Assembly: GCA_944371905.1 (NCBI GenBank)
Contig: CALVYA010000003.1
Location: forward strand, 1 to 64,000
Direction of reading: 5' to 3'
DNA length: 64,000 nucleotides
Source of the DNA: an uncultured Bacilli bacterium
Lineage (GTDB): Bacteria; Bacillota_I; Bacilli_A; RF39; UBA660
In this document: positions 1 through 64,000 of the stretch, piece by piece
Layout: each line of letters begins with the position of its first letter
Position numbering within the stretch: the stretch's first letter is position 1
Position numbers and translations under genes: made by a program
The notes under the pieces: generated by a model
Databases searched by the model: none
Seen by the model: the letters and a program-made list of their open reading frames with translations, nothing else
What the model was told of the DNA's origin: nothing

Positions 1-2
1 AT

Positions 3-260
3 ACAACCCAAGAAACTATATCTTCTTATGAAACTGGCAGAGTATTCCCAAGTTCCGATATGCTCATTAAACTTGCTGATTATTATAATACATCTATCGA
101 TTATTTATTATGCCGAACTAAATATAATATGCCAATAGATGATATTAAACCTAATAACATTAGCGATTACGACTTTATATTATTAAATAAAATAAATAAA
201 TTATCTAATATAAATAAAGCAAAAGTAGAAGCATATATAGATGGCTTAAATGACAATTAA
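3..260 (+). CDS. XRE-family HTH regulator, C-terminal part (cut by window start)
   Basis: The reading frame is open from the first bases of the window, so the gene starts to the left. The visible part has the second half of an HTH_3/XRE fold: a Q-E-x-I-S-x-Y-E-x-G-R recognition-helix segment followed by L-x-x-L-A-D-Y-Y-x-x-S-I-D-Y-L-L. A tail of about 45 residues follows. Such proteins are usually repressors of phage or integrative-element genes. The gene lies in the element that abuts spoIVA and converges with the Rep-like gene at 501-1337. An internal ATG at 60 gives a 66-residue ORF, but that start would cut the DNA-binding domain in half, so I reject it. Confidence 0.75.
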   Translation, partial: TTQETISSYETGRVFPSSDMLIKLADYYNTSIDYLLCRTKYNMPIDDIKPNNISDYDFILLNKINKLSNINKAKVEAYIDGLNDN

Positions 261-462
261 CTTCTAAATATATACATATTTATCTAAAACACCTTAATAT
301 TTCCTTATTTTATATTCAAATATCTAATATTATATATAAAAATATCTGCTAAATTATATACCTATCTTTATACTTATTAACTTTATTATTTTTCCAATTC
401 TTTATACTTTACTATATATAATTTATATATTTATTTTTATACATATTTATTAAATATTATAT

Positions 463-488
463 GATAGCTAAAAACTATCCTTTTTTTA
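463..488 (+). terminator. Candidate terminator after the XRE gene
   Basis: A short GATAG/CTATC stem is followed by a run of seven T. It is about 200 bases downstream of the XRE stop and just before the convergent Rep-like gene. The 5-bp stem is weak. Confidence 0.35.
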
Positions 489-500
489 TGCTATTTCCCT

Positions 501-1337
501 TTAAAACGGGGAATTATCATCTATTATTCTATTGTTATTTATCTGTACTTTATTATCAATTTTAATATTATCATAATTTTCTGCTATCTTATTTCTTCTT
601 ACCATTGCCATAAATTCAAGTGCCTTTTTTTCATCTTCTTCTTTACTAATATTATAAAAATATTCAGATATTTCCTTAAATTTACTTTCTATCTTATTAT
701 ATTTTTCTATAAATTCTTCATCCGTCATAGGACTTTTTCTTTGTTCTTTATTTAATTTTCTTATTTTATTTTTTAATTTTAAATATTCACTACAATACTG
801 CTTTAAACTATATTTTAATGGCTCTCCATTACCATAATTATAATTACAAAATAATCTTTTAGCACTTTGATCTATAAAATAATCAGCCAATTTTATATTA
901 CAATTCTTTTTATATACTTTCTTGTTATTACTATTATTTTCACTAATATTATTATCAACATCTATCCAATTTTTATCTATATAATTTTTAATAACATTTC
1001 TAAAAGCATAACTAGGACAACTAACTAATAATATATGTAAATGCCAATCCGTCTTATAGTTTCCATTATATAATCTATTAGCAAATAAATCTTCTATTTC
1101 TAATTCTTTTCTTTGCCCACCAACTTTGCCATTATTTTTAATTTTTAATGAACTAACACCTTTTTTAACATTACTACTAACTATCAATGCTTGAGCATAC
1201 CAACCTTTATCTGCATTTTTCTTACACATATATCTAATAAACTCTCTTAATCTCTTTGCATATAAAAATGCTTCTTCGCCACTTTTAAATTTTTTATTAA
1301 CTTCTATACTCGCTATTCCTAATTTTTTCTTCGCCAT
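501..1337 (-). CDS. HUH-endonuclease (Rep-like) protein of a mobile element
   Basis: This 278-residue protein has an HUH motif (W98-H99-L-H101 followed by hydrophobic residues) and a later Y153-x3-Q157-S segment that lines up with the Tyr motif of rolling-circle initiators (Y-x-x-K-Q). The motif Lys is Asp here. HUH-Y proteins nick single-stranded DNA and become 5'-linked to it, as plasmid Rep proteins and some relaxases do. It shares its layout with the protein at 52321-53046: an N-terminal alpha/beta part, then the W-H-L-H block, then the Tyr motif. The two are therefore probable distant paralogues. A ribosome binding site (AGAAGG) precedes the ATG. The family assignment rests on motifs only. 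A role in replication or transfer of the element is inferred, and the K-to-D change raises doubt about activity. Confidence 0.6.
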   Translation of the reverse strand: MAKKKLGIASIEVNKKFKSGEEAFLYAKRLREFIRYMCKKNADKGWYAQALIVSSNVKKGVSSLKIKNNGKVGGQRKELEIEDLFANRLYNGNYKTDWHLHILLVSCPSYAFRNVIKNYIDKNWIDVDNNISENNSNNKKVYKKNCNIKLADYFIDQSAKRLFCNYNYGNGEPLKYSLKQYCSEYLKLKNKIRKLNKEQRKSPMTDEEFIEKYNKIESKFKEISEYFYNISKEEDEKKALEFMAMVRRNKIAENYDNIKIDNKVQINNNRIIDDNSPF

Positions 1338-1395
1338 AATACATACCTTCTTTTAATACCTTCATATATATTATACGATTTTTATTTTTCAAAAC

Positions 1396-1580
1396 TTGCC
1401 ATTTTCCCATATTTTCTGCAAATTTCTTAAATTTTTCTCATTTTAGCCATTTTAAAGCATCATTGCCAAATTATAATATAAATTATTAAATAACTTATTA
1501 AACCTTTAAAACAGCCAAATAAATATGCTTATATTATCTCTAAACAAAAAAAACAATTCTTATCTCTAAAAATTGCCGTA
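1396..1580. repeat. Iteron-like repeats upstream of the Rep-like gene
   Basis: Five short elements of the form T-[TA]-G-C-C-A-[AT] lie at about 1396, 1444, 1462, 1512 and 1572 (the last ends in CCG) within very AT-rich DNA. This is the layout of iterons or a nicking origin beside a rep gene. The spacing is irregular and the motif short, so this is only a candidate. Confidence 0.35.
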
Positions 1581-1602
1581 TCTAATAATAATTAAACTAA
1601 TT

Positions 1603-2901
1603 TTATATAACTTTCAACTTCATAAATAAATTCAAATGGCTTCCTACTTCTTGCATTAACCCATCTATCAAATATTTCCACTGCATTTTTATAGTTGTTA
1701 TATGAATTGAAGGGGCTACTGCCTTTAATTTAACTCCATAACGGGAACCTTGTTTAATAATTTCAGGAGTATCTAATTTCATATCATTCAATGTAGGTGA
1801 AGCTACTCCATAGCCAGTTTGTTTTACCATTTTTAAAGCATATTTTATTTGATCATACTCAGTTTTTGCTTCATTGTATTCTTGAAATAAAGATAATAGC
1901 TCTGCTTTATTTCTAACATCAATTTTTATAATATCTTTCAATACTTTGTTATATAATTCTGAAGGTGCTTCTAAAGATACTATTACTTCACCAGTAGAAG
2001 GATCAACATTAGACAAATAAGCTTTTTCAATATTTTCATTATCTAAAAAATGTTTAGTAATATTTTCAATATCTCGTAATTTATCTACTTCTACAATACT
2101 TTCTTTAATACTATTAATATAGCTTTGTTTAATTGGATTTTTACTATTTAAAATTGCGATCCATTCAGGCATATTAACTTTTACTTCTAAAATTGGAAAT
2201 TCATATAACGCTTCTCTTAAAATATTATATATATCTTTTTCTGTCATAGATTCAATACTAATAGGCATAACTGGTACATTATGTTCTTCTTTTAATGATT
2301 CTGCCAGTCTTTCAGTCTCAGGTAATGTCGGATGGGTTGAATTTAATAAAACAATAAATGGTTTACCTAATTCTTTTAGTTCTCTTATCACTCTGTTTTC
2401 TGCCTCTAAATAATCATTTCTACTAAACTCTCCAATAGAGCCATCCGTAGTTACTACAATACCTATCGTAGAATGATCTTTAATTACTTTTTCAGTACCT
2501 AACTCTGCTGCCTCTACAAAAGGTATTTCTTCATTATACCAAGGACATTTTACCATACGAGGTCCATTTTCATCCTCAGCTCCTTTTGCATTATCAATGA
2601 CATAACCTACACAATCAATTAATCTAATGTTACAACTAAAATCATCAATTTCTACTTTAGCTGCAGTATTAGGAACGAATTTAGGCTCAATAGTCATAAT
2701 AGTCTTTCCACTAGAACTTTGTGGAATTTCATCTAATGCTCTTTTGCGTTCATATTCATCTTTAATATTAGGAACAACTAATGTCTCAATTACTTTTTTT
2801 ATAAAAGTACTCTTTCCAGTTCTAACCGCTCCTACTACTCCAAGATAAATATCTCCCCCTGTACGTTCTGCGATGTTTCTAATTATTTCATGTTTATCCA
2901 T
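1603..2901 (-). CDS. spoIVA: Stage IV sporulation protein A, C-terminally truncated at an insertion junction
   Basis: SpoIVA is the ATPase that polymerises on the forespore surface and forms the base of the spore coat. The N-terminal NTPase domain is intact, with a Walker A G-A-V-R-T-G-K-S-T near residue 24. Similarity to the family runs through the K-L-K-A-V-A-P-S-I-H block near position 1702 and then stops. The remaining ~32 residues do not match SpoIVA, and the family's last ~80 residues, ending in a conserved G-S-G-G-L-I-x-I-I-L tail, are absent. The ORF is 432 residues against about 490 in Bacillus. As it stands the protein lacks the C-terminal region normally needed for assembly. Order with spoVIF and der is normal on the right, so foreign DNA begins at the 3' end of this gene. 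Confidence 0.9.
   Translation of the reverse strand: MDKHEIIRNIAERTGGDIYLGVVGAVRTGKSTFIKKVIETLVVPNIKDEYERKRALDEIPQSSSGKTIMTIEPKFVPNTAAKVEIDDFSCNIRLIDCVGYVIDNAKGAEDENGPRMVKCPWYNEEIPFVEAAELGTEKVIKDHSTIGIVVTTDGSIGEFSRNDYLEAENRVIRELKELGKPFIVLLNSTHPTLPETERLAESLKEEHNVPVMPISIESMTEKDIYNILREALYEFPILEVKVNMPEWIAILNSKNPIKQSYINSIKESIVEVDKLRDIENITKHFLDNENIEKAYLSNVDPSTGEVIVSLEAPSELYNKVLKDIIKIDVRNKAELLSLFQEYNEAKTEYDQIKYALKMVKQTGYGVASPTLNDMKLDTPEIIKQGSRYGVKLKAVAPSIHITTIKMQWKYLIDGLMQEVGSHLNLFMKLKVI
1695..1712. other. Candidate element/spoIVA junction
   Basis: SpoIVA similarity ends after the His codon at 1702-1704. DNA to the left is AT-rich element DNA without SpoIVA coding content in any frame I could read. 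This marks one end of an inserted element. The partner junction with the 3' part of spoIVA is not in the window. Confidence 0.6.
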
Positions 2902-2935
2902 AAATATTTACCCACTCTCTTTTCATTTTCATTTA

Positions 2936-2963
2936 AATATATGATAAAAAAAGAAAGTTATAC
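2936..2963 (-). promoter_or_regulatory. Candidate sigma-E promoter of spoIVA
   Basis: On the minus strand GTATAAC is followed after 13 bases by CATATATT, close to the sigma-E consensus (KMATATT, ~14 bases, CATACANT). It lies about 35 bases upstream of the spoIVA start and just after the spoVIF terminator. In Bacillus spoIVA is transcribed by sigma-E, which fits. Confidence 0.5.
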
Positions 2964-2967
2964 CAAA

Positions 2968-2992
2968 TAAAAATAGTGATTTATCACTATTT
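2968..2992 (-). terminator. Rho-independent terminator after spoVIF
   Basis: A near-perfect stem (AAATAGTGA/TCACTATTT) with a 4-base loop is followed on the minus strand by a T-rich tract. It separates spoVIF from spoIVA. Confidence 0.7.
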
Positions 2993-3230
2993 ATAACATT
3001 TCATCTAAATTTTTAGGCACATCATCTTTGACAATAGCATTAATTATTTTATTCGTCTTCTCTTCACTAACTTCTTTCCCTGCTACTTGTGAAATTTCTT
3101 TAATTAAATCTCTCAATACTTTTTCGTCTTTCATATTAGAATTTTGAACTTTAGAAGCTAAAGACATAATGGTTTCTTTATTTACATTAGTCTTTTTCTC
3201 TACCTTATTAAAAAAAGAATCACCAAACAT
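2991..3230 (-). CDS. spoVIF: Stage VI sporulation protein F
   Basis: This 79-residue protein matches the SpoVIF family in length and pattern: an N-terminal F-x-K-V-E-K-K-T-x-V block, D-E-K-x-[LV]-R-x-L-I-K, a G-K-x-V-S-x-E-K segment and a closing I-V-K-D-x-V-P-K. In Bacillus SpoVIF takes part in late coat assembly. It starts with a strong ribosome binding site (AGGAGG) and lies between der and spoIVA, so three neighbouring genes combine an essential GTPase with two spore genes. A terminator follows its stop. Confidence 0.8.
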   Translation of the reverse strand: MFGDSFFNKVEKKTNVNKETIMSLASKVQNSNMKDEKVLRDLIKEISQVAGKEVSEEKTNKIINAIVKDDVPKNLDEML

Positions 3231-3272
3231 AAAAAACCTCCTACATCATTATATGTAAGAAGTTATATTTGG

Positions 3273-4577
3273 TTATTCATTACGATTCTTAAATTGTAAA
3301 ATTATAGGTGTCCCCTCTAATTCAAAATTTTCTCTTAATTTATTTTCTAAATATCTTTCATATGAAAAATGTACTAAATTTTTATTATTAACATGAAAAG
3401 TAAATTTTGGAGGTTTAATTCCCGTTTGATTTACATAGTATATTTTCAATCTTTTTCCTTTATAGGAAGGAGGTAAATTTAATAAATAAGCATCTTGTAT
3501 TACATCATTAATGATACTTGTTTTAATTTCTCTTTTGATATTTTCACTAACTTTTAAAACCTCAGGCATAATAGTATGAACTCTTTTTTTAGTAAGTGCA
3601 GAAGTAAAGATGACTGGAACATAAGATAAAAATTGAAATTCACTACGTACTTCTTTCAAATATTCTTTAATAGTTTTTTTATCCTCCATGGTATCCCATT
3701 TATTAACTACTAAAATAAGCCCTTTTCCTTTTTCTAATACATATCCGGCAATATGTTTATCATGCTCAATAATTCCTTCTTCAGCATTAATTACTAATAA
3801 ACAAATATCACTACGATCAATTGCTTTCATGCTTCTTAACAAACTATACTTTTCTACATTTTCATATATTTTACCTTTTTTTCGCATTCCTGCAGTATCA
3901 ATCACTACAAATTCTTCTTTTTGATAAGTTAATATCGTATCAATAGCATCTCGGGTTGTTCCTGCTACGTCGCTAACAATTACTCTATCTTCATTTAATA
4001 AGGCATTAATTAAACTACTCTTACCAACATTAGGACGTCCAATAACAGAAAATTTTAATCTATTATCTTCTCTATCTTCCTTTTCATTAAAATCGCTAGT
4101 TACCTCATCCATAAGTTCAATAAAACCTATTCCATGTTCTCCACTAATTGGTATATAACTATCAAAACCTAGTTCATAAAAATCATAAATATGCTCTTCT
4201 GCTTTCTTATTATCGATTTTGTTAATTGCAACAATTATTTTCTTTTTACTTTTTCTTAAAATATCTCTTACTATTAAATCATTAGATGTTAATCCTTCCT
4301 TACCATCTACAACAAATATAACTACATCTGCTTCGTTAATAGCTATTTCTGCTTGCATTTTAATTTCATCATTAAATTTTTCTAAGGAAGCATCAATACC
4401 ACCAGTATCGATCACATTAAAACGGTAATTATTGTAACTAGCTTCGCTATAAATTCTATCTCTAGTAACACCAGGAGTATCTTCAATAATCGATATCTTT
4501 TTACCTACTATTTTATTAAAAATAGTACTTTTACCTACATTAGGTCTTCCTACTAATGCTACTACTGGTAATTTCAT
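3273..4577 (-). CDS. der: Ribosome biogenesis GTPase Der (EngA)
   Basis: Der assists assembly of the 50S ribosomal subunit. The 434-residue protein has two tandem GTPase domains. The first has G-R-P-N-V-G-K-S-T at residue 10, D-T-G-G for G3 and N-K-I-D for G4. The second has G-R-P-N-V-G-K-S-S near residue 180, D-T-A-G-M and N-K-W-D. A C-terminal KH-like domain follows. The length and domain order are normal for the family. It is followed downstream by spoVIF and spoIVA. Confidence 0.97.
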   Translation of the reverse strand: MKLPVVALVGRPNVGKSTIFNKIVGKKISIIEDTPGVTRDRIYSEASYNNYRFNVIDTGGIDASLEKFNDEIKMQAEIAINEADVVIFVVDGKEGLTSNDLIVRDILRKSKKKIIVAINKIDNKKAEEHIYDFYELGFDSYIPISGEHGIGFIELMDEVTSDFNEKEDREDNRLKFSVIGRPNVGKSSLINALLNEDRVIVSDVAGTTRDAIDTILTYQKEEFVVIDTAGMRKKGKIYENVEKYSLLRSMKAIDRSDICLLVINAEEGIIEHDKHIAGYVLEKGKGLILVVNKWDTMEDKKTIKEYLKEVRSEFQFLSYVPVIFTSALTKKRVHTIMPEVLKVSENIKREIKTSIINDVIQDAYLLNLPPSYKGKRLKIYYVNQTGIKPPKFTFHVNNKNLVHFSYERYLENKLRENFELEGTPIILQFKNRNE

Positions 4578-4601
4578 AATAACACTTCCTTTCTATTAAA
4601 A

Positions 4602-4625
4602 ATAGGTGCTTAAACACCTGAGAAA
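4602..4625 (-). terminator. Terminator after the 132-residue gene
   Basis: On the minus strand an AGGTG/CACCT stem is followed by ATTTTT. It overlaps the stop of the gene at 4610-5008 and separates it from der. Confidence 0.55.
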
Positions 4626-5008
4626 TTTTTTTTCATCATTTTTATTAATTGATCATGAACCTCGGTTCTTACTGATAAATAACTATCTTCTTTTCCACCA
4701 ACAGATACTTGACTTGCAACATATTTTTTCAGTAAATTAAAATATCCCTTTTCCGTAAATTCTCCTATTTCTCTAACATGAAGATTTGAAATAGTAATAT
4801 AATTATTCAAATAAGCATTACAAACTTCCAATTTTTTACCATGATAACTATCAAAACTAATGATTTCATCGTTAGGAATTGGATAATAGTCTCCTACAGA
4901 AACATCTTTTGTTAATTTGAAGCCTTTATATACATAAGGACTTTCACTTATAATCACGATGGGTTCTTTTATATTATTAACTAAAACTATTTTACTAATT
5001 TTGCTCAT
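4610..5008 (-). CDS. Conserved-looking hypothetical protein, 132 residues
   Basis: I do not recognise this protein. It has no signal peptide or membrane segment and looks like a small mixed alpha/beta cytoplasmic domain, with a C-terminal helix rich in Lys and Met. It starts at an ATG with a GGTGA ribosome binding site. It is a single gene between der and the 154-residue protein, with its own terminator. No catalytic motif is visible. Confidence 0.7.
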   Translation of the reverse strand: MSKISKIVLVNNIKEPIVIISESPYVYKGFKLTKDVSVGDYYPIPNDEIISFDSYHGKKLEVCNAYLNNYITISNLHVREIGEFTEKGYFNLLKKYVASQVSVGGKEDSYLSVRTEVHDQLIKMMKKNFSGV

Positions 5009-5048
5009 AATATCACCTTCAAACAGTCGTAATTATAACATGCTTACA

Positions 5049-5513
5049 CTAGGTTGTCAAATGATACCACTTTGATTTTAATTCTTTTAATTCTTGACCA
5101 TAAATAACTTTATAATCTTCTGTAAAAAAATAATCTTCTTTATCTACCTCAATACTATTTATGTAAAAATAATTATTTAAATATTTTAACGTTTTATATT
5201 GATAAACATTTTTGATATTTTTTACTTGGAGGTAAATCTCTTCTTCATTATGAACAATTATTTTTAGATCAACAGTTTTTCCTAAATAACTATCAATATT
5301 TTTAATTTCTAAAATAATTCCTAAATATTTAATAATATACACATGAACTTCATAAAAACCTTCTAAAGTAATAGCATATATTTTTCTAATCTTTAAAATA
5401 ATTGATTTTATATATTGACTTAATTCTTCTTGATTGTTTATATCAAACTCCTTAATATAGGCATTATTAATAAAAATTTTATAATTATCTTCATCCAGTA
5501 GTTCTAATTTCAT
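5049..5513 (-). CDS. Hypothetical protein, 154 residues
   Basis: I do not recognise a family. The protein is acidic with many Ile, Tyr and Lys residues and no membrane segment. The first ~45 residues (M-K-L-E-L-L-D-E-D-N-Y-K-I-F and an acidic helix) superficially recall the start of MecA adaptor proteins, but the later part does not, so I make no assignment. It lies between engB and the 132-residue gene on the same strand. The start has a GGTGATAAA ribosome binding site. Confidence 0.65.
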   Translation of the reverse strand: MKLELLDEDNYKIFINNAYIKEFDINNQEELSQYIKSIILKIRKIYAITLEGFYEVHVYIIKYLGIILEIKNIDSYLGKTVDLKIIVHNEEEIYLQVKNIKNVYQYKTLKYLNNYFYINSIEVDKEDYFFTEDYKVIYGQELKELKSKWYHLTT

Positions 5514-5569
5514 TTTATCACCTACAGTATCTTATGAAATATTAAGAAAAAAGAAATAAAAAAGAAGAA

Positions 5570-6163
5570 TTAAACAATTTCAATTGTTAAATCTTCTATC
5601 TTCTTTACTATTTCTTCTCGTCCTAATTTAGTAACACTAGAAAATAATACAATATCATCCCCTACTACCAAATCTAGAGAATCCGTAATGCTTTTTAAAC
5701 TAGCATCCTTTTTACTTGCTCCTACCTTATCTACTTTAGTGGCCACAATAGTTACAGGCACATGATAATATTTTAAAAAATTATACATAAGCAGATCGTC
5801 TTCCGTAGGCTTATGTCTAAAATCAATTAACATAAAAACTCTTTTTAATTCTTTTCTTTTTTCCAAGTATTCTTCAATCATAAGACCAAATTTTTTTTGT
5901 TGTTCTTTGCTAGTTAGAGCATATCCATATCCAGGTACATCTACTAAATAAAAGTTATCATTTACAATATAAAAATTTAAGGTTTGAGTTTTTCCAGGAG
6001 TTGCAGATACTCTAGCTAGATTTTTTCTATTAACAATTGTATTAATAAAACTACTTTTTCCGACATTACTTCTCCCTACTAACAAAAACTCTGGTTTGCC
6101 TTCATCCGGATATTGACTTCTTCTTACAGCACTAATATATAAATCTACACTATTTATTTTCAT
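5570..6163 (-). CDS. engB: Ribosome biogenesis GTP-binding protein YsxC/EngB
   Basis: EngB is a small essential GTPase acting in 50S subunit assembly. The single G domain has G-R-S-N-V-G-K-S-S (G1), an A-T-P-G-K-T-Q switch region, D-V-P-G-Y-G-Y-A (G3) and T-K-x-D-K-V (G4). The length (~197 residues) is typical. I take the ATG at 6163, which has AGGTGATAAT in front. A GTG three codons upstream lies inside that ribosome binding site. The start overlaps the end of nrnA, so the two are probably translationally coupled. Confidence 0.95.
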   Translation of the reverse strand: MKINSVDLYISAVRRSQYPDEGKPEFLLVGRSNVGKSSFINTIVNRKNLARVSATPGKTQTLNFYIVNDNFYLVDVPGYGYALTSKEQQKKFGLMIEEYLEKRKELKRVFMLIDFRHKPTEDDLLMYNFLKYYHVPVTIVATKVDKVGASKKDASLKSITDSLDLVVGDDIVLFSSVTKLGREEIVKKIEDLTIEIV

Positions 6164-7112
6164 TATTATCACCTAAATTCTCTAAATAAGCTCTACAAGC
6201 TTCATTTAATTCGTTTAAAAAATTATCCACTTCATCCATAGAAGTAACTCTAGCTCCACTAGCATAATGATGTCCTCCACCATTATACTTTTCTGCTATG
6301 TGATTAATAATAGGTCCACGAGATCTAATATTTAATTTAATAAGATTATTTTTCACATCCTCTGAAATTGCTACCCAAACTAAAACTTCTTCTATATAAT
6401 TAAAGTTATTGATTAAATTTCCTGCAGATCCTGAATCTACTCCAAATTGAGAAATAATGTCATTTGTAATTTTAATACTAGCTAATCCATATTCAGTTAC
6501 CTTTAAATTTTCAGCAATATAACCTTGAAGACGAACTTCATTTAAAGGACGCATATAAATATTACTATATAAAGATGGTAAATCTAAATCATAATTTTTT
6601 AATAAATCAGAAATAATTCTAAATGTTTTATCTGAGGAATTAAACAAAAAACGATTAGTATCAGACACGATTCCTAAAAATATTGTCTTTGCTATCTCAT
6701 TATCCAGTGTTAAATTAGTAGTAGAAATTAATCGATATACTAATTCAGAAGCACTAGATGCTTTATCGTCAATATATTCTATTTGAGCATATTTCTCAAT
6801 AAATGGATGATGATCAATTTTTATATAATATTTAAAATTATCAAAATTATTGATATCTACTCTTTTTTTATCAGGAGTATCAACAACAATTAACATAGCA
6901 TCAGTAAATTCTTCCATTTTATCTAACTTAGGAAAATAATTAAATTTTGCACTACTACTTCCCACAGCACAAACTTTTTTATTGGGAAACGTTTTCTTGA
7001 TCGCATCTCTTAAAGCGAGTTGACTAGCCAAAGCGTCTGGATCAACACCTACGTGTCTTGCAATAACAATATTATCATATTCTTTTATCTTTTCAAAAAT
7101 AGTCTCTAGCAT
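6150..7112 (-). CDS. nrnA: DHH-family phosphoesterase, NrnA-like (oligoribonuclease / pAp phosphatase)
   Basis: NrnA-type enzymes degrade very short RNA oligonucleotides and dephosphorylate 3'-phosphoadenosine 5'-phosphate. The DHH domain has V-x-V-D-P-D-A near residue 25, a V-V-D-T block and I-D-H-H-P near residue 110. The DHHA1 domain ends with G-G-G-H-H-Y-A-S-G-A near residue 285. At 320 residues the length is normal. The 3' end overlaps engB, and ackA lies 8 bases upstream, so ackA-nrnA-engB form one transcription unit. Confidence 0.88.
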   Translation of the reverse strand: MLETIFEKIKEYDNIVIARHVGVDPDALASQLALRDAIKKTFPNKKVCAVGSSSAKFNYFPKLDKMEEFTDAMLIVVDTPDKKRVDINNFDNFKYYIKIDHHPFIEKYAQIEYIDDKASSASELVYRLISTTNLTLDNEIAKTIFLGIVSDTNRFLFNSSDKTFRIISDLLKNYDLDLPSLYSNIYMRPLNEVRLQGYIAENLKVTEYGLASIKITNDIISQFGVDSGSAGNLINNFNYIEEVLVWVAISEDVKNNLIKLNIRSRGPIINHIAEKYNGGGHHYASGARVTSMDEVDNFLNELNEACRAYLENLGDNNENK

Positions 7113-7120
7113 AATTTTTC

Positions 7121-8302
7121 CTATCTGTTTACTATTTCTAATGTATCTAGTGCTATCATTAATTCTTCATCGGTTGGAACAACATATAATAAACAACTAG
7201 AATCATCTGCATTAATTTTAGCAAGTTTCCCTCTTACATTATTCGCTTCCAAATCTAATTTGATTCCTAATGCTGATAATTTTTCCACAATCATACGTCT
7301 AGTATCAATACTATTTTCCCCAATTCCTGCTGTAAAACAAATAACATCTGCTCCACCTAATTCAACATAATATTGGGCTATATATTTTACTACCGACCTT
7401 ACAAACATTTCCTGTGCTAAAATACACTGTTCATTACCATTTTTTACTCCATCTTCAATATCCCTAGAATCACTACTAAATTGACTAATACCAAGTAATC
7501 CTGATTTTTTATTAAAATCATTTAAAATTTCGCCAGCACTTTTACCTTCTTTTTCCATCACATAAGGTACAATGGAACAATCCACATCTCCAGTTCTAGT
7601 TCCCATTATAATTCCAGCAAGTGGTGTAAATCCCATAGAGGTATTTATACACTTACCATCTTTAATTGCAGTAACACTACCACCATTTCCTAAATGGCAA
7701 CTAATAATTTTTAAATCATCACGTCCTAATTCTTCGCTAATTTTTTTAGTAATATATCTATGGCTAGTTCCATGGAATCCATATTTTCTAACTTTATATT
7801 TTTCATACCATTCATAAGGTACTGCATATAAATAATTTTCTTTATCCATGGTTTGATGAAATGCAGTATCAAATACTACAACCATAGGTGTTTTAGGTAA
7901 AACTTCTTGAAAAGCTTTGATTCCTAAATAATGAGCTGGATTATGAAGCGGTGCTAAGTCACTAAGTTTTAATATATCCTCTGCTACTTTATTAGTTACC
8001 ATAACAGATTTTGTATATTCAGATCCTCCATGGACAATTCTGTGACCTATTCCATCAATTTCTTCTAAACTGCTAATAATTTGTAATTCAATTAATTTAT
8101 CAAGCAATATCTTAACTGCATCTGCATGATCTTTTAAAACTACTTCTTCTTTTAATTTATAATCTTGATATTTAATTGTATAACAACTTCCTTCAATGCC
8201 AATTCGTTCAAATAATCCTGATACTAATACTTCCTTAGTATCCATTTCAAATAAACTAAATTTTAAAGAACTACTTCCTGCATTTATTGACATTATTTTC
8301 AT
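7121..8302 (-). CDS. ackA: Acetate kinase
   Basis: Acetate kinase converts acetyl phosphate and ADP to acetate and ATP, the last step of acetate fermentation. The 393-residue protein has the N-terminal N-A-G-S-S-S-L-K-F signature, H-R-I-V-H-G-G, V-F-D-T-A-F-H, the H-L-G-N-G-G-S nucleotide-binding loop and F-T-A-G-I-G-E-N near the C-terminus. No phosphotransacetylase gene is adjacent. It heads the ackA-nrnA-engB unit. Confidence 0.97.
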   Translation of the reverse strand: MKIMSINAGSSSLKFSLFEMDTKEVLVSGLFERIGIEGSCYTIKYQDYKLKEEVVLKDHADAVKILLDKLIELQIISSLEEIDGIGHRIVHGGSEYTKSVMVTNKVAEDILKLSDLAPLHNPAHYLGIKAFQEVLPKTPMVVVFDTAFHQTMDKENYLYAVPYEWYEKYKVRKYGFHGTSHRYITKKISEELGRDDLKIISCHLGNGGSVTAIKDGKCINTSMGFTPLAGIIMGTRTGDVDCSIVPYVMEKEGKSAGEILNDFNKKSGLLGISQFSSDSRDIEDGVKNGNEQCILAQEMFVRSVVKYIAQYYVELGGADVICFTAGIGENSIDTRRMIVEKLSALGIKLDLEANNVRGKLAKINADDSSCLLYVVPTDEELMIALDTLEIVNR

Positions 8303-8382
8303 ATTATCCCTCTTTCTAATAACAATATTTTAACACATTACTATATATTTAGCCATCTTTTTTTCAATATCATTATATAGAA

Positions 8383-8416
8383 AAAGCTATCAACCAAAAA
8401 ATCGTTGATAGCTTTA
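8383..8416 (-). terminator. Strong terminator after the SASP gene
   Basis: A perfect 12-bp stem (AAAGCTATCAAC/GTTGATAGCTTT) with a 9-base loop is followed by a T run on the minus strand. Confidence 0.8.
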
Positions 8417-8443
8417 GATTATATTATTCTATTTTTATTATAG

Positions 8444-8656
8444 TTATTTATTATAACCTGAACTAATTTGGTTCATACCACTACGAACTAATCTCTTAGT
8501 AATTTCACCACCAACTGATCCGTTAGCACGTGAAGTTGTGTCTGGTCCTAAATTAACTCCAAATTCGTTAGCTATTTCATATTTCATTTTATCAATAGCT
8601 TGTTTTGCACCTGGAACATGCATTTTCATTGAATCTTTGCTATTCATTGTTTTCAC
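8444..8656 (-). CDS. Alpha/beta-type small acid-soluble spore protein
   Basis: These proteins coat and protect spore DNA and are cut by the GPR protease during germination. The 70-residue protein has the family features: K-x-E-I-A-x-E-F-G-V with the GPR cleavage site (Glu-Ile-Ala), L-G-P-D-T-T-S-R-x-N-G-S-V-G-G, and M-x-K-R-L-V-like residues near the C-terminus. It is monocistronic between a perfect forespore promoter and a strong terminator. The ribosome binding site is AGGAGGTG. Confidence 0.95.
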
Positions 8657-8670
8657 CTCCTATACATTTA

Positions 8671-8699
8671 TAGAATGTGAAAAATTTAACAATTCATAC
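8671..8699 (-). promoter_or_regulatory. Sigma-G (forespore) promoter of the SASP gene
   Basis: On the minus strand GTATG is followed after 17 bases by CATTCTA. This fits the sigma-F/sigma-G consensus (GHATR, 17-18 bases, CATNHTA) at every defined position. It lies directly upstream of an SASP gene, the classic sigma-G target. Confidence 0.8.
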
Positions 8700-8723
8700 C
8701 TTTTTTTTAATGGTAAAAAATTC

Positions 8724-9911
8724 CTATAATAACTCACTAAATTTATTAGTATCTTCTTCTGTTATATCCATCACAATTCTTGTTTTTATTGCTTTAGCAA
8801 TCATTTCTTCATAATTAAAAGTTTTTTCATATTCGATACATTTAGATAATTCTGGATTAATAATCGGATGTTTTGGTACAAAAACTGTACAACAATCTTC
8901 ATATGGTAAAATACTAATATCATAAGTATCAATTTTTTTAGCGATATCGATAATTTCTAATTTATCTAAACAGGCGACTGGTCTTATTACAGGATAATTG
9001 GTAACATTATTAATTACTTGCATGCTAGTTAATGTTTGACTAGCTACTTGTCCAATAGACTCACCATTAATGATTATTTGAGCTTTTCTCGCTTTTACAA
9101 GATCTTCCATTATACGATACATCATTCTGCGCATAATAGTAATACAATATTCCGAATCAATATTTTTATAAATAGATTCTTGTATTTCTGTAAAAGGAAT
9201 AATATGTAATTTTATTTTATTAGTATATTTAGCTAATTTTTTTGTTAAAGAAATTACTTTATTTCTTGCTTCTATACTAGTATGTGGAATAGCTTCAAAA
9301 TATACCGCTTCTAATATTATTCCCCTTTTTAATGATAAATATCCCGCTACGGGTGAATCTATTCCACCACTTAACATTAGCATTCCTTTTCCTAGAGTTC
9401 CATTAGGATAACCACCTAATCCTTCATAATGATTCATATATATATATGTATTTGTATTTCTAATCTCAATATGTAGTAAAAGATCAGGATGATGCACATC
9501 TACTTTAATATTATCAATATTTTTTAAAATTAATCCTCCTATTTCTTTAGAAAAATCCAAACTAGAAATAGGAAATTTTTTATCACTTCGCTTAGTTTCT
9601 ACTTTAAAAGTCTGAAATTTTTGATTTTTAACTATTTCTAAAACCGTAGATTTAATTTTTTCAACATCAGAGTCTATTTTATAAGCTACTACATACTCGT
9701 GAAGTCCAAAAATATTGTTTATTTTTTTTAAAATTTGAGTTAAGTCTTGATCATCAAATTCTATATACATTCTAGAAATATCTTTATAAATATTAACACG
9801 ATAATTCTTTAATTTATCTTTAATATTTTTATATAATGTCCCTATAAAAAAATTTATATTTCCTTTTTTGGTTGAAAGTTCACCATATTTTATCATAATA
9901 ACTCTTTCCAT
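8724..9911 (-). CDS. thiI: tRNA 4-thiouridine synthase ThiI
   Basis: ThiI activates U8 of tRNA by adenylation and transfers sulfur to make 4-thiouridine. The 395-residue protein has the NFLD and THUMP domains (residues ~1-165) and a PP-loop ATPase domain with L-S-G-G-I-D-S-P-V-A-G near residue 180. It lacks the rhodanese domain of the E. coli form, as is usual in Bacillota. The dedicated cysteine desulfurase often found next to it is not here. Confidence 0.95.
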   Translation of the reverse strand: MERVIMIKYGELSTKKGNINFFIGTLYKNIKDKLKNYRVNIYKDISRMYIEFDDQDLTQILKKINNIFGLHEYVVAYKIDSDVEKIKSTVLEIVKNQKFQTFKVETKRSDKKFPISSLDFSKEIGGLILKNIDNIKVDVHHPDLLLHIEIRNTNTYIYMNHYEGLGGYPNGTLGKGMLMLSGGIDSPVAGYLSLKRGIILEAVYFEAIPHTSIEARNKVISLTKKLAKYTNKIKLHIIPFTEIQESIYKNIDSEYCITIMRRMMYRIMEDLVKARKAQIIINGESIGQVASQTLTSMQVINNVTNYPVIRPVACLDKLEIIDIAKKIDTYDISILPYEDCCTVFVPKHPIINPELSKCIEYEKTFNYEEMIAKAIKTRIVMDITEEDTNKFSELL

Positions 9912-9946
9912 ATTATTCCCTGCTTTCTAGTTTATATTCCTTATTA

Positions 9947-9975
9947 AAAAATAGGTAATAAATACCTATTTTTAT
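9947..9975 (-). terminator. Terminator after ltaS
   Basis: An AAATAGGTA/TACCTATTT stem with an A-T loop and flanking A and T runs overlaps the ltaS stop. It could work in both directions. Confidence 0.7.
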
Positions 9976-12101
9976 TGTGTTATTTTTTCTATTACTTGTT
10001 GTTCGTTTGTCTGCTCTTCACCACTTTTTTTGATTAAATCATAAACGATAATAGCATTAGAAACATTTAGTAATTTATCAGCATATTCATTACATTCTTG
10101 TATATATTCATCTGTAATAATTGTATCTTTTAAAGTCATATATTCACCCTTTTGACTATTATAATAAACTTTATTAGTTAGCCAGTTGCCGGTAGGAAAT
10201 ACTACAATATTATCATCAGTAATATTAAATATATCATGTCCTAATGCATAAGGATTAGAGAAACCAAACATATTTCCTAAGGTAGGCAATACATCATACA
10301 TTCCCATAACATTAGAATTAGTACCTTTATATTTACCGTCTTTTGTCCAAATAATAAATGGCGTATTTCTATTAAGTTCGTATTGATAACTATTAAATTC
10401 AATGTAACCAGGAGTTGTATTCGGTAATATTCCATCCGTTTCCTTATCATAATTATATAAACGTTGGAAATCCTCTTTAGGAAGTCTAGCATCATGATCA
10501 CCATATAAAACAATAACAGTATCATCAAGAATTCCAGCTTCGTCTAAACCATTAATAAACTCGCCTAAAGCACTATCTGCATAATGAACAGATTTTAAAT
10601 ATCTTCCTAATTTCGTACCTTCCATATATGGATAAGTTACCTCTTCATATTGTCCTGTAGTATTATTATAAACATTCTCTTTTAGTGATACATCAAATTC
10701 ACCATACTTATCTGTATCTGAGAATGGAGTATGATTTGTTAACATAATAACAGTTCCATAAAATTTATCATTTTCTGCATCAATTTCTTTAATTTTTTCT
10801 ATAGACTGACGGAAGAAAGATTTATCAGAAATACCTAATCCAATTACTTCATCTATATCATAATCTACCTTAGAATAAAATTTATCATATCCTAAAGTTT
10901 CATACATAACTCGTCGATTCCAATAGTCGGCATTATTTCCATGCATTGAAAAAGTATAATATCCTTTTTCTTTTAATAATTCTTGTGTTGTAATATAATC
11001 TCGATCATAATAACTACCAAAAGCAGTACCACTATTCGATGGCATTAATGAGGTACTAAATGTAAATTCACTATCACTACTAGTACCTACACTCACTTGT
11101 GGATAAAAATTATCAAAATATAATCCACTACTTGCTAATTTGTTTAAATTAGGTGTTACTTCTTGCCCATTGATCTTTAATCCAATGACAAAATTTTGAA
11201 TACTTTCTGCATGAATAGTAATAATATTCTTACCTTCGTATATACCTGTATATTTATTAGTTACTGTAGGTTTATCTTCAGCAAAGTATTCCTTAAAAGT
11301 TTTCATCGCTTCATCATAACCAAACAATGATGTGATTTTAGGCTCAATACTTTTAATTAAATCATTTAAATGATATACATAAATACCATATTTCATAACC
11401 ACATATTCACGATTCCATTGTTTTACAAATCTACCAATATCAGTAGAAGTTAAAGTAGTAGAAAAAACAATAGCACATCCAACACCAATAGCAAGTGTTT
11501 TTAAGGCTCTAGGACGATCTTTATAATCACTTCTTGTTATTTTTTTACTTTTAGATTTTCTTATACATACTGCTAACATAATTACTGGTGCTAATAAGTA
11601 TACAAAATCTTTAGGTTGCATAACGTTTTCAACAACTGCATCGCCTACTTGACCGATAAATTTCAATGTAGAAAGCAATGATATTGATGAAAACGATGTA
11701 TAAAAAGTATAATAAGATGAATTAATCATACACAAAGCAGTTAATATAATCGTTACAACAAAATAATAAATAGAACGACCTTTGCTTCTAAATAAAAATC
11801 CGAATGATCCTAATACAACAACAAAAGCAAAATCAGCAAGCAATGGCTGAAATGCAAAAAAATTACTAGGATTATTCATCGTAAACATTCGAAGTAAAAA
11901 AGCATTTAAAACGTTCAAAATGACATAAACTACAAACACGATATTATCTAATAAACTATTTTTTAATTTTTTTAACCAATCAAGTAAAAATTTCCCTGGA
12001 TTAGTTACTATTTTATTTAATTTATTTAATCCATGAAAGTTATTTCTTCTATGAGCATTGTTTTTGTCTTCATGATTATTTTTTTTATTCTTTTTTTTCA
12101 T
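9972..12101 (-). CDS. ltaS: Lipoteichoic acid synthase-like membrane sulfatase-family protein
   Basis: LtaS polymerises glycerol phosphate from phosphatidylglycerol onto a glycolipid anchor outside the membrane. After a basic N-terminus there are about five membrane helices (residues ~45-225), then an extracellular alkaline-phosphatase-fold domain. The domain has H-A-E-S, the catalytic-Thr region V-G-T-S-S-D-S-E-F, H-G-N-N-A-D-Y-W and Y-G-D-H-D metal-site motifs. At ~709 residues it is slightly longer than S. aureus LtaS because of a C-terminal tail. I prefer the ATG at 12101, which has GAGG eight bases upstream, over a GTG two codons earlier. Confidence 0.88.
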   Translation of the reverse strand: MKKKNKKNNHEDKNNAHRRNNFHGLNKLNKIVTNPGKFLLDWLKKLKNSLLDNIVFVVYVILNVLNAFLLRMFTMNNPSNFFAFQPLLADFAFVVVLGSFGFLFRSKGRSIYYFVVTIILTALCMINSSYYTFYTSFSSISLLSTLKFIGQVGDAVVENVMQPKDFVYLLAPVIMLAVCIRKSKSKKITRSDYKDRPRALKTLAIGVGCAIVFSTTLTSTDIGRFVKQWNREYVVMKYGIYVYHLNDLIKSIEPKITSLFGYDEAMKTFKEYFAEDKPTVTNKYTGIYEGKNIITIHAESIQNFVIGLKINGQEVTPNLNKLASSGLYFDNFYPQVSVGTSSDSEFTFSTSLMPSNSGTAFGSYYDRDYITTQELLKEKGYYTFSMHGNNADYWNRRVMYETLGYDKFYSKVDYDIDEVIGLGISDKSFFRQSIEKIKEIDAENDKFYGTVIMLTNHTPFSDTDKYGEFDVSLKENVYNNTTGQYEEVTYPYMEGTKLGRYLKSVHYADSALGEFINGLDEAGILDDTVIVLYGDHDARLPKEDFQRLYNYDKETDGILPNTTPGYIEFNSYQYELNRNTPFIIWTKDGKYKGTNSNVMGMYDVLPTLGNMFGFSNPYALGHDIFNITDDNIVVFPTGNWLTNKVYYNSQKGEYMTLKDTIITDEYIQECNEYADKLLNVSNAIIVYDLIKKSGEEQTNEQQVIEKITQ

Positions 12102-12157
12102 AAACACAACCTCGCTTAATACATTATACCACCACCATAGTCATTTTTCAAACAAAA

Positions 12158-12186
12158 AAATAATTACAGATTTGTAATTATTTTTT
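12158..12186 (-). terminator. Terminator at the end of the 337-residue gene
   Basis: An AAATAATTACA/TGTAATTATTT stem with a GATT loop and a flanking T run overlaps the stop codon of the gene at 12178-13191. Confidence 0.65.
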
Positions 12187-13191
12187 AACCAAAGATAAAT
12201 ATTTAAAATTCTTATTTTTCTCTTGTGCCTCATCCAAACAATCGTAAATATAGTCTACCATATTAGATGCTTGATTACAAATAGCATCATTCGCATCAAA
12301 TACAGATTTCTTTAATTGATTAATCCCATCCATACCATAACTTGAACTAAACAAGAAGGAAGCTCCTGCTTTTAAATAAGAAGCCCAAATAGTATTATCA
12401 AGTTCTAAACCTAGCTCTTCTATTTCTATATCGGAACAAAACATTTCATTAATAGCTCTATAACAATATTCATATCCCAAATTAAGTTGAATTTCATCCA
12501 TATCTTTTTTTGATATTCTCATAATATCAGTATGAAAATTCAAACCAAAATATAAATCTTGATTGACTTCAAATTTATTGCTTATTAAAAATTCTTCTAC
12601 ATTACTAGAAAGAAAAGAAAGACCATATTTCATACTTGTGAATTTATCTATAAAATCATCATCATCACTATTTGCTTTTATTGCCTCTTCATTATAATAA
12701 ATAAAAGCCTTTTCAAAATCTATATTAGCCGCTTGTCTTATTCTATTAGATATAATAAAACTTTTCAAATCTTGATGATTGACAACCATAGGATCTCCTT
12801 TTAAATACTGAACAAATATATCATCATTTTGATTGCCATAATTTTCTAATTTCTGTAATATTCTATAAAATTCCAATTCATCTAAATACGGATTAAAAAT
12901 TACTTCTAACACATTATTATCTTCCTCATGATAACCATCAGATGATTGTATTAAGCATCTCATAATACTTCTTGCTCTTACAGGAGTTAAGTTTAACCTA
13001 TTATAATACTGTTTTTCTAATTCTAATCTTCGTTTTAAGCTATCGAAAGTCTGATTATAATTTGCAGTATTTTTATTATCCGTTATTTCCATAAAAAGTA
13101 ATTTTTTGTATAAAGTTCTAATATCATGATTATTAGCGATAATATCGTTTAAAATTTCCATATCTTGATTAGTTATTTCTTCCTCTAACAT
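12178..13191 (-). CDS. Uncharacterised all-alpha protein, 337 residues
   Basis: I do not recognise this protein. It is acidic, predicted mostly helical, with no signal peptide or membrane segment and no clear catalytic motif. It is a single gene between ltaS and the YihY-like gene, each with its own terminator. Many Asn and Asp residues reflect the AT-rich codon use of the genome. Confidence 0.65.
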   Translation of the reverse strand: MLEEEITNQDMEILNDIIANNHDIRTLYKKLLFMEITDNKNTANYNQTFDSLKRRLELEKQYYNRLNLTPVRARSIMRCLIQSSDGYHEEDNNVLEVIFNPYLDELEFYRILQKLENYGNQNDDIFVQYLKGDPMVVNHQDLKSFIISNRIRQAANIDFEKAFIYYNEEAIKANSDDDDFIDKFTSMKYGLSFLSSNVEEFLISNKFEVNQDLYFGLNFHTDIMRISKKDMDEIQLNLGYEYCYRAINEMFCSDIEIEELGLELDNTIWASYLKAGASFLFSSSYGMDGINQLKKSVFDANDAICNQASNMVDYIYDCLDEAQEKNKNFKYLSLVKK

Positions 13192-13249
13192 TCTACCACT
13201 TCCATCAACTAATGTTCTTTATTATATTATATGTTTATGATTAGTTCAA

Positions 13250-13275
13250 GAAAAAAAGAATAGTTTTTGCTATTC
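13250..13275 (-). terminator. Terminator after the YihY-like gene
   Basis: A GAATAG/CTATTC stem with a five-base loop is followed by a T7 run on the minus strand. Confidence 0.7.
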
Positions 13276-14085
13276 ATTTGTTAACTGATATTTAGTTACA
13301 TTTAGTCCCATCCCTAATACAAAAATATAAGATAGAATATATATCCACCACATTAACACTAATAAATTGGATAAACTTCCATATAAACTTCCATAATTAG
13401 AAAAATGTTCTACATATAAGGAATATATTTGCGTAACAATTACCCAACTAATACTAGTAAAAGCAGCACCATAATTAACTTCTGTTGGCTTTATTTTAAT
13501 ATCAGGAGCCATAATATATAACATTTTTATAGATACAAAAACCAAAACAAAAGAAAGTGGATATTTTAAAATATTATAGGTAATCATCACAACGTTACCT
13601 ACTGCCTCATTAGTGATACTTCTTACTATTCTAATTATCATATCTCCAAAAACTGGTACCAAGAAAATAAAGAATAGCAACCCAATTAAGACAAACATCA
13701 TCAAGATCGATTTTAGCCTTCTTTTGATATAATTTTGATCCTTTATGTTATAAATTTTATTAGAAGCAATAATCATAGAATGTGTTCCATTAGAAGCTAA
13801 AATCAAAGCGGAAACAAAGAAAATAACTGCATTAGTGTTAGCTTTTACACCGTTAGCTAGCGTATCAACAATATTAATCATCGCTTCTGGAATATTATTT
13901 AAAATAAGATCTCCCATAAAGTCAGTTGAAATATGAAATCTTGAAAATAAACTAATAAACAAAGCGGCAAGTGGAATTAAAGTCAAAAGGAAAAAGAAAG
14001 AAAGCTGACCAGGGAGAATCAACATCTCTGGCTTTCTTATATTTTTTATCAAACGTTTACATAAAGCCCTAATCCTTCTTTTCAT
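13270..14085 (-). CDS. YihY/BrkB-family integral membrane protein
   Basis: The 271-residue protein has about six membrane helices and the family hallmarks: L-P-G-Q-L-S-F-F near residue 23, a central A-S-N-G-T-H block, a Y-G-S-L-Y-G-S-L segment and L-M-W-W-I-Y near the C-terminus. The family (UPF0761) was once called ribonuclease BN, which is not supported; its function is unknown. It is followed 15 bases upstream in transcription by the GGDEF-type gene, so the three genes 16600-13270 may be one unit. Confidence 0.85.
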   Translation of the reverse strand: MKRRIRALCKRLIKNIRKPEMLILPGQLSFFFLLTLIPLAALFISLFSRFHISTDFMGDLILNNIPEAMINIVDTLANGVKANTNAVIFFVSALILASNGTHSMIIASNKIYNIKDQNYIKRRLKSILMMFVLIGLLFFIFLVPVFGDMIIRIVRSITNEAVGNVVMITYNILKYPLSFVLVFVSIKMLYIMAPDIKIKPTEVNYGAAFTSISWVIVTQIYSLYVEHFSNYGSLYGSLSNLLVLMWWIYILSYIFVLGMGLNVTKYQLTNE

Positions 14086-14100
14086 CCTTTTTCTTCCTAT

Positions 14101-16137
14101 CTATTTATAATCTTCTTTATCTGTACGCATTTCTAATGTTGCTTCATTAATTGCATCATCTATGGTTTTAATATCATCCATAATCATACTATATCCTAAT
14201 GCTGCACCAAAACCATATGGAAGCGTTTTAAATTCCTTAGTTAATTTATTAGTATAGGTAGATACTTGTTGCTCACTATATCCTACTAAATAAATCAAAA
14301 ATTCATTTCCATCAGTCCTAATAATTTCACTATTTTCTAGTTGAGTACTAACTAAAATACTAGCTGCTTTGACAATTAATTTATCGCCTGCTTCATGTCC
14401 ATAATTATCATTAACATATTTAACATTGTTTAAATCAATAATAACAATTGCTTGTGGATATTTATTTGATTCATTCCATGTTTTTATATTTAAATTTAAG
14501 TAATTACGATTTTTCAGTGAAGTAAGCATATCAGTATATTTTTTACGTTCTTCCTTTTTTACCGTTTTTACTTTATGTCTTTTCTTAAGTAATATATATA
14601 TAATTACTAATATGATAAGTGGTATAAATATTAAACTTAAAATAATTAAATATAATTGTTCAAAAGTTGTACGATCTATAATAGATGGATTTAAACTATT
14701 AATACCATTATTTCTATAGCGATAATAAGAGTTAGTATTAATTATATAATTAAATAAATCATAGAAAGCACTATTATTATCTTTGACCATAAAATTATAA
14801 TCATTCGTCATAATTCCATTATACAAAACTTCATAATTTTTAAATTTACTATTTCTATTGATTGTATATACTTCTTTATCAATGATTAAAACACTATCAT
14901 TACTTTTAGAAAGCAATTCGTCTAAAGAATCATATGGTGTAAGACTAGCTTTACTATTATCTTTGAAGTAATTATATAAAGCATTATTGTTAAGAATACT
15001 TGCTTTGATTCCTTTTAACGCTTCAAAAGAATTAATAACATACGAATTTTTGGTTTCTGATAAAACTACATATTCTTCGATAAAGGTAGAAGTAGTTGGT
15101 TTATAATTAGATTTTTCATAATTATAATAATTAAAATAAATATCTACTTCTCCCTTATCAATAGCTTTTTTTAATTCATCAATCGTTTTATACTTTTTGA
15201 ATGTAAATTCAATTCCCGTAAGTCGTTCTATTCTACTAATATATTGACCATTAATTCCCACTAATTCACCATCTACTGTAGCTTCATATGGAGGATTTTC
15301 TACATAACCATAAACATAATTTTTAGATAATAACTCTGCTCTCGTTTTATCATTAATATTATTATTTTCAATATAATAATCTAATAAATGTTGATTATAA
15401 CTGTTAACATAATCATTATTTTTCCAATTAGTGTAATATTTTTTTACAATCTCATTTAATCTTTCATTATCATCAGTTAGTGTTAAAACAATACGATTAT
15501 TCATTTCAGTCAAAGTATAATTTATGAAATAATCATCACTCGCTATCGTTTTATCTAAATACATAATATTAGGAATAATCATAAGATCAATAGCATCACT
15601 ATCTAACGCTTCTACTAATTCATCGATAGTATCATAAGGTTTATAAGTAATATTAGATCCTGTTTTTAAATAATAACTTATTTCACCAACATCATCAGTA
15701 AATACTCCTAATGTCATGTCTTTAAAATCAGTTACGCGATTTATTTTTAAACTACTTTTACTAATTGCAATATATACATCTTCACCTAATAATAAATCTT
15801 TATCCGTTAGCTTTTCATCATTTTTTAAAACTCTAAAACGAAGTCCTGTTCCACTAGGTTTTCCCGTTTTTAAATAAGGGACAACGTTAAATTCTAATCC
15901 TGTATCTTCTTCAAAGTCATCCACAAATTCATAAAAAACACCATTTTCACCATATACAGGATAATTACTTATCAATTCTAAATCAAAAATCGTAGATATA
16001 TTCGATTCAATCCACTTACGATCATTTACAGTTAAAGAATTTTTATCTTCTTTATTATAATAAAAATAAAGAGAAACAAATACTATTAATGCAATTAAAA
16101 TTGGTATTATAATTATTAATTTTTTATTCAGTTTCAT
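14101..16137 (-). CDS. Membrane protein with two solute-binding domains and a degenerate GGDEF domain
   Basis: The 678-residue protein starts with a signal anchor (residues ~7-27). Two family-3 solute-binding-like domains follow outside the cell (about 30-260 and 265-480). A membrane helix near 494-516 leads to a C-terminal GGDEF fold (~535-678). The signature is R-T-D-G-N-E-F (609-613 = DGNEF), so the metal-binding Asp of GGDEF is Asn. The usual D-x-N-x-x-K-Y-x-N-D-x-x-G-H-x-x-G-D block is kept. It probably senses amino-acid-like ligands. Loss of the Asp suggests weak or no cyclase activity. The start overlaps the end of the 158-residue gene by 14 bases. Confidence 0.82.
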   Translation of the reverse strand: MKLNKKLIIIIPILIALIVFVSLYFYYNKEDKNSLTVNDRKWIESNISTIFDLELISNYPVYGENGVFYEFVDDFEEDTGLEFNVVPYLKTGKPSGTGLRFRVLKNDEKLTDKDLLLGEDVYIAISKSSLKINRVTDFKDMTLGVFTDDVGEISYYLKTGSNITYKPYDTIDELVEALDSDAIDLMIIPNIMYLDKTIASDDYFINYTLTEMNNRIVLTLTDDNERLNEIVKKYYTNWKNNDYVNSYNQHLLDYYIENNNINDKTRAELLSKNYVYGYVENPPYEATVDGELVGINGQYISRIERLTGIEFTFKKYKTIDELKKAIDKGEVDIYFNYYNYEKSNYKPTTSTFIEEYVVLSETKNSYVINSFEALKGIKASILNNNALYNYFKDNSKASLTPYDSLDELLSKSNDSVLIIDKEVYTINRNSKFKNYEVLYNGIMTNDYNFMVKDNNSAFYDLFNYIINTNSYYRYRNNGINSLNPSIIDRTTFEQLYLIILSLIFIPLIILVIIYILLKKRHKVKTVKKEERKKYTDMLTSLKNRNYLNLNIKTWNESNKYPQAIVIIDLNNVKYVNDNYGHEAGDKLIVKAASILVSTQLENSEIIRTDGNEFLIYLVGYSEQQVSTYTNKLTKEFKTLPYGFGAALGYSMIMDDIKTIDDAINEATLEMRTDKEDYK

Positions 16138-16600
16138 CTGTTGTCACCTGTCTATCTTTAGTCCATGTAAATCCTTCTTCATTGTTTTGCTTGTATCCAA
16201 TAATAGGAAAATCATTTAATTCTTCATTTTCTTTTTTTACAAAAACTTGTATATCATAAAACATCAATTGATCCTCATCTAAATATTCTAAAATCCCATT
16301 TGCAATTTTTTTGGCATTATCCTTTGTAACATCATTAGCAACTGTTATAGTTACATTTACTATTTTCCCTTGTAAACGAGTAGTTACAGAAGTAACCCCC
16401 TCATTTTCTTGTAAAGATGTTTTTATTTCATCATATTGATCATCAGTAATTTCTACTTCTTCTATTCCATCCAATCTATTACCGTATGATTCTTTTCCGC
16501 TACCAAAGAAAATATTATATAAATATGCCCCTACAATAACAACTAATACAAATATAACTATGATAAATACTGTTAATTTATTCTTTTTAATATATTTCAT
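16124..16600 (-). CDS. Single-pass membrane-anchored protein, 158 residues
   Basis: The protein has a short basic N-terminus, one membrane helix (residues ~9-30) and an extracytoplasmic acidic domain of about 125 residues. I do not recognise the domain; it has an alpha/beta pattern with V-x-S-V-T-T-R-L-Q-G-K-I-V-N-V-T-I-T. It overlaps the sensor gene downstream, which suggests that the two proteins act together outside the membrane. The ribosome binding site is GGAGG. Confidence 0.7.
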   Translation of the reverse strand: MKYIKKNKLTVFIIVIFVLVVIVGAYLYNIFFGSGKESYGNRLDGIEEVEITDDQYDEIKTSLQENEGVTSVTTRLQGKIVNVTITVANDVTKDNAKKIANGILEYLDEDQLMFYDIQVFVKKENEELNDFPIIGYKQNNEEGFTWTKDRQVTTDETE

Positions 16601-16771
16601 AAATACCTCCAGTAAATTAATTATACACTAGTATTTTATTTTAATCAATTTGATACCTTCTATTTTTTAATATTATTACTATCATTAGTATATAACTAAT
16701 TCATAATTAGTAGCACTAAATTTTCTATAAATTTAAAAACTTATATTATAAAATATAGTTTTTTCATGCAA

Positions 16772-18493
16772 TTATTTCTCTTTTTTATTAAAAAATGGAA
16801 TACATAAAATAACAGGTAAACAAGTAAATAATCCATAAACATACCTAAACTCTGCATATACAGGAGATGCCACCATCATAGTAAGCCATAATCCTAAAAA
16901 CGGAATATAGGCGATTCCTAGTTTGTTTTTTCTATATTTTGACAACGAAAAACTTAATAAAGTAATAATAAAACCTAAGCCAATACTCCAAAATACATTA
17001 GCAAAAGGTAACCTCTTACTAGCCGTATGATCAATTATAGTACATAAAATACTAGGCATATTAGTATTACTTTCTTGATCTAAAGTAACCCAATAATTAA
17101 CATCCGTTGACCAATACCCGACTGTTTGAGCCAAATATGCTTCCACATATATTCTAGGATGTTCTATTAATAACTTAGCCCATACTTTGAGTAATTCTAG
17201 CTTACTATCATCTAATTTTTCTCTATTTACTAATCCTTTAATAGGATCCGAAATATATGGCAAATAACTATCTTTAATTTTAGAAACATCCATGATCGAA
17301 CTTAAATATTTTAAATTTTCTTTATCCACTTCCTCCTCTTGTGCAAATACTCTTGCTATTTGTTGAAGCGGTATAGAGAATGCTTCTACACTTTGTATTT
17401 TTTGAACACCCATCATATTATATATTGGTCCTGTTATTACAAAATATATACTTATTAAACCTACCATCAAAGGAGCGAAAAGGAGTATTTTCTTGCGAAA
17501 CACAAATAATATAAATGGCATCATAAATAAAACGATATATATTCCATTATTTCTAAAAAACATCATAAATAATATTCCTAATATAAATAATAAACATTGA
17601 CTAATTAATATTTTATTCTGATTATTTGCAAACTCTAACAATGATATTAACACTAAAATAAAACATCCACCAAACATAACATCTTTCCACATTGTAACAC
17701 TATAATGAGTATACATAGGAAGTAATGCATAAACCAATACCACTGCCAAACAGATACGAATATCAATTTTTCGTTTATATAAAAACCTACAAGCATATGC
17801 AAACAAACACGACATAATAATCATTTGAACAATAATATAAAAGGCTATTCCCATATTTTCATTATGAAATATCATATTACCAATATTATAAAAGAAACCA
17901 ACAAATTGTGTTTGTAAAAAAGGATGAATATTAGATAAAATACCATCTTCAATAAAAGTCAATTGTAAATAAGAGTCTGTTGTCAATTTTCCTGGGAAAT
18001 ATCTCCAAAAATAAGGTAAGTAACAGATAAATATAAAAATCCAGCTATAAAAGAAAAATTTGTTATAATTTTTTCTATCGTTGCTTACTTTTATATTCAA
18101 TTTACCTAAGTAGAAATAAAAATTATTTAATAGTCGATATACTAAAGGGAAAATACCTATTCCTTCTATTAAAGTATAAATTAATCTCTTTAAAGTAAAA
18201 ATTATTTGTACATCAGTATAAGTAAAACTATCCACAGTTTTTCCAATAACCAAGCAAAGAGTTAAAACTATTCCTAAAACGAAAGAAATCCTTTTAGTTT
18301 TCTTATCAACTTTGACTTGAAATTTCAAAAAAAATAATAATATAAATCCATAGAATAAAAGAAAAAAGATACTAAAATTCAAATTACTAGATATACCATA
18401 ATATAAAATAATACCAATATATGATACTACAGATAAAATTATGTTCCATAAATATAACTTATTAACTTTTAATTCCTTTAATATTTCTCTCAT
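16772..18493 (-). CDS. Polytopic membrane protein, DUF6020/glycosyltransferase-C-like
   Basis: The 573-residue protein has a dozen or more membrane helices. A loop after helix ~5 contains P-G-K-L-T-T-D-S and a later N-I-H-P-F segment, resembling DUF6020 proteins of gut Bacillota. These look like GT-C lipid-linked sugar transferases, but no substrate is known. It is monocistronic. The assignment is from overall pattern only. Confidence 0.65.
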   Translation of the reverse strand: MREILKELKVNKLYLWNIILSVVSYIGIILYYGISSNLNFSIFFLLFYGFILLFFLKFQVKVDKKTKRISFVLGIVLTLCLVIGKTVDSFTYTDVQIIFTLKRLIYTLIEGIGIFPLVYRLLNNFYFYLGKLNIKVSNDRKNYNKFFFYSWIFIFICYLPYFWRYFPGKLTTDSYLQLTFIEDGILSNIHPFLQTQFVGFFYNIGNMIFHNENMGIAFYIIVQMIIMSCLFAYACRFLYKRKIDIRICLAVVLVYALLPMYTHYSVTMWKDVMFGGCFILVLISLLEFANNQNKILISQCLLFILGILFMMFFRNNGIYIVLFMMPFILFVFRKKILLFAPLMVGLISIYFVITGPIYNMMGVQKIQSVEAFSIPLQQIARVFAQEEEVDKENLKYLSSIMDVSKIKDSYLPYISDPIKGLVNREKLDDSKLELLKVWAKLLIEHPRIYVEAYLAQTVGYWSTDVNYWVTLDQESNTNMPSILCTIIDHTASKRLPFANVFWSIGLGFIITLLSFSLSKYRKNKLGIAYIPFLGLWLTMMVASPVYAEFRYVYGLFTCLPVILCIPFFNKKEK

Positions 18494-18561
18494 ATAAACC
18501 TCTTATTTCCTGCTTTTTTTATACCTTTATTATCCCACGCTTATATTATTTGAGCAAGAAA

Positions 18562-18580
18562 AAAGAACGTTTCCGTTCTA
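18562..18580 (-). terminator. Terminator after superoxide reductase
   Basis: An AGAACG/CGTTCT stem with a four-base loop and a T6 run lies just past the stop codon on the minus strand. Confidence 0.75.
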
Positions 18581-18946
18581 TTAAATTTTATTTTCCCATA
18601 ATCCATGCTTATTACAATATGCATATAAGGTTGCATCTTTCATATAAGGAAATGTTACCTCTGCAGATTGTCCCGGAGCTAGTTTGACCATTATTTCTGT
18701 ATCATCGCTTTCCAAACTAATCCATTCAATGTAATGATCCTCATCCATGACATGATTCACTATTACTTTCATTTTATCCCCTATAATTTCAAATGTAGGA
18801 ATGTGTTTTTCAAAAGCGGCATCAGTTGAATTTGACTTAACTAAAGACATATTTTCTTCACAACACTTTATTCCACAATCCTTACACTCACAATCTTGTA
18901 ATACTTTTATAAGTGCCCCACACTTATTACATTTCTTTAAAATCAT
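18581..18946 (-). CDS. Superoxide reductase (desulfoferrodoxin family)
   Basis: Superoxide reductase reduces superoxide to peroxide without making oxygen, typically in anaerobes, and takes electrons from rubredoxin. The 121-residue protein has an N-terminal Cys-rich segment (C-x-x-C near 6-9, then more Cys to about 29) and a neelaredoxin domain. Its iron ligands are visible: E-K-H-I-P, H-V-M-D-E-D-H-Y-I-E-W and C-N-K-H. A rubredoxin is encoded at 42004-42147. The N-terminal Cys pattern is unlike the classic desulforedoxin ligand set, so the second iron centre is uncertain. Confidence 0.88.
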   Translation of the reverse strand: MILKKCNKCGALIKVLQDCECKDCGIKCCEENMSLVKSNSTDAAFEKHIPTFEIIGDKMKVIVNHVMDEDHYIEWISLESDDTEIMVKLAPGQSAEVTFPYMKDATLYAYCNKHGLWENKI

Positions 18947-19011
18947 TAAATCACCTCTTTATGAAACCTTTATAAATATTATTATATTATATTTTTTTAT
19001 AAAAAGATATT

Positions 19012-19035
19012 AAAAAAGTAACCTTCAAGGTTACC
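19012..19035 (-). terminator. Terminator downstream of the phosphatidyltransferase gene
   Basis: On the minus strand a GTAACC/GGTTAC stem is followed by T6. The nearest upstream gene on this strand stops at 19242, so the transcript would have a ~200-base 3' UTR antisense to the small ORF at 19144-19245. Confidence 0.65.
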
Positions 19036-19143
19036 AAACACTTAATCATATATCTCCATATGATATTTATATTATGATTAATATTAATTTTTTTATACTT
19101 TAAAATAATAAAAAATTTGTTATAATAATACTAGGTGATAAAT

Positions 19144-19245
19144 ATGACAATGGATCAAGAAACAATTGCATCTTTTCTATTACTTGGTACTTTATTGTTA
19201 TCTTGTATTACTATTATTATTATTTTTACTATGAAAAACAACTAA
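19144..19245 (+). CDS. 33-residue single-helix membrane peptide
   Basis: The ORF has a ribosome binding site (TAGGTGAT) and a TATAAT -10 box about 20 bases upstream. It encodes a nine-residue N-terminus with two Asp/Glu, about 18 hydrophobic residues forming one helix, and a Met-Lys-Asn-Asn tail. Small membrane peptides often modulate larger membrane proteins or act as toxins, and no specific role can be assigned. Its end overlaps the 3' end of the convergent phosphatidyltransferase gene by four bases. Confidence 0.5.
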   Translation: MTMDQETIASFLLLGTLLLSCITIIIIFTMKNN

Positions 19246-19988
19246 TAATGCTTTTTAAAAAGTGTTTTCTTTTTTACCTTTGGATTATCATAAATAATAT
19301 CTTGAGTAGGTTCGTTATATTCTAACGTCTTACTCTTTTCTATTGGTTTTATTGCATCTTCTTGAAAATCATTCTGTATAGAATCATTTATTTTAGATGT
19401 TTCTTCTACAGATTTGTCTTTGTTAAAATATTTTTTCTTAATACATATTACTTCTGGAATTACTGTGGCTATTGCTCCCACCATACAAATAGGCGCAATG
19501 AGACTAAGTCCACTATCTCCAAAACCAAATGCTATAGTAGAAATAGTTCCTGCACTCTGAAGAGCCATTTTTAATTTGGCTGGAATTGTAGGTTTCATTT
19601 CTAACCCATTCTTTTTAAATTGATAAGTAGAAACTCCAAATACAATAGCATCTCTTGCAGCAATAGTTAAAGGCCATAACGGCATAATTCCCGTAGCCAT
19701 TAATGTAATTCCAAGACCCCAATTATATATTTTATCTGCAATCGGATCTAAAATACTACCTAATCGAGAAGCCATTCCATAATTTCTTGCTAAATATCCA
19801 TCCACAGCATCTGTTGCTCCGATTCCTAATGTCGCTAAAGTAATTAATAATGGTGAAGTAATTCCAAATTTAGCAATATAACCAAATAATGCCACTGAAG
19901 ATATCATTCTAAACACAGTTAAAACATTAGGTATTGTTAATTTCTTATCATATTTTTCATCCTTAATTTCATCTTTTTTATCTTTCAT
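19242..19988 (-). CDS. CDP-alcohol phosphatidyltransferase (PgsA-like)
   Basis: The family transfers a phosphatidyl group from CDP-diacylglycerol to an alcohol such as glycerol 3-phosphate in phospholipid synthesis. The signature D-x2-D-G-x2-A-R-x8-G-x3-D-x3-D is complete (A-T-D-A-V-D-G-Y-L-A-R near residue 62, then G-S-I-L-D-P-I-A-D-K). About six membrane helices follow a charged N-terminus. The last ~60 residues are a polar tail beyond the usual domain. It could supply phosphatidylglycerol for LtaS, but the exact substrate cannot be told. Confidence 0.85.
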   Translation of the reverse strand: MKDKKDEIKDEKYDKKLTIPNVLTVFRMISSVALFGYIAKFGITSPLLITLATLGIGATDAVDGYLARNYGMASRLGSILDPIADKIYNWGLGITLMATGIMPLWPLTIAARDAIVFGVSTYQFKKNGLEMKPTIPAKLKMALQSAGTISTIAFGFGDSGLSLIAPICMVGAIATVIPEVICIKKKYFNKDKSVEETSKINDSIQNDFQEDAIKPIEKSKTLEYNEPTQDIIYDNPKVKKKTLFKKHY

Positions 19989-20120
19989 TATCCAATACCT
20001 CCATAATTAGTTATGATAATACCTATCGTTACTCGTGTCAAGTTTTGTTAGTTTATATAATACTATTGTTGTTTAATTGATCTATTTATAGTATTATTAT
20101 TATTGTAGAGGAGGATAAAA

Positions 20121-21197
20121 ATGGATAGAAAAATAAAAGTCGTTCAATTTGGAACTGGAAAAATGGCTGTCTACACTATGCGTTATGCAATAGAACATGG
20201 TTGCCAAATAGTAGGAGCAATTGATGTTAATCCTAACGTTATTGGAAAAGATATTGGAGAAATCATGAATACTTCAAATTATGGAGTTACTGTCACTTCT
20301 TTAGATAAAGCTCCCGAAATGTTAATGAATGTAAAACCAGATATTTGTATCGTAACTACTATGAGTCTATTAAATGATGTTTATGATAGTCTAATGTTAT
20401 GTGCAAAATTAGGTATTAACGCTATTACTACTTGTGAAGAAGCATTCTTCTCATGGAATTCTAATCCTAAAACGACAGAAGCTATCGATATTATTGCTAA
20501 ACGTACAGGATGTACAATCACTGGTAGTGGATACCAAGACATATATTGGGGAGAGTTAATAAGTGCTATTGCTTCTTCAACTAATAAAATTACTAAAATA
20601 AAAGGAAGTTCTAGTTACAATGTTGAAGATTATGGAATTGCTTTAGCTAAAGCTCATGGTGCTGGTTATACTTTAGAAGAATTTGAGAAAAATGTAGCAT
20701 CTAGTGATAATATTTCTAGTGAAGAGCGTCAAACACTAATTGATCATGGAGAATTTTCTCCTTCTTATATGTGGAATGTCAATGGTTGGTTAGCTTCTAA
20801 ATTAGGATTAACAGTAAAAAGTCAAGTTCAAAAATGTATACCTCAAACCCATTCTGAAGATATTAATTCTACTACTTTAGGAATGATAGTAAAAGCTGGA
20901 AATGCTACAGGTATGAGTGCTGTTGTTACTACTGAAACTCAAGAAGGTATTATCATTGAATCAGAATGTATTGGTAAAGTTTATGCTCCTAGTGATTTTG
21001 ACAAAAATGAATGGACAATATATGGAGAGCCAGATACGACTATAGTTGTTAATCGCCCGAAAACAGTAGAACTTACTTGTGCTACCGTAGTAAACAGAAT
21101 TCCAGATGTTTTAAATAGTGAACCAGGATTCATAACAACTGAAAAAATGCCAGAATTAAAATATCGTATAAAACCATTAAATGAATATGTAAAATAA
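20121..21197 (+). CDS. 2,4-diaminopentanoate dehydrogenase-like oxidoreductase
   Basis: Diaminopentanoate dehydrogenase (Ord) acts in anaerobic ornithine fermentation, making 2-amino-4-oxopentanoate with NAD(P). The 358-residue protein has an N-terminal Rossmann fold (V-Q-F-G-T-G-K-M-A near residue 8), an Asp-Val-Asn cofactor-selecting block near 38, and the DapB-like C-terminal domain of the Ord family. No other ornithine-fermentation gene is in the window, so its substrate may differ. It is monocistronic, has a strong GGAGG site and is closed by a terminator at 21197. Confidence 0.75.
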   Translation: MDRKIKVVQFGTGKMAVYTMRYAIEHGCQIVGAIDVNPNVIGKDIGEIMNTSNYGVTVTSLDKAPEMLMNVKPDICIVTTMSLLNDVYDSLMLCAKLGINAITTCEEAFFSWNSNPKTTEAIDIIAKRTGCTITGSGYQDIYWGELISAIASSTNKITKIKGSSSYNVEDYGIALAKAHGAGYTLEEFEKNVASSDNISSEERQTLIDHGEFSPSYMWNVNGWLASKLGLTVKSQVQKCIPQTHSEDINSTTLGMIVKAGNATGMSAVVTTETQEGIIIESECIGKVYAPSDFDKNEWTIYGEPDTTIVVNRPKTVELTCATVVNRIPDVLNSEPGFITTEKMPELKYRIKPLNEYVK

Positions 21198-21223
21198 AAC
21201 AGGATTACTCCTGTTTTTATTCT
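21196..21223. terminator. Bidirectional terminator between convergent genes
   Basis: An AAAACAGGA/TCCTGTTTT stem with a short loop is flanked by A and T runs between the dehydrogenase and the convergent membrane-protein gene. Confidence 0.75.
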
Positions 21224-22626
21224 GTAATTACTTTTTCATAAATAACAACATTATCTATTTGCTTTGTTACTTGATATTTATTATTGTTAGCTAAGTGAAT
21301 AGTTAAGGCGATATTATTAGGAAGTACAAACATATCAAAATTATATTCATCTAACAAATAGTCATACCCTCTATCTTGAAGTTCCATAGCATCCCTAAAA
21401 TTATATTTAGAATACATATCCGCACGTCCATCAATAAATACTTTAATATCATTATAAATTAAATATCCTCCATAATCATAAAAATTAAATAAACGGTTTG
21501 GATTTTGTTCTTTTATATACTTTATTATTTCATCTGATAGTGGTTTTTTAGTATAACTATTCATTAATTTAGGTACAAATAAAATACCACTAACGATGGC
21601 AATGATTAAAATAGCCATCGTCAAATACTTTTCATAACTAAATTTATACTCCCCAATGAAATTAAAAATGATAAAAGTAGAAGCAATGTATAAAAGTGGT
21701 ATAAATTTTAAACTTTTAAATCCTAAAACTAAGAACGCACCTAAAATAACAAAATCAATTACTTTAATTTTCTTATTTGTTATTATCATTATAAGGATTA
21801 CTATTCCTAATAACAGGAAATCTCCATAATCACTAACATGATTTAAACTAGGGCTAGCCCATTCACTAATACTTGAAATCATCAAATCATCCTGCATATT
21901 TATATAAGGATAACTTATCATTTTTATTCCATGAGGATTTATCGCAATTACTAAAATACTTAATATTCCGCAAATTAAATATTTTTTTATTTGCTCCCTG
22001 CTAATTTTGTTAGCTTCTAATTTACCAAACTTAAATTGAAACAAACCACATATTAAAAAGATAAAACATAAGATATATGGTAAATTAGAGGAACCTCCAT
22101 GAAAATTAGACCAAAGTAAAGTAATCAAAGGTAAGAAATAAATTTTTCTAGAATTTTTATGATAAAAATTATCATATAAAACATAAACAGTAAATGCTAA
22201 TAAAATATAACTTATCATATGAGGACGTGGTAACATTACTCTAGAAAAAATTAAAAAACCTATTAAAGACCATAATAAAGTAAAAAGGTAATTTTTCTTC
22301 ATTTTCTCTTGATTAAAACTAAATAAAATAAAAATTAAGCCTCCATAAATAGTAAGATTAAACATCAATGGTCCGAAGTTTTTAAAAACGATGTTATATA
22401 AGTAAAGAATAACTTCGCTCAACCACTCATGACTCATCCAATATAAATGATTACTAATACCATACCAAGAAAAAATATCATAATATGGTATTTTTAAATT
22501 AGTAACTATATATTCACCCGCTTTAATATGCCAGTAATAATCATTGCCAAAACCGAAATTAAAGATAGCTAGAAATAATATAGCGGAAAAAGCTAACCCT
22601 AATTTATAATTCAACTTTTTTTTCAC
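21217..22626 (-). CDS. Polytopic membrane protein, GT-C glycosyltransferase-like
   Basis: The 469-residue protein has about ten membrane helices. The first extracellular loop contains D-Y-Y-W-H-I-K-A-G and S-H-E-W-L-S-E, a pattern common in membrane mannosyltransferase-like proteins of unknown substrate. It starts at GTG with AGGTGA in front. A C-terminal soluble region (~residues 360-469) contains D-Y-G-G-Y-L and D-G-R-A-D-M, as in this group. The function is inferred from topology only. Confidence 0.65.
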   Translation of the reverse strand: MKKKLNYKLGLAFSAILFLAIFNFGFGNDYYWHIKAGEYIVTNLKIPYYDIFSWYGISNHLYWMSHEWLSEVILYLYNIVFKNFGPLMFNLTIYGGLIFILFSFNQEKMKKNYLFTLLWSLIGFLIFSRVMLPRPHMISYILLAFTVYVLYDNFYHKNSRKIYFLPLITLLWSNFHGGSSNLPYILCFIFLICGLFQFKFGKLEANKISREQIKKYLICGILSILVIAINPHGIKMISYPYINMQDDLMISSISEWASPSLNHVSDYGDFLLLGIVILIMIITNKKIKVIDFVILGAFLVLGFKSLKFIPLLYIASTFIIFNFIGEYKFSYEKYLTMAILIIAIVSGILFVPKLMNSYTKKPLSDEIIKYIKEQNPNRLFNFYDYGGYLIYNDIKVFIDGRADMYSKYNFRDAMELQDRGYDYLLDEYNFDMFVLPNNIALTIHLANNNKYQVTKQIDNVVIYEKVITE

Positions 22627-22661
22627 TTATCTTCACCTAATTAGAAGTGTAACATATTAAA

Positions 22662-23369
22662 TTATTCCAAGCAACCACTCTCTATACTATCTTCCCCTTT
22701 TTTATATATTGTTAATTTTTCTTTACTATCACAAGTCACTAACAATAGATCTTCTATATGATGATAGCCTTCTTTTTTAAGTCTAGTTAACAACCACTTG
22801 TCATCTTTCTTGATTACTTTCAAATTATTTGACATTATATTTCCGTCAATTACTAAATTGGAACAAAGGCCTTTATAATCCACTTTAACTTTAGCATCAC
22901 TAGGTGTTAAAGGGGCATATTTACTTTTTAACATAAAGCTTATTTTCCCGTTAGGCTCCATAATAGCATATTCGATTTCACTAATATCAAAATACCCATT
23001 ATTTCTAGCTTCTTGTAATAAATCACTAAGATCTATTTTTGCTTTTTCGACATTATCTTCAATAATTTTTCCATTTTCTATAATTATTATTGGTGTACCT
23101 ATCACAAATCTTCTAAGTTTAATACTTTTAGCTGTAAAGTGAGAAATCAAGATTGACACTAGTGTATATACACCCATGACAATTAACCCATGTAAAAAAT
23201 GAGACTCTAAATCAATAGAAATATCTGCTGCCACACTACCTATCGTAATACCTACTACATAATCATACAAATTTAATTGTGACAATTGTTTTCTACCCAT
23301 AGCTTTCGTAAAAAAGAAAAGAGCTACAATTGAGAAAATTGATTTTATAAATACATAAAAAAAGTCCAT
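22662..23369 (-). CDS. DUF421 (YetF-like) membrane protein
   Basis: The 235-residue protein has three N-terminal membrane helices, including the family-typical M-G-R-K-Q-[LI]-S-Q-L-x-L-Y-D-Y-V-V-G-I-T-I-G-S block near residue 25. A cytoplasmic domain follows with L-R-R-F-V-I-G-T-P, I-I-I-E-N-G-K and L-L-Q-E-A-R. Relatives in Bacillus are present in spores or envelope and have no proven activity. It lies between fhs and the membrane-protein gene on the same strand. Confidence 0.88.
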   Translation of the reverse strand: MDFFYVFIKSIFSIVALFFFTKAMGRKQLSQLNLYDYVVGITIGSVAADISIDLESHFLHGLIVMGVYTLVSILISHFTAKSIKLRRFVIGTPIIIIENGKIIEDNVEKAKIDLSDLLQEARNNGYFDISEIEYAIMEPNGKISFMLKSKYAPLTPSDAKVKVDYKGLCSNLVIDGNIMSNNLKVIKKDDKWLLTRLKKEGYHHIEDLLLVTCDSKEKLTIYKKGEDSIESGCLE

Positions 23370-23401
23370 AATATCACCATTCTTATTATGAACTATTTCT
23401 T

Positions 23402-25039
23402 TTAAAATAAACCACTTATTTCTTCCTTATCATTAATATCAATATTTTCTAAATTAGGAATTTTAGATAATCCCGGCATGGTCATGATATCACCTAATAA
23501 TACTGTAATAAAAGAGGCACCACGATATAATTTAACATCTTTTACTGTAATTGCATAATCTTTAGGGTAACCTAATTTTTTAGGATCGTCACTAATCGAA
23601 TACTGAGTTTTAGCAATACATACTGGTAAATGATGATACTTATTCATTTTTTTTAACTTCTCTTCTACTTCTTTAGTATATTGTACTCTATTAGCATGAT
23701 AGATTTCTATTGCTACTTTTTCTATTTTCTCTTTAATCGATAAATGATCTTCATATAATAACTTAAAATCATTTTCCTTATTACAAATGTCTACTACTTT
23801 TTTTGCTAGAGAAACAGACCCTTCCCCACCATTTAAATAACTATCACTAATAGCAAATTCTATTTTTTTATTATTACAATATTCTTCTATAACATGAATT
23901 TCCTCATTAGTATCACTATCATATTTATTTAAACATACAATTAAATTTTTAGTGTATTTTAAAATGTTTTCCACATGAACCATTAAATTTGGTAGTCCTT
24001 CTTTTACTTTTTCCACAGAAGGTGTTAATATATCTTCCTTCGAAACATTGGCATTATATTTTAATGCTTTAAGAGTAACTACTAAAACAACACAATTAGG
24101 CGTGAAAGAAGCTCTACGACATTTAATATCAAAAAATTTTTCAGCGCCTAAATCGGAACCAAACCCAGCTTCAGTTACTACATAATCAGCAAGATTAAGA
24201 CCTAATCTAGTAGCAATAATACTATTGCATCCATGAGCAATGTTAGCAAAAGGTCCTCCATGAACTAAAACAGGATTATTCTCCAAAGTTTGAACTAAAT
24301 TAGGTTTTATGGCCTCTTTTAATAAAGTGGCAAGAGAACCCTCCATATTTAAATCTTTCACCAAAACTTCCTTACCATCATAAGTATATCCAATCAAAAT
24401 ATTACCTAAGTTTTTCTTTAAATCCATAAGATCTTGAGATAAACAAAAAACACTCATTACCTCGCTAGCTGCTGTAATATTAAAAGATTCATCTCTTTTT
24501 ACTTTTCCATGGATCGTAATATTCCTTAACGCTCTATCATTCATGTCCATACAACGATTAAACGCAATGGTATTGGGATCAATATTTAACTGATTCCCAA
24601 AGTAAAGATGATTATCAATAGCTGCGCTAATTAAATTGTTACAACTAGTAATTGCATGCAAGTCTCCAGTAAAATGTAAGTTAATATCCTCCATTGGAAC
24701 AATTTGTGCATACCCTCCTCCAGTTGCTCCTCCTTTAATTCCAAATACTGGACCTAAAGAAGGTTCTCTTAATACCATTAAGGTTTTCTTACCTATTTTA
24801 TTAAGAGCATCACCTAAACCAATACTAACTGTAGTTTTTCCTTCTCCATATGGTGTAGGATTAATTGAGGTAACTAATATTAATTTTCCTTCATTTTTAG
24901 TAGTATATTTTTTATAATCAATTTTTGCTTTGTAATTGCCATATAAGATTAAATCCTCTTCTAATATACCTATTTTTTTTGCTATCTCTTTAATATTCTG
25001 TTTTTGACACATTCTAGAAATTTCAATATCACTTTTCAT
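23402..25039 (-). CDS. fhs: Formate-tetrahydrofolate ligase
   Basis: This enzyme makes 10-formyltetrahydrofolate from formate, THF and ATP for purine synthesis and one-carbon metabolism. The 545-residue protein has the P-T-P-Y-G-E-G-K-T-T-V-S P-loop-like motif near residue 68, G-I-K-G-G-A-T-G-G-G-Y-A-Q, and a P-G-L-S-K-I-P C-terminal block. The usual substrate-loop sequences are in place and the length is normal. It has a good AAGGTGATG ribosome binding site. Confidence 0.97.
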   Translation of the reverse strand: MKSDIEISRMCQKQNIKEIAKKIGILEEDLILYGNYKAKIDYKKYTTKNEGKLILVTSINPTPYGEGKTTVSIGLGDALNKIGKKTLMVLREPSLGPVFGIKGGATGGGYAQIVPMEDINLHFTGDLHAITSCNNLISAAIDNHLYFGNQLNIDPNTIAFNRCMDMNDRALRNITIHGKVKRDESFNITAASEVMSVFCLSQDLMDLKKNLGNILIGYTYDGKEVLVKDLNMEGSLATLLKEAIKPNLVQTLENNPVLVHGGPFANIAHGCNSIIATRLGLNLADYVVTEAGFGSDLGAEKFFDIKCRRASFTPNCVVLVVTLKALKYNANVSKEDILTPSVEKVKEGLPNLMVHVENILKYTKNLIVCLNKYDSDTNEEIHVIEEYCNNKKIEFAISDSYLNGGEGSVSLAKKVVDICNKENDFKLLYEDHLSIKEKIEKVAIEIYHANRVQYTKEVEEKLKKMNKYHHLPVCIAKTQYSISDDPKKLGYPKDYAITVKDVKLYRGASFITVLLGDIMTMPGLSKIPNLENIDINDKEEISGLF

Positions 25040-25144
25040 ATCATCACCTTCATTTCTATTAGTAGTATATCATATAAATTCATTATTTTATCTATCATTT
25101 ACTTTTATTTTATTATATAATATGTTTAGTTTTAGGAGGCAGTT

Positions 25145-25684
25145 ATGAAATTAGATAATTTAAAAGAAAAAAACTATTCTCATGTTACTAGTCTAATAAG
25201 CGCTATTATATTTTTTATCATTGGTAGTATTATTTTTACTAATCCTAATAATACTATTAAATTTATTTCTTATGTTTTAGGTGGTTGCTTTTCTATAATT
25301 GGATTATTTAAAATTTGGAGTTATTATCGAGCAAAAAAGAAAGAAGAAGTAACATACCTTAGAGATTTAAGTGTCGGATTACTAGCTCTAATAGCAGGAA
25401 TTATTTTAATTATCTTCTCTAATACTGTAGAAACTTTAATAAGGATCATTATGGGAGCATGGATATTATTTAATGGTATTAACTTATTAATTAATTCAAT
25501 TAAGGGACTAAAAAACAAAGTTAAATCTTCTAAATTATTAATACTATTATCACTAATTATGATTTTTTTCGGCATTTATATGATTCTAAAAACTAATTTA
25601 ATATTTCAAATGATTGGTTTATTTATTATTTTATATTCCGTTACTGAAATTATTGGCTATATTTATTATTCACAAAATAATTAG
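25145..25684 (+). CDS. DUF308 (HdeD-like) membrane protein
   Basis: The 179-residue protein has six membrane helices arranged as three similar pairs, with G-x-x-x-I-I-x-L-F-K-I-W and G-A-W-I-L-F-N-G-I-N-L-L blocks typical of DUF308. HdeD in E. coli is linked to acid resistance, but the role here is unknown. It has its own promoter (TATAAT near 25115) and an AGGAGG site. A terminator with a TTCG loop follows the stop. Confidence 0.8.
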   Translation: MKLDNLKEKNYSHVTSLISAIIFFIIGSIIFTNPNNTIKFISYVLGGCFSIIGLFKIWSYYRAKKKEEVTYLRDLSVGLLALIAGIILIIFSNTVETLIRIIMGAWILFNGINLLINSIKGLKNKVKSSKLLILLSLIMIFFGIYMILKTNLIFQMIGLFIILYSVTEIIGYIYYSQNN

Positions 25685-25707
25685 AACTTCGGTTCTTTTT
25701 TTATTTT
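25684..25707 (+). terminator. Terminator after the DUF308 gene
   Basis: An AGAAC/GTTCT stem closed by a stable TTCG tetraloop is followed by T7. Confidence 0.8.
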
Positions 25708-25732
25708 GTTTTTATTATTAATATGTTATAAT
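25704..25732 (+). promoter_or_regulatory. Promoter of the AAA+ cassette
   Basis: A perfect TATAAT at 25727-25732 has a weak -35 (TTTTGT, 17 bases upstream). It lies between the DUF308 terminator and the first gene of the cassette, so the four genes appear to have their own promoter. Confidence 0.5.
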
Positions 25733-25757
25733 TTCTATAGAATAGGAAGGTGTTTAT

Positions 25758-27494
25758 ATGAGTACATTGGTAATTAGTGCGGCCAATTTAGCAACAATAG
25801 AAAACAACTTACAAGTACTTGCTAATAATATTGGTTCTGTATCTCAAAATGTAAATACCGTAAATGGTCATATTAATGATGTTCAAGGTCAAGTAGATAC
25901 CGTTAAAAACGATGTTAAAAGTCTAGAAGAAGAAATCAAAAGTTTTATGGTAGAAATCAAACAAGGTACTATCGTTTCTAATGCTAGACAAACGATTTTA
26001 ATGGATCAAAACGAATTTGATAAAAAATTTAGTCACCGAGATGAAGTTAGAAGACGAGTAAATGGATTACTACAATCAGTAGATATCAATGCTATTAAAA
26101 AAAGCACAGTGGAAAATATTAGTGAAGAAACCATTGTTAATACTCCTGATTATTGGTTAGCCCCTGCTTTAGTTTCCCTTTGTTCATGGTACACTAATAA
26201 CAAAGATTTAGCTAATAAAGCTCTAAAAGAAGCCATGGCTAGAGATGATGAGAAAACATCATTACTAATGTGTTTAATTCATTTAAGAGCCAATAGAATT
26301 CCTACTTCCATGAAGTGGTTAAATAGATATTTATCAATGCAAGATCCGGCAAAAATGGAAAGTAAAATTATTACAGTATTAGATGCTATTACTAGTGGTG
26401 TTTTTGGAATTGATGCTAAAGATAATTGTCTACAAAAAATCAATGAATGGATTTTAGAGTTAAATAGTTATAACAATTTTAAAGATGCACAAATAGATAG
26501 ATGGGAAAGATATTTTAGAGAACAATTAGAACCAGTAGAGGAAAATGAATTTCCGTATATTATGAAATACGTAGTAGAAAAAGATAATGTTATGGATATT
26601 ATTTCGTTAGCAAGAGGAGATAAATTTATTTTAAAAGATTTCAAAAAAATCATGGAAGAAAAACAATATAGTAATGTTTCAAATATTAACAAAATCGATA
26701 ATTTATTACATATGTTAGTATTCAATTATGAAAATGAAGAACTAGAATTAAAACGTGACATTCAAAAAAATAAGCATATTATTGAAGAAAACGGTGACAT
26801 CAATAAAGCATTAAAACAATTTGAAAAAACTAGTATTGCTTTAGAGAAAAACAATAATTTTTATAGTCATATTACTAATATTGCTATAGGAAATAATTCT
26901 ACTGAAGCGGATTTAAATACAAGAAAATTTGCTATTAGTCTTTCTAAACATTTTATTATATCTGGATATAATCGTATCTCTAATATCAAAGAAGAAGAAG
27001 CGTTACCTGACTTAACTATTACTATTAATGAATGGAATGGGTTAACTAAAAATGGAAGTAATGAAGTGGAGCTTCAAAAAAGCCTAGAAGATTTTTTGAA
27101 TGATGAATTTCATGATGAAGTGTATAGTGATCGCTTATTTAATATTAAAATGTTATTTGCGATTATTATTGGCTTAGTTGGTATCTTCTTAACATTAAAA
27201 CAACCTATCTTAGCTGCTATTATTTTCTGTGTAGTATTAATATTTAATATCGTAGAATTCTTAAGATCCTATTCTAAAAGAGAATCAAAAATAAAGCAAT
27301 TAAATGAAATTAAAAAGCAGCACAAAACTCTATTATCTAATATCATTGCTGAAATAGTAGATTATTACTTCGTATATAAAGATAGTAAAACAGATCATAA
27401 TAATTTCATTAATTACATTAATTCCCTTAACTATGTGGATTATATAAAAAATAATAGTAAAAGAAATATTATGATAAATGGAGGTAAATCATGA
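25758..27494 (+). CDS. Coiled-coil protein with C-terminal membrane hairpin; first gene of the AAA+ cassette
   Basis: I do not recognise this 578-residue protein. Residues ~12-75 form a heptad-like coiled coil (repeated V-x-x-V-x-x-x-V-x-x-V with Asn/Gln/Asp). The middle is helical and charged, with a possible TPR-like stretch near 130-200. Two membrane helices lie near 465-505, followed by a Lys/Glu-rich helix. It therefore probably sits on the membrane with large cytoplasmic arms. The last bases overlap the next start (ATGA), and the three downstream genes end with a Ycf46-like AAA+ ATPase. A membrane partner or substrate adaptor of that ATPase is the natural inference. Confidence 0.75.
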   Translation: MSTLVISAANLATIENNLQVLANNIGSVSQNVNTVNGHINDVQGQVDTVKNDVKSLEEEIKSFMVEIKQGTIVSNARQTILMDQNEFDKKFSHRDEVRRRVNGLLQSVDINAIKKSTVENISEETIVNTPDYWLAPALVSLCSWYTNNKDLANKALKEAMARDDEKTSLLMCLIHLRANRIPTSMKWLNRYLSMQDPAKMESKIITVLDAITSGVFGIDAKDNCLQKINEWILELNSYNNFKDAQIDRWERYFREQLEPVEENEFPYIMKYVVEKDNVMDIISLARGDKFILKDFKKIMEEKQYSNVSNINKIDNLLHMLVFNYENEELELKRDIQKNKHIIEENGDINKALKQFEKTSIALEKNNNFYSHITNIAIGNNSTEADLNTRKFAISLSKHFIISGYNRISNIKEEEALPDLTITINEWNGLTKNGSNEVELQKSLEDFLNDEFHDEVYSDRLFNIKMLFAIIIGLVGIFLTLKQPILAAIIFCVVLIFNIVEFLRSYSKRESKIKQLNEIKKQHKTLLSNIIAEIVDYYFVYKDSKTDHNNFINYINSLNYVDYIKNNSKRNIMINGGKS

Positions 27495-27670
27495 ATAACG
27501 AACCTAAAGTAATAATTACTCCAGTAGAGAAAGATGAAAAACTAAAATCTATTACAACAATAAAACCAGAAATCGACCAAAAAACAAAAGAAGAAGATTT
27601 TGTAACTGGCTTACCAGAATGGGACTTAACACCTCCATACGAAGTAATTAGGAGGGTAAATAGAAAATGA
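27491..27670 (+). CDS. 59-residue cassette protein with a Trp-containing C-terminal motif
   Basis: The ORF starts in an ATGA overlap with the gene before it and ends in an ATGA overlap with the gene after it, with GGAGG upstream of its ATG. This is strong evidence that it is real despite its size. The N-terminal ~35 residues are Lys/Glu/Thr-rich and probably disordered. The C-terminus has G-L-P-E-W-D-L-T-P-P-Y-E-V-I-R-R-V, which looks like a linear docking motif. No family is recognised. It may tether the AAA+ ATPase to its partners. Confidence 0.7.
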   Translation: MNNEPKVIITPVEKDEKLKSITTIKPEIDQKTKEEDFVTGLPEWDLTPPYEVIRRVNRK

Positions 27671-28110
27671 CTTATTATGAATGGATCCATTGTTTTAATA
27701 AATTGAAAACCGGTCCTCGCGATGAAGAATTATTAAAGCAATTATATACCAGTACTATTTCATTAGATGGCAATATTCTATACCGATTTATTAAACATAT
27801 TAATGTTTTAGTAAGAACAAGATTAAAAAATAGCCTGGATAGTATATTATCAAAATTAGAGATGATTTATCATGATAATAATGCCTTATCATTAGAGATA
27901 ATTAATATAAAAAAAGAACTAGCATTTGCAAAAAAAATTACAAAATTACCTGTGATTCCTAAAGAAAATCAAGATAAATTTAGAGAAACACTGCAAAAAT
28001 TTGCAAATGAAATCAACGAAACATTAGAAACCAGTATGGAAGGAATCGATACTACTGGAGAAGCTATCATGATAATTAAAAATAGTAAAATCAATGTCTT
28101 GGAGGATTAA
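27667..28110 (+). CDS. Helical 147-residue cassette protein
   Basis: I do not recognise this protein. It is basic in the middle and almost entirely helical, with no membrane segment. The start overlaps the stop of the 59-residue gene (ATGA) and the stop is five bases before the ATPase start. The context points to an accessory subunit of the AAA+ ATPase. Confidence 0.7.
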   Translation: MTYYEWIHCFNKLKTGPRDEELLKQLYTSTISLDGNILYRFIKHINVLVRTRLKNSLDSILSKLEMIYHDNNALSLEIINIKKELAFAKKITKLPVIPKENQDKFRETLQKFANEINETLETSMEGIDTTGEAIMIIKNSKINVLED

Positions 28111-28114
28111 AGTT

Positions 28115-29623
28115 ATGAATTACGAAGAAACAAAAAAACAACTTAAACAATATCTTTTAGCAAGAATACCTTTTATTTCAATCAATACTATTGAAAAAAA
28201 TAGAGCACTTACTATGCTAAAAGAATTAGCTAATGAACTAAATTTACCAATTAGTGTTCATTCTATGTCTAAAGGTATTAGCAATATTGTAACAAATAAT
28301 TTAGAAAATGAAGAGAAAACTATTATGGGCGCTCTTGATTATATTGGTGAACAAATAAAAATGAAAGAAAATGCTACCTATGTTTTAACAGATGCAAAGG
28401 AATTAGAAGAAGAAACATTAGTATCTAGATATTTAAATGACATTGTAACCACCGCAGAAGAAAAAGGAGGAACTATTATTGTTATCAGTTCTTCCATTAT
28501 TTGGACTAACTTACAGCGTTTAGGTATGTCAATTGAACTTTCTCTTCCAGAAGAAGAAGAACTATATCAGTTAATAAAAGAAGTAGTAAGTCCCTATCAA
28601 AATCAAATTACAGTTGAATGGGACGAAACTAATTTCAAAGAAGTAGCGACTATTCTTTTAGGTCTTAGTGAAATTGAAGTTAAAAATGTTATTGCTTCGT
28701 TAATTGCTAAAGGATCTTTATTAAAAGAGGATTTAATAGATTTGAAATTTGCTAAAGATAGTATGTTTTCTGATATTAGTGGACTAGAAAAAATAGAAGT
28801 AGATCCAACAATTGCTTTTGGTGGATTAGATGGATTAAAAGAGTGGTTAGATGAAAAGAAAAAATTAATGACTACTGAAAAAAAGGAAGAAATGAAAAAA
28901 CGCCACATTAAACCTCCTCGCGGAATTTTAATTGTTGGAGTCCCAGGGTGTGGAAAAAGTTTATCAGCAAAAGCAATTGCTGCTAAATGGCAAATGCCAT
29001 TATATTTATTAGATTTTGCTACAGTCCAAGGAAGATATGTTGGACAAAGTGAACAACAATTAAAAGAAGCTTTAGAAACAGCAGAACATGTCTCCCCTTG
29101 TATCTTATGGATTGATGAAATTGAAAAAGGGTTATCCGGAGCTTCGGGAGATAGCGGCGTTACTAATCGTATGATTGGACAATTCTTATTTTGGTTACAA
29201 GAATGTAAAAAAGAAGTCTTTGTAGTAGCAACTGCAAATGAAATTAATAATTTACCTGCTGAACTTCTTCGTAAAGGACGTTTTGATGAAATGTTTTTTG
29301 TAGATTTACCTAATGACGAAGAGCGTAATGAAATTATTAAATTATATTTATTGAAGTATTTAAACGTTAAAGTAAATGAACCCTTTATTAACAAATTAGT
29401 AACCTTATCCAATGGCTTTTCAGGATCCGATTTAGAAGCAGTTATTAGAGAAATCGCTTATCAAGTAGTTGCTAATAACACAGCTTTAACAGAACAATTA
29501 TTTATTGATACATTTACTAAAACAGTTTCTTTATCTAAAACTAATCCGGAAAAAATCAATAAAATAAGGGAATGGGGAAAAGAACACGCCATCCCTGCAA
29601 CTAAACAAAAAAGTTCTATCTAG
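28115..29623 (+). CDS. Ycf46-like AAA+ ATPase
   Basis: The 502-residue protein has an N-terminal degenerate ATPase-like domain (~1-200) and a classic C-terminal AAA+ domain. Motifs visible are Walker A G-V-P-G-C-G-K-S (275-282), Walker B C-I-L-W-I-D-E-I-E (329-337), a sensor-1 V-A-T-A-N-E region and the arginine-finger block L-L-R-K-G-R-F-D-E. This is the architecture of chloroplast-encoded Ycf46 and its bacterial relatives, whose function is unknown. I choose the ATG at 28115 because GGAGG lies nine bases upstream; an ATG at 28094 lies before that site and overlaps the previous gene. It ends the cassette at a bidirectional terminator. Confidence 0.85.
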   Translation: MNYEETKKQLKQYLLARIPFISINTIEKNRALTMLKELANELNLPISVHSMSKGISNIVTNNLENEEKTIMGALDYIGEQIKMKENATYVLTDAKELEEETLVSRYLNDIVTTAEEKGGTIIVISSSIIWTNLQRLGMSIELSLPEEEELYQLIKEVVSPYQNQITVEWDETNFKEVATILLGLSEIEVKNVIASLIAKGSLLKEDLIDLKFAKDSMFSDISGLEKIEVDPTIAFGGLDGLKEWLDEKKKLMTTEKKEEMKKRHIKPPRGILIVGVPGCGKSLSAKAIAAKWQMPLYLLDFATVQGRYVGQSEQQLKEALETAEHVSPCILWIDEIEKGLSGASGDSGVTNRMIGQFLFWLQECKKEVFVVATANEINNLPAELLRKGRFDEMFFVDLPNDEERNEIIKLYLLKYLNVKVNEPFINKLVTLSNGFSGSDLEAVIREIAYQVVANNTALTEQLFIDTFTKTVSLSKTNPEKINKIREWGKEHAIPATKQKSSI

Positions 29624-29634
29624 AACTTTTTTTA
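29606..29634. terminator. Bidirectional terminator between the ATPase and PAP2 genes
   Basis: An AAAAAGTTCT/AGAACTTTTT inverted repeat lies across both convergent stops, with A and T runs on either side. Confidence 0.75.
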
Positions 29635-30266
29635 TTATTTTTATATAAATATTTAGATACAATACTAGTAAATAGTACTAAATATGAAATTGAAATTAGC
29701 ATTCCAGCAAAGACATCACTAGCATAGTGAACTCCTAAATAAATCCTAGTAATTCCAATTAAAATGATTAAGATAGATAATAAAATAGTGCAAATCCATT
29801 TTCGCCTCTTGGATAACTTCATTTGCCATATCAAATAAATAATAAAACCATAAAAAGCCGTTGAAATCATCGCATGAGCAGAAGGAAAGCTATAACCTAA
29901 TTCTTCGATCAAATTAATGTCTAACGGCCTAGGTCTAGCAAAAATAAACTTTAAAATAGTATTAATAATAAAAATGATTGCTAAATTGATTCCTACAAAC
30001 ATACCATATTTTTTATCTTTAGGAATCAATAAAATCAAAATCGTTAAGGAAATAAAGGCAAAAGCGCTCGCTAAATTAGTTATTACCTTAACAAAAAAAG
30101 TCATTTGTGGAGAAATCAATTTAGAAATATACTCATAATAAAAATTATCAAAATTCATGATATTTTCTTTATATACACTTCTAATAATAGCAATAAACAA
30201 AATTAATGTTAAAAGACAAATAAGCCATTTTAAATTTTTCTTTATTAAGATTACTAATTTCTTCAT
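29616..30266 (-). CDS. PAP2-family phosphatase
   Basis: Membrane PAP2 enzymes remove phosphate from lipid phosphates such as undecaprenyl pyrophosphate or phosphatidate. The three signature blocks are present: K-F-I-F-A-R-P-R-P, P-S-A-H and R-x5-H-x3-D (T-R-I-Y-L-G-V-H-Y-A-S-D). There are about six membrane helices. I choose the ATG at 30266 with AAGGAG in front; an earlier ATG at 30299 would place the promoter-like sequence inside the gene. Confidence 0.9.
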   Translation of the reverse strand: MKKLVILIKKNLKWLICLLTLILFIAIIRSVYKENIMNFDNFYYEYISKLISPQMTFFVKVITNLASAFAFISLTILILLIPKDKKYGMFVGINLAIIFIINTILKFIFARPRPLDINLIEELGYSFPSAHAMISTAFYGFIIYLIWQMKLSKRRKWICTILLSILIILIGITRIYLGVHYASDVFAGMLISISYLVLFTSIVSKYLYKNNKKSSR

Positions 30267-30389
30267 TCGATCACTCCTTACTGTATAATAGTATATCATA
30301 TTTTTAGTATCAAAAAATGTAAAATAGGATTAATTTTAGGATAAAATATGTTAAACTTATATTAGATAGTAAGTTATATGGAGGTTTTT

Positions 30390-31508
30390 ATGGAGTTAGT
30401 ATCTAATAATCTACGTTTAATCGTAATGGACAATTTTTTAGACTTTGGCAAAAAAGTTGATGGACACTTAAAACTGATGAGAGAAATTAAAGATGATCGA
30501 TTCAGTTTTATTGTGCCTACTACATTACCTAGGTTTGCTAGTGGTGAAGCAAAAGCTGTCATTGAGGAATCTATTAGAGATAAAGATATTTATATCTTAT
30601 CGGATGTAACTAATTATAGTTCTACTTATACTATGCATGGTTTTGTTAATCATAAAAGTCCTGATGATCATTATCAAGACATTAAAAGAGTAATTTCTGC
30701 TATGAATGGTGCTGCTGAATCAGTACAAGTGATTATGCCTTTTTTATATGAATCTAGACAACATAAACGTAAAGCACGTGAATCAACCGATTGTTCCCTT
30801 ATGCTTCATGAATTAGAGTTTTTAGGAGTTAAAGGTATTATTACTTGTGATGCACATGACCCTGGGGTAAGGAATGCTTTACTACACTGTTCTTTTGATA
30901 ACGTATATCTTACCCACTCTATCCTAAACCAATTTATCGACTGTGAAAATATTGATTATAGTAAATTAATTATTGTGGCTCCTGATACAGGTGCATCTGA
31001 TCGAGCGGAATATTATGCCAATATATTAGGTTCTAATATTGGTCAATTTAATAAAAGACGGGATTATACTAAAGTAATTAACGGAAAAAATCCTATTGTA
31101 GCACATGAATATATTGGTACAGATGTCAACGGAAAAAGTGCTATTGTGGTAGATGATATGATTTCATCCGGTCAATCCATGTTAGAAGTAGCAGAACAAT
31201 TAAAAGAACGTGGGGCTAGTGAAATATATCTAATTGCTTCTTTCTCATTATTTAGCGATGGTCAAAAAAGCGTTAATTTATTTCAAGATGCATATGAAAG
31301 AGGAATTTTTAATAAATTATATACAACCAATTTATCCTATGTACCAGAAGAAATAAAAAAACTTGAATGGTTTAAAGAAGTAGATTGTTCTTATCATATA
31401 TCTCAAATAATAGATGCATTAAATACCCATGAATCTATTAGTCCATTATTGAATGGTAAAGAAAAAATACTTCAAAAAGTAAATACAGTCAAACAAAAAG
31501 GAATCTAG
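30390..31508 (+). CDS. prs: Ribose-phosphate pyrophosphokinase
   Basis: PRPP synthase makes phosphoribosyl pyrophosphate for nucleotide, His and Trp synthesis. The 372-residue protein has the R-x-F-A-S-G-E region, a V-x-x-M-P-F-L-Y-x-S-R-Q-x-x-K block, a D-A-H-D metal site and the PRPP loop V-V-D-D-M-I-S-S-G-Q-S. It is about 55 residues longer than the usual bacterial enzyme and belongs to a divergent subgroup. The start is the ATG at 30390, because GGAGG at 30380 lies between it and the ATG at 30378. Confidence 0.92.
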   Translation: MELVSNNLRLIVMDNFLDFGKKVDGHLKLMREIKDDRFSFIVPTTLPRFASGEAKAVIEESIRDKDIYILSDVTNYSSTYTMHGFVNHKSPDDHYQDIKRVISAMNGAAESVQVIMPFLYESRQHKRKARESTDCSLMLHELEFLGVKGIITCDAHDPGVRNALLHCSFDNVYLTHSILNQFIDCENIDYSKLIIVAPDTGASDRAEYYANILGSNIGQFNKRRDYTKVINGKNPIVAHEYIGTDVNGKSAIVVDDMISSGQSMLEVAEQLKERGASEIYLIASFSLFSDGQKSVNLFQDAYERGIFNKLYTTNLSYVPEEIKKLEWFKEVDCSYHISQIIDALNTHESISPLLNGKEKILQKVNTVKQKGI

Positions 31509-31521
31509 GATTCCTTTTTTT
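31494..31521. terminator. Bidirectional terminator between prs and the convergent gene
   Basis: An AAAAGGAATC/GATTCCTTTT inverted repeat overlaps the prs stop, with T7 after it. Confidence 0.75.
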
Positions 31522-32515
31522 GTACCAATTCTTTCATTTTATTTTTATTTTCCATAGTAAAGCCAATTAATATTTCCTTATTTTTATTCATAATAGTAGT
31601 GAAAATTTCATCATAACTATTTTTACTATTATGATCAAAATTATTAATTCCTGCTATTACATGTTTTTTACCTTTCTTATCTACTATAACAATACTTTTT
31701 GTAGTAGTAAATCCGTATTGTTTTACTTCAAATGGATACATCCATAAAATGTCAGTATATTTAATAACGTTCATACCTCTTGAAAAATAAACTAAATAAT
31801 TCTTAGTTAAATATAATTTAGCTTTTTTATAATAATTTGTACTAGCTTCTTCTATTTCACTATTTATTTTATGCCACTCATCTAAAGATAAATTTTTAAT
31901 TGTTTTGTTAGTTATCACTCTAAATATTATGTAACTAATCAATATAAGTAATCCAATAACACCAAAGAAGATAGATAGTAATACATATACTGTATTATCA
32001 TTAATAGGTGAAGTTACATCTAAATAAACATTGCCAAAGTAATTTTCAAAATTATCCTGATTCATAACAGTATCACCTAATATATCATTATATACATCAA
32101 TAGCAATATTTTTAATATCACTAGGAATTTTCTTAGTAATTCCTGTTAATTTTACAATATTACCACTATTAGTATTATTATTTATTTCTTGAACAGTGTG
32201 ATAATCTAAATATGCAATATAAACATATTCCCCATCACTAAGAAAATAATATTTATCTTCAAATATATCATCACTTCGCTCAGCAAAAACATAAGGAGAT
32301 ATGGCTACATTAATGTAGGAATAAACATTATCTTTACTATTATTTCTTGCAATCACATCGTTCATATCCACTGGATATGAATCACTTCTGTTATAAACAT
32401 TAATAGCACAAATAATACATACTATGGTAATGATTATAAATATCATTGCTACTACTAAATAAATATTTAATTTATTAATTCCTTTTTTTATTTTATCAGA
32501 ATATATTTCTTTCAT
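31505..32515 (-). CDS. Two-helix membrane protein, DUF6709-like
   Basis: The protein has a membrane helix near residues 15-40, an extracellular domain of ~145 residues, a second helix near 185-210 and a cytoplasmic C-terminal domain. That domain (Y-L-T-K-N-Y-L-V-Y-F, then Y-T-D-I-L-W-M-Y, then I-V-I-V-D-K-K-G-K) resembles a PH-like fold seen in DUF6709 proteins. I take the ATG at 32515 with GGTGAG in front. It lies 31 bases after the HTH membrane regulator, so the two probably form an operon. The function is unknown. Confidence 0.65.
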   Translation of the reverse strand: MKEIYSDKIKKGINKLNIYLVVAMIFIIITIVCIICAINVYNRSDSYPVDMNDVIARNNSKDNVYSYINVAISPYVFAERSDDIFEDKYYFLSDGEYVYIAYLDYHTVQEINNNTNSGNIVKLTGITKKIPSDIKNIAIDVYNDILGDTVMNQDNFENYFGNVYLDVTSPINDNTVYVLLSIFFGVIGLLILISYIIFRVITNKTIKNLSLDEWHKINSEIEEASTNYYKKAKLYLTKNYLVYFSRGMNVIKYTDILWMYPFEVKQYGFTTTKSIVIVDKKGKKHVIAGINNFDHNSKNSYDEIFTTIMNKNKEILIGFTMENKNKMKELVQKKES

Positions 32516-32558
32516 GATCTCACCCATTAGATCATATCATAAATTTTAAATAATTTTA

Positions 32559-34148
32559 CTAATTATTCAATAAATCATTAATACTATTTACATATTCTTC
32601 TATTTTTCTTTGATATTCTTCAATTTCTAATTGTAATTCTTCTTTTTCCATTTCTAAATTATAGTTTTCTTCTTCTAATTCTGCGATTTTATTTTGATAT
32701 TCATATATTTGATTATCATAATCTTGTAACATCGAATTATAGTGTTCTTCTGCAATTTGATCGCGATATTTTTGATTATTGTCAAATAGTTTTCCTTGAA
32801 CTTTAGAAGTAGTATAAACATTTATTTCAATATCATATAATTCATCATAATTATGTAATTGTTTTTTAGATAAATCTTCGATCAATAAATCCATAGTTCT
32901 TTTAAATGATAAATTTTTAGAATTACTATATACATTTATAGCATTCTCTTCATCATATATTGTGAAAACTTCTGAATATTTTTCATAATATTTAATTTCT
33001 AGCTTAATACTATTGCCTAAAGATTCATCAATATAAAATACAGTATTATCATGATATGGAACTAAAAATAATGTATTATTACGCATTTCATATGTTACTT
33101 CATAAACATCTTTTTCACTAGATAAAGGCGCAGTATTAATATAGTTTATATTAGCAGCATCCCACATAGTTATACCTATTGCAATACCAATTCCAGATAA
33201 AGAAACAATAAACATTAAAAATATTCTTTTTAAACTATTCTTTCTACTAAAAATAAAATTAAATATCAATTCTATGATAACTAAATTTAAAACAATACAA
33301 GATATAATTCCTAATATAATTCCAAAATAGAAAACACCTTTAAAAATTAAAATGATACTTAATATAAAGGAAGCAAATAGAAATAATAAAGATATAATAA
33401 ATGGTATACTCATACAAAAGATAAAAGCTTTAATAAACACCATTACAATAGTACCTAAAGTATTAAAAATAGTATAATTATGTTCTTTTTTTATAATTAT
33501 TTTTTGACTTTGATTATTATCTTCTTGTTGATTACTTTGATTATTAATACTACTTTCTTCTTGTTTAATATTCGTTTTCACATCACTATATAAATTATCA
33601 TAATAATCTAACACTCTTATTTTATAGATATAAACAAATATAATAATACTTAATATTAGATATGATACTACAAGAACAAATCTAAAAATACTAGAAAATA
33701 TATTACCTATTTGTGAGCCAAAATTCATAAAGATATCTCTTGCTGAATCATAAATAAATTCAATTGGTATTCTAAATATTAATAATAATATAATAACTAA
33801 TGACATCTCAAAAATAATCTTTATTATATCTTTTATACTAATTTTTCTAAATACACTACATGTTTTATTTATTATTTCTAACATTTCATCAATTAAATTA
33901 TTACCAATATTCTTATTTTTAGAATTACCTTTTATTTCTGTAACTTCATCATTAGTAAGTTCATCTAAAGTACAATTAAATATTTTACACATAGATAATA
34001 GCTTATCCATCTCAGGATAGGTTTGACCGGATTCCCATTTAGAAACCGCTTGTCTAGATACATCTAACATATCTGCAAGTTGCTCTTGAGAAAGTTTATT
34101 TTCTTTTCTTAAAGTTTGTAATTTTTCACTAAACTTCATTTCTTTCAC
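32559..34148 (-). CDS. XRE HTH regulator with membrane domain and C-terminal coiled coil
   Basis: Residues ~5-65 are a complete HTH_3 domain (L-R-K-E-N-K-L-S-Q-E-Q-L-A, S-R-Q-A-V-S-K-W-E-S-G). Seven or so hydrophobic stretches span ~100-330, and an extracellular-type region follows. The last ~60 residues form a Glu/Leu/Ile-rich coiled coil. It is a membrane-tethered regulator that could sense envelope stress. The downstream DUF6709-like gene is its likely partner. Confidence 0.8.
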   Translation of the reverse strand: MKEMKFSEKLQTLRKENKLSQEQLADMLDVSRQAVSKWESGQTYPEMDKLLSMCKIFNCTLDELTNDEVTEIKGNSKNKNIGNNLIDEMLEIINKTCSVFRKISIKDIIKIIFEMSLVIILLLIFRIPIEFIYDSARDIFMNFGSQIGNIFSSIFRFVLVVSYLILSIIIFVYIYKIRVLDYYDNLYSDVKTNIKQEESSINNQSNQQEDNNQSQKIIIKKEHNYTIFNTLGTIVMVFIKAFIFCMSIPFIISLLFLFASFILSIILIFKGVFYFGIILGIISCIVLNLVIIELIFNFIFSRKNSLKRIFLMFIVSLSGIGIAIGITMWDAANINYINTAPLSSEKDVYEVTYEMRNNTLFLVPYHDNTVFYIDESLGNSIKLEIKYYEKYSEVFTIYDEENAINVYSNSKNLSFKRTMDLLIEDLSKKQLHNYDELYDIEINVYTTSKVQGKLFDNNQKYRDQIAEEHYNSMLQDYDNQIYEYQNKIAELEEENYNLEMEKEELQLEIEEYQRKIEEYVNSINDLLNN

Positions 34149-34256
34149 CTCACGAAAATCTTATAATAAAACCCTGTTGCATTCTACCAATTTTCAGTTG
34201 TTTTTTGTCAAATTTAAGTTGCATTTATCTTTTTTTTACTTTATTATACTACAAAA

Positions 34257-34283
34257 AAAGTGAATATATAATTTATATTCACC
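34257..34283 (-). terminator. Terminator after the DUF2935-like gene
   Basis: A GTGAATATA/TATATTCAC stem is followed by a T7 run on the minus strand. Confidence 0.75.
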
Positions 34284-34286
34284 TAG

Positions 34287-35216
34287 TTATATCAATTCTT
34301 TTTGATCACTAGAAATTAATACATAATTGAAATAATTAGCAGTTGTATAAATATTGTCCAAAAGGATAATTGGAACTATAAAATAAGATTTGGAAGATAG
34401 GGTGTCACTAATAATCTCAGACATAAATTTTCTAAAGCGATCTAATGTATCTTGCGTTCTTGTTTCTAATTTTTCCTGTGTATCAGGGTTTAAAGCAATA
34501 TTTTTATACTCACTAGCTAATAAGCTAAATTCGCTGGAAAAAGAAATTGCTCTAATAACCGTTGCAGCATTACTAGGATCTACCAAACCTCTAATACAGG
34601 AAGCATACAAATATAATAAATAATTAAATAAATAATCATAATCGACAATAAACGTTGGATTAATAGTATCTCTAGATATTAATCGCTCTAAATTTCCTTT
34701 ATATAAATTCATCTCCATTAGCATGGCTTCAATCAACGTAATATAAGAATAAGAAAATAACTCATTATTTTTCGTTTTTTCAGAAATAGTATTACAAAAA
34801 TCAATAAAATTAGTAGCTAATACCAAAGCTTCTCTATTTACTTTATCCAATTCATTTATCATCTCTTGAGATGTATTATTAGGAATTCCTGGTTCCAATT
34901 GTAATTGTTGTTCTGTAATATTAGTATCAATATCTATATGAAATAGTTTCTCAGTTAGTAATTCGCAATCTAAAGTATAAGGAGTTACAAATATTTGATT
35001 ATTAATAGCCTCTTTAGTGACATTACCATTAGCATATTTCATTAAAATGTGTAATAAGTCCCTACTTCTTAATGCGAAGTCGGTAGCAGTTATTTTATAT
35101 TCTTCATTATGAGATAATAAAGAGAATTGAATACACGTACTATATGTCCATAGATTTCTAAGATAATATAAATTACTATTTAAAGTCTGAATTACAAATG
35201 ATGTATCATTTAACAC
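34287..35216 (-). CDS. DUF2935-like helical protein
   Basis: The 309-residue protein is all helical with a repeated half. The second half has I-R-G-L-V-D-P-S-N and S-S-E-F-S-L-L, close to the F-I-R-G-L-L-D-P-T-E pattern of DUF2935 proteins, which are ferritin-like and common in spore-formers. The His/Glu positions expected to bind metal in that family are mostly replaced here, so it may be a non-metal relative. It starts at GTG with AGGTGA. The function is unknown. Confidence 0.5.
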   Translation of the reverse strand: MLNDTSFVIQTLNSNLYYLRNLWTYSTCIQFSLLSHNEEYKITATDFALRSRDLLHILMKYANGNVTKEAINNQIFVTPYTLDCELLTEKLFHIDIDTNITEQQLQLEPGIPNNTSQEMINELDKVNREALVLATNFIDFCNTISEKTKNNELFSYSYITLIEAMLMEMNLYKGNLERLISRDTINPTFIVDYDYLFNYLLYLYASCIRGLVDPSNAATVIRAISFSSEFSLLASEYKNIALNPDTQEKLETRTQDTLDRFRKFMSEIISDTLSSKSYFIVPIILLDNIYTTANYFNYVLISSDQKELI

Positions 35217-35307
35217 TTAATAATCACCTCTATTTAAATTTATGACTAAATATAAAGAATATTAACAAATTAGTTAGTTATATGAATATTATTGTATTGG
35301 TGATAGC

Positions 35308-36039
35308 ATGAAATATAAATACTTTATTTTGATAATTTTCTGCCTGTTAATTATTAATATAATACTATTAATAAAAAACTTTGATCTTAATCAAAAGACA
35401 AATCATGATTATCTAGCAAATAAAGTTATTTCTATAGATAATAATACTACTACGTTGGAAAAGAAAATAGAGGAAAAATCAAATGATCCAAAATATAAAA
35501 TCAAAATATATTATCCATATACACCTTATAATACTTTAAACAAAGAAATTGATGAGAAAATCAGTACTTATATACAACAACTGAAAGATGCTGCCATTAA
35601 TAATAAAGTTCAACTTAACCAATATTATACTATTGATATATTATATGATTCTTACTGCTATCAAAATTATATTTCCTATGTTTTTTATATTAGCATTTAT
35701 ACAGGAGGAGCTCATCCTAATAATACTATCTGGACTATTACTTATGATACTAATAGTGATAAAATAATTACGATTAAAGATTTGATTGAAAAAAATGAAA
35801 ATATATTAAATATATTATCTATGGAAAGCAAACATCAATTAAAAAAAGAGAAACGTTTTTTAAATCAAAATGATATTATTGATTCCATGTTAGAAGAAGG
35901 TACTAAACCTACTAACGAAAATTTTAAAAACTTTGCTGTTTCAAATAATGGATTACTTATCTTCTTTGAACAATATCAAATAGCACCATATAGTTTTGGA
36001 CAATTTGAAATTACTATTCCCTACTCTAAATTATTTTAA
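35308..36039 (+). CDS. Membrane-anchored DUF3298/RsiV-like protein
   Basis: A single N-terminal membrane helix (residues ~4-22) is followed by an extracellular domain with Y-T-G-G-A-H-P and F-x-x-Y-Q-I-A-P-Y-S-F-G, then I-P-Y. This is the DUF4163/DUF3298 pair found in RsiV and PdaC-type proteins, which can bind lysozyme or peptidoglycan. No anti-sigma domain or sigma gene is present, so it is more likely a stand-alone envelope protein. It precedes the CofE-like gene by 42 bases. Confidence 0.75.
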   Translation: MKYKYFILIIFCLLIINIILLIKNFDLNQKTNHDYLANKVISIDNNTTTLEKKIEEKSNDPKYKIKIYYPYTPYNTLNKEIDEKISTYIQQLKDAAINNKVQLNQYYTIDILYDSYCYQNYISYVFYISIYTGGAHPNNTIWTITYDTNSDKIITIKDLIEKNENILNILSMESKHQLKKEKRFLNQNDIIDSMLEEGTKPTNENFKNFAVSNNGLLIFFEQYQIAPYSFGQFEITIPYSKLF

Positions 36040-36081
36040 TTATTTAATATTATAATGCTATAATAATAGTAGGAGGAATTT

Positions 36082-37269
36082 ATGAGAACAGTTGGAACTA
36101 TTGTAAGAGGAATTAGAACACCCATTATAAAAGAAGGAGATAATTTAAAAGATATAGTAGTAGATTCACTAATGAAAGCCAGTGAAAGTGAAAATTTTGA
36201 TTTTCACGATAAAGATGTAGTTGCTATTACTGAGGCAGTTGTAAGTATTAGCGATGGTAATTATGCTACTATTGATGAAGTGGCAAAAGATGTTAGTAAC
36301 AAGTTTAATAGTAAACATATAGGTATTGTTTTTCCAATACTAAGTAGAAATCGTTTTGCGCTTTGTCTTAAAGCGTTTGCTAGAAGCATGGATAAAATAA
36401 CTATGTTATTAAGTTATCCAGCAGATGAAGTAGGAAATGATATTTTAGATAAGGAAAGATTAGAACAATATAATATTAATCCATATGTAGATGTTATAAC
36501 CGAAGAAGAATATATTAATAAATTTGGAGATTTTAAACATATTTTTACTGGAGTTAATATGGTTGATTTTTATCGCGATTTAGTAAAAAAAGAAAATTGT
36601 GAAATTGAATTTATCTTTGCTAATCATCCAGAAGAAATATTAAAATATACAAAAAATGTAATTGCTGCTGATATTCATACTAGAGAAAAAACAAAGAAAA
36701 GGTTAATTCAATTTGGTGCTTCTAAAGTATTGGGATTAGATGAAATTATGAATAAAAGTATTGACGGAAGTGGTTATAACAGCAAATATGGTTTGTTAGG
36801 CTCTAATCGTGCTACAGAAGAAAAAATAAAATTATTCCCAGAAAATGGAGAAAAATTAATTAATGATATCCAAAATAAATTGAAAGAATTAACCGGCAAA
36901 ACAATTGAAGTTATGATTTATGGGGATGGTGCTTTTAAAGATCCTGTAGGAAAAATATGGGAATTAGCAGATCCTGTCGTTAGTCCTTTTTATACTTCTG
37001 GATTAGTTGGAAGTCCTAATGAATTAAAATTAAAATATTTATCTGACAATAAATTTAATAATTTAAGAGGAGAAGAATTACAGAAAGCTATCCAAAAAGA
37101 AATAATCAATAAAGACAAAGATTTAAAAGGAAAAATAGAAACACAAGGAACTACTCCTAGAAGATATACTGATTTAATTGGATCGCTTTGCGATTTAACT
37201 AGTGGTAGTGGTGATAAAGGTACACCTGTAGTATTAGTTCAAAACTATTTTACTAATTATGCTGAATAA
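36082..37269 (+). CDS. Coenzyme F420-0:L-glutamate ligase (CofE)-like protein
   Basis: The 395-residue protein matches the CofE fold in its A-I-T-E-A-V-V-S block near residue 50, G-Y-N-S-K-Y-G-L-L-G, a V-M-I-Y-G-D-G-A-F-K-D-P-V-G-K-I-W-E-L-A-D-P region and G-S-G-D-K-G-T-P near the end. CofE adds glutamate to F420, a cofactor not expected in this lineage, and no other F420 gene is visible. It probably ligates glutamate or another amino acid to an unknown acceptor. A TATAAT box and AGGAGG precede it, and a terminator follows. Confidence 0.72.
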   Translation: MRTVGTIVRGIRTPIIKEGDNLKDIVVDSLMKASESENFDFHDKDVVAITEAVVSISDGNYATIDEVAKDVSNKFNSKHIGIVFPILSRNRFALCLKAFARSMDKITMLLSYPADEVGNDILDKERLEQYNINPYVDVITEEEYINKFGDFKHIFTGVNMVDFYRDLVKKENCEIEFIFANHPEEILKYTKNVIAADIHTREKTKKRLIQFGASKVLGLDEIMNKSIDGSGYNSKYGLLGSNRATEEKIKLFPENGEKLINDIQNKLKELTGKTIEVMIYGDGAFKDPVGKIWELADPVVSPFYTSGLVGSPNELKLKYLSDNKFNNLRGEELQKAIQKEIINKDKDLKGKIETQGTTPRRYTDLIGSLCDLTSGSGDKGTPVVLVQNYFTNYAE

Positions 37270-37297
37270 AAGAATATAATATATTATAAAAAAATAA

Positions 37298-37323
37298 AAG
37301 CTCAACAAACGTTGAGTTTTTAT
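37298..37323. terminator. Bidirectional terminator after the CofE-like gene
   Basis: A GCTCAAC/GTTGAG stem with a four-base loop is followed by T5; an A run precedes it. The stop of the convergent permease gene lies in it. Confidence 0.75.
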
Positions 37324-39383
37324 CTACTCTTTATTATATTTTTACTACAATAATAAGTTATAAAGAAATACCCACCATAAATTATAACAATTAAAGATGC
37401 TGTCATAACAATTGATTTTAATAGTTCTTCATTTCCAAAAGTAGATAAAATATAATTACAAAAGATAATTCCAAAAATCGAATGAATTATAGCAAGTACT
37501 AATGGGACCATAAAGAAAATTAATATTTGATTAAATAATGCTTTATTAATCATTTTCTCATCTGTTCCTATTTTCCTTAACATATCAAATCTTTCTTTAT
37601 TATCAGTACTTTCAGTAAGTTCTTTTAAAGCCAAAATAGCAGCACTAGAAATTAAGAAAACTATTCCTAAATACAATCCTATAAAAGTAACCATAGCCCC
37701 TAAACCAATACTTGCTTCATAAATAGTTATTTTAGTACTAGCTGATAGATTAATCATATGAGCATTAGGATGATTTTCTAAATTTGTAATTCTATTTTCA
37801 ATATTATCTTTTTCTTCATCTGTATCACCAATATAATTAGCTAATAAATGTTCTTCCTCTAACCATGATTTATTAATAACATTATCTGGTACTAAAATAA
37901 TTCCTGTATTAATATGATTGGAACTAATTTCAATAAATCCTTCCTTACATTCCCTATATTTAGGATTTAAAGTTTTCCCATCTAAAGTTATTGTTGTACT
38001 TTTCTCTAAAGCTTTATTTCTAATTGTTATCATGCTATCAAAATCAGCAATGACCATATATTCGTCTTCCCCTAATTCATAGGTTGAATTACCATATAAT
38101 TTTGCTACACGATTATATTCGCTTATCTTAACAATTGCTTCAGCAGAATCTAGTTCTATATGAGGAAATTCTTTTTTTACATTTTCAAGTTCACTTCCCA
38201 AAGTATCTAAAAAAGTTAATTCATTAGTTGCATAAATATTTACATGAACTATATCTTTTAAATAATCATTAATATTAAAATCTAATTTCTCTAAACTTTC
38301 TTCAATCGTATAATAAGTATCTTCTAACTGATATTCATTATATCCTAAAATAGGTGCATCCTCTTTACTTACATTTCTCTTTTTGTATAATTCGATATCT
38401 ATTGGTGCTAATTCTTTTAAATTGCTAGTCATGGAGTTTTTTAATGATAATGCACTAGATAATACACAAATAGTAATAAATAACATTAAACAAATCATAG
38501 TCATTGAAAAAACTGTTGTATTAACTTTACTACTGATTTGTCTTAAAGTGAAACTATTTAGTCCCTTGTAATACAAATTCTTAATATTCATGACAATTTT
38601 TAAAATTAATCCTGATAAAGACCAGAATATAAAGAATGTTGAAACAGCCCCTAAAACAATAGGTAAAAATATATCAGCGGCATCATCTAATTTTGTGACT
38701 TCACTCGTAACTAAATAGTAAGCATAACTTAAAGTTACTACGGAAATAAAGAAAAGAATAATGCAAATAATTGGATTTTTTAATTTTATTTTTTCTACTT
38801 TTTTACTATATTGTAATAAATCAATTAGCTTACATTTTCTAACTGTTATAACATTAAAAAGAATGACAATTAAATACATGACTCCAAAATATATTAATGT
38901 TTTCATACAGGAGCTTGTGGAAAAAATAAATTCAAATTTAGTCATATTTGCTTCAAACATATTTGCTACAAAGACACTCATTAATTGAGATAGCACAACA
39001 CCTATTCCTAATCCTATGATTAAAGAGAGGATTCCTATTAATAATGTTTCAAAGAATAAAATCATTGATATTTTTCTCTTACTCATTCCTAAAGTTAAAT
39101 AAATCCCAAATTCTTTATGCCTTCTTTTCATTAAAAACCTACTAGCATAAATAATTAAAAATCCTAATATGAATGCAACAAAAACACTGACTCCTGATAA
39201 CATATTGATCATTAATTGTATTAACTCTTTCGTACTTGATGTTACATTTAATAAAACTGTTTGACTTTCTATAGCATTAAATATATAAAATATTGCTACC
39301 CCTAATATTAAAGTAAAAAAATAAATAGCATAATCTTTAAAACTTTTTCTTATATTTCTAAGCGATATCTTAAAGAGCGTCAT
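37320..39383 (-). CDS. bceB: BceB-type ABC transporter permease
   Basis: The 687-residue permease has the Bce layout: one helix, three helices, a further pair, then a large extracellular domain (~residues 310-525) and the last helices. FtsX-type motifs flank the domain. Bce transporters protect against bacitracin, lantibiotics and other peptide antibiotics and control their own two-component system. The start overlaps the ATPase gene by 14 bases. The exact drug cannot be told from sequence. Confidence 0.9.
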   Translation of the reverse strand: MTLFKISLRNIRKSFKDYAIYFFTLILGVAIFYIFNAIESQTVLLNVTSSTKELIQLMINMLSGVSVFVAFILGFLIIYASRFLMKRRHKEFGIYLTLGMSKRKISMILFFETLLIGILSLIIGLGIGVVLSQLMSVFVANMFEANMTKFEFIFSTSSCMKTLIYFGVMYLIVILFNVITVRKCKLIDLLQYSKKVEKIKLKNPIICIILFFISVVTLSYAYYLVTSEVTKLDDAADIFLPIVLGAVSTFFIFWSLSGLILKIVMNIKNLYYKGLNSFTLRQISSKVNTTVFSMTMICLMLFITICVLSSALSLKNSMTSNLKELAPIDIELYKKRNVSKEDAPILGYNEYQLEDTYYTIEESLEKLDFNINDYLKDIVHVNIYATNELTFLDTLGSELENVKKEFPHIELDSAEAIVKISEYNRVAKLYGNSTYELGEDEYMVIADFDSMITIRNKALEKSTTITLDGKTLNPKYRECKEGFIEISSNHINTGIILVPDNVINKSWLEEEHLLANYIGDTDEEKDNIENRITNLENHPNAHMINLSASTKITIYEASIGLGAMVTFIGLYLGIVFLISSAAILALKELTESTDNKERFDMLRKIGTDEKMINKALFNQILIFFMVPLVLAIIHSIFGIIFCNYILSTFGNEELLKSIVMTASLIVIIYGGYFFITYYCSKNIIKSR

Positions 39384-40137
39384 TTAAGTCACCCCCAAGT
39401 AAGGTTACAACATCAATTATCTTGTCAAAAAAATCCTTTCTTGAGTCATTTCCCCTTCTTATCTCATTAAATACTTTTCCATCTTTAATAAAAATAACCC
39501 TACTAGCGTATGAGGCCGCAAAAGAATCATGAGTGACCATTAAAATAGTAGTATTTAAAGTATCATTTAAATAATTAAAACTTTCCAATAACATCTTAGA
39601 GGACTTAGAATCCAGAGCTCCGGTTGGTTCATCCGCTAATACTAGTTCTGGATCGGTAATAATAGCTCTAGCGGATGCTACACGTTGCTTTTGACCGCCC
39701 GACATTTGATAGGGATACTTATTTAACACATTTCTTATATCCAATTTATTGGCAACTTCATTAACACGTCTTTCTATTTCACTAGGTTTTACGTTTTGTA
39801 TAGAAAGTGCTAAAGCAATATTTTCATAAGCAGTTAAGGTATCTAAAAGATTAAAATCTTGGAAAATAAACCCTAATTTTTCTCTTCTAAATCTATTTAA
39901 TTCATTTCCTTTTAATTTAGTAATATCTTCTCCATTTATATAAATATGACCAGAAGTTACTTTATCAATAGTAGAAATACAATTCAAAAGAGTCGTCTTT
40001 CCACTACCACTAGCTCCCATAATTACTACAAATTCACCTTTCTCTATTTCAAAAGAAATATTATCAATCGCTTTAGTAAGAGTCGATCTATTACCATAAT
40101 ATTTTTCTATTTTTTCGAGCTTTAAAATATTTGACAT
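39370..40137 (-). CDS. bceA: BceA-type ABC transporter ATP-binding protein
   Basis: The 255-residue ATPase has Walker A G-A-S-G-S-G-K-T-T, the signature M-S-G-G-Q-K-Q-R-V-A, Walker B V-L-A-D-E-P-T-G-A-L and an M-V-T-H-D switch His. It powers the BceB-type permease. I choose the ATG at 40137, which has AAGGAGAG in front; an earlier ATG at 40161 lies upstream of that site. Confidence 0.95.
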   Translation of the reverse strand: MSNILKLEKIEKYYGNRSTLTKAIDNISFEIEKGEFVVIMGASGSGKTTLLNCISTIDKVTSGHIYINGEDITKLKGNELNRFRREKLGFIFQDFNLLDTLTAYENIALALSIQNVKPSEIERRVNEVANKLDIRNVLNKYPYQMSGGQKQRVASARAIITDPELVLADEPTGALDSKSSKMLLESFNYLNDTLNTTILMVTHDSFAASYASRVIFIKDGKVFNEIRRGNDSRKDFFDKIIDVVTLLGGDLNDAL

Positions 40138-40224
40138 ATTATCTCTCCTTTCACGATTCATTATAAAAGATAAATTTCTTTTAGTCCTGTTTCTAATATT
40201 ACATAATATTACATTTTTGTAACA

Positions 40225-41244
40225 TCATTTTACAACTTCAAAGAAATTATTTTTAACAAAAATTATTTTTACTTCTGTATATTCATTTTCTATAGAATCA
40301 ATTGTTATTTGATGTCCTAATTTAGTACATAAATTCTTAGCAATATATAATCCCATACCCGTTGAAGTTCTTACCATGCGACCATTAGAACCAGTAAAGG
40401 TTTTATCAAATACTTTAGGAACGTCTTTTTTAGATATACCAATTCCATTGTCGTATATTTTTAATACGATATTATCGTTGGTCTCTTCTGTAGAGATTTT
40501 TATATATGAGGTAGTATCTTTTCTTATATATTTAATACTATTACTAATGATTTGATTGATAATAAATTCTAACCATTTCGAATCAGTTAAAATTTTAATA
40601 TTCTTTAAATCAACCATTAAATCAATTTTATTTTCCAATAAAATATCTTTATTTCTTAAAGCTACATTAGACACTACTTTATTTAAGTTTACTTCTTTAA
40701 TTAAGTAATCTTTTTCAGCATTTTCACTTCTAGTGTAGTATAAAACCTGTTCTATACCGTCATCCAATCTTTTCAATTGTTCCATTACTTTTTTATTAGA
40801 TATTTCTTTATGATTATGAGTCATTAATTGAATAGAAGATAAAGGTAGTTTGACTTCGTGAATCCACATTTCTATATATTCTTTAAAATCATTTAAATTA
40901 ATAGTGTACTCTTTTACCTTTTCATTCATTGATTTGTTGATTTCATATAACGAATCATATAATATTTTCCCATCATAAAAATTAGGACAATCCATCATTT
41001 CAGTAATTAAATATTTTTTATCTAAATGTTCAAGATTTTTTAAAAATATATCATAAAATTTCTTTCGTCTACCATAATCATAACTGATAACGAAAACTAC
41101 TCCTACCAATAGAGAAATATCTACGCCTAGTATTGCTTGGGAAGAGGTTTTAAATGCAATAAGAATGGAATTAATTACAAAAAATATAAAAATAAATAAT
41201 AGTACATTTAATACATTTCTTTTTAAATATTCACTTAATCTCAT
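40225..41244 (-). CDS. bceS: BceS-type intramembrane-sensing histidine kinase
   Basis: The 339-residue kinase has two closely spaced membrane helices (residues ~12-30 and 37-53) and almost no extracellular loop, as in BceS. The phospho-acceptor block is E-M-W-I-H-E-V-K-L-P-L. The ATPase domain has N-S-I-K-Y, D-N-G-I-G and S-T-G-M-G-L-Y. It overlaps the regulator gene by four bases. It should take its signal from the BceAB-type transporter next to it. Confidence 0.92.
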   Translation of the reverse strand: MRLSEYLKRNVLNVLLFIFIFFVINSILIAFKTSSQAILGVDISLLVGVVFVISYDYGRRKKFYDIFLKNLEHLDKKYLITEMMDCPNFYDGKILYDSLYEINKSMNEKVKEYTINLNDFKEYIEMWIHEVKLPLSSIQLMTHNHKEISNKKVMEQLKRLDDGIEQVLYYTRSENAEKDYLIKEVNLNKVVSNVALRNKDILLENKIDLMVDLKNIKILTDSKWLEFIINQIISNSIKYIRKDTTSYIKISTEETNDNIVLKIYDNGIGISKKDVPKVFDKTFTGSNGRMVRTSTGMGLYIAKNLCTKLGHQITIDSIENEYTEVKIIFVKNNFFEVVK

Positions 41245-41903
41245 ATTAATATATATCCTTGTCCTTTTCTTGTTTCAATGGCATCTTCATACCCTATTTC
41301 TTTTAATTTAGATCGAAGTCTACTAATATTAACTGTAAGAGCATTATCATTAATATATTCATCATTATTCCATAAATCAGTCATCAATTCATCTCGTGTT
41401 ACAATATTTCCTTTTTTAGTTAATAAATAAGTAAAAATTAACATTTCATTTTTAGTAAGTAATATTTCTTCTTCCTCATTTTTTATAACTCCTCTTTTAG
41501 GGATTATTTTTAAATCACAATAATTTAAAACTTCACTTTTATTCTCCATTCTTTTAAAAATAGCATTTATTCTTAATAATAATATAGTAGGATTGTATGG
41601 TTTCGTTATATAATCATCTGCTCCATAACTCATAGATAAAACTTCATCTGCCTCGTTATTTTTACTAGTTACCATGATAATAGGAACATTACTTTCTTTT
41701 CTTATTTTTTGTAATAATAACTCTCCATTCATTTTAGGAATATTAATATCTAATAAAATTAAATCTGGCTTAATATGAATAACTTCTTCATAAACATTTT
41801 CAAAATCATTTAAAACAATTCCTTCATAAGAAGCATTATCTAATAATTCTTTTAATTCAAGACATATACTTACATCATCCTCTATAATTAAAATTTTTTT
41901 CAT
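41241..41903 (-). CDS. bceR: BceR-type response regulator (OmpR family)
   Basis: The 220-residue regulator has an N-terminal receiver domain with E-D-D and the phosphorylated Asp in L-L-D-I-N-I-P, then T-S-K. A C-terminal winged helix ends with R-K-G-Q-G-Y. I choose the ATG at 41903 with GGGTGAT in front; an in-frame GTG lies within that site. It heads the bceR-S-A-B transcription order. Confidence 0.92.
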   Translation of the reverse strand: MKKILIIEDDVSICLELKELLDNASYEGIVLNDFENVYEEVIHIKPDLILLDINIPKMNGELLLQKIRKESNVPIIMVTSKNNEADEVLSMSYGADDYITKPYNPTILLLRINAIFKRMENKSEVLNYCDLKIIPKRGVIKNEEEEILLTKNEMLIFTYLLTKKGNIVTRDELMTDLWNNDEYINDNALTVNISRLRSKLKEIGYEDAIETRKGQGYILI

Positions 41904-41965
41904 TATAATCACCCAATTTGATTATAACACAAATACTATTTGTCTATTCTTACAAAAAAGAAAGA

Positions 41966-41992
41966 TAAAAAAAGAACCAGAATGGTCCAAAT
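41966..41992 (-). terminator. Terminator after rubredoxin
   Basis: On the minus strand GGACCA/TGGTTC (one G-T pair) is followed by T7. Confidence 0.65.
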
Positions 41993-42003
41993 ATTATCAT
42001 TAA

Positions 42004-42147
42004 TTATTCATCTTCTACTTTAACAAACATACTCTTTGGAACACCACAAACTGGACAAGTCCAATCTTCTGGTAATTCTTCGAATTTAACCTCTTCAGTT
42101 GCATCATCATAAATATAACCACATACGGTGCATTTCCATTTTTCCAT
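42004..42147 (-). CDS. Rubredoxin
   Basis: The 47-residue protein has the two iron-binding knuckles C-T-V-C-G and C-P-V-C-G with the Y-I-Y-D and E-D-W-x-C-P residues conserved in rubredoxins. It is a small electron carrier and the usual donor to superoxide reductase, which is encoded at 18581-18946. It has a strong AGGAGGAG ribosome binding site and its own terminator. It is a single-gene unit. Confidence 0.95.
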
Positions 42148-42234
42148 AATAATCTCTCCTCCTATATTTTCATGTTATTTATCTCTATCAATTATTCTAA
42201 CATAAGAAGATCACAAAATCAAATATACAAGATT

Positions 42235-43122
42235 TTATTTTCTTACTTTAATGATATCATCACTAGCTAAATGTCCTATTAATAGTGATGAATTAGGATC
42301 ATGATTACTATAATTATCAATTACTCTATTCTCATCATAATTAGCATAACAATATTTACAAAAATGCCTACAAGAATTATATACACCTATATCAACCATT
42401 TCTACGCAATTACACATATTACCACGTCTTGCTTTCCATTTCTTAAATTTTGTTTTACCAGTTAATTTATGGGCTAACTCTACTCCTAAGCAATCCCTTT
42501 TTATAAAACCATATTCTAATAACCTTCGTTCTTCAAAACATGTCTGTACAGTCATACCATGATTACTTGCAGAACAACTGAAATTAATTCCTATTTGTTC
42601 ATAATCTTTTTCCGTAAATTCTCTTAACTTTAAATCTTTTATATTATTTTGAACATTTTTATAATTATCAATAAAAGATATAATTATATTTGTTACATAA
42701 CCATCTAATAAACTACACATTTTGTCAAAGGCTTTTATATGATAATTAATGTTATATTTATCACTTAAAAAAACAGGATCATACCTTATATATAAATTAT
42801 CTTTACCAATAATATTAGATATTTCTTTTATCGCTTCAATGATTTCTTTTTTAGATGGAACATTTGGTTCTATATCTTTCTTATATGGAGTTAAAGTAAC
42901 GTGGAACAAAATAGGTTTGGTTATTTCTTGTAAGTGTTTCACAATAGGAATAGGATTTTTTGTACAAAACAAAATGGCATCAACATCACTAAAATAAATT
43001 CTACTTACTTGCTCATGATAAAATGGATTTCTTACATCAATATACCCTTCTTGATATCTATTTATAAACCAATCACAATAAAATGCTATAATATCTGTTC
43101 TTCCACTCACATTTAAAATCAT
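42235..43122 (-). CDS. DUF1848 protein with a Cys cluster
   Basis: The 295-residue protein begins with M-I-L-N-V-S-G-R-T-D-I, has F-C-T-K-N-P, Y-I-R-Y-D-P-V, and a C-terminal C-x-C / C-R-H-F-C-K-Y-C-Y-A-N cluster. This is the DUF1848 family, which may carry an Fe-S cluster and act in DNA repair-like or radical chemistry; no function is established. It is monocistronic. Confidence 0.85.
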   Translation of the reverse strand: MILNVSGRTDIIAFYCDWFINRYQEGYIDVRNPFYHEQVSRIYFSDVDAILFCTKNPIPIVKHLQEITKPILFHVTLTPYKKDIEPNVPSKKEIIEAIKEISNIIGKDNLYIRYDPVFLSDKYNINYHIKAFDKMCSLLDGYVTNIIISFIDNYKNVQNNIKDLKLREFTEKDYEQIGINFSCSASNHGMTVQTCFEERRLLEYGFIKRDCLGVELAHKLTGKTKFKKWKARRGNMCNCVEMVDIGVYNSCRHFCKYCYANYDENRVIDNYSNHDPNSSLLIGHLASDDIIKVRK

Positions 43123-43141
43123 AAACTACCTCTAATAAATA

Positions 43142-44146
43142 TTATTTTTTATCTTCGCTATCATATTCGTCAAATACATTACCAACTATTTCTTCAATAA
43201 TATCTTCCGTAGTAATAATACCTATAAACTTACCATCTTTCATAACTTGTGCCATTGCTTCGTGTTGTCCATTTAAAAGAAGAAAAGCATCATCTATGAT
43301 ATCATCATATTTTACTTTAGTAAGAGCTCTTACATAATTTTTTAAACTAAATTCGTTATTATGTTTTAATATAAAATCTTTTACATTAATAACACCTATT
43401 ACTTTTTTATTATGCGTTACTGGAAATCTTGTATATTTATATTTTTTTAAAATACCAATAATCTTATCACGAGAATCTTCCAAATCAATAAAGATAACAT
43501 CTTTTTTAGGAGTCATTACTTTTTCAACTGTTGTATCATTGAATTCAAAAACATTAAATAATAATCCCTTTTCTAAATCTTCTAATCCAGATTCAGCAAT
43601 ATTATTCTTTAGTTCTTCTTCGCTTTTTTCCTTTGCTTTTTTTATATTTAATAATTTAACTATAAAATCAGTAGAAGTTTTTAAAATCAAAATAAAAGGT
43701 TTAAAAAATTTAATAACAAAATCAATTACGTTTACCATTGCAAAAGAAATCTCTTTAGAATAAGCTAAGCCTATTTTTTTAGGAACTAATTCACCTAAAA
43801 CTAAAGTAAAATACGATAAAATAATAGTTATAACGACTACTAAAATCGTAGTTAAAGTACTAGTCGAAATAAAACTAATATTAATTATCCCAGCTAACTC
43901 ACTAGCAAAACTTTCAGCGGCAAACGCACTAGCTAAAAAACCGGATAAAGTAATAGCTATTTGAATGGCAGATAAAAAAGAACTAGAATCATTTAATAAA
44001 CTTGCTATTTTATAAGCTTTTTTATTATTTTTCTTCAATTCTTTATTTAATTCATACTTACTAATAGATAAATAAGCTATCTCAGTTGCGGAAAAAATAC
44101 CATTAATAATAATTAAAACTATCAAAATTAAAAATTTAAATATCAT
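43142..44146 (-). CDS. CNNM/HlyC-CorC family membrane protein with CBS domains
   Basis: The family is linked to magnesium or cobalt efflux. The protein has a CNNM domain with three or four helices (residues ~1-170) and a pair of CBS domains (~200-334) starting at V-M-T-P-K-K-D. The C-terminal CorC_HlyC domain present in many relatives is missing, so this is a short form. I take the ATG at 44146, with GGAGGATAT in front; the ATG at 44167 precedes that site. Confidence 0.88.
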   Translation of the reverse strand: MIFKFLILIVLIIINGIFSATEIAYLSISKYELNKELKKNNKKAYKIASLLNDSSSFLSAIQIAITLSGFLASAFAAESFASELAGIINISFISTSTLTTILVVVITIILSYFTLVLGELVPKKIGLAYSKEISFAMVNVIDFVIKFFKPFILILKTSTDFIVKLLNIKKAKEKSEEELKNNIAESGLEDLEKGLLFNVFEFNDTTVEKVMTPKKDVIFIDLEDSRDKIIGILKKYKYTRFPVTHNKKVIGVINVKDFILKHNNEFSLKNYVRALTKVKYDDIIDDAFLLLNGQHEAMAQVMKDGKFIGIITTEDIIEEIVGNVFDEYDSEDKK

Positions 44147-44176
44147 ATATATCCTCCATATAATCATTATAACAAA

Positions 44177-44198
44177 AAACTAGATATTTTTATCTAGC
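44177..44198 (-). terminator. Terminator after the DUF84 pseudogene
   Basis: A CTAGATA/TATCTAG stem with a four-T loop is followed by a T6 run on the minus strand. Confidence 0.75.
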
Positions 44199-44221
44199 AA
44201 TTAGAAATACAAAACAATATT

Positions 44222-44607
44222 TTAATTTTTCAATTCTTTTATCTGTTCATTCATTTTTTTACGTTGCTCACTATAAATAAAAGGAATCAAACTAGATATT
44301 ACAGCTTCACTATTTATATCTTCTCTATTATATAATCCGTTAGTTAAATATTCTGTTATTTGAAACAATTGTTTATTATTATTAACTTTTAATTTTTGAC
44401 CAAGATTATTTTCAGTAATACAATATATAACTACAAAAGGTAACCCGTTCTCATCTAATAAAAAACCTCCTTCTATAGAACACAAATATTATATTCAAAT
44501 TCTGGGATTTCTAATTTCTTCAAAGCTATCTCTACTGCATGCGTTTTTGATGGATTCATACTACCTAGTAATATTTCCATAATAAAATTTTCTATATATT
44601 TAATCAT
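44222..44607 (-). pseudogene. Broken DUF84 (YjjX-like NTPase) gene
   Basis: The first frame (44607 to ~44474) encodes M-E-I-L-L-G-S-M-N-P-S-K-T-H-A-V-E-I-A, the start of DUF84 inosine/xanthosine triphosphatases, and ends in TAG. In another frame, from about 44482, S-I-E-G-G-F-L-L-D-E and the C-terminal part continue to the stop at 44222. The region normally between them, about 40-50 residues, is absent. This is an internal deletion with a frameshift. The start overlaps the stop of the gene before it (TAATG), so it was once translated with the deoxyribosyltransferase-like gene. Confidence 0.7.
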
Positions 44608-44978
44608 TATTTGATCAACTTTAAATTGCCTTTTAAAGGAATAATATTCCATCCTATTAGTTCATCTTTATAAGGTTCATATATATCGTTTAATAAATAT
44701 ACTCTTTTATGAAAATAAAATCCAAAAGCAATCTCTGCAAAAGTATTAGGACCAATATAATTTTCTATACCAATTTTAGATTCATTAATGATTAAAAGTA
44801 TTTCGTTTTCTTTTTTGCATATTCTATCTAAATGTGCTCTAGAAGCAATTATTTTATCTAATCCTTCCATACATTCTACAGGTAACAATACATTATAACC
44901 CTCATTTTTTAAAACATTGGCTACTTCAATTATCTTTTCTTTAACTTTCATACTACCACATAATACAATATTTTTCAT
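44607..44978 (-). CDS. Nucleoside 2-deoxyribosyltransferase-like protein
   Basis: The 123-residue protein has V-L-C-G-S-M at the start, A-N-V-L-K-N-E-G-Y-N-V-L-L-P, and N-T-F-A-E-I-A-F-G near residue 82, as in the small nucleoside deoxyribosyltransferase-like fold. The pairing with a DUF84 NTPase gene suggests nucleotide salvage or clean-up. The substrate is not known. Confidence 0.65.
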   Translation of the reverse strand: MKNIVLCGSMKVKEKIIEVANVLKNEGYNVLLPVECMEGLDKIIASRAHLDRICKKENEILLIINESKIGIENYIGPNTFAEIAFGFYFHKRVYLLNDIYEPYKDELIGWNIIPLKGNLKLIK

Positions 44979-45235
44979 TTTTACTCCTTTACTATCAAAA
45001 CTTTTTTAGTTTATCTTCAAACTTAAATATTTTATTGTATATAAATCAACTTCATTTCTAATTTCTAAATCAAAATTATTATAACATAATATCAGTTATT
45101 GTAGTACTAAGCAAATGTAATGAAATTTAATAACATCCAAATTCTTTTTTCATAACAACAATTATATAGTTTCCTATCAAGAAAATTAAGATAAATTCAA
45201 TATATATCTTTAAATTAACTAGAATTTTTTCAGGC

Positions 45236-45991
45236 TTATTCTTTAATAACAAGTCCAATTGGGCAATGATCACTGCCTAAGACATTTTGGTAAATAAGAC
45301 TATCTTCTATATTAAGAATAAATGAGGCAGAGACTACAAAATAATCAATTCTCCATCCTATATTTTTTTCTCTAACTCCTCTTCTATAACTCCACCAAGT
45401 ATAAGAATCAATTTTTTCTGGATATAAATAACGAAAGGTATCGATAAAACCAGATTCTAATAATACACTAAATTTATTGCGTTCTTCATAAGTAAAACCA
45501 GCATTACCAATATTTGATTTTGCATTTTTAATATCAATTTCTTCATGAGCAACATTCATATCTCCACAAAAAACAACTGGTTTTTTCTTTTCTAATTTTT
45601 TTATATAAGCTAAAAATAAATCTTCATAACGCATACGAGATTGCATTCTAGATAGATCACGTTTCACGTTAGGAACGTAACAATTTATCAAATAAAAGTC
45701 TGGAAATTCTAAAGTAATATTACGCCCTTCATTATCATATTCACTATCTCCTATTCCGTAATGAACAGAAAGAGGTTCTATCTTAGAAAAAATAACAGTA
45801 CCAGAATATCCTTTACGAATAGCTGGATATAAATACATCGTATATCCATCCGGTCTAAAATCAAATTGATCTTCTTCTGCTTTTACTTCCTGCATACAAA
45901 AGATATCGGCATTTACTTCTTTAAAGAATTTTTCTAATCCTTTCTTCAAACAAGCTCTAATTCCCGCAACATTCCATGAAACTATTTTCAT
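45236..45991 (-). CDS. exoA: Exodeoxyribonuclease III / AP endonuclease
   Basis: The enzyme cuts DNA at abasic sites in base excision repair. The 251-residue protein has S-W-N-V-A-G-I-R-A, M-Q-E-V-K, G-D-M-N-V-A-H, W-R-I-D-Y-F and G-S-D-H-C-P, all key motifs of the ExoIII family. It overlaps mutY by four bases, so the adenine glycosylase and the endonuclease that acts after it are co-translated. Confidence 0.95.
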   Translation of the reverse strand: MKIVSWNVAGIRACLKKGLEKFFKEVNADIFCMQEVKAEEDQFDFRPDGYTMYLYPAIRKGYSGTVIFSKIEPLSVHYGIGDSEYDNEGRNITLEFPDFYLINCYVPNVKRDLSRMQSRMRYEDLFLAYIKKLEKKKPVVFCGDMNVAHEEIDIKNAKSNIGNAGFTYEERNKFSVLLESGFIDTFRYLYPEKIDSYTWWSYRRGVREKNIGWRIDYFVVSASFILNIEDSLIYQNVLGSDHCPIGLVIKE

Positions 45992-47022
45992 TTCAACGCC
46001 TCCTTCAACGCATATAAAAATGGAGTAAAAGCAGTAGGTAAAGCAAAATTTGTTTCTATCTTTGAAATAGAATAAAAGAAATCTTTACAAAAAACATTTT
46101 CTAAAAACACAAAATATGCTTGCATCTTCCATTTTTTATGTGTAAATACATGAGTATAACAAATACTTTTTTTAATATCTTTAACTTGACCAAATTCACT
46201 ACCTAGCAAATAAATATCACCTAGTTCTTTTTTGCCAACAACATTGGGAAATTCATATAAACCATGTAAAAGGCCATGATCTCTTCTCTTTCTAATAAAA
46301 ATTTCATTATCATAAATAGGAATAATCACTGTTATATCTATTTCTTCTTTTATTTTCTTATCGTCTCTTACTGGATATAAAAAGTAATTATTATTTTTAT
46401 ATGATTTACAATACTTTTTAAGAGGACAAATCTCACATTTAGGCTTACCATTAGGAATACAAATAACTTCTCCTAATTCCATTAACCCTTCGTTAAATTT
46501 TCCAGAGTCTTGCGGCATAATAGATAAAAGTTTTTCATGAATTATTTTTTTAGTACTTTCTTTCGAAATATTAGAAGAGTCATTATAAAATCTTGTAAAA
46601 ACCCTCATAACATTTCCATCTATAGTTACTTGTTTTTCATTAAAACAGATAGATGAAATTGCGCTTGCCGTATATTCTCCGATTCCTGGTAATTGAATAA
46701 TTTCAGAATAAGTATTAGGAAAAATACCATAAAACTGCTCCTCAATTATCATAGCTGCTTTTTTTAAATTACGAGCACGATTATAATAACCAAGTCCTTC
46801 CCATAATTTTAGTAATTTATCTTCAGACACCTTGGCTAGAGAAGAAATATCAGGTAATTCTTTCATAAAACGTTCATAGTAAGAAATTACCGCTTCAATC
46901 CTTGTTTGTTGTAACATAATTTCAGAAATCCATACATGATAAGGTTCCTTATCTTGTCTCCAAGGAAGAACTCTTTTGTTTTTATCATACCAAGTTAAAA
47001 GATCAGTTACTACTTTTTTCAT
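45988..47022 (-). CDS. mutY: A/G-specific adenine glycosylase
   Basis: MutY removes adenine mispaired with 8-oxoguanine. The 344-residue protein has the HhH-GPD fold with L-P-G-I-G-E-Y-T-A, the catalytic Asp in V-T-I-D-G-N-V-M-R-V, the [4Fe-4S] loop C-x6-C-x2-C-x5-C (C-E-I-C-P-L-K-K-Y-C) and a C-terminal NUDIX-like domain. It is the last core gene before the 47-53 kb island. Confidence 0.95.
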   Translation of the reverse strand: MKKVVTDLLTWYDKNKRVLPWRQDKEPYHVWISEIMLQQTRIEAVISYYERFMKELPDISSLAKVSEDKLLKLWEGLGYYNRARNLKKAAMIIEEQFYGIFPNTYSEIIQLPGIGEYTASAISSICFNEKQVTIDGNVMRVFTRFYNDSSNISKESTKKIIHEKLLSIMPQDSGKFNEGLMELGEVICIPNGKPKCEICPLKKYCKSYKNNNYFLYPVRDDKKIKEEIDITVIIPIYDNEIFIRKRRDHGLLHGLYEFPNVVGKKELGDIYLLGSEFGQVKDIKKSICYTHVFTHKKWKMQAYFVFLENVFCKDFFYSISKIETNFALPTAFTPFLYALKEALK

Positions 47023-47133
47023 ACTACCACCACAAGTATTTCAATTATATCATATTTTTCCCCATAGTAATAAAAAAGAAAAAGTATTATTTATATAGAA
47101 AAATTTATAAATTTTATATAAATAATAATAAAA

Positions 47134-47166
47134 AACGATTTATCTTTATAATTCAAGATAAATCGA
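47134..47166 (-). terminator. Terminator at the left end of the island
   Basis: A perfect 11-bp stem (CGATTTATCTT/AAGATAAATCG) with an eight-base loop is followed by T6 on the minus strand, downstream of the SieB-like gene. Confidence 0.75.
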
Positions 47167-47181
47167 TTAATTCATTGGCAC

Positions 47182-47200
47182 GGAAACTGAACGAGTTTCC
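47182..47200. repeat. Perfect inverted repeat at the island edge
   Basis: GGAAACT-N5-AGTTTCC is unusually GC-containing for this region. It lies between the SieB-like stop and the terminator and could mark the island end or belong to the 3' UTR. Confidence 0.45.
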
Positions 47201-47216
47201 AAGTTTTTAAATCGCC

Positions 47217-47747
47217 TTAATTCCAACTAATTTTATCTTTTTCAACAACAATATGTCCTTCCTTTAACTGCTTATTCAAATATTCTTGTGCCCATGGCTG
47301 TAAAAAATAACTGAACTCAGTATAGCCAACAGAAAGACTTGAACCTCTACCTATTATTTGCTTGTGTTCTAATAGATTTACTACTGCATTTGTTATATCA
47401 AAAATAGAAGAAGTATCAAATTGTTTAGTGTCTTTATTGTAAAAGGCCATTACATACTGTTTTTCTTCTGGACTAAGTTTTTTTATTAATTCACTTCTAT
47501 GCTTCTTAAATCTAATAACACTAATTTTCTTTTTAGACCAATTCACAATACTTGCTAAATAGTAACAAGAAAGAATAATAAAACAAATTGAAAAAACAAA
47601 TTGATATTTATTTTTAAATTCTAATAAGCTTAATTTTTCAACAATAGAGACAGGCATTATAGTAAAGAAAATAGTTGCTAAGTAAATGGTAAAAACTATA
47701 ATAGAAAACTCTATCTTTTCAAAAATATTATTTATAACTTCTTTCAT
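47217..47747 (-). CDS. SieB-like membrane protein (superinfection exclusion family)
   Basis: The 176-residue protein has two N-terminal membrane helices (~7-35 and ~45-65) followed by a cytoplasmic domain with L-S-P-E-E-K-Q-Y-V-M-A-F-Y, a V-V-N-L-L-E-x-K-x-I-I segment and F-L-Q-P-W-A near residue 155. This layout matches the SieB family, some members of which block superinfecting phages. The start at 47747 has GAGGG in front. It sits next to the AAA/Toprim-like pair, which supports a defence role. Confidence 0.55.
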   Translation of the reverse strand: MKEVINNIFEKIEFSIIVFTIYLATIFFTIMPVSIVEKLSLLEFKNKYQFVFSICFIILSCYYLASIVNWSKKKISVIRFKKHRSELIKKLSPEEKQYVMAFYNKDTKQFDTSSIFDITNAVVNLLEHKQIIGRGSSLSVGYTEFSYFLQPWAQEYLNKQLKEGHIVVEKDKISWN

Positions 47748-47809
47748 TAATTTTTCCCTCACACATCTACTCAAATTTTACCATTTCATTTTTATTTTAA
47801 CAACCACTT

Positions 47810-48400
47810 TTAAACCTTTTGATTAACAATATCATAAAAAGTAGTACAATGTTTTAATAAATTAGTATATTCCAATAATACTAAACCATATACTTTTTTC
47901 TTTTCAACACAACTCTTAGGGTTAACTTTAATTATTTTAAACAATGTAGGGCAAAGGAAATAATCTTCTTCCTTAAAACAATCAAAGGCAGCAAACTTAT
48001 ACTTTTCTCTTAATAATGTAATATATTCTTCTGCATCTTTTTCGTATTTCATTTCTGCTATACTTGCTTTATTAACACCACTACCAACTATTTTATCTAA
48101 CATATTACTATCTTCAAAATCTAATAGTTGTTTAACTTTATTTGATTTTAACTTCAAATCAGTTATTTCAATTTCGGTTATTTTATTCCTTTTGTTTTTA
48201 ATTTCCTTAATAACTATGGTATCAATGTAATTGTTAATGAACGCACATTTAGCTTCATAAGATGTCATTTTCCATAACTCATTTAATTCTATGCTATCTA
48301 ATAATTCCATTTTATCTTTAATGATTTTCTCATCAATAGCAAACCTTAATCTATGGTCTAATCTACACTTTTTTAAATAATCTAAATTATTGGAAATTAT
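47810..48400 (-). pseudogene. Probable remnant, possibly of a serine recombinase C-terminus
   Basis: The frame is open from 48400, inside the end of the Toprim-like gene, but the first ATG is at 48310 and has no ribosome binding site. Residues before and after that ATG are continuous in style: L-D-Y-L-K-K-C-R-L-D, then L-W-K-M-T-S-Y-E-A-K-C-A-F-I-N-N-Y-I-D-T-I-V-I. The latter resembles the last helical segment of large serine recombinases. I read it as the tail of a truncated recombinase gene. It may instead be a small unknown protein starting at 48310. Confidence 0.35.
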
Positions 48401-48974
48401 CTAAACAAAATTTTAAAAATTCATCTAAATTTGTTTGTCTTATGGTTGATAGATTATTTAGTAATTCATCTATCTGTATAACATCTGATTTTTCATATTT
48501 AGGATCTGTAGGAAACAATTTAATGTATTCTTTTTTTCTCTTATCACCAATCTTTTTAAAAGGAACTTTTGCTTTTTCTAAAACTGTTTCTAATTCTGGT
48601 GAATTATATATAGGTTTAATATAATCATATGCCCAATGACCCTTAAACATTTCTTTATTTATAAATTGTTTTTTCTGTTCTTCTGTGCAATCATCAGTAT
48701 CCATTATTATAAATATTTTAAAATCAGGACTAATATCTTTCCCACTTTCATCTAATTCAATATATGGGAAATTTCTTAAAAAAGCGGTTTTACTTTTAAA
48801 TTTTTTGTTATTCAGTAATTTGTTAAGACTGGTTATCTGTATAGATTTTTCTCCATTCTTATCACTTTCTATTTCAATTCTTAATCTTAGTTTCTGTTTT
48901 ATATGCTGACATATTTGTTTTTCAGATTTACCATGTACAATAACTACTGCTTTTAAATATGAATACTTCTTCAC
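48387..48974 (-). CDS. Toprim/RloB-like nuclease partner of the AAA ATPase
   Basis: The 195-residue protein starts with A-V-V-I-V-H-G-K-S-E-K (acidic residue E18) and has I-F-I-I-M-D-T-D-D (residues 87-95). This spacing of Glu and an Asp-x-Asp motif is that of Toprim or RloB-like metal-dependent nucleases. It lies 10 bases after an AAA ATPase. The pair resembles AbiL (AbiLi-AbiLii) and, more loosely, PARIS-type anti-phage systems. The family is inferred from motifs. Confidence 0.6.
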   Translation of the reverse strand: MKKYSYLKAVVIVHGKSEKQICQHIKQKLRLRIEIESDKNGEKSIQITSLNKLLNNKKFKSKTAFLRNFPYIELDESGKDISPDFKIFIIMDTDDCTEEQKKQFINKEMFKGHWAYDYIKPIYNSPELETVLEKAKVPFKKIGDKRKKEYIKLFPTDPKYEKSDVIQIDELLNNLSTIRQTNLDEFLKFCLDNFQ

Positions 48975-48984
48975 TTCAAAATTC

Positions 48985-50322
48985 CTATTTTAAATTATCA
49001 ATTATATCTTCGAAATCAACATCAGAAACTGTTGGAATTCCACCAAATACTCCGTTTAGATATTTTTTTCTTGGATTTATATTTTTATGAATTCTACCAT
49101 TAAAATCAGTTATTGCAATTAGTTCCTTTTCAGCATTTCCATTTACATTGAATACATATATATTTTCATTTGGTATATCTGATTCAATTAACATAGTATT
49201 ATGGGTTGTTATAATCATTTGTCCTTTTATAAATCGTGAAATATTTTCAAGAATACTATTAACCATTAAGTCATGAATTCCAGTATCTAATTCATCAATG
49301 ATGACAGTTTGTCCTTCGCATGCTGAAATTAAGTAAGGAAACAGATCAAGAATATTTTGTGTACCAGTTGATTCCAGTTTAAAATCGATATCAATCAACT
49401 TACCATATATTAATTTAGTCATAATTAGATTATATTTTATATAATTTTCTTTATATTCCCTTTCATAATAAACTTTCTTAATATCTGAATATAAAGTAGT
49501 AAAAAATTCATTTAGTACAAATTCAACCTTATTTAGCTCCTCTTCTTTTTTTATAGAAATCTTTCCTTTATCTAATTTCCCCATCATTTGATGTTGAGTG
49601 CCCATCATTCCAAATTCACTATGATTTCCGCCTTTTACTTTCGTACACATTGTTTTTAAATAGCATAGTACCGCATAAAGATTGTTACAAATCTTTTTTC
49701 TTATGTATCCATTTTTTTTATCTTCTATTTCATATGATAGTATCGACATAAAGGAATGTTTACCCCAGTATTGTTCCAACAATTTATTAAATTCATTATA
49801 ATAATCTTTATCTTTAAAAATATTAATATTAATTTTCATAGAATTTGGTTTTAAATCAAAATAATATGTTTGATTTTTATTTATAACATACTCTAGTTTT
49901 TCAGATACAATTTCATTATCATCCATTTCTATATGATATATACCATTTTTCCCCTTATAAACAAATCCATATTCTAAAATCAAGTTGTCTGTAGAACCAA
50001 TCGTTTTACAATCTTTAATAATCATTTCAGTGTCTTTAAATCTTGGTCTAAAATGAGTTTCGAAGAAATCCTTATATTCATTTTCTTTTAAATCTTCACT
50101 ATTATCTTCAACAAATTTTTTCCACATTTCTATAGATGACAATGTTCTCATGGTTTCATTTAGTGTATAAAAGGAGGTGGCAAAATTTGATTTTCCAACA
50201 CCATTTTCACCATAAATTAGTATGAGATTTTTTGCTTTTGTCTTTGTTTTCATAAAATCAACATACAAATTCACTAAAGATTTGTAATTATGTAGTTTCA
50301 CATATCTTATCATAGCAATCAT
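48985..50322 (-). CDS. AAA ATPase of an abortive-infection-type pair
   Basis: The 445-residue protein has an ABC/Smc-type ATPase split by a helical insertion: Walker A G-E-N-G-V-G-K-S-N (38-46), S-T-G-T-Q in the signature position, Walker B V-I-I-D-E-L-D-T-G and T-T-H-N switch His. This is the AAA_15/AAA_21 (RloA/AbiLi-like) family. It is translated just before the Toprim-like gene. The pair is likely a phage-defence system in which the ATPase senses the phage and the partner acts on nucleic acid. Confidence 0.7.
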   Translation of the reverse strand: MIAMIRYVKLHNYKSLVNLYVDFMKTKTKAKNLILIYGENGVGKSNFATSFYTLNETMRTLSSIEMWKKFVEDNSEDLKENEYKDFFETHFRPRFKDTEMIIKDCKTIGSTDNLILEYGFVYKGKNGIYHIEMDDNEIVSEKLEYVINKNQTYYFDLKPNSMKININIFKDKDYYNEFNKLLEQYWGKHSFMSILSYEIEDKKNGYIRKKICNNLYAVLCYLKTMCTKVKGGNHSEFGMMGTQHQMMGKLDKGKISIKKEEELNKVEFVLNEFFTTLYSDIKKVYYEREYKENYIKYNLIMTKLIYGKLIDIDFKLESTGTQNILDLFPYLISACEGQTVIIDELDTGIHDLMVNSILENISRFIKGQMIITTHNTMLIESDIPNENIYVFNVNGNAEKELIAITDFNGRIHKNINPRKKYLNGVFGGIPTVSDVDFEDIIDNLK

Positions 50323-50555
50323 CCTTTCAATAATATTATATCATTTTTTTAATAAAATAATACCATTTTTTTAATTATTTTTTGCGTTTTTGTTATATTT
50401 TATACTTTTTTTAAAAAAAGTCAATACATTCGGATTGGTTTTTCTATTTTTTTATTTTCTATATTAATTCATTTGACTTATAAACTCTAATAAAAAGATA
50501 GTTCAATATAATTATTACTTATTACACCAAACTACCTTAAATTTACTATAAACAA

Positions 50556-51159
50556 CTATAAATCAATATCCACTTTTTCATTACTTAATCTTTTAGTTAA
50601 TTTATTTACAAATAATTGTCCCCAACTGTCATATTTTCCTAAACCAAATACAATAGATTTGATTTCTTCGCTATTTTTATCTTTATAAATAATTACTAAA
50701 AAATAATTATAATAGTTTTTTACTTTTTGACCTATACCAGAGATCGCTCCCAATGCACCTAAGCCAACCATACCACCAACTAATGATCTAGCAAATACAT
50801 TTTTATTTTTAGTATCCATTTGTTTTTTACTCATAATACCAGCATTTACTATTCTATCTAATGATATATTAAAATTACCAATATTAGATATAACTGTTAA
50901 TTCCTCATCATTTACATTTAAAGAACAATTTTCTTCCTCTCGCAAACTGCTTATACCTTCAATATGTTTAATATCTTTTAATTTCAACACTTTTGCTTTC
51001 TTTTCTTTAACTACTTCTTGTTTTACCTCTTTTTGTTTAATAGTTTCATCTTTAACTACCTTATCTTTATTACCTTTATTCTTAACTGCTTTAACAATTA
51101 AGTAAATAGGTAATACTACAACTGCACCCCCCCAACAACATATAAAATAAATCTTGCAT
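50556..51159 (-). pseudogene. Membrane-anchored protein gene split at a 7-nt C/G run
   Basis: From the ATG at 51159 (GAGGTG in front) the frame reads M-Q-D-L-F-Y-M-L-L-G-G and then runs out of frame at a run of seven C (+ strand 51127-51133). Removing one base restores a continuous helix A-V-V-V-L-P-I-Y-L-I-V, a Lys-rich linker and the ~144-residue domain that starts at the Met at 50990. The whole protein would be about 200 residues with one membrane helix. The homopolymer suggests phase variation, a mutation or a sequencing error. The domain is not recognised. Confidence 0.6.
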
Positions 51160-51293
51160 TTCTTACACCTCTTTCTTAATTCAAAACTTATTCCTCTTTA
51201 TTTCGCCGTTTATCTCGGCATTATTACCATTTTTTCATTAACTCAATATATTTATATTATTTTCACTAGAATTACCTAATATCGCTGTTAAAC

Positions 51294-51947
51294 TTACTTA
51301 TTCAAATAATCTAGAAATACCTCTTTAAATCTATCAACCATATCCAATAGCCATACATAGGAACTAGCATTGTCTTTACTACTATTATTGCAACTAATTC
51401 TATTAACTTTTCTATCTTCTAAATATTCCCACTCTAAGCCATTTATCTTATTATCAATTTCAGTTCTATACTGCTCTAACTTTTTATAAATCTCATCATT
51501 AAATATTTCTAATTGACACCTAACCATATCACTATTAACACTATGAACTAATTTTATTTTATAATCACTTGAACCAATACGAATAACATACCAATTATAA
51601 ATTGATGGTCGCTGACTAATATATGTTTTGTCTTTACTTTTGGCATAATCAACAAACCCTTGCCAATATTCCATTTGTTTTAATTCTAAATCGCTAACAT
51701 TTTCTTTTGACTGCTGTTTTAATACTTTCGCCCAATTATTAGGCTCACATATTACTTGAAACTTAGGAGCAATAGGGGAATTATCTATTTGCCACAATTC
51801 CACCTTTACTAAAAATATATTTATCTTTTCAAAACTATTATCATTTAACCACTCAACGGCTTGCCTATGTTCTTCGTTCAAATCTTTTACTATCCATATA
51901 GCAATATCAGCATCTAAACCAACAGCATATACTAACATTTTCATCAT
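51294..51947 (-). pseudogene. C-terminal fragment of a DUF4268 (restriction-endonuclease-like) protein
   Basis: The fragment starts in the middle of a conserved block, Y-A-x-G-L-D-A-D-I-A-I-W-I, and has E-H-R-Q-A-V-E-W-L-N, Y-W-x-x-F and the C-terminal DUF4268 pattern. In complete relatives an N-terminal PD-(D/E)XK-like domain precedes that block. Here it is missing and the frame joins a different gene (52182-51907) near 51930. It is therefore a truncated gene. Confidence 0.65.
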
Positions 51948-52182
51948 CTAACATACTATTTAAGACTGTTATTGCCTTATTTCCAAGTAAATTTATTTTA
52001 TCAATACAATTATCTACTATAATACTTTTTCTCTCGTTTAAAACTACTTTAAACTCGGTATTAGCAAGCCATCTATTTAAAGTGGCTTCGCTAACACCTA
52101 CATTCTTAGCACTCTGGGCTATGCTATTACCTTTTAATAATTCATTTATTGCTAATTCTTGTCTTACATTTAACTTACCCAT
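51907..52182 (-). pseudogene. Truncated HTH protein joined to the DUF4268 fragment
   Basis: The protein begins with a phage-type HTH (A-I-N-E-L-L-K-G-N-S-I-A-Q-S-A, then V-S-E-A-T-L-N-R-W-L), like small-terminase or transposon regulators. It continues with a helix ending D-D-E-N-V-S-I and then leaves its family pattern at a short foreign tail. That junction coincides with the start of the DUF4268 frame. ATG 52182 has GGAG nine bases upstream. Confidence 0.55.
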
Positions 52183-52320
52183 AATCATTACTCCTTTTAC
52201 TAAATTTTAGTAAAAATACTATTATTTCCTATTAAAAACTATTATTTTTACCATCTTTTCTTTAATATTATATGTTCTTTTAATTATCTAATAGGTCTTA
52301 TTATAATAGGGTAATCTAAT

Positions 52321-53046
52321 CTACTTAAAACCTTTATATTTATTATTATAAAAGCATTTTCTACTTACTGGTTTTGCCAATAAATTCAATTTTCGAGCAA
52401 TATCAAAATAAGCAACTGTAAAACCTTTACTTTCAATAAGCTGGGTTAAAATACTTTGCTTCTCTATATATTTTATTATATGTTCATAATCTTCCTTTCT
52501 ATTTTTGGTCTTTCTTCTATTCACATTCAAATTAGTTAAACTACATCTAGGCACTCGCTGATTTTTCTTTTTTCTCTTTTCTAATATGCCACTCATAAGG
52601 ACATCTAAATTCTTGTTATACCCTTTATAGTAATGTTTATAGAAATTAGGAGTATCATAAATACTTTTGTCAAATTCTTCTTTTTCTAACTTTTTATTTA
52701 ATATTTTTTGCAAATATTCCTCAATATCTCTAACCATAGTACCTAATGGAGCACCACAAACCATAACGTGTAAATGCCAATTCACATATTTAATTCCTTT
52801 TGTCCTGCTCTTTGGCATAAACACAGTTCTAGGTCTGCCAACACCATTTGTCTTATATTTATAATCAACACTATCGCCATCAACATTAGATAAACCTACA
52901 AAGATACTGTAATCATAATCACTGTTTTTATATTTATACTTAATAAACTTAATTAAATTATAATAGACTGCCTTTGCTTCTTCCTCACTAAACAAATAAT
53001 ATGTTGGGGTACTTAATAATGTAACACCAAATCTTCTTCCACTCAT
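52321..53046 (-). CDS. HUH-endonuclease (Rep-like) protein, second copy
   Basis: The 241-residue protein has W90-H91-L-H93-V, the HUH metal site, and Y193-I-E-K-Q-S, a good match to motif 3 (Y-x-x-K) of rolling-circle initiators with the catalytic Tyr and Lys both present. It is therefore a better candidate for an active nickase than the related protein at 501-1337. The ATG overlaps the stop of the 96-residue gene before it (TAATG). It probably replicates or mobilises the element in the island next to tRNA-Trp. The family is inferred from motifs only. Confidence 0.62.
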   Translation of the reverse strand: MSGRRFGVTLLSTPTYYLFSEEEAKAVYYNLIKFIKYKYKNSDYDYSIFVGLSNVDGDSVDYKYKTNGVGRPRTVFMPKSRTKGIKYVNWHLHVMVCGAPLGTMVRDIEEYLQKILNKKLEKEEFDKSIYDTPNFYKHYYKGYNKNLDVLMSGILEKRKKKNQRVPRCSLTNLNVNRRKTKNRKEDYEHIIKYIEKQSILTQLIESKGFTVAYFDIARKLNLLAKPVSRKCFYNNKYKGFK

Positions 53047-53336
53047 TAGACTGCCTCTTTCATAGTATCTAATATTAAGTTTAGTTTTTTCATATCAATT
53101 GGCATTCTTCTATTATATAAAAACATATTATTTTCATCAAAATACAATACCACTATCTTTTTACCATTTAATTTTATTAAAAATCTATGTGGCTCAATAA
53201 AACTTATATTAGTTTTATATACATTTAAAATTCTTCCTTGCGTAAATTCATATTTAGCACTATGAAAATCACAAGCAATTCTAATTTTTTTCTCAAACTT
53301 TTCATTTCTTCTTAAATCTGCATAATCTTTTATCAT
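53046..53336 (-). CDS. Small basic protein coupled to the Rep-like gene
   Basis: The 96-residue protein is basic, with no membrane segment and no recognised domain. It shares its stop with the Rep-like start (TAATG), so the two are co-translated. I choose the ATG at 53336, with GGAGG in front. A copy-control or accessory role in nicking is plausible from context only. Confidence 0.6.
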   Translation of the reverse strand: MIKDYADLRRNEKFEKKIRIACDFHSAKYEFTQGRILNVYKTNISFIEPHRFLIKLNGKKIVVLYFDENNMFLYNRRMPIDMKKLNLILDTMKEAV

Positions 53337-53362
53337 TTTTACCTCCAATTTTATGGCAAACT

Positions 53363-53397
53363 AAAACACGGATAAACTCTACATTTTCCGTGCTTTT
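53363..53397 (-). terminator. Hairpin between tRNA-Trp and the island
   Basis: A CACGG/CCGTG stem flanked by A4 and T4 with a ~16-base loop lies ~40 bases past the tRNA 3' end on the minus strand. It may end tRNA transcription, or be a nick-site hairpin for the Rep-like protein. Confidence 0.45.
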
Positions 53398-53436
53398 ATA
53401 TATGTTTACTCCATATTTTTGGAGATTATCCACATC

Positions 53437-53510
53437 TGGCAGGGGCGGAGAGAATCGAACTCCCAACAAAAGTTTTGGAGACTCCTATTATACCATTTAA
53501 CTACGCCCCT
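53437..53510 (-). tRNA. tRNA-Trp (anticodon CCA), CCA end encoded
   Basis: The minus strand folds into a complete cloverleaf: acceptor AGGGGCG/CGCCCCT, an anticodon loop CTCCAAA with anticodon CCA, a GTTCGATTC T-loop, and a genome-encoded GCCA end. Its 3' side faces the mobile island, a common integration site type, though no duplicate of the tRNA end was found. Confidence 0.95.
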
Positions 53511-53601
53511 AAATAAATCAGATAGTTGTATTATAACATAATAGATCTCAATAGACAATAACACAAATAATTTTTTTACATATTTTATTATAGGTGATAT
53601 T

Positions 53602-54030
53602 ATGTCTATTGTTGCATATACAACGAAAGAAGTTGATCTTTTAGCAAGACTTATGAGAGCTGAAGCTGTGGGAGAAGGAGATTTAGGAATGCTTATGGTA
53701 GGTAATGTTGGTATCAATCGTGTACTTGCTAACTGCTTAACATTTAAAGATATTACTTCTATTACTCAAATGGTTTATCAAACTCCTGGAGGTTTTGCTG
53801 GAATTAATAGTCCATTGTTTTTTAGCTCCGCTACTACTTTAGAAAAAGAATTAGCTATGCGTAATATAAACGGAGAATATTATTATCCTGCTACTAATGC
53901 TTTATGGTTTTATGCTCCGACTAATAACGAATCATGTGTACCATTATGGTATGATCAACGGTTAAGTGGCAGATATTTAAATCATTGCTTTTATATTCCA
54001 TATGAAGGAACATGTGAAGCCATTCACTAA
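53602..54030 (+). CDS. cwlJ: Spore cortex-lytic enzyme CwlJ-like
   Basis: CwlJ hydrolyses the spore cortex during germination. The 142-residue protein is a single Hydrolase_2 domain (SleB/CwlJ): L-A-R-L-M-R-A-E-A with the catalytic Glu, G-N-V-x-I-N-R-V, W-F-Y-A-P and a C-terminal H-C-F-Y segment. There is no signal peptide or peptidoglycan-binding domain, as in CwlJ. A CATA-N3-TA element ~20 bases upstream could be a mother-cell -10. The usual gerQ partner is not in the window. Confidence 0.9.
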   Translation: MSIVAYTTKEVDLLARLMRAEAVGEGDLGMLMVGNVGINRVLANCLTFKDITSITQMVYQTPGGFAGINSPLFFSSATTLEKELAMRNINGEYYYPATNALWFYAPTNNESCVPLWYDQRLSGRYLNHCFYIPYEGTCEAIH

Positions 54031-54071
54031 TTTTTTACTAATATATTTAAGGATATGAAATTTATGTAATA

Positions 54072-54104
54072 AAAAGTTCACTTTTTTATCAATGAACTTT
54101 TTTT
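54072..54104. terminator. Bidirectional terminator between cwlJ and dedA
   Basis: An AAAAGTTCA/TGAACTTTT inverted repeat is flanked by A and T runs. Confidence 0.75.
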
Positions 54105-54106
54105 AT

Positions 54107-54727
54107 CTATTTTTTTATTCTTTTCATTCGCTTTGAATAGAAAATACTAACAAATACTACAAATACAATAATTAATAAAATAACTACTATATGAGAGTAT
54201 CTATCAAATATACCTAAGATTGATTCCCAGTTTTCACCAAAACTACTTCCTAGTACCGTTAAAACTGTATTCCAAATTAAAGATCCTGCAATTGTGTATA
54301 TTAAAAATTTACCCATTGGCATTTCACTCATTCCAGCTGGAATAGAAATTAAACTCCTAACAATAGGAATAAATCTACAGAAAAATACTGTTTTATTACC
54401 TTTCGTATCAAACCATTCATCAGCTTTATCAATATCTTTAGTCTTAAGTCGTAAAATTTTACCAATCTTACCTGATACAATTTTTTTCAAACGTTCTTTA
54501 TTTAAAATCTTACCAATATAATATAAAACGATAGCTCCTAATAGCGAACCCAATGTTGAAAAAATAACAACATTAATAATATTTAAATCACTATAAGTAG
54601 TCATAAATCCACCAAATAATAAAATTACCTCAGACGGAATAGGTGGAAAAATATTTTCAATAGCTATTAAAAGAAAGATTCCTAAATAGCCAAATTCATT
54701 CATAATTGATATAATTAACTCTTGCAT
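54107..54727 (-). CDS. DedA-family membrane protein
   Basis: The 206-residue protein has the DedA/SNARE-associated (VTT) layout with about five membrane segments, E-N-I-F-P-P-I-P-S-E near residue 23, G-x-x-x-G, F-C-R-F-I-P-I-V-R-S and G-x-x-x-W near the C-terminal helices. DedA proteins act in lipid-carrier (undecaprenyl phosphate or phosphatidylethanolamine) flipping and membrane homeostasis. It is a single gene. Confidence 0.92.
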   Translation of the reverse strand: MQELIISIMNEFGYLGIFLLIAIENIFPPIPSEVILLFGGFMTTYSDLNIINVVIFSTLGSLLGAIVLYYIGKILNKERLKKIVSGKIGKILRLKTKDIDKADEWFDTKGNKTVFFCRFIPIVRSLISIPAGMSEMPMGKFLIYTIAGSLIWNTVLTVLGSSFGENWESILGIFDRYSHIVVILLIIVFVVFVSIFYSKRMKRIKK

Positions 54728-54845
54728 ATAATCTCCTTTAATTCTCTATAAGTATAACATGCATTATAAATAAAGTAAATTTTAAAATTATATATATTAC
54801 ACTTTATGACACTAATAGAAATTATATTATAATACCATAGATAAA

Positions 54846-54870
54846 AAGCACCTAAAAACAAAGGTGCATT
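54846..54870 (-). terminator. Terminator after the LysM-amidase gene
   Basis: A GCACCT/AGGTGC stem with an eight-base loop is followed by T5 on the minus strand. Confidence 0.75.
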
Positions 54871-54881
54871 ATTATATAAGT

Positions 54882-56015
54882 TTATGCAGGTATAATAAGA
54901 ACCTGACCGATAGTTAATAAATCTGATGTCAAATTATTTAATCTTCTAATAGCATCTACTGTAGTGTTATAAGTTCTAGCAATATTATATAAATTATCTC
55001 CATTTTTTACATAATAAGTAATGTAACTTTCAGTAGTAGGGATTTTTAATACTTGCCCAATGGTGAGTAATGTAGATGGTAAGTTATTGTATCTTTGTAA
55101 TTCACTTGCCGTGATACCATATCTTTTTGCAATACTATATAAGCTATCTCCACTTTTTACAACATACTCAATTACGTTGCTAGATGGTGGTGTAGATGGT
55201 TCTTCTGGTTCTTCGGTAGTACCAGGAATAATTAATACATCTCCTATTTGTAAAATGGTATTAGTCAAATTATTAGCACTAATTAGTTCATCTACTGTAA
55301 TTCCATATTGATTAGCTATTTTCCATAAGCTATCTCCTGGTTGTACTGTATATGTAATATTATTACCTGTATTTGGAGTAGTTGGTATTAATAATTGTTG
55401 ATTAACGGAAAGAACTGTTGAAGGTAATTGATTAAATTCAATAATATCATTTACACTTATTCCATATTGATTAGCTATTTTATATAAGGTATCTCCACTT
55501 TTTACAGTATATACTATATATTCTCCTGGTGGAGTTACTTCTGGTGTTGTTTGTGGAATTTTTAACATCTGACCAACTGTTAATAAATTAGAAGTTAAAT
55601 TATTAGCACTTTTTAACTCATCTACTGTTATACCATATTTAGAAGCAATAGAATATAGTGAATCTCCTTTTTGCACTATATATACATTGCTACTAGAGCC
55701 TTCTGGCGGTGTATAAGGTACCCCTATATAGTTTGCTACTGCTCTTACTACAGCTTCACCATAATCCAACAGGTTATTTTGAAGTTTTTTTAGATCATTA
55801 GCATTATCGATAAATCCATATTCAATGAGTAATGGCTGAGTATTACCAGTTAATCTATGTATATAATAATAATCTTTTGAAGTATCACTTGGTAGTCTTC
55901 TTTGATAATACTTTCTCATTTTTTGACCTTCAGCACCAATTGATTCTAAAACACTTCTAGCTAAAGTCGAATCATTTCTAAGAGCATAGATTATTTCAGC
56001 ACCTTCCCCACCCCA
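54882..56015 (-). pseudogene. 5'-truncated N-acetylmuramoyl-L-alanine amidase with five LysM repeats
   Basis: The frame is open to about 56015, upstream of the ATG at 55919. It encodes G-G-E-G-A-E-I-I-Y-A-L-R-N-D-S, L-L-I-E-Y-G-F-I-D-N and the rest of an Amidase_3 catalytic domain, followed by five LysM repeats (each ~45-50 residues, G-D-S-L-Y-x-I-A cores). The N-terminal half of the enzyme, including the zinc-binding His motif, is absent. Coding similarity begins at the junction with the KAP gene. As it stands the protein cannot be a complete amidase. It lies near cwlJ, so a role in spore wall or cell-wall turnover is plausible. Confidence 0.75.
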
Positions 56016-56023
56016 TAAGTTTA
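56003..56023. other. Candidate attachment junction of the right-hand element
   Basis: The amidase coding sequence (family pattern N-A-G-G-G-E-G-A-E) is intact up to the Gly codons near 56007-56012. Beyond it comes the stop of the KAP gene at 56021. The abrupt change marks an element end. The matching 5' part of the amidase gene is not seen to 64000. Confidence 0.6.
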
Positions 56024-57700
56024 GTTTCCATTGTTTATTATTTCATTAATCTTTTCTGTTATTTTTGGATAATTTCTATTTATTTCATTTTTATTTTCTC
56101 TAAAAAAACATGCAATATAAGCAAATATAAATTGATCTTTGGTTACATCTTGAGCAACTATAGGATCAGTTTGCGTTAATTTATAATTTTCAAAATTATT
56201 TGAACTGTTCTTAGAACTAAAATAGCATCTTTTATTAATCAATCTTCCCTCATACATATCTATTTCATTATTATTATAACCCATTAAATAATTATCTAAA
56301 TCTAGTTTCAAATTACTAGGTTTTAATGTATCACCTATTCCAATTTGCCTATTGTAATTATTTGAACTACTTCTATCTGATTCTAATACCGGAAATCTAT
56401 TACCTAAATAAAATTCTTTAAAAATATTATTAATTTCTTGATCGTTTTCCTCAAATAATTTTTTTATTGAACTATTTATAATACTATAATTTTCATCATC
56501 TACAGTTGACAATTCTATATTCTTATATTTTTTTCCATTAATTTTAATAATTCCCTTTTGATACATCATTTCAATATCATTAATACACACAGGAAATCTT
56601 TCTGAATTGTAAATAGAATTCTTTACCACATTTTCATCTATATTAAAATATTTTTCTTCTTGAAAATACTTCAATAGCAAATGATATAAACTTTCTCCAT
56701 CGGAAATTTCTTTCTTATATTTTTTTAAAAATCTAACAAAAAATCTTATACTTAAATATTTGTTTTTAATAAATTCAACAATTTCATCATATTCTATAAC
56801 AGTTAAATTTGTTGATAATTTATTTTCCTTTAATAAATTTTTTATTCTTTGATGTATTGTAGAAAAATCTATTCTTAAAGATATAACTTTTTCTACAACA
56901 AAAAGTCCTTTATTTCGATAAGTAGATAAGTCTAAGCTATTATTTTCATAAAAGGTTGGTTCTCCGATTCTCCTTATAGTTCTTATATAATCTCCTGTAA
57001 TTAAAACATATTTATCAATTTTATGAGTTTTTATATATTCTGAAATTTTATTTGCAACTATTAATATTTCCTCAATGTCATCTATTCTATCAATATCTTC
57101 AATAACTAGAACTTTTTCAACTTTGTTTAAAATACCCTTGATTAACTTTGTTTCATAATATTTACCATTATCTTTTTTAATAAATTTAATTAAAGGTACA
57201 GGCTTTATAAAAATAAAAATCCAAGCAACAAATAATATAACAACTATCATAATTATTAAACCAATTAATAAAGTTTTTAGATTATCATTAGTTGAACATA
57301 TTAAACTAAAATTTTTTATTGAGCACACTAAATTGTTACTTGTCATAATATCAATTAAAATTGATATTATACTACTTGATAGTATTGTAATAATAGTTAA
57401 CAACAATGTTAAAAACAATGCCCATGAGCTAGATTTTCCTTTATCCTTTTTATGTGTTTGATAATAAATATCTTCCAAGTAATCTTCAGACTTATTTAAC
57501 CATGGAGAATAAATGTTATTTTGAGGAACTTTTAAATTATTTTCAATAAATGTAGTCTTTCCCCATCCAAAATCAGCATTAAGAAAAACCACTCTAGTTT
57601 CAGGATCTTCTTTAATAAATTCAGTTATACGAGTTTTATATTTTTTTTCAAACTCATTTAAATCTTCATGTATTTCATATTTTTTAGATTTACTGCACAT
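56021..57700 (-). CDS. KAP-family P-loop NTPase
   Basis: The 559-residue protein has Walker A G-W-G-K-T-T (45-50) and Walker B K-V-L-V-I-E-D-I-D (196-204), with two membrane helices between them (~92-118 and ~141-167). NTPase domains interrupted by membrane helices are the hallmark of KAP proteins, several of which serve in phage defence. It is the last gene of a three-gene operon, seven bases after the Fic gene. Its substrate is unknown. Confidence 0.82.
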   Translation of the reverse strand: MCSKSKKYEIHEDLNEFEKKYKTRITEFIKEDPETRVVFLNADFGWGKTTFIENNLKVPQNNIYSPWLNKSEDYLEDIYYQTHKKDKGKSSSWALFLTLLLTIITILSSSIISILIDIMTSNNLVCSIKNFSLICSTNDNLKTLLIGLIIMIVVILFVAWIFIFIKPVPLIKFIKKDNGKYYETKLIKGILNKVEKVLVIEDIDRIDDIEEILIVANKISEYIKTHKIDKYVLITGDYIRTIRRIGEPTFYENNSLDLSTYRNKGLFVVEKVISLRIDFSTIHQRIKNLLKENKLSTNLTVIEYDEIVEFIKNKYLSIRFFVRFLKKYKKEISDGESLYHLLLKYFQEEKYFNIDENVVKNSIYNSERFPVCINDIEMMYQKGIIKINGKKYKNIELSTVDDENYSIINSSIKKLFEENDQEINNIFKEFYLGNRFPVLESDRSSSNNYNRQIGIGDTLKPSNLKLDLDNYLMGYNNNEIDMYEGRLINKRCYFSSKNSSNNFENYKLTQTDPIVAQDVTKDQFIFAYIACFFRENKNEINRNYPKITEKINEIINNGN

Positions 57701-57707
57701 AATTCAC

Positions 57708-58646
57708 CTACATCATTTCTAAATATTTTTTCAACATTTCAACTTCTAACTTAGTAACTAGTTTAACAAAATCTGTATAATTACTAGTTGTGTGTGCTTT
57801 GTCTAATGCTTCATAATATTTCAATCTTGATTCTTTCTTTATAATTACAGGATTATATCCACTATTCATAAGATCTAAATTCATAAGTAATCTTGAGGTT
57901 CTACCATTACCATCTACAAATGGATGTATTTTAACTAACTCTCCATGTAATAATGCAGCTTTAATTATAGGATGATATTCATTCCAAGTTTTATAAGTTA
58001 AGATTAACTTTTCCATTAATTCTGGTATTTTAATATAATCTGGCGGAATATGTGATGCTCCTTTTATACTCACATTCTCTTTTCTATATCTTCCAGCATT
58101 TTCATTGTCTATATCTTTTAAAATTAATTGATGAATATTTTTTATATTCCATTCAGTTATTGGATTTGTATCTTTAACAATATCATCTAAATACAAAATT
58201 GCCTTTTCATGGTTTATTGCTTCCAAATGTTCTTTAATTGATTTACCACCAACTGTAATACCTTCTAAAACAACTTGTGTTTCTCTTAAAGTCAAAGTAT
58301 TACCTTCAATCCCATTGCTATTGTAAGTCCATTCTAAATTTATTGATTCTTTTAAAGATTTAATAGTTTCTTTAGATAAAGGTCTTTTTTTATCCAATTC
58401 TTCTTTTAATTTATCTACTTCATCAAAATAATCTTCTTTCAACTCAATTATAAAATTATTATCATCAGGTTTAATAATTCTTTTATCTACCGGTTTTTCT
58501 GCATCAATAGGAATATTCCAACTACTTCCAACTTTAACCGCACCTTCAATTCTGCCTTCTGCTAATAGTTGTCTAATTCTTCTTTCACTAATATTCCATT
58601 TTTCTACTGCTTCTTTTGTAGTCATATAGTTCATATTTTTCACCAT
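57708..58646 (-). CDS. Fic protein with N-terminal HTH and inhibitory motif
   Basis: Fic enzymes transfer AMP or another nucleotide to target proteins. The HPFxxGNGRxxR active site is complete (H241-P-F-V-D-G-N-G-R-T-S-R). An inhibitory S-x3-E-G helix lies upstream in sequence (S110, E114), so the enzyme should be self-restrained. Residues ~7-50 look like a MerR/excisionase-type HTH (M-T-T-K-E-A, S-E-R-R-I-R-Q-L-L-A-E-G-R). That region could bind the operators at the operon promoter. The ATG at 58634 with GGTG upstream may be the true start rather than 58646. Confidence 0.88.
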   Translation of the reverse strand: MVKNMNYMTTKEAVEKWNISERRIRQLLAEGRIEGAVKVGSSWNIPIDAEKPVDKRIIKPDDNNFIIELKEDYFDEVDKLKEELDKKRPLSKETIKSLKESINLEWTYNSNGIEGNTLTLRETQVVLEGITVGGKSIKEHLEAINHEKAILYLDDIVKDTNPITEWNIKNIHQLILKDIDNENAGRYRKENVSIKGASHIPPDYIKIPELMEKLILTYKTWNEYHPIIKAALLHGELVKIHPFVDGNGRTSRLLMNLDLMNSGYNPVIIKKESRLKYYEALDKAHTTSNYTDFVKLVTKLEVEMLKKYLEMM

Positions 58647-58648
58647 CC

Positions 58649-59737
58649 TTATATTTCTTTTATTATTTCTAATAGCTTATAATCATTTAGATACTCTTTA
58701 AATATAATAACCATATATCTTAAACTTCTATTGATAAGCTTATCCCACGTATTAATTTTATCAAAGTCTTTTGTACTAATATATTTCAGTTCTTTGCATA
58801 ATTCAAAATATTTTTTTAAATCTTTATCTAACTTTTTAAAATTTCCGTGCGCTATATCAGACCTTATATAATAAATCAACTTACATTCCCTAGAAATATC
58901 ATTATAATTTACAGTTTTATCATTTAAATATGTAATTAATGTAACTTTATTTTTAAATTGCTTACTAATTGAATCTTCAATATTAAATCTTGTTGAATCT
59001 GGTGAATGTGTCAATAACAATTCAATAATTGAAACAATAGAAACAAATTTCATTTTTAAATCATAATTCTTTCTTAATAGTTGAATACTTTCAGTAATAT
59101 ATTCTACTGTTTCTTTATCTTCAAATTCTTTTATAACATGATAATTTTTTATAATATTTTCATAATAAAAATTAAATCCGTTAAATCTGTATTCTTCTTT
59201 TTTTATTTTTTCCGTTTTTCTACGTGTTGATTCAACAATTATCTCTAAAAAAGAATTTTGAATTTGATGACAAACAATTTCATTATTTAAATCATAAAAA
59301 TCATCTACTGCAAGAATAGAAAAGTCAACATAATTATAAACATCAAACGATAGAAGTGTTAAAGTATCAATATAATTTTTAGCCGTTTCTACTACTTTTT
59401 CATACTCATAAGGCTTAAAACCTTCTTTTAATCTTAATATTACCCACATAGATGCAACTTTATAACACGGATCTTTATATTTACAATTATCAATGCATTT
59501 ACTTACATATTCATCTTTTTTATATCTTGTTTTAAAACGCTCTATGACATAATCAAGAGTTATATATCCTTCCTCACCAATAGATTTATCAGTTGGCGGA
59601 AAAGGAGTAGCTTTTCTTATTATTTTTTCTACATACTTTATTTCTTCGGATGTTCTCGGGTTATCAAAATAAAAACCTTCCATTATTTCCAATTTTTCTT
59701 CAATTGGGTACATAAATTTTGTCATTATAAAGTTCAT
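58649..59737 (-). CDS. HEPN-domain protein (Apea-like)
   Basis: The 362-residue protein ends with a HEPN-type helical domain containing Y-I-R-S-D-I-A-H-G; the R-x4-H pair is at about 292 and 297 from the preferred start. R-x4-H is the active site of HEPN ribonucleases, and the context S-I-I-E-L-L-L matches Apea-type members. A Cys-rich segment (C-x3-C-x5-C) near residue 80 may bind metal. It is the first gene of the HEPN-Fic-KAP operon. I choose the ATG at 59737, following AGGTGATTG. RNase activity is inferred. Confidence 0.7.
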   Translation of the reverse strand: MNFIMTKFMYPIEEKLEIMEGFYFDNPRTSEEIKYVEKIIRKATPFPPTDKSIGEEGYITLDYVIERFKTRYKKDEYVSKCIDNCKYKDPCYKVASMWVILRLKEGFKPYEYEKVVETAKNYIDTLTLLSFDVYNYVDFSILAVDDFYDLNNEIVCHQIQNSFLEIIVESTRRKTEKIKKEEYRFNGFNFYYENIIKNYHVIKEFEDKETVEYITESIQLLRKNYDLKMKFVSIVSIIELLLTHSPDSTRFNIEDSISKQFKNKVTLITYLNDKTVNYNDISRECKLIYYIRSDIAHGNFKKLDKDLKKYFELCKELKYISTKDFDKINTWDKLINRSLRYMVIIFKEYLNDYKLLEIIKEI

Positions 59738-59757
59738 TCCCAATCACCTCTAAACCG

Positions 59758-59810
59758 ATTATACCGCATCCGGTAGTATTTGTCAACATGTCACTACCAG
59801 ACACGGTAGT
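59758..59810 (-). promoter_or_regulatory. Consensus promoter with two palindromic operators for the HEPN-Fic-KAP operon
   Basis: On the minus strand TTGACA is followed after exactly 17 bases by TATAAT, a perfect housekeeping promoter. A perfect ACTACC-N6-GGTAGT repeat lies upstream of the -35 (59793-59810). A second TACC-N6-GGTA copy covers the spacer (59762-59775). Two operator copies over such a strong promoter point to tight repression. Confidence 0.8.
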
Positions 59811-59816
59811 TTCACT

Positions 59817-61478
59817 TTAGCTATTTTTACCCTTCCTTCCATAAGGATTTCTTACTTTATTTTTATCAATATAAACAAATTCTATTTGAGGTATAACATC
59901 ATATTTAAATTTAATAGTAATATTTCTGTCTTTATCTATTACTATCTTATCTATCAAAGCTTCTATTAATTCTCTTTTAGGTTTATTTAAATCTAATAAT
60001 TCTTTAATCTTTTTAATGTAATTTGGTAATATACTTTGATTATTTCTTGAAGTATATTTTTTTAATTCTTCTTCATCGATTCTTTCAACAATTTGTTTTA
60101 ATTTCAATTCAAATGGACTAGCTAATTCTTTATAAACATTAACAGATATTACGCCATCACACCTATCGTTATATAACATAGATATTTTATTAGTAATCTT
60201 TTCTTTTTCTACTTTTAAACTTTTTATAACTTCATCTATACTTTCCTTTTCTTTATGAATATTCTTTGTTATTTCATTATTTAATTCTTCTAAATCTAAG
60301 CCATTAACTAATTCAGATACTACATAATTAATCTTTTCTAGTATTTGTTTTTCTAAATAGTTATACGGAAAGAAATGAGAATAGCATCTACCTCTAACTG
60401 GATCTCTAGAATATCTATTACAGTTGATAGACCAATAATCCTTATTTCTTCTATAAAGTACTGTTAGTCTATTACCACATTCTTTACAAAATAATTTACC
60501 TTCTAATATTCTTTTTTCTCTTTTTGTTTTAATTTCATAATTTCTAGTTTTTCTTTTTCTTAAAATATTAACATAATTAAAAGTTTCTCTATCTACTAAT
60601 GCTTCATGAGTATTTTCTACAATAGTCCATAATTTTTCATCAAGTGTTATTTTCTTCTTTGATTTATAATTAACTTTAGTTTGAACATGTTGTACCATAT
60701 CACCAGTATATATTCTATTGGCTAATATCTTTTTTACTGTTGTAATATTCCAAGTATCTCTATCAATAAGTTGTAATGAATAAGAAGTCTTTTTATAGCC
60801 ACTTGGAGTTGGCACTTTCATTTCATTTAGTTTATTTGCTATTTCAGTAGCTCCCACTCCATTAGCTCTTAATTTAAATATTTCTTTGACTATCCAATCA
60901 GTTTCTGGATTAGGTATTAAATGACCTTTGTCTTCTGGATCTCTCATATAACCAAAACTAGGTAAACTTCCTACAAACTTTCCATTTAATCTTTTTTGAT
61001 TTAATACTGCTCTAATCTTAACTGAATTTTGTTTACTATAATAATCATTACACGCAATAATAAAAGTAGATGAATCATTACTAGCTTGTTCTTTAAATGT
61101 ATCAACTGATTCTGATATAGAAATAAATCTAATATTATTTTCCGGAAAAAATGTTTCTGTATAATATCCAGTCATAACATGATCTCTTCCAAATCTTGAT
61201 AAATCTTTAACTATTACACAATTTATCTCTTTATTTTTTATATCTTCTAGCATTTTTTTAAATGCTGGTCTATCAAAATCAGTACCAGAAAAACCATCAT
61301 CTACATATTCTTTAATTAAATTAAAATTATTATTTTTTACATAACCCCTTAATAATTCTTTTTGATTTATTACACTTTCACTATCAGATTCATATTTTTT
61401 GTCTCTATCTTCTTGAGATAATCTTATATAGATTCCAACTCTGAAATCCATATTATTTAAGTAAGTATTATACATCAT
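59817..61478 (-). CDS. Large serine recombinase
   Basis: The 553-residue protein has the resolvase catalytic domain with S21 in Y-I-R-L-S-Q-E-D, the F-S-G-T-D-F-D-R-P-A-F block and K-D-L-S-R-F-G-R. A recombinase domain and zinc ribbon follow (C-K-E-C-G near residue 330, with two more Cys), then a coiled-coil region (~400-490). It can catalyse integration and excision between att sites without homology. A second ATG at 61475 is better spaced from GGAGG. It is the likely integrase of the element beginning at ~56.01 kb, although it lies 4 kb from that end. Confidence 0.93.
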   Translation of the reverse strand: MMYNTYLNNMDFRVGIYIRLSQEDRDKKYESDSESVINQKELLRGYVKNNNFNLIKEYVDDGFSGTDFDRPAFKKMLEDIKNKEINCVIVKDLSRFGRDHVMTGYYTETFFPENNIRFISISESVDTFKEQASNDSSTFIIACNDYYSKQNSVKIRAVLNQKRLNGKFVGSLPSFGYMRDPEDKGHLIPNPETDWIVKEIFKLRANGVGATEIANKLNEMKVPTPSGYKKTSYSLQLIDRDTWNITTVKKILANRIYTGDMVQHVQTKVNYKSKKKITLDEKLWTIVENTHEALVDRETFNYVNILRKRKTRNYEIKTKREKRILEGKLFCKECGNRLTVLYRRNKDYWSINCNRYSRDPVRGRCYSHFFPYNYLEKQILEKINYVVSELVNGLDLEELNNEITKNIHKEKESIDEVIKSLKVEKEKITNKISMLYNDRCDGVISVNVYKELASPFELKLKQIVERIDEEELKKYTSRNNQSILPNYIKKIKELLDLNKPKRELIEALIDKIVIDKDRNITIKFKYDVIPQIEFVYIDKNKVRNPYGRKGKNS

Positions 61479-61554
61479 TACCTCCTTTTAACTTACTTAA
61501 TTGATTATTAAGACGAGTCGATGATACCATCATTAATGAAAAGATGCAAATCAT
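61468..61554 (-). CDS. Very small ORF overlapping the recombinase start
   Basis: A 28-codon ORF starts in the stop of the gene before it (TAATG) and ends within the first codons of the recombinase. It has no clear ribosome binding site and may only couple translation. Confidence 0.25.
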   Translation of the reverse strand: MICIFSLMMVSSTRLNNQLSKLKGGNDV

Positions 61555-61649
61555 TATTTAGCGTCTCCTTTTTCTTTTAAAATTTCCTCAATAAGATATT
61601 TTAAAATAAGATCTTTAAATGTAATTTTATTTATATAGGTATCCTCCAT
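61554..61649 (-). CDS. 31-residue small protein before the recombinase
   Basis: A 31-codon ORF with AGGTGGGA in front encodes one amphipathic helix (I-x-F-K-D-L-I-L-K-Y-L-I-E-E-I-L-K). It belongs to a string of small genes upstream of the recombinase. The function is unknown. Confidence 0.45.
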   Translation of the reverse strand: MEDTYINKITFKDLILKYLIEEILKEKGDAK

Positions 61650-61710
61650 ATATATCCCACCTATATAAATTTATGCTATATATTTTATATTTAGATATTT
61701 TTTCATACAT
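61627..61710 (-). CDS. 27-residue small ORF
   Basis: A strong AAGGAGGG site precedes the ATG of this 27-codon Tyr-rich ORF, which overlaps the start of the 31-residue ORF. It may encode a leader peptide or couple translation rather than make a product. Confidence 0.35.
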   Translation of the reverse strand: MYEKISKYKIYSINLYRWDIYGGYLYK

Positions 61711-61745
61711 ATAATCCCTCCTTTTCTAATATAAAATCTATAATT

Positions 61746-61892
61746 TTAAATATTATTTTTTTCTAACATTTTTATATAACCAATTTCTATTAATTCAATC
61801 ATCATTTTTGTAATAGATATGTTATATACTTTAGCCATTAATTTTACTCTTTCAAAAAGTTCAAATGGTAAATAAAAATTAAATCTTTTCAT
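61746..61892 (-). CDS. RHH/CopG-like small DNA-binding protein, 48 residues
   Basis: A 48-residue protein starts K-R-F-N-F-Y-L-P-F-E-L-F-E-R-V, a beta strand plus helix typical of ribbon-helix-helix repressors. S-I-T-K-M-M-I-E-L-I-E-I-G-Y follows as the second helix. It has AAGGAGG in front and a 20-bp perfect palindrome upstream, which could be its operator. It may control the recombinase gene. Confidence 0.6.
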   Translation of the reverse strand: MKRFNFYLPFELFERVKLMAKVYNISITKMMIELIEIGYIKMLEKNNI

Positions 61893-61927
61893 ATGTTTCC
61901 TCCTTTCTTAAAAAGTTCTTTTTTAAA

Positions 61928-61947
61928 TATTTAAACTAGTTTAAATA
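61928..61947. promoter_or_regulatory. 20-bp perfect palindrome, candidate operator
   Basis: A 20-bp perfect palindrome centred on CTAG lies between the RHH-like gene and the HTH gene at 62039-62332. Both genes are on the minus strand, so it may block transcription toward the recombinase operon. Confidence 0.55.
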
Positions 61948-62038
61948 CTTATTTTATAATTATTAATATTTTTTATTTTATATTTATTATATATATTAGA
62001 TGATTCCATCCTTATTAAATAAAAAATCATCCATATCT

Positions 62039-62332
62039 TTAGAATAAATCTTCTATGTCTATGGATGATGTTGATACATCTTTAATATATATTTTTCTTT
62101 TATGCTTTTCATTAGTAATATAAATATAATTACTATCTTTTAATTCTTTTATTAATCTTGTAATTGTTCTATTAATTGTATTTAATGTTTCTGATAAATA
62201 TGTATTATCTGCAAAACAATAATCCCTTACATATGATAATACTACTATTACACCATATAATAATTTAGCATTAGGACTTATACTTTTATCCATTAAAACA
62301 CTAATAGGAATTTTAACATATTTATTATCCAT
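62039..62332 (-). CDS. Winged-helix (HTH_36-like) protein, replication-initiator-like
   Basis: The 97-residue protein has V-K-I-P-x-x-V-L-M-D, L-S-P-N-A-K-L-L-Y-G-V-I, and an HTH around N-T-Y-L-S-E-T-L-N-T-I-N-R-T-I-T-R-L-I-K-E-L. This matches the helix-turn-helix domain found at the start of plasmid and ICE replication proteins. The rest of such a protein is missing, so it is a short regulator or truncated Rep. AAGGAGGGG precedes the ATG. Confidence 0.6.
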   Translation of the reverse strand: MDNKYVKIPISVLMDKSISPNAKLLYGVIVVLSYVRDYCFADNTYLSETLNTINRTITRLIKELKDSNYIYITNEKHKRKIYIKDVSTSSIDIEDLF

Positions 62333-62339
62333 TATACCC

Positions 62340-62620
62340 CTCCTTTATTGTAGGATGATTTACTATTAAATTTGTTGTTTTATTAAAAAGCAGGATAAGA
62401 TGCTTGCACAATATAACCAATTGATACCTTATAAAATAAGGAATTTGGTATGTGCAATTCTAATTTTGTACTTACAAAATTCATCCTACTATGTAGGTAG
62501 ATATATAGGATGATTACCATATATATCACTTTATTTTCAACAAATATTAATTTTACTTTATCATCCTAAATATTTGTTTTTTAATAATTATGTAGGATTT
62601 ATCTTTTTTTAATCACCTCC
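62340..62620. repeat. Inverted-repeat-rich leader with TAGGATGA elements
   Basis: No gene is seen here. TAGGATGA or its complement occurs near 62352, 62483, 62508 and 62561. A long imperfect hairpin (TTGCACA/TGTGCAA arms) covers ~62403-62455 and contains CCTTAT/ATAAGG. A perfect AATTTTGTA/TACAAAATT stem is at 62462-62481. It could be an origin, operator array or structured leader of the HTH gene. Confidence 0.5.
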
Positions 62621-62631
62621 TTTATTGCAAC

Positions 62632-62656
62632 AAAAAAGAGAGCCATAAGCTCCCTC
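62632..62656 (-). terminator. Terminator of the candidate short RNA
   Basis: GGGAGC/GCTCTC with a TTATG loop is followed by T6 on the minus strand. A perfect AAAGGAGGTGATT anti-16S match follows ~10 bases later, without a start codon beside it. Confidence 0.65.
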
Positions 62657-62688
62657 GATATAAATATTGCATTTTACCATATTTTAAC

Positions 62689-62726
62689 ATTTGCATCGTT
62701 TAAGTCAATGACTAGCTGATGCAAAT
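62689..62726. repeat. Inverted repeat over a promoter
   Basis: ATTTGCATC and GATGCAAAT are 20 bases apart and flank the -35 of the inner leftward promoter, as an operator pair would. Confidence 0.45.
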
Positions 62727-62877
62727 TTGTGCTTTTTTGTGCAAAATGTGCAATACATATAATTGTTGCAATTTTACTATATTGTATCATCCACAAATTA
62801 TAAGTCAACACTTTCATTTTACAATGTTTCTTTTTATTACATTTTGTTTTATTTTTTGTTTATTATTAAATATTTTT

Positions 62878-62918
62878 ATGTACATTTAATGTACATCTAA
62901 ATTAATTTATGCTATAAT
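62878..62918 (+). promoter_or_regulatory. Rightward promoter with tandem ATGTACAT palindromes
   Basis: Two copies of the palindrome ATGTACAT (62878-62885 and 62889-62896) lie three bases apart, 16 bases before TATAAT at 62913-62918. They cover the -35 region, so a repressor bound here would block the RHH-methyltransferase operon. Confidence 0.65.
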
Positions 62919-62930
62919 AATTTTGGTGAT

Positions 62931-63125
62931 ATGATGAAGAAAACAGGTAGACCTAAAGGAAAAAATAAAAATGCAAGGCTGAATATAATGATTGAAGATA
63001 AAATAAAAAATGAATATAAAGATATTGCACAAAAAAACGGAACTAATATCTCTGTCAAAACTTGTGAATTAATAGTTAAATACATAAATGAAAATAAGGA
63101 GGTTCAAAATAATGAACATAATTGA
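62931..63125 (+). CDS. RHH-like small protein upstream of the methyltransferase
   Basis: The 64-residue protein is basic at the start (G-R-P-K-G-K-N-K). A segment L-N-I-M-I-E-D-K-I-K-N-E-Y-K-D-I-A-x-x-x-G-T-N-I-S follows, typical of ribbon-helix-helix DNA-binding proteins. Its end overlaps the methyltransferase start by 14 bases. It probably binds the ATGTACAT palindromes and sets methyltransferase expression. Confidence 0.65.
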   Translation: MMKKTGRPKGKNKNARLNIMIEDKIKNEYKDIAQKNGTNISVKTCELIVKYINENKEVQNNEHN

Positions 63126-64000
63126 TTTATTTGCCGGATGTGGTGGATTAAGTTTAGGATTTGAAATGGAAAAATTTAATATTCCATTGGCGATAGAAAA
63201 AGATGAATGGGCTGCAGAAACATACAAAAAAAACCACCCAAATACTAATGTAATTGTAGGTGATATTACTCAAATAACAGATTTAGAAAATTTATTACCA
63301 AATGATATGATTGTTGACGGAATTATCGGTGGACCACCTTGTCAAGGTTTTTCATTAAGTGGAAACAGGGATAAAAATGATCCAAGAAATAGCTTATTTA
63401 TGGACTTTGTAAGATTTGTAAATTTTTTTAAGCCAAAATTCTTTGTAATGGAAAATGTAACTGGAATATTATCAATGAAAACAAAAGAAAATATATTAGT
63501 AAAAGACCTAATTTTACAAGAATATGATAAAGCAGGCTATAATGTTAAAATTTGCAAATTAAATGCAGCCGAATATGGTGTTCCACAAGCAAGAGTACGA
63601 GTTGTATTTATGGGAATTAGAAAAGACCTACCTTTTAATGAAGATAAACTAGGCCCAAAACCTATATATTCTGAAGACAAACAAATAACAATTGAACAAG
63701 CAATTATGGATTTACCTCAAATAGTTTCTGGTGAAGGTACTGAAGAAATGGAATATGCTTGTAAGCCTCAAAATGATTATCAAAAATGGGCAAGAAAATA
63801 TAGCAAAAAAGTTTATAATCATGTTGCAATGCGTCATACAAAAAGATTAATAGAGAGATTTGAAAACATCAAATTTGGACAATCCGTTGCTGATGTTGAC
63901 GATTGTCACAAACAAAGAAAAAGAGGCGATGCCTCAAAAATAAGCGGGAAAACATTCTCACAAAATAATATGAGGCCTTTTCCAAATAAACCATCTCCAA
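63112..64000 (+). CDS. DNA (cytosine-5) methyltransferase, cut by window end
   Basis: The enzyme methylates cytosine at C5. The N-terminal ~296 residues are present: motif I D-L-F-A-G-C-G-G-L-S-L-G-F, motif IV G-G-P-P-C-Q-G-F-S with the catalytic Cys, motif VI E-N-V and motif VIII Q-A-R-V-R-V. The target-recognition region has begun when the window ends. A GGAGG site lies upstream of its ATG. Its restriction partner, if any, would be to the right. The specificity cannot be read. Confidence 0.95.
   Translation, partial: MNIIDLFAGCGGLSLGFEMEKFNIPLAIEKDEWAAETYKKNHPNTNVIVGDITQITDLENLLPNDMIVDGIIGGPPCQGFSLSGNRDKNDPRNSLFMDFVRFVNFFKPKFFVMENVTGILSMKTKENILVKDLILQEYDKAGYNVKICKLNAAEYGVPQARVRVVFMGIRKDLPFNEDKLGPKPIYSEDKQITIEQAIMDLPQIVSGEGTEEMEYACKPQNDYQKWARKYSKKVYNHVAMRHTKRLIERFENIKFGQSVADVDDCHKQRKRGDASKISGKTFSQNNMRPFPNKPSP

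Follow-up and report, generated by a model that had tools for sequence, protein, structure and literature searches.

Interruption by an intervening element has been described for several sporulation genes, namely sigK, spsM, spoVFB, spoVR, gerE and yabG (PMC5595907, PMC6957869, PMC10747680). In sigK, the excision of skin or of skin-Cd is specific to the mother cell, and in C. difficile it needs a recombination directionality factor (RDF; PMC5025042). The locus described here, spoIVA, resembles sigK with its skin element (in B. subtilis, and as skin-Cd in C. difficile) in that a sporulation gene lies in two in-frame halves and the element encodes a large serine recombinase (LSR). The skin target is a sigma factor gene, however, whereas spoIVA encodes a morphogenetic ATPase; the spoIVA element is also only ~7 kb long, is not a prophage, encodes a Rep and has been mobile recently, and we only infer that its excision would be specific to sporulation. 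The gin element in gerE of B. cereus ATCC10987 is likewise not a phage, carries more than one serine recombinase and has a short, 9-bp direct repeat at its junctions (PMC5595907), but it spans 28.6 kb and 31 genes as compared with ~7 kb, occupies a different gene, and has been demonstrated to excise, which is predicted here. SPbeta in spsM, vfbin in spoVFB, the spoVR element and yin in yabG are similar in that a mobile element sits in a mother-cell gene that a recombinase rebuilds (PMC6957869, PMC10747680), although these are mostly prophages or prophage-like, and the genes are different. In line with the first-pass annotation of this DNA, which knew of no established case in spoIVA, we found none in the open-licence literature, and with no such report found spoIVA would be a new target among the interrupted sporulation genes.

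A truncated spoIVA and its missing 3′ end

The window, that is the whole stretch of 64,000 nucleotides analysed, corresponds to positions 1-64000 of contig C3 of genome G000 (1.29 Mb in 43 contigs), and its base 1 is the end of that contig. An open reading frame at 1603-2901 on the minus strand, with its stop at 1603, encodes a SpoIVA of 432 aa that matches the Pfam families SpoIVA_ATPase (PF09547, residues 1-236) and SpoIVA_middle (PF20438, residues 238-403), but reaches only position 406 of the 492 in the TIGR02836 spore_IV_A profile, all of which (1-492) are covered by the protein of the genus-mate G001. In the genus-mates G001-G003, SpoIVA is ~491 aa long (open frames of 498-503) and 92-97% identical up to the break, with 97% identity between the window protein and that of G001. 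Past this point the genus-mates read IHMIRVDV...NNLIAIVI, whereas the window protein departs after ...APSIH and, following PSIH, ends in a 32-residue foreign tail, ITTIKMQWKYLIDGLMQEVGSHLNLFMKLKVI. The first-pass annotation had thus correctly placed the change from intact similarity to an unrelated tail at APSIH, and the C-terminus is absent as it had stated, although the missing part amounts to about 92 residues rather than ~80.

The spoIVA 5′ part (codons 1 to about 400) occupies 1700-2901 on the minus strand and ends in the attL core, CATAT (1700-1704, minus strand), where an 8-bp repeat, ATTCATAT, is common with the attR of the same genome. The 32 codons that close the truncated gene (1603-1699, minus strand) recur as the same tail after PSIH in G364, and the same DNA is found beyond the core in G191, G203, L145 and L148; on these comparisons the tail is element DNA. 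The shortened, 432-aa SpoIVA probably does not function. No relative of SpoIVA was returned from the PDB. Outside the element, the neighbouring sporulation gene SpoVIF (PF14069, 5.4e-24) lies at 2991-3230 on the minus strand. The left end of the element (1-1699), cut by the contig end at base 1, shows 98% identity with one end of the complete G191 element and includes both genes that had been noted to the left of spoIVA: the 3′ part of an XRE-type repressor gene (3-260, plus strand; HTH_3, 4.3e-07), of which the full gene encodes 126 aa in G191, and a putative Rep-like replication protein (501-1337, minus strand) with HLH and YxxK motifs recognised by eye and no Pfam or PHROG family match.

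As the first base of the window is also the end of its contig, the missing 3′ end of spoIVA is not simply to be found on the left, where the earlier reading had expected it. A search of the same genome with the SpoIVA C-terminus located it, next to an abutting recombinase gene, on contig C11, as an intact 91-codon piece (C11:35548-35820) within an open frame of 103 codons (C11:35548-35826, minus strand). From its ATG onwards this piece encodes a protein 100% identical to that of G001, and the sequence past the spoIVA stop resembles the intact G001 locus. Directly upstream, with an overlap of about 30 bases, a 552-aa LSR gene abuts attR; its product has Resolvase (PF00239) and Recombinase (PF07508) domains and a Zn-ribbon match just below the cut-off. 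Beyond the LSR lie a 91-aa ORF and the gene for a 200-aa serine resolvase, after which the contig stops. Taken together, C3:1-1704 and C11:35819-38626 make up both ends of a single element, whose right end, identified by the own-genome search, lies off the window at C11:35824-38626. The two contigs are linked through synteny and relatives and not by a single contig; the central part of the element is missing from the G000 contigs, and the G000 assembly contains no sequence corresponding to the middle of the element in G191. At 1364-1510, a region containing TATAAT shows ~76% identity to the sequence that precedes the small ORF and LSR operon (C11:37859-38002), and this repeat is possibly a promoter or operator shared by the Rep and LSR operons.

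Recurrence of the element and a second insertion site

Screening other genomes revealed the whole element in G191, which belongs to another genus, with about 7-7.6 kb between junctions and the order LSR, 91-aa ORF, resolvase, 77-aa ORF, KAP NTPase, macro-domain protein, 188-aa ORF, XRE regulator and Rep-like gene. No phage structural gene was identified by Pfam among the ORFs of this complete element, and those of its ORFs checked against PHROGs matched only integrase/invertase. An LSR scan of GTDB species genomes yielded five loci, every one of them at the same spoIVA site, hereafter site 2. Both junctions are on one contig at L145 (7,124 bp), L147 (6,242 bp), L148 (7,125 bp) and L146 (7,115 bp), the last being the same contig as G364:C70, which gives single-contig insertions in four genomes (L145, L147, L148 and G364) among the eight occupied at site 2 (these four with G000, G191, G203 and G099). 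The split of spoIVA near its 3′ end by a mobile element, as proposed in the first-pass annotation, is seen as identical junction DNA in independent genomes, far beyond what chance would produce. Neither was a 3′ fragment wanting nor did close relatives have the same short SpoIVA without an element, the two outcomes that the annotation had set against its own reading; close relatives with intact spoIVA were found, sister species included.

Hosts with much more divergent flanks carry element DNA that is about 97-100% identical, so that the element moves horizontally, and it has recently entered the same site in several genera. The element ends of G191 and G000 share 97-98% identity as against only 77% for the SpoIVA C-terminus, and between L145 and L148 the element is 98.5-100% identical and the flanks mostly 68-88%, a contrast from which the insertions are recent and independent. 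The cargo differs, with a 262-aa ORF in G364 where the KAP NTPase stands elsewhere, and G099 carries at the same site a distant LSR (48% identity, internal stops) with different cargo. In G203, the contigs at L112 and L113 stop 66 and 62 bases inside the element, which, with the core-shared bases added, would fit a 77-base overlap; these contig ends suggest that the same element occupies several spoIVA contexts within that sample.

We then surveyed SpoIVA across a set of 145 genomes, with nearly one for each genus, and across 80 others. This identified a further position, site 1, at codon ~120 (the Trp of K-T-P-W), where reading of the junction DNA showed spoIVA to be split in 19 genomes: G177, G333, G393, G255 and G188, in which the insertion is contiguous on one contig, together with G364, G286, G040, G071, G107, G229, G374, G065, G272, G251, G240, G231, G111 and G129. 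The LSRs of site 1 share only 23-27% identity with the site-2 family, and in G364 spoIVA is split at both sites by unrelated LSR elements (L110 on G364:C70, L111 on G364:C7). In total, spoIVA is split in 26 distinct genomes including G000, that is in at least 25 relatives, and in the genus-level sample in 8 of the 124 SpoIVA-bearing genomes (G000, G099, G065, G071, G107, G111, G129 and G040), making split spoIVA frequent in a large uncultured lineage. A contig break near the site in G013 shows two different sequences, probably from mixed species, and is not counted as a split. In G118, G270 and G300 the contigs carrying spoIVA also break, at a distance from the att sites, and we took these breaks as ordinary.

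The site-2 LSR shares its Resolvase, Recombinase and Zn-ribbon architecture with LSRs of gut mobile elements and phages (PHROG 95 integrases; Ccr-like), but no phage record matches more than 80% of the protein, and the best identity is below 60%. Its close relatives (≥69%) were found only inside spoIVA. IMG/VR holds no close relative of the site-2 LSR, and the relatives of site-1 LSRs found there (30-44%) are without spoIVA. Phage record MT837325 (7,121 bp) proved unrelated to the element apart from a 51% match in the LSR.

Attachment sites and signs of empty sites

In G000, attL reads ...CCTTCAATTCATAT|AACAACTATAAAAATGCAG and attR ...AGTTTAATAGTTCTTATTCATATGATAAGAG. A short sequence of the kind that the first-pass annotation had proposed to look for, ATTCATAT, is common to both junctions, and joining the flanks in silico gives an in-frame SpoIVA of 491 aa. 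Across the six site-2 cases that can be joined from the first codon, an uninterrupted SpoIVA of 489-491 aa is obtained, and the frame is also restored in at least 14 site-1 cases. With the LSR gene set against attR, a common core and in-frame joining, the insertion of the LSR element into spoIVA is site-specific, and from the junctions the attB of the site-2 element is a short conserved stretch of spoIVA coding sequence, the codons for S-I-H-M. The attP reconstructed from G191 is an inverted repeat with its centre at C|A and symmetrical at 30 of 40 positions, a degree of symmetry matched by 2 of 2000 shuffles, and CA is the probable crossover dinucleotide; the same dyad test on the site-1 attP gave no significance. 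At L032:15789-15820, the final LSR codons are supplied by the spoIVA side of attR. The C-terminus of the LSR therefore depends on the host (552 aa in G000, 544 in G191 and 546 in G364), and excision would alter it.

In five assemblies (G191, G006, G209, G309 and G159), contigs end exactly at the positions that coexisting occupied and empty sites in the sample would predict. The G191 contig reaches exactly 77 bases into spoIVA, counted back from the last base common to occupied and empty sites; SPAdes usually works with k-mer lengths that include 77, and the G191 record bears SPAdes-style NODE naming. At site 1, G006 and G209 are cut at TGG, with one contig ending ...CCATGG or ...CCTTGG and its partner beginning TGGTAT; a G309 contig begins TGGTAT, and in G159 the TGGTAT contig has an overlap of exactly 141 bases with another that continues through the empty site. 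If breaks fell at random over the gene, 4 of about 18 (our own tally across the SpoIVA surveys) would coincide at one base with a probability near 1e-9, for a site chosen post hoc. These flush ends fit branch points in the assembly between occupied and empty alleles, and the coexisting empty sites could reflect a mixture of strains instead of excision. In the G006, G159, G209 and G309 bins, no contig with a site-1-type LSR was found.

Excision, its control and other readings

We consider it reasonably probable, if well short of assured, that an LSR element has inserted into its attB within spoIVA, and that the LSR with an RDF would excise it precisely, rebuilding spoIVA in at least some mother cells. 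The 91-aa ORF that directly precedes the LSR is the candidate directionality factor, a guess from its position and size; this ORF of the LSR operon gave no informative family match. Excision in at least some mother cells would allow spore-coat assembly to proceed, the forespore genome would keep the element as it keeps skin in sigK, and the excised circle could be replicated or passed on by the element's Rep. Carriers would probably have to remove the element to form normal spores.

Because spoIVA is a mother-cell (sigma-E) gene, the genes for sporulation sigma factors are retained and intact, with an uninterrupted match to the SigK model, and the order RF39, to which this family probably belongs, is predicted to sporulate, control of excision by sporulation is plausible. 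Spore formation itself is a prediction (PMC10868615 for the order RF39), since these lineages are uncultured. By eye, a sigma-E-like promoter precedes spoIVA here, which also favours such control; against it, none was found upstream of the site-2 small ORF or LSR, where the promoter-like sequence has a housekeeping look; the site-2 LSR operon may instead have a promoter under repressor control. In site-1 elements (L105-L109, L116-L119 and others), the small ORF preceding the LSR has a conserved CATACAAT/CATAAAAT box immediately ahead of it; this CATA-type box resembles a sigma-E -10 element with no clear -35, and the sequences compared are related.

A false split, produced by mis-assembly or by binning contigs of different organisms together, might be suspected given that the data are MAGs and the G000 junctions lie on two contigs. 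It is refuted in substance and can be given practically no weight: the same junctions recur to the base in independent assemblies, the 3′ piece encodes a protein identical to that of G001 and is followed by G001-like sequence, and insertions contiguous on single contigs at both sites show that no assembly artefact is involved. It is also very unlikely that the 432-aa protein is a natural, functional short variant and the 3′ piece a relic. Its reading frame is intact to the stop at 1603, but the genus-mates have 491 aa, its tail matches element DNA, and the C-terminal fragment shows conservation: between G000 and G001 its codons differ by 27 synonymous changes and 0 non-synonymous ones (104 and 6 in the 5′ part). 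As the insertions look recent, this synonymous excess cannot be dated to the time after insertion.

Less easily set aside, although we think it rather unlikely, is that an ordinary integrative element uses spoIVA as a handy conserved attB, disabling sporulation and excising according to its own XRE-repressor switch. The many recent, horizontally acquired insertions, the site-2 LSR operon with no sigma-E-like promoter and the repeated TATAAT-containing region upstream of both the Rep and LSR operons are in keeping with this, and gut anaerobes may tolerate the loss of sporulation. However, in the carriers whose junctions were checked both halves of spoIVA keep an open reading frame, sporulation sigma genes are retained, a single sporulation gene is the common target of two unrelated LSR families and of one double insertion, and the contig ends flush with the att core suggest coexisting empty sites. 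Excision that rebuilds spoIVA in mother cells is thus the reading we prefer. Its extension, in which spoIVA in this family of uncultured gut Bacilli serves as a standing landing pad with two sites for unrelated, stackable LSR elements, which leave when the mother cell reaches the spoIVA stage, a gate that comes before sigK, is more tentative, and we hold it at slightly under even chances; if true, mobile elements would control spore-coat assembly across many genera. Two LSR families, two att sites and a double insertion raise the question, testable by reads, of why mobile elements settle in mother-cell genes. In addition, automated annotation will label genomes with split spoIVA as spoIVA-defective, and the loci supply new LSR/att pairs.

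Finally, contig C3 carries a second split gene. This gene is N-acetylmuramoyl-L-alanine amidase-like, has five LysM repeats and is interrupted by an LSR element of ~12 kb, its 3′ half being at 54882-56012 of the window (minus strand) and its 5′ half at G000:C3:68165-68455 (minus strand). This element encodes a Fic protein (57708-58646), an LSR (59817-61478) and a DNA methyltransferase-like ORF (from 63088), and its junctions share GGTGGGGA. In all five of the five genus members, the amidase gene breaks at the same codon (NHINAGG|) and continues into differing sequences.
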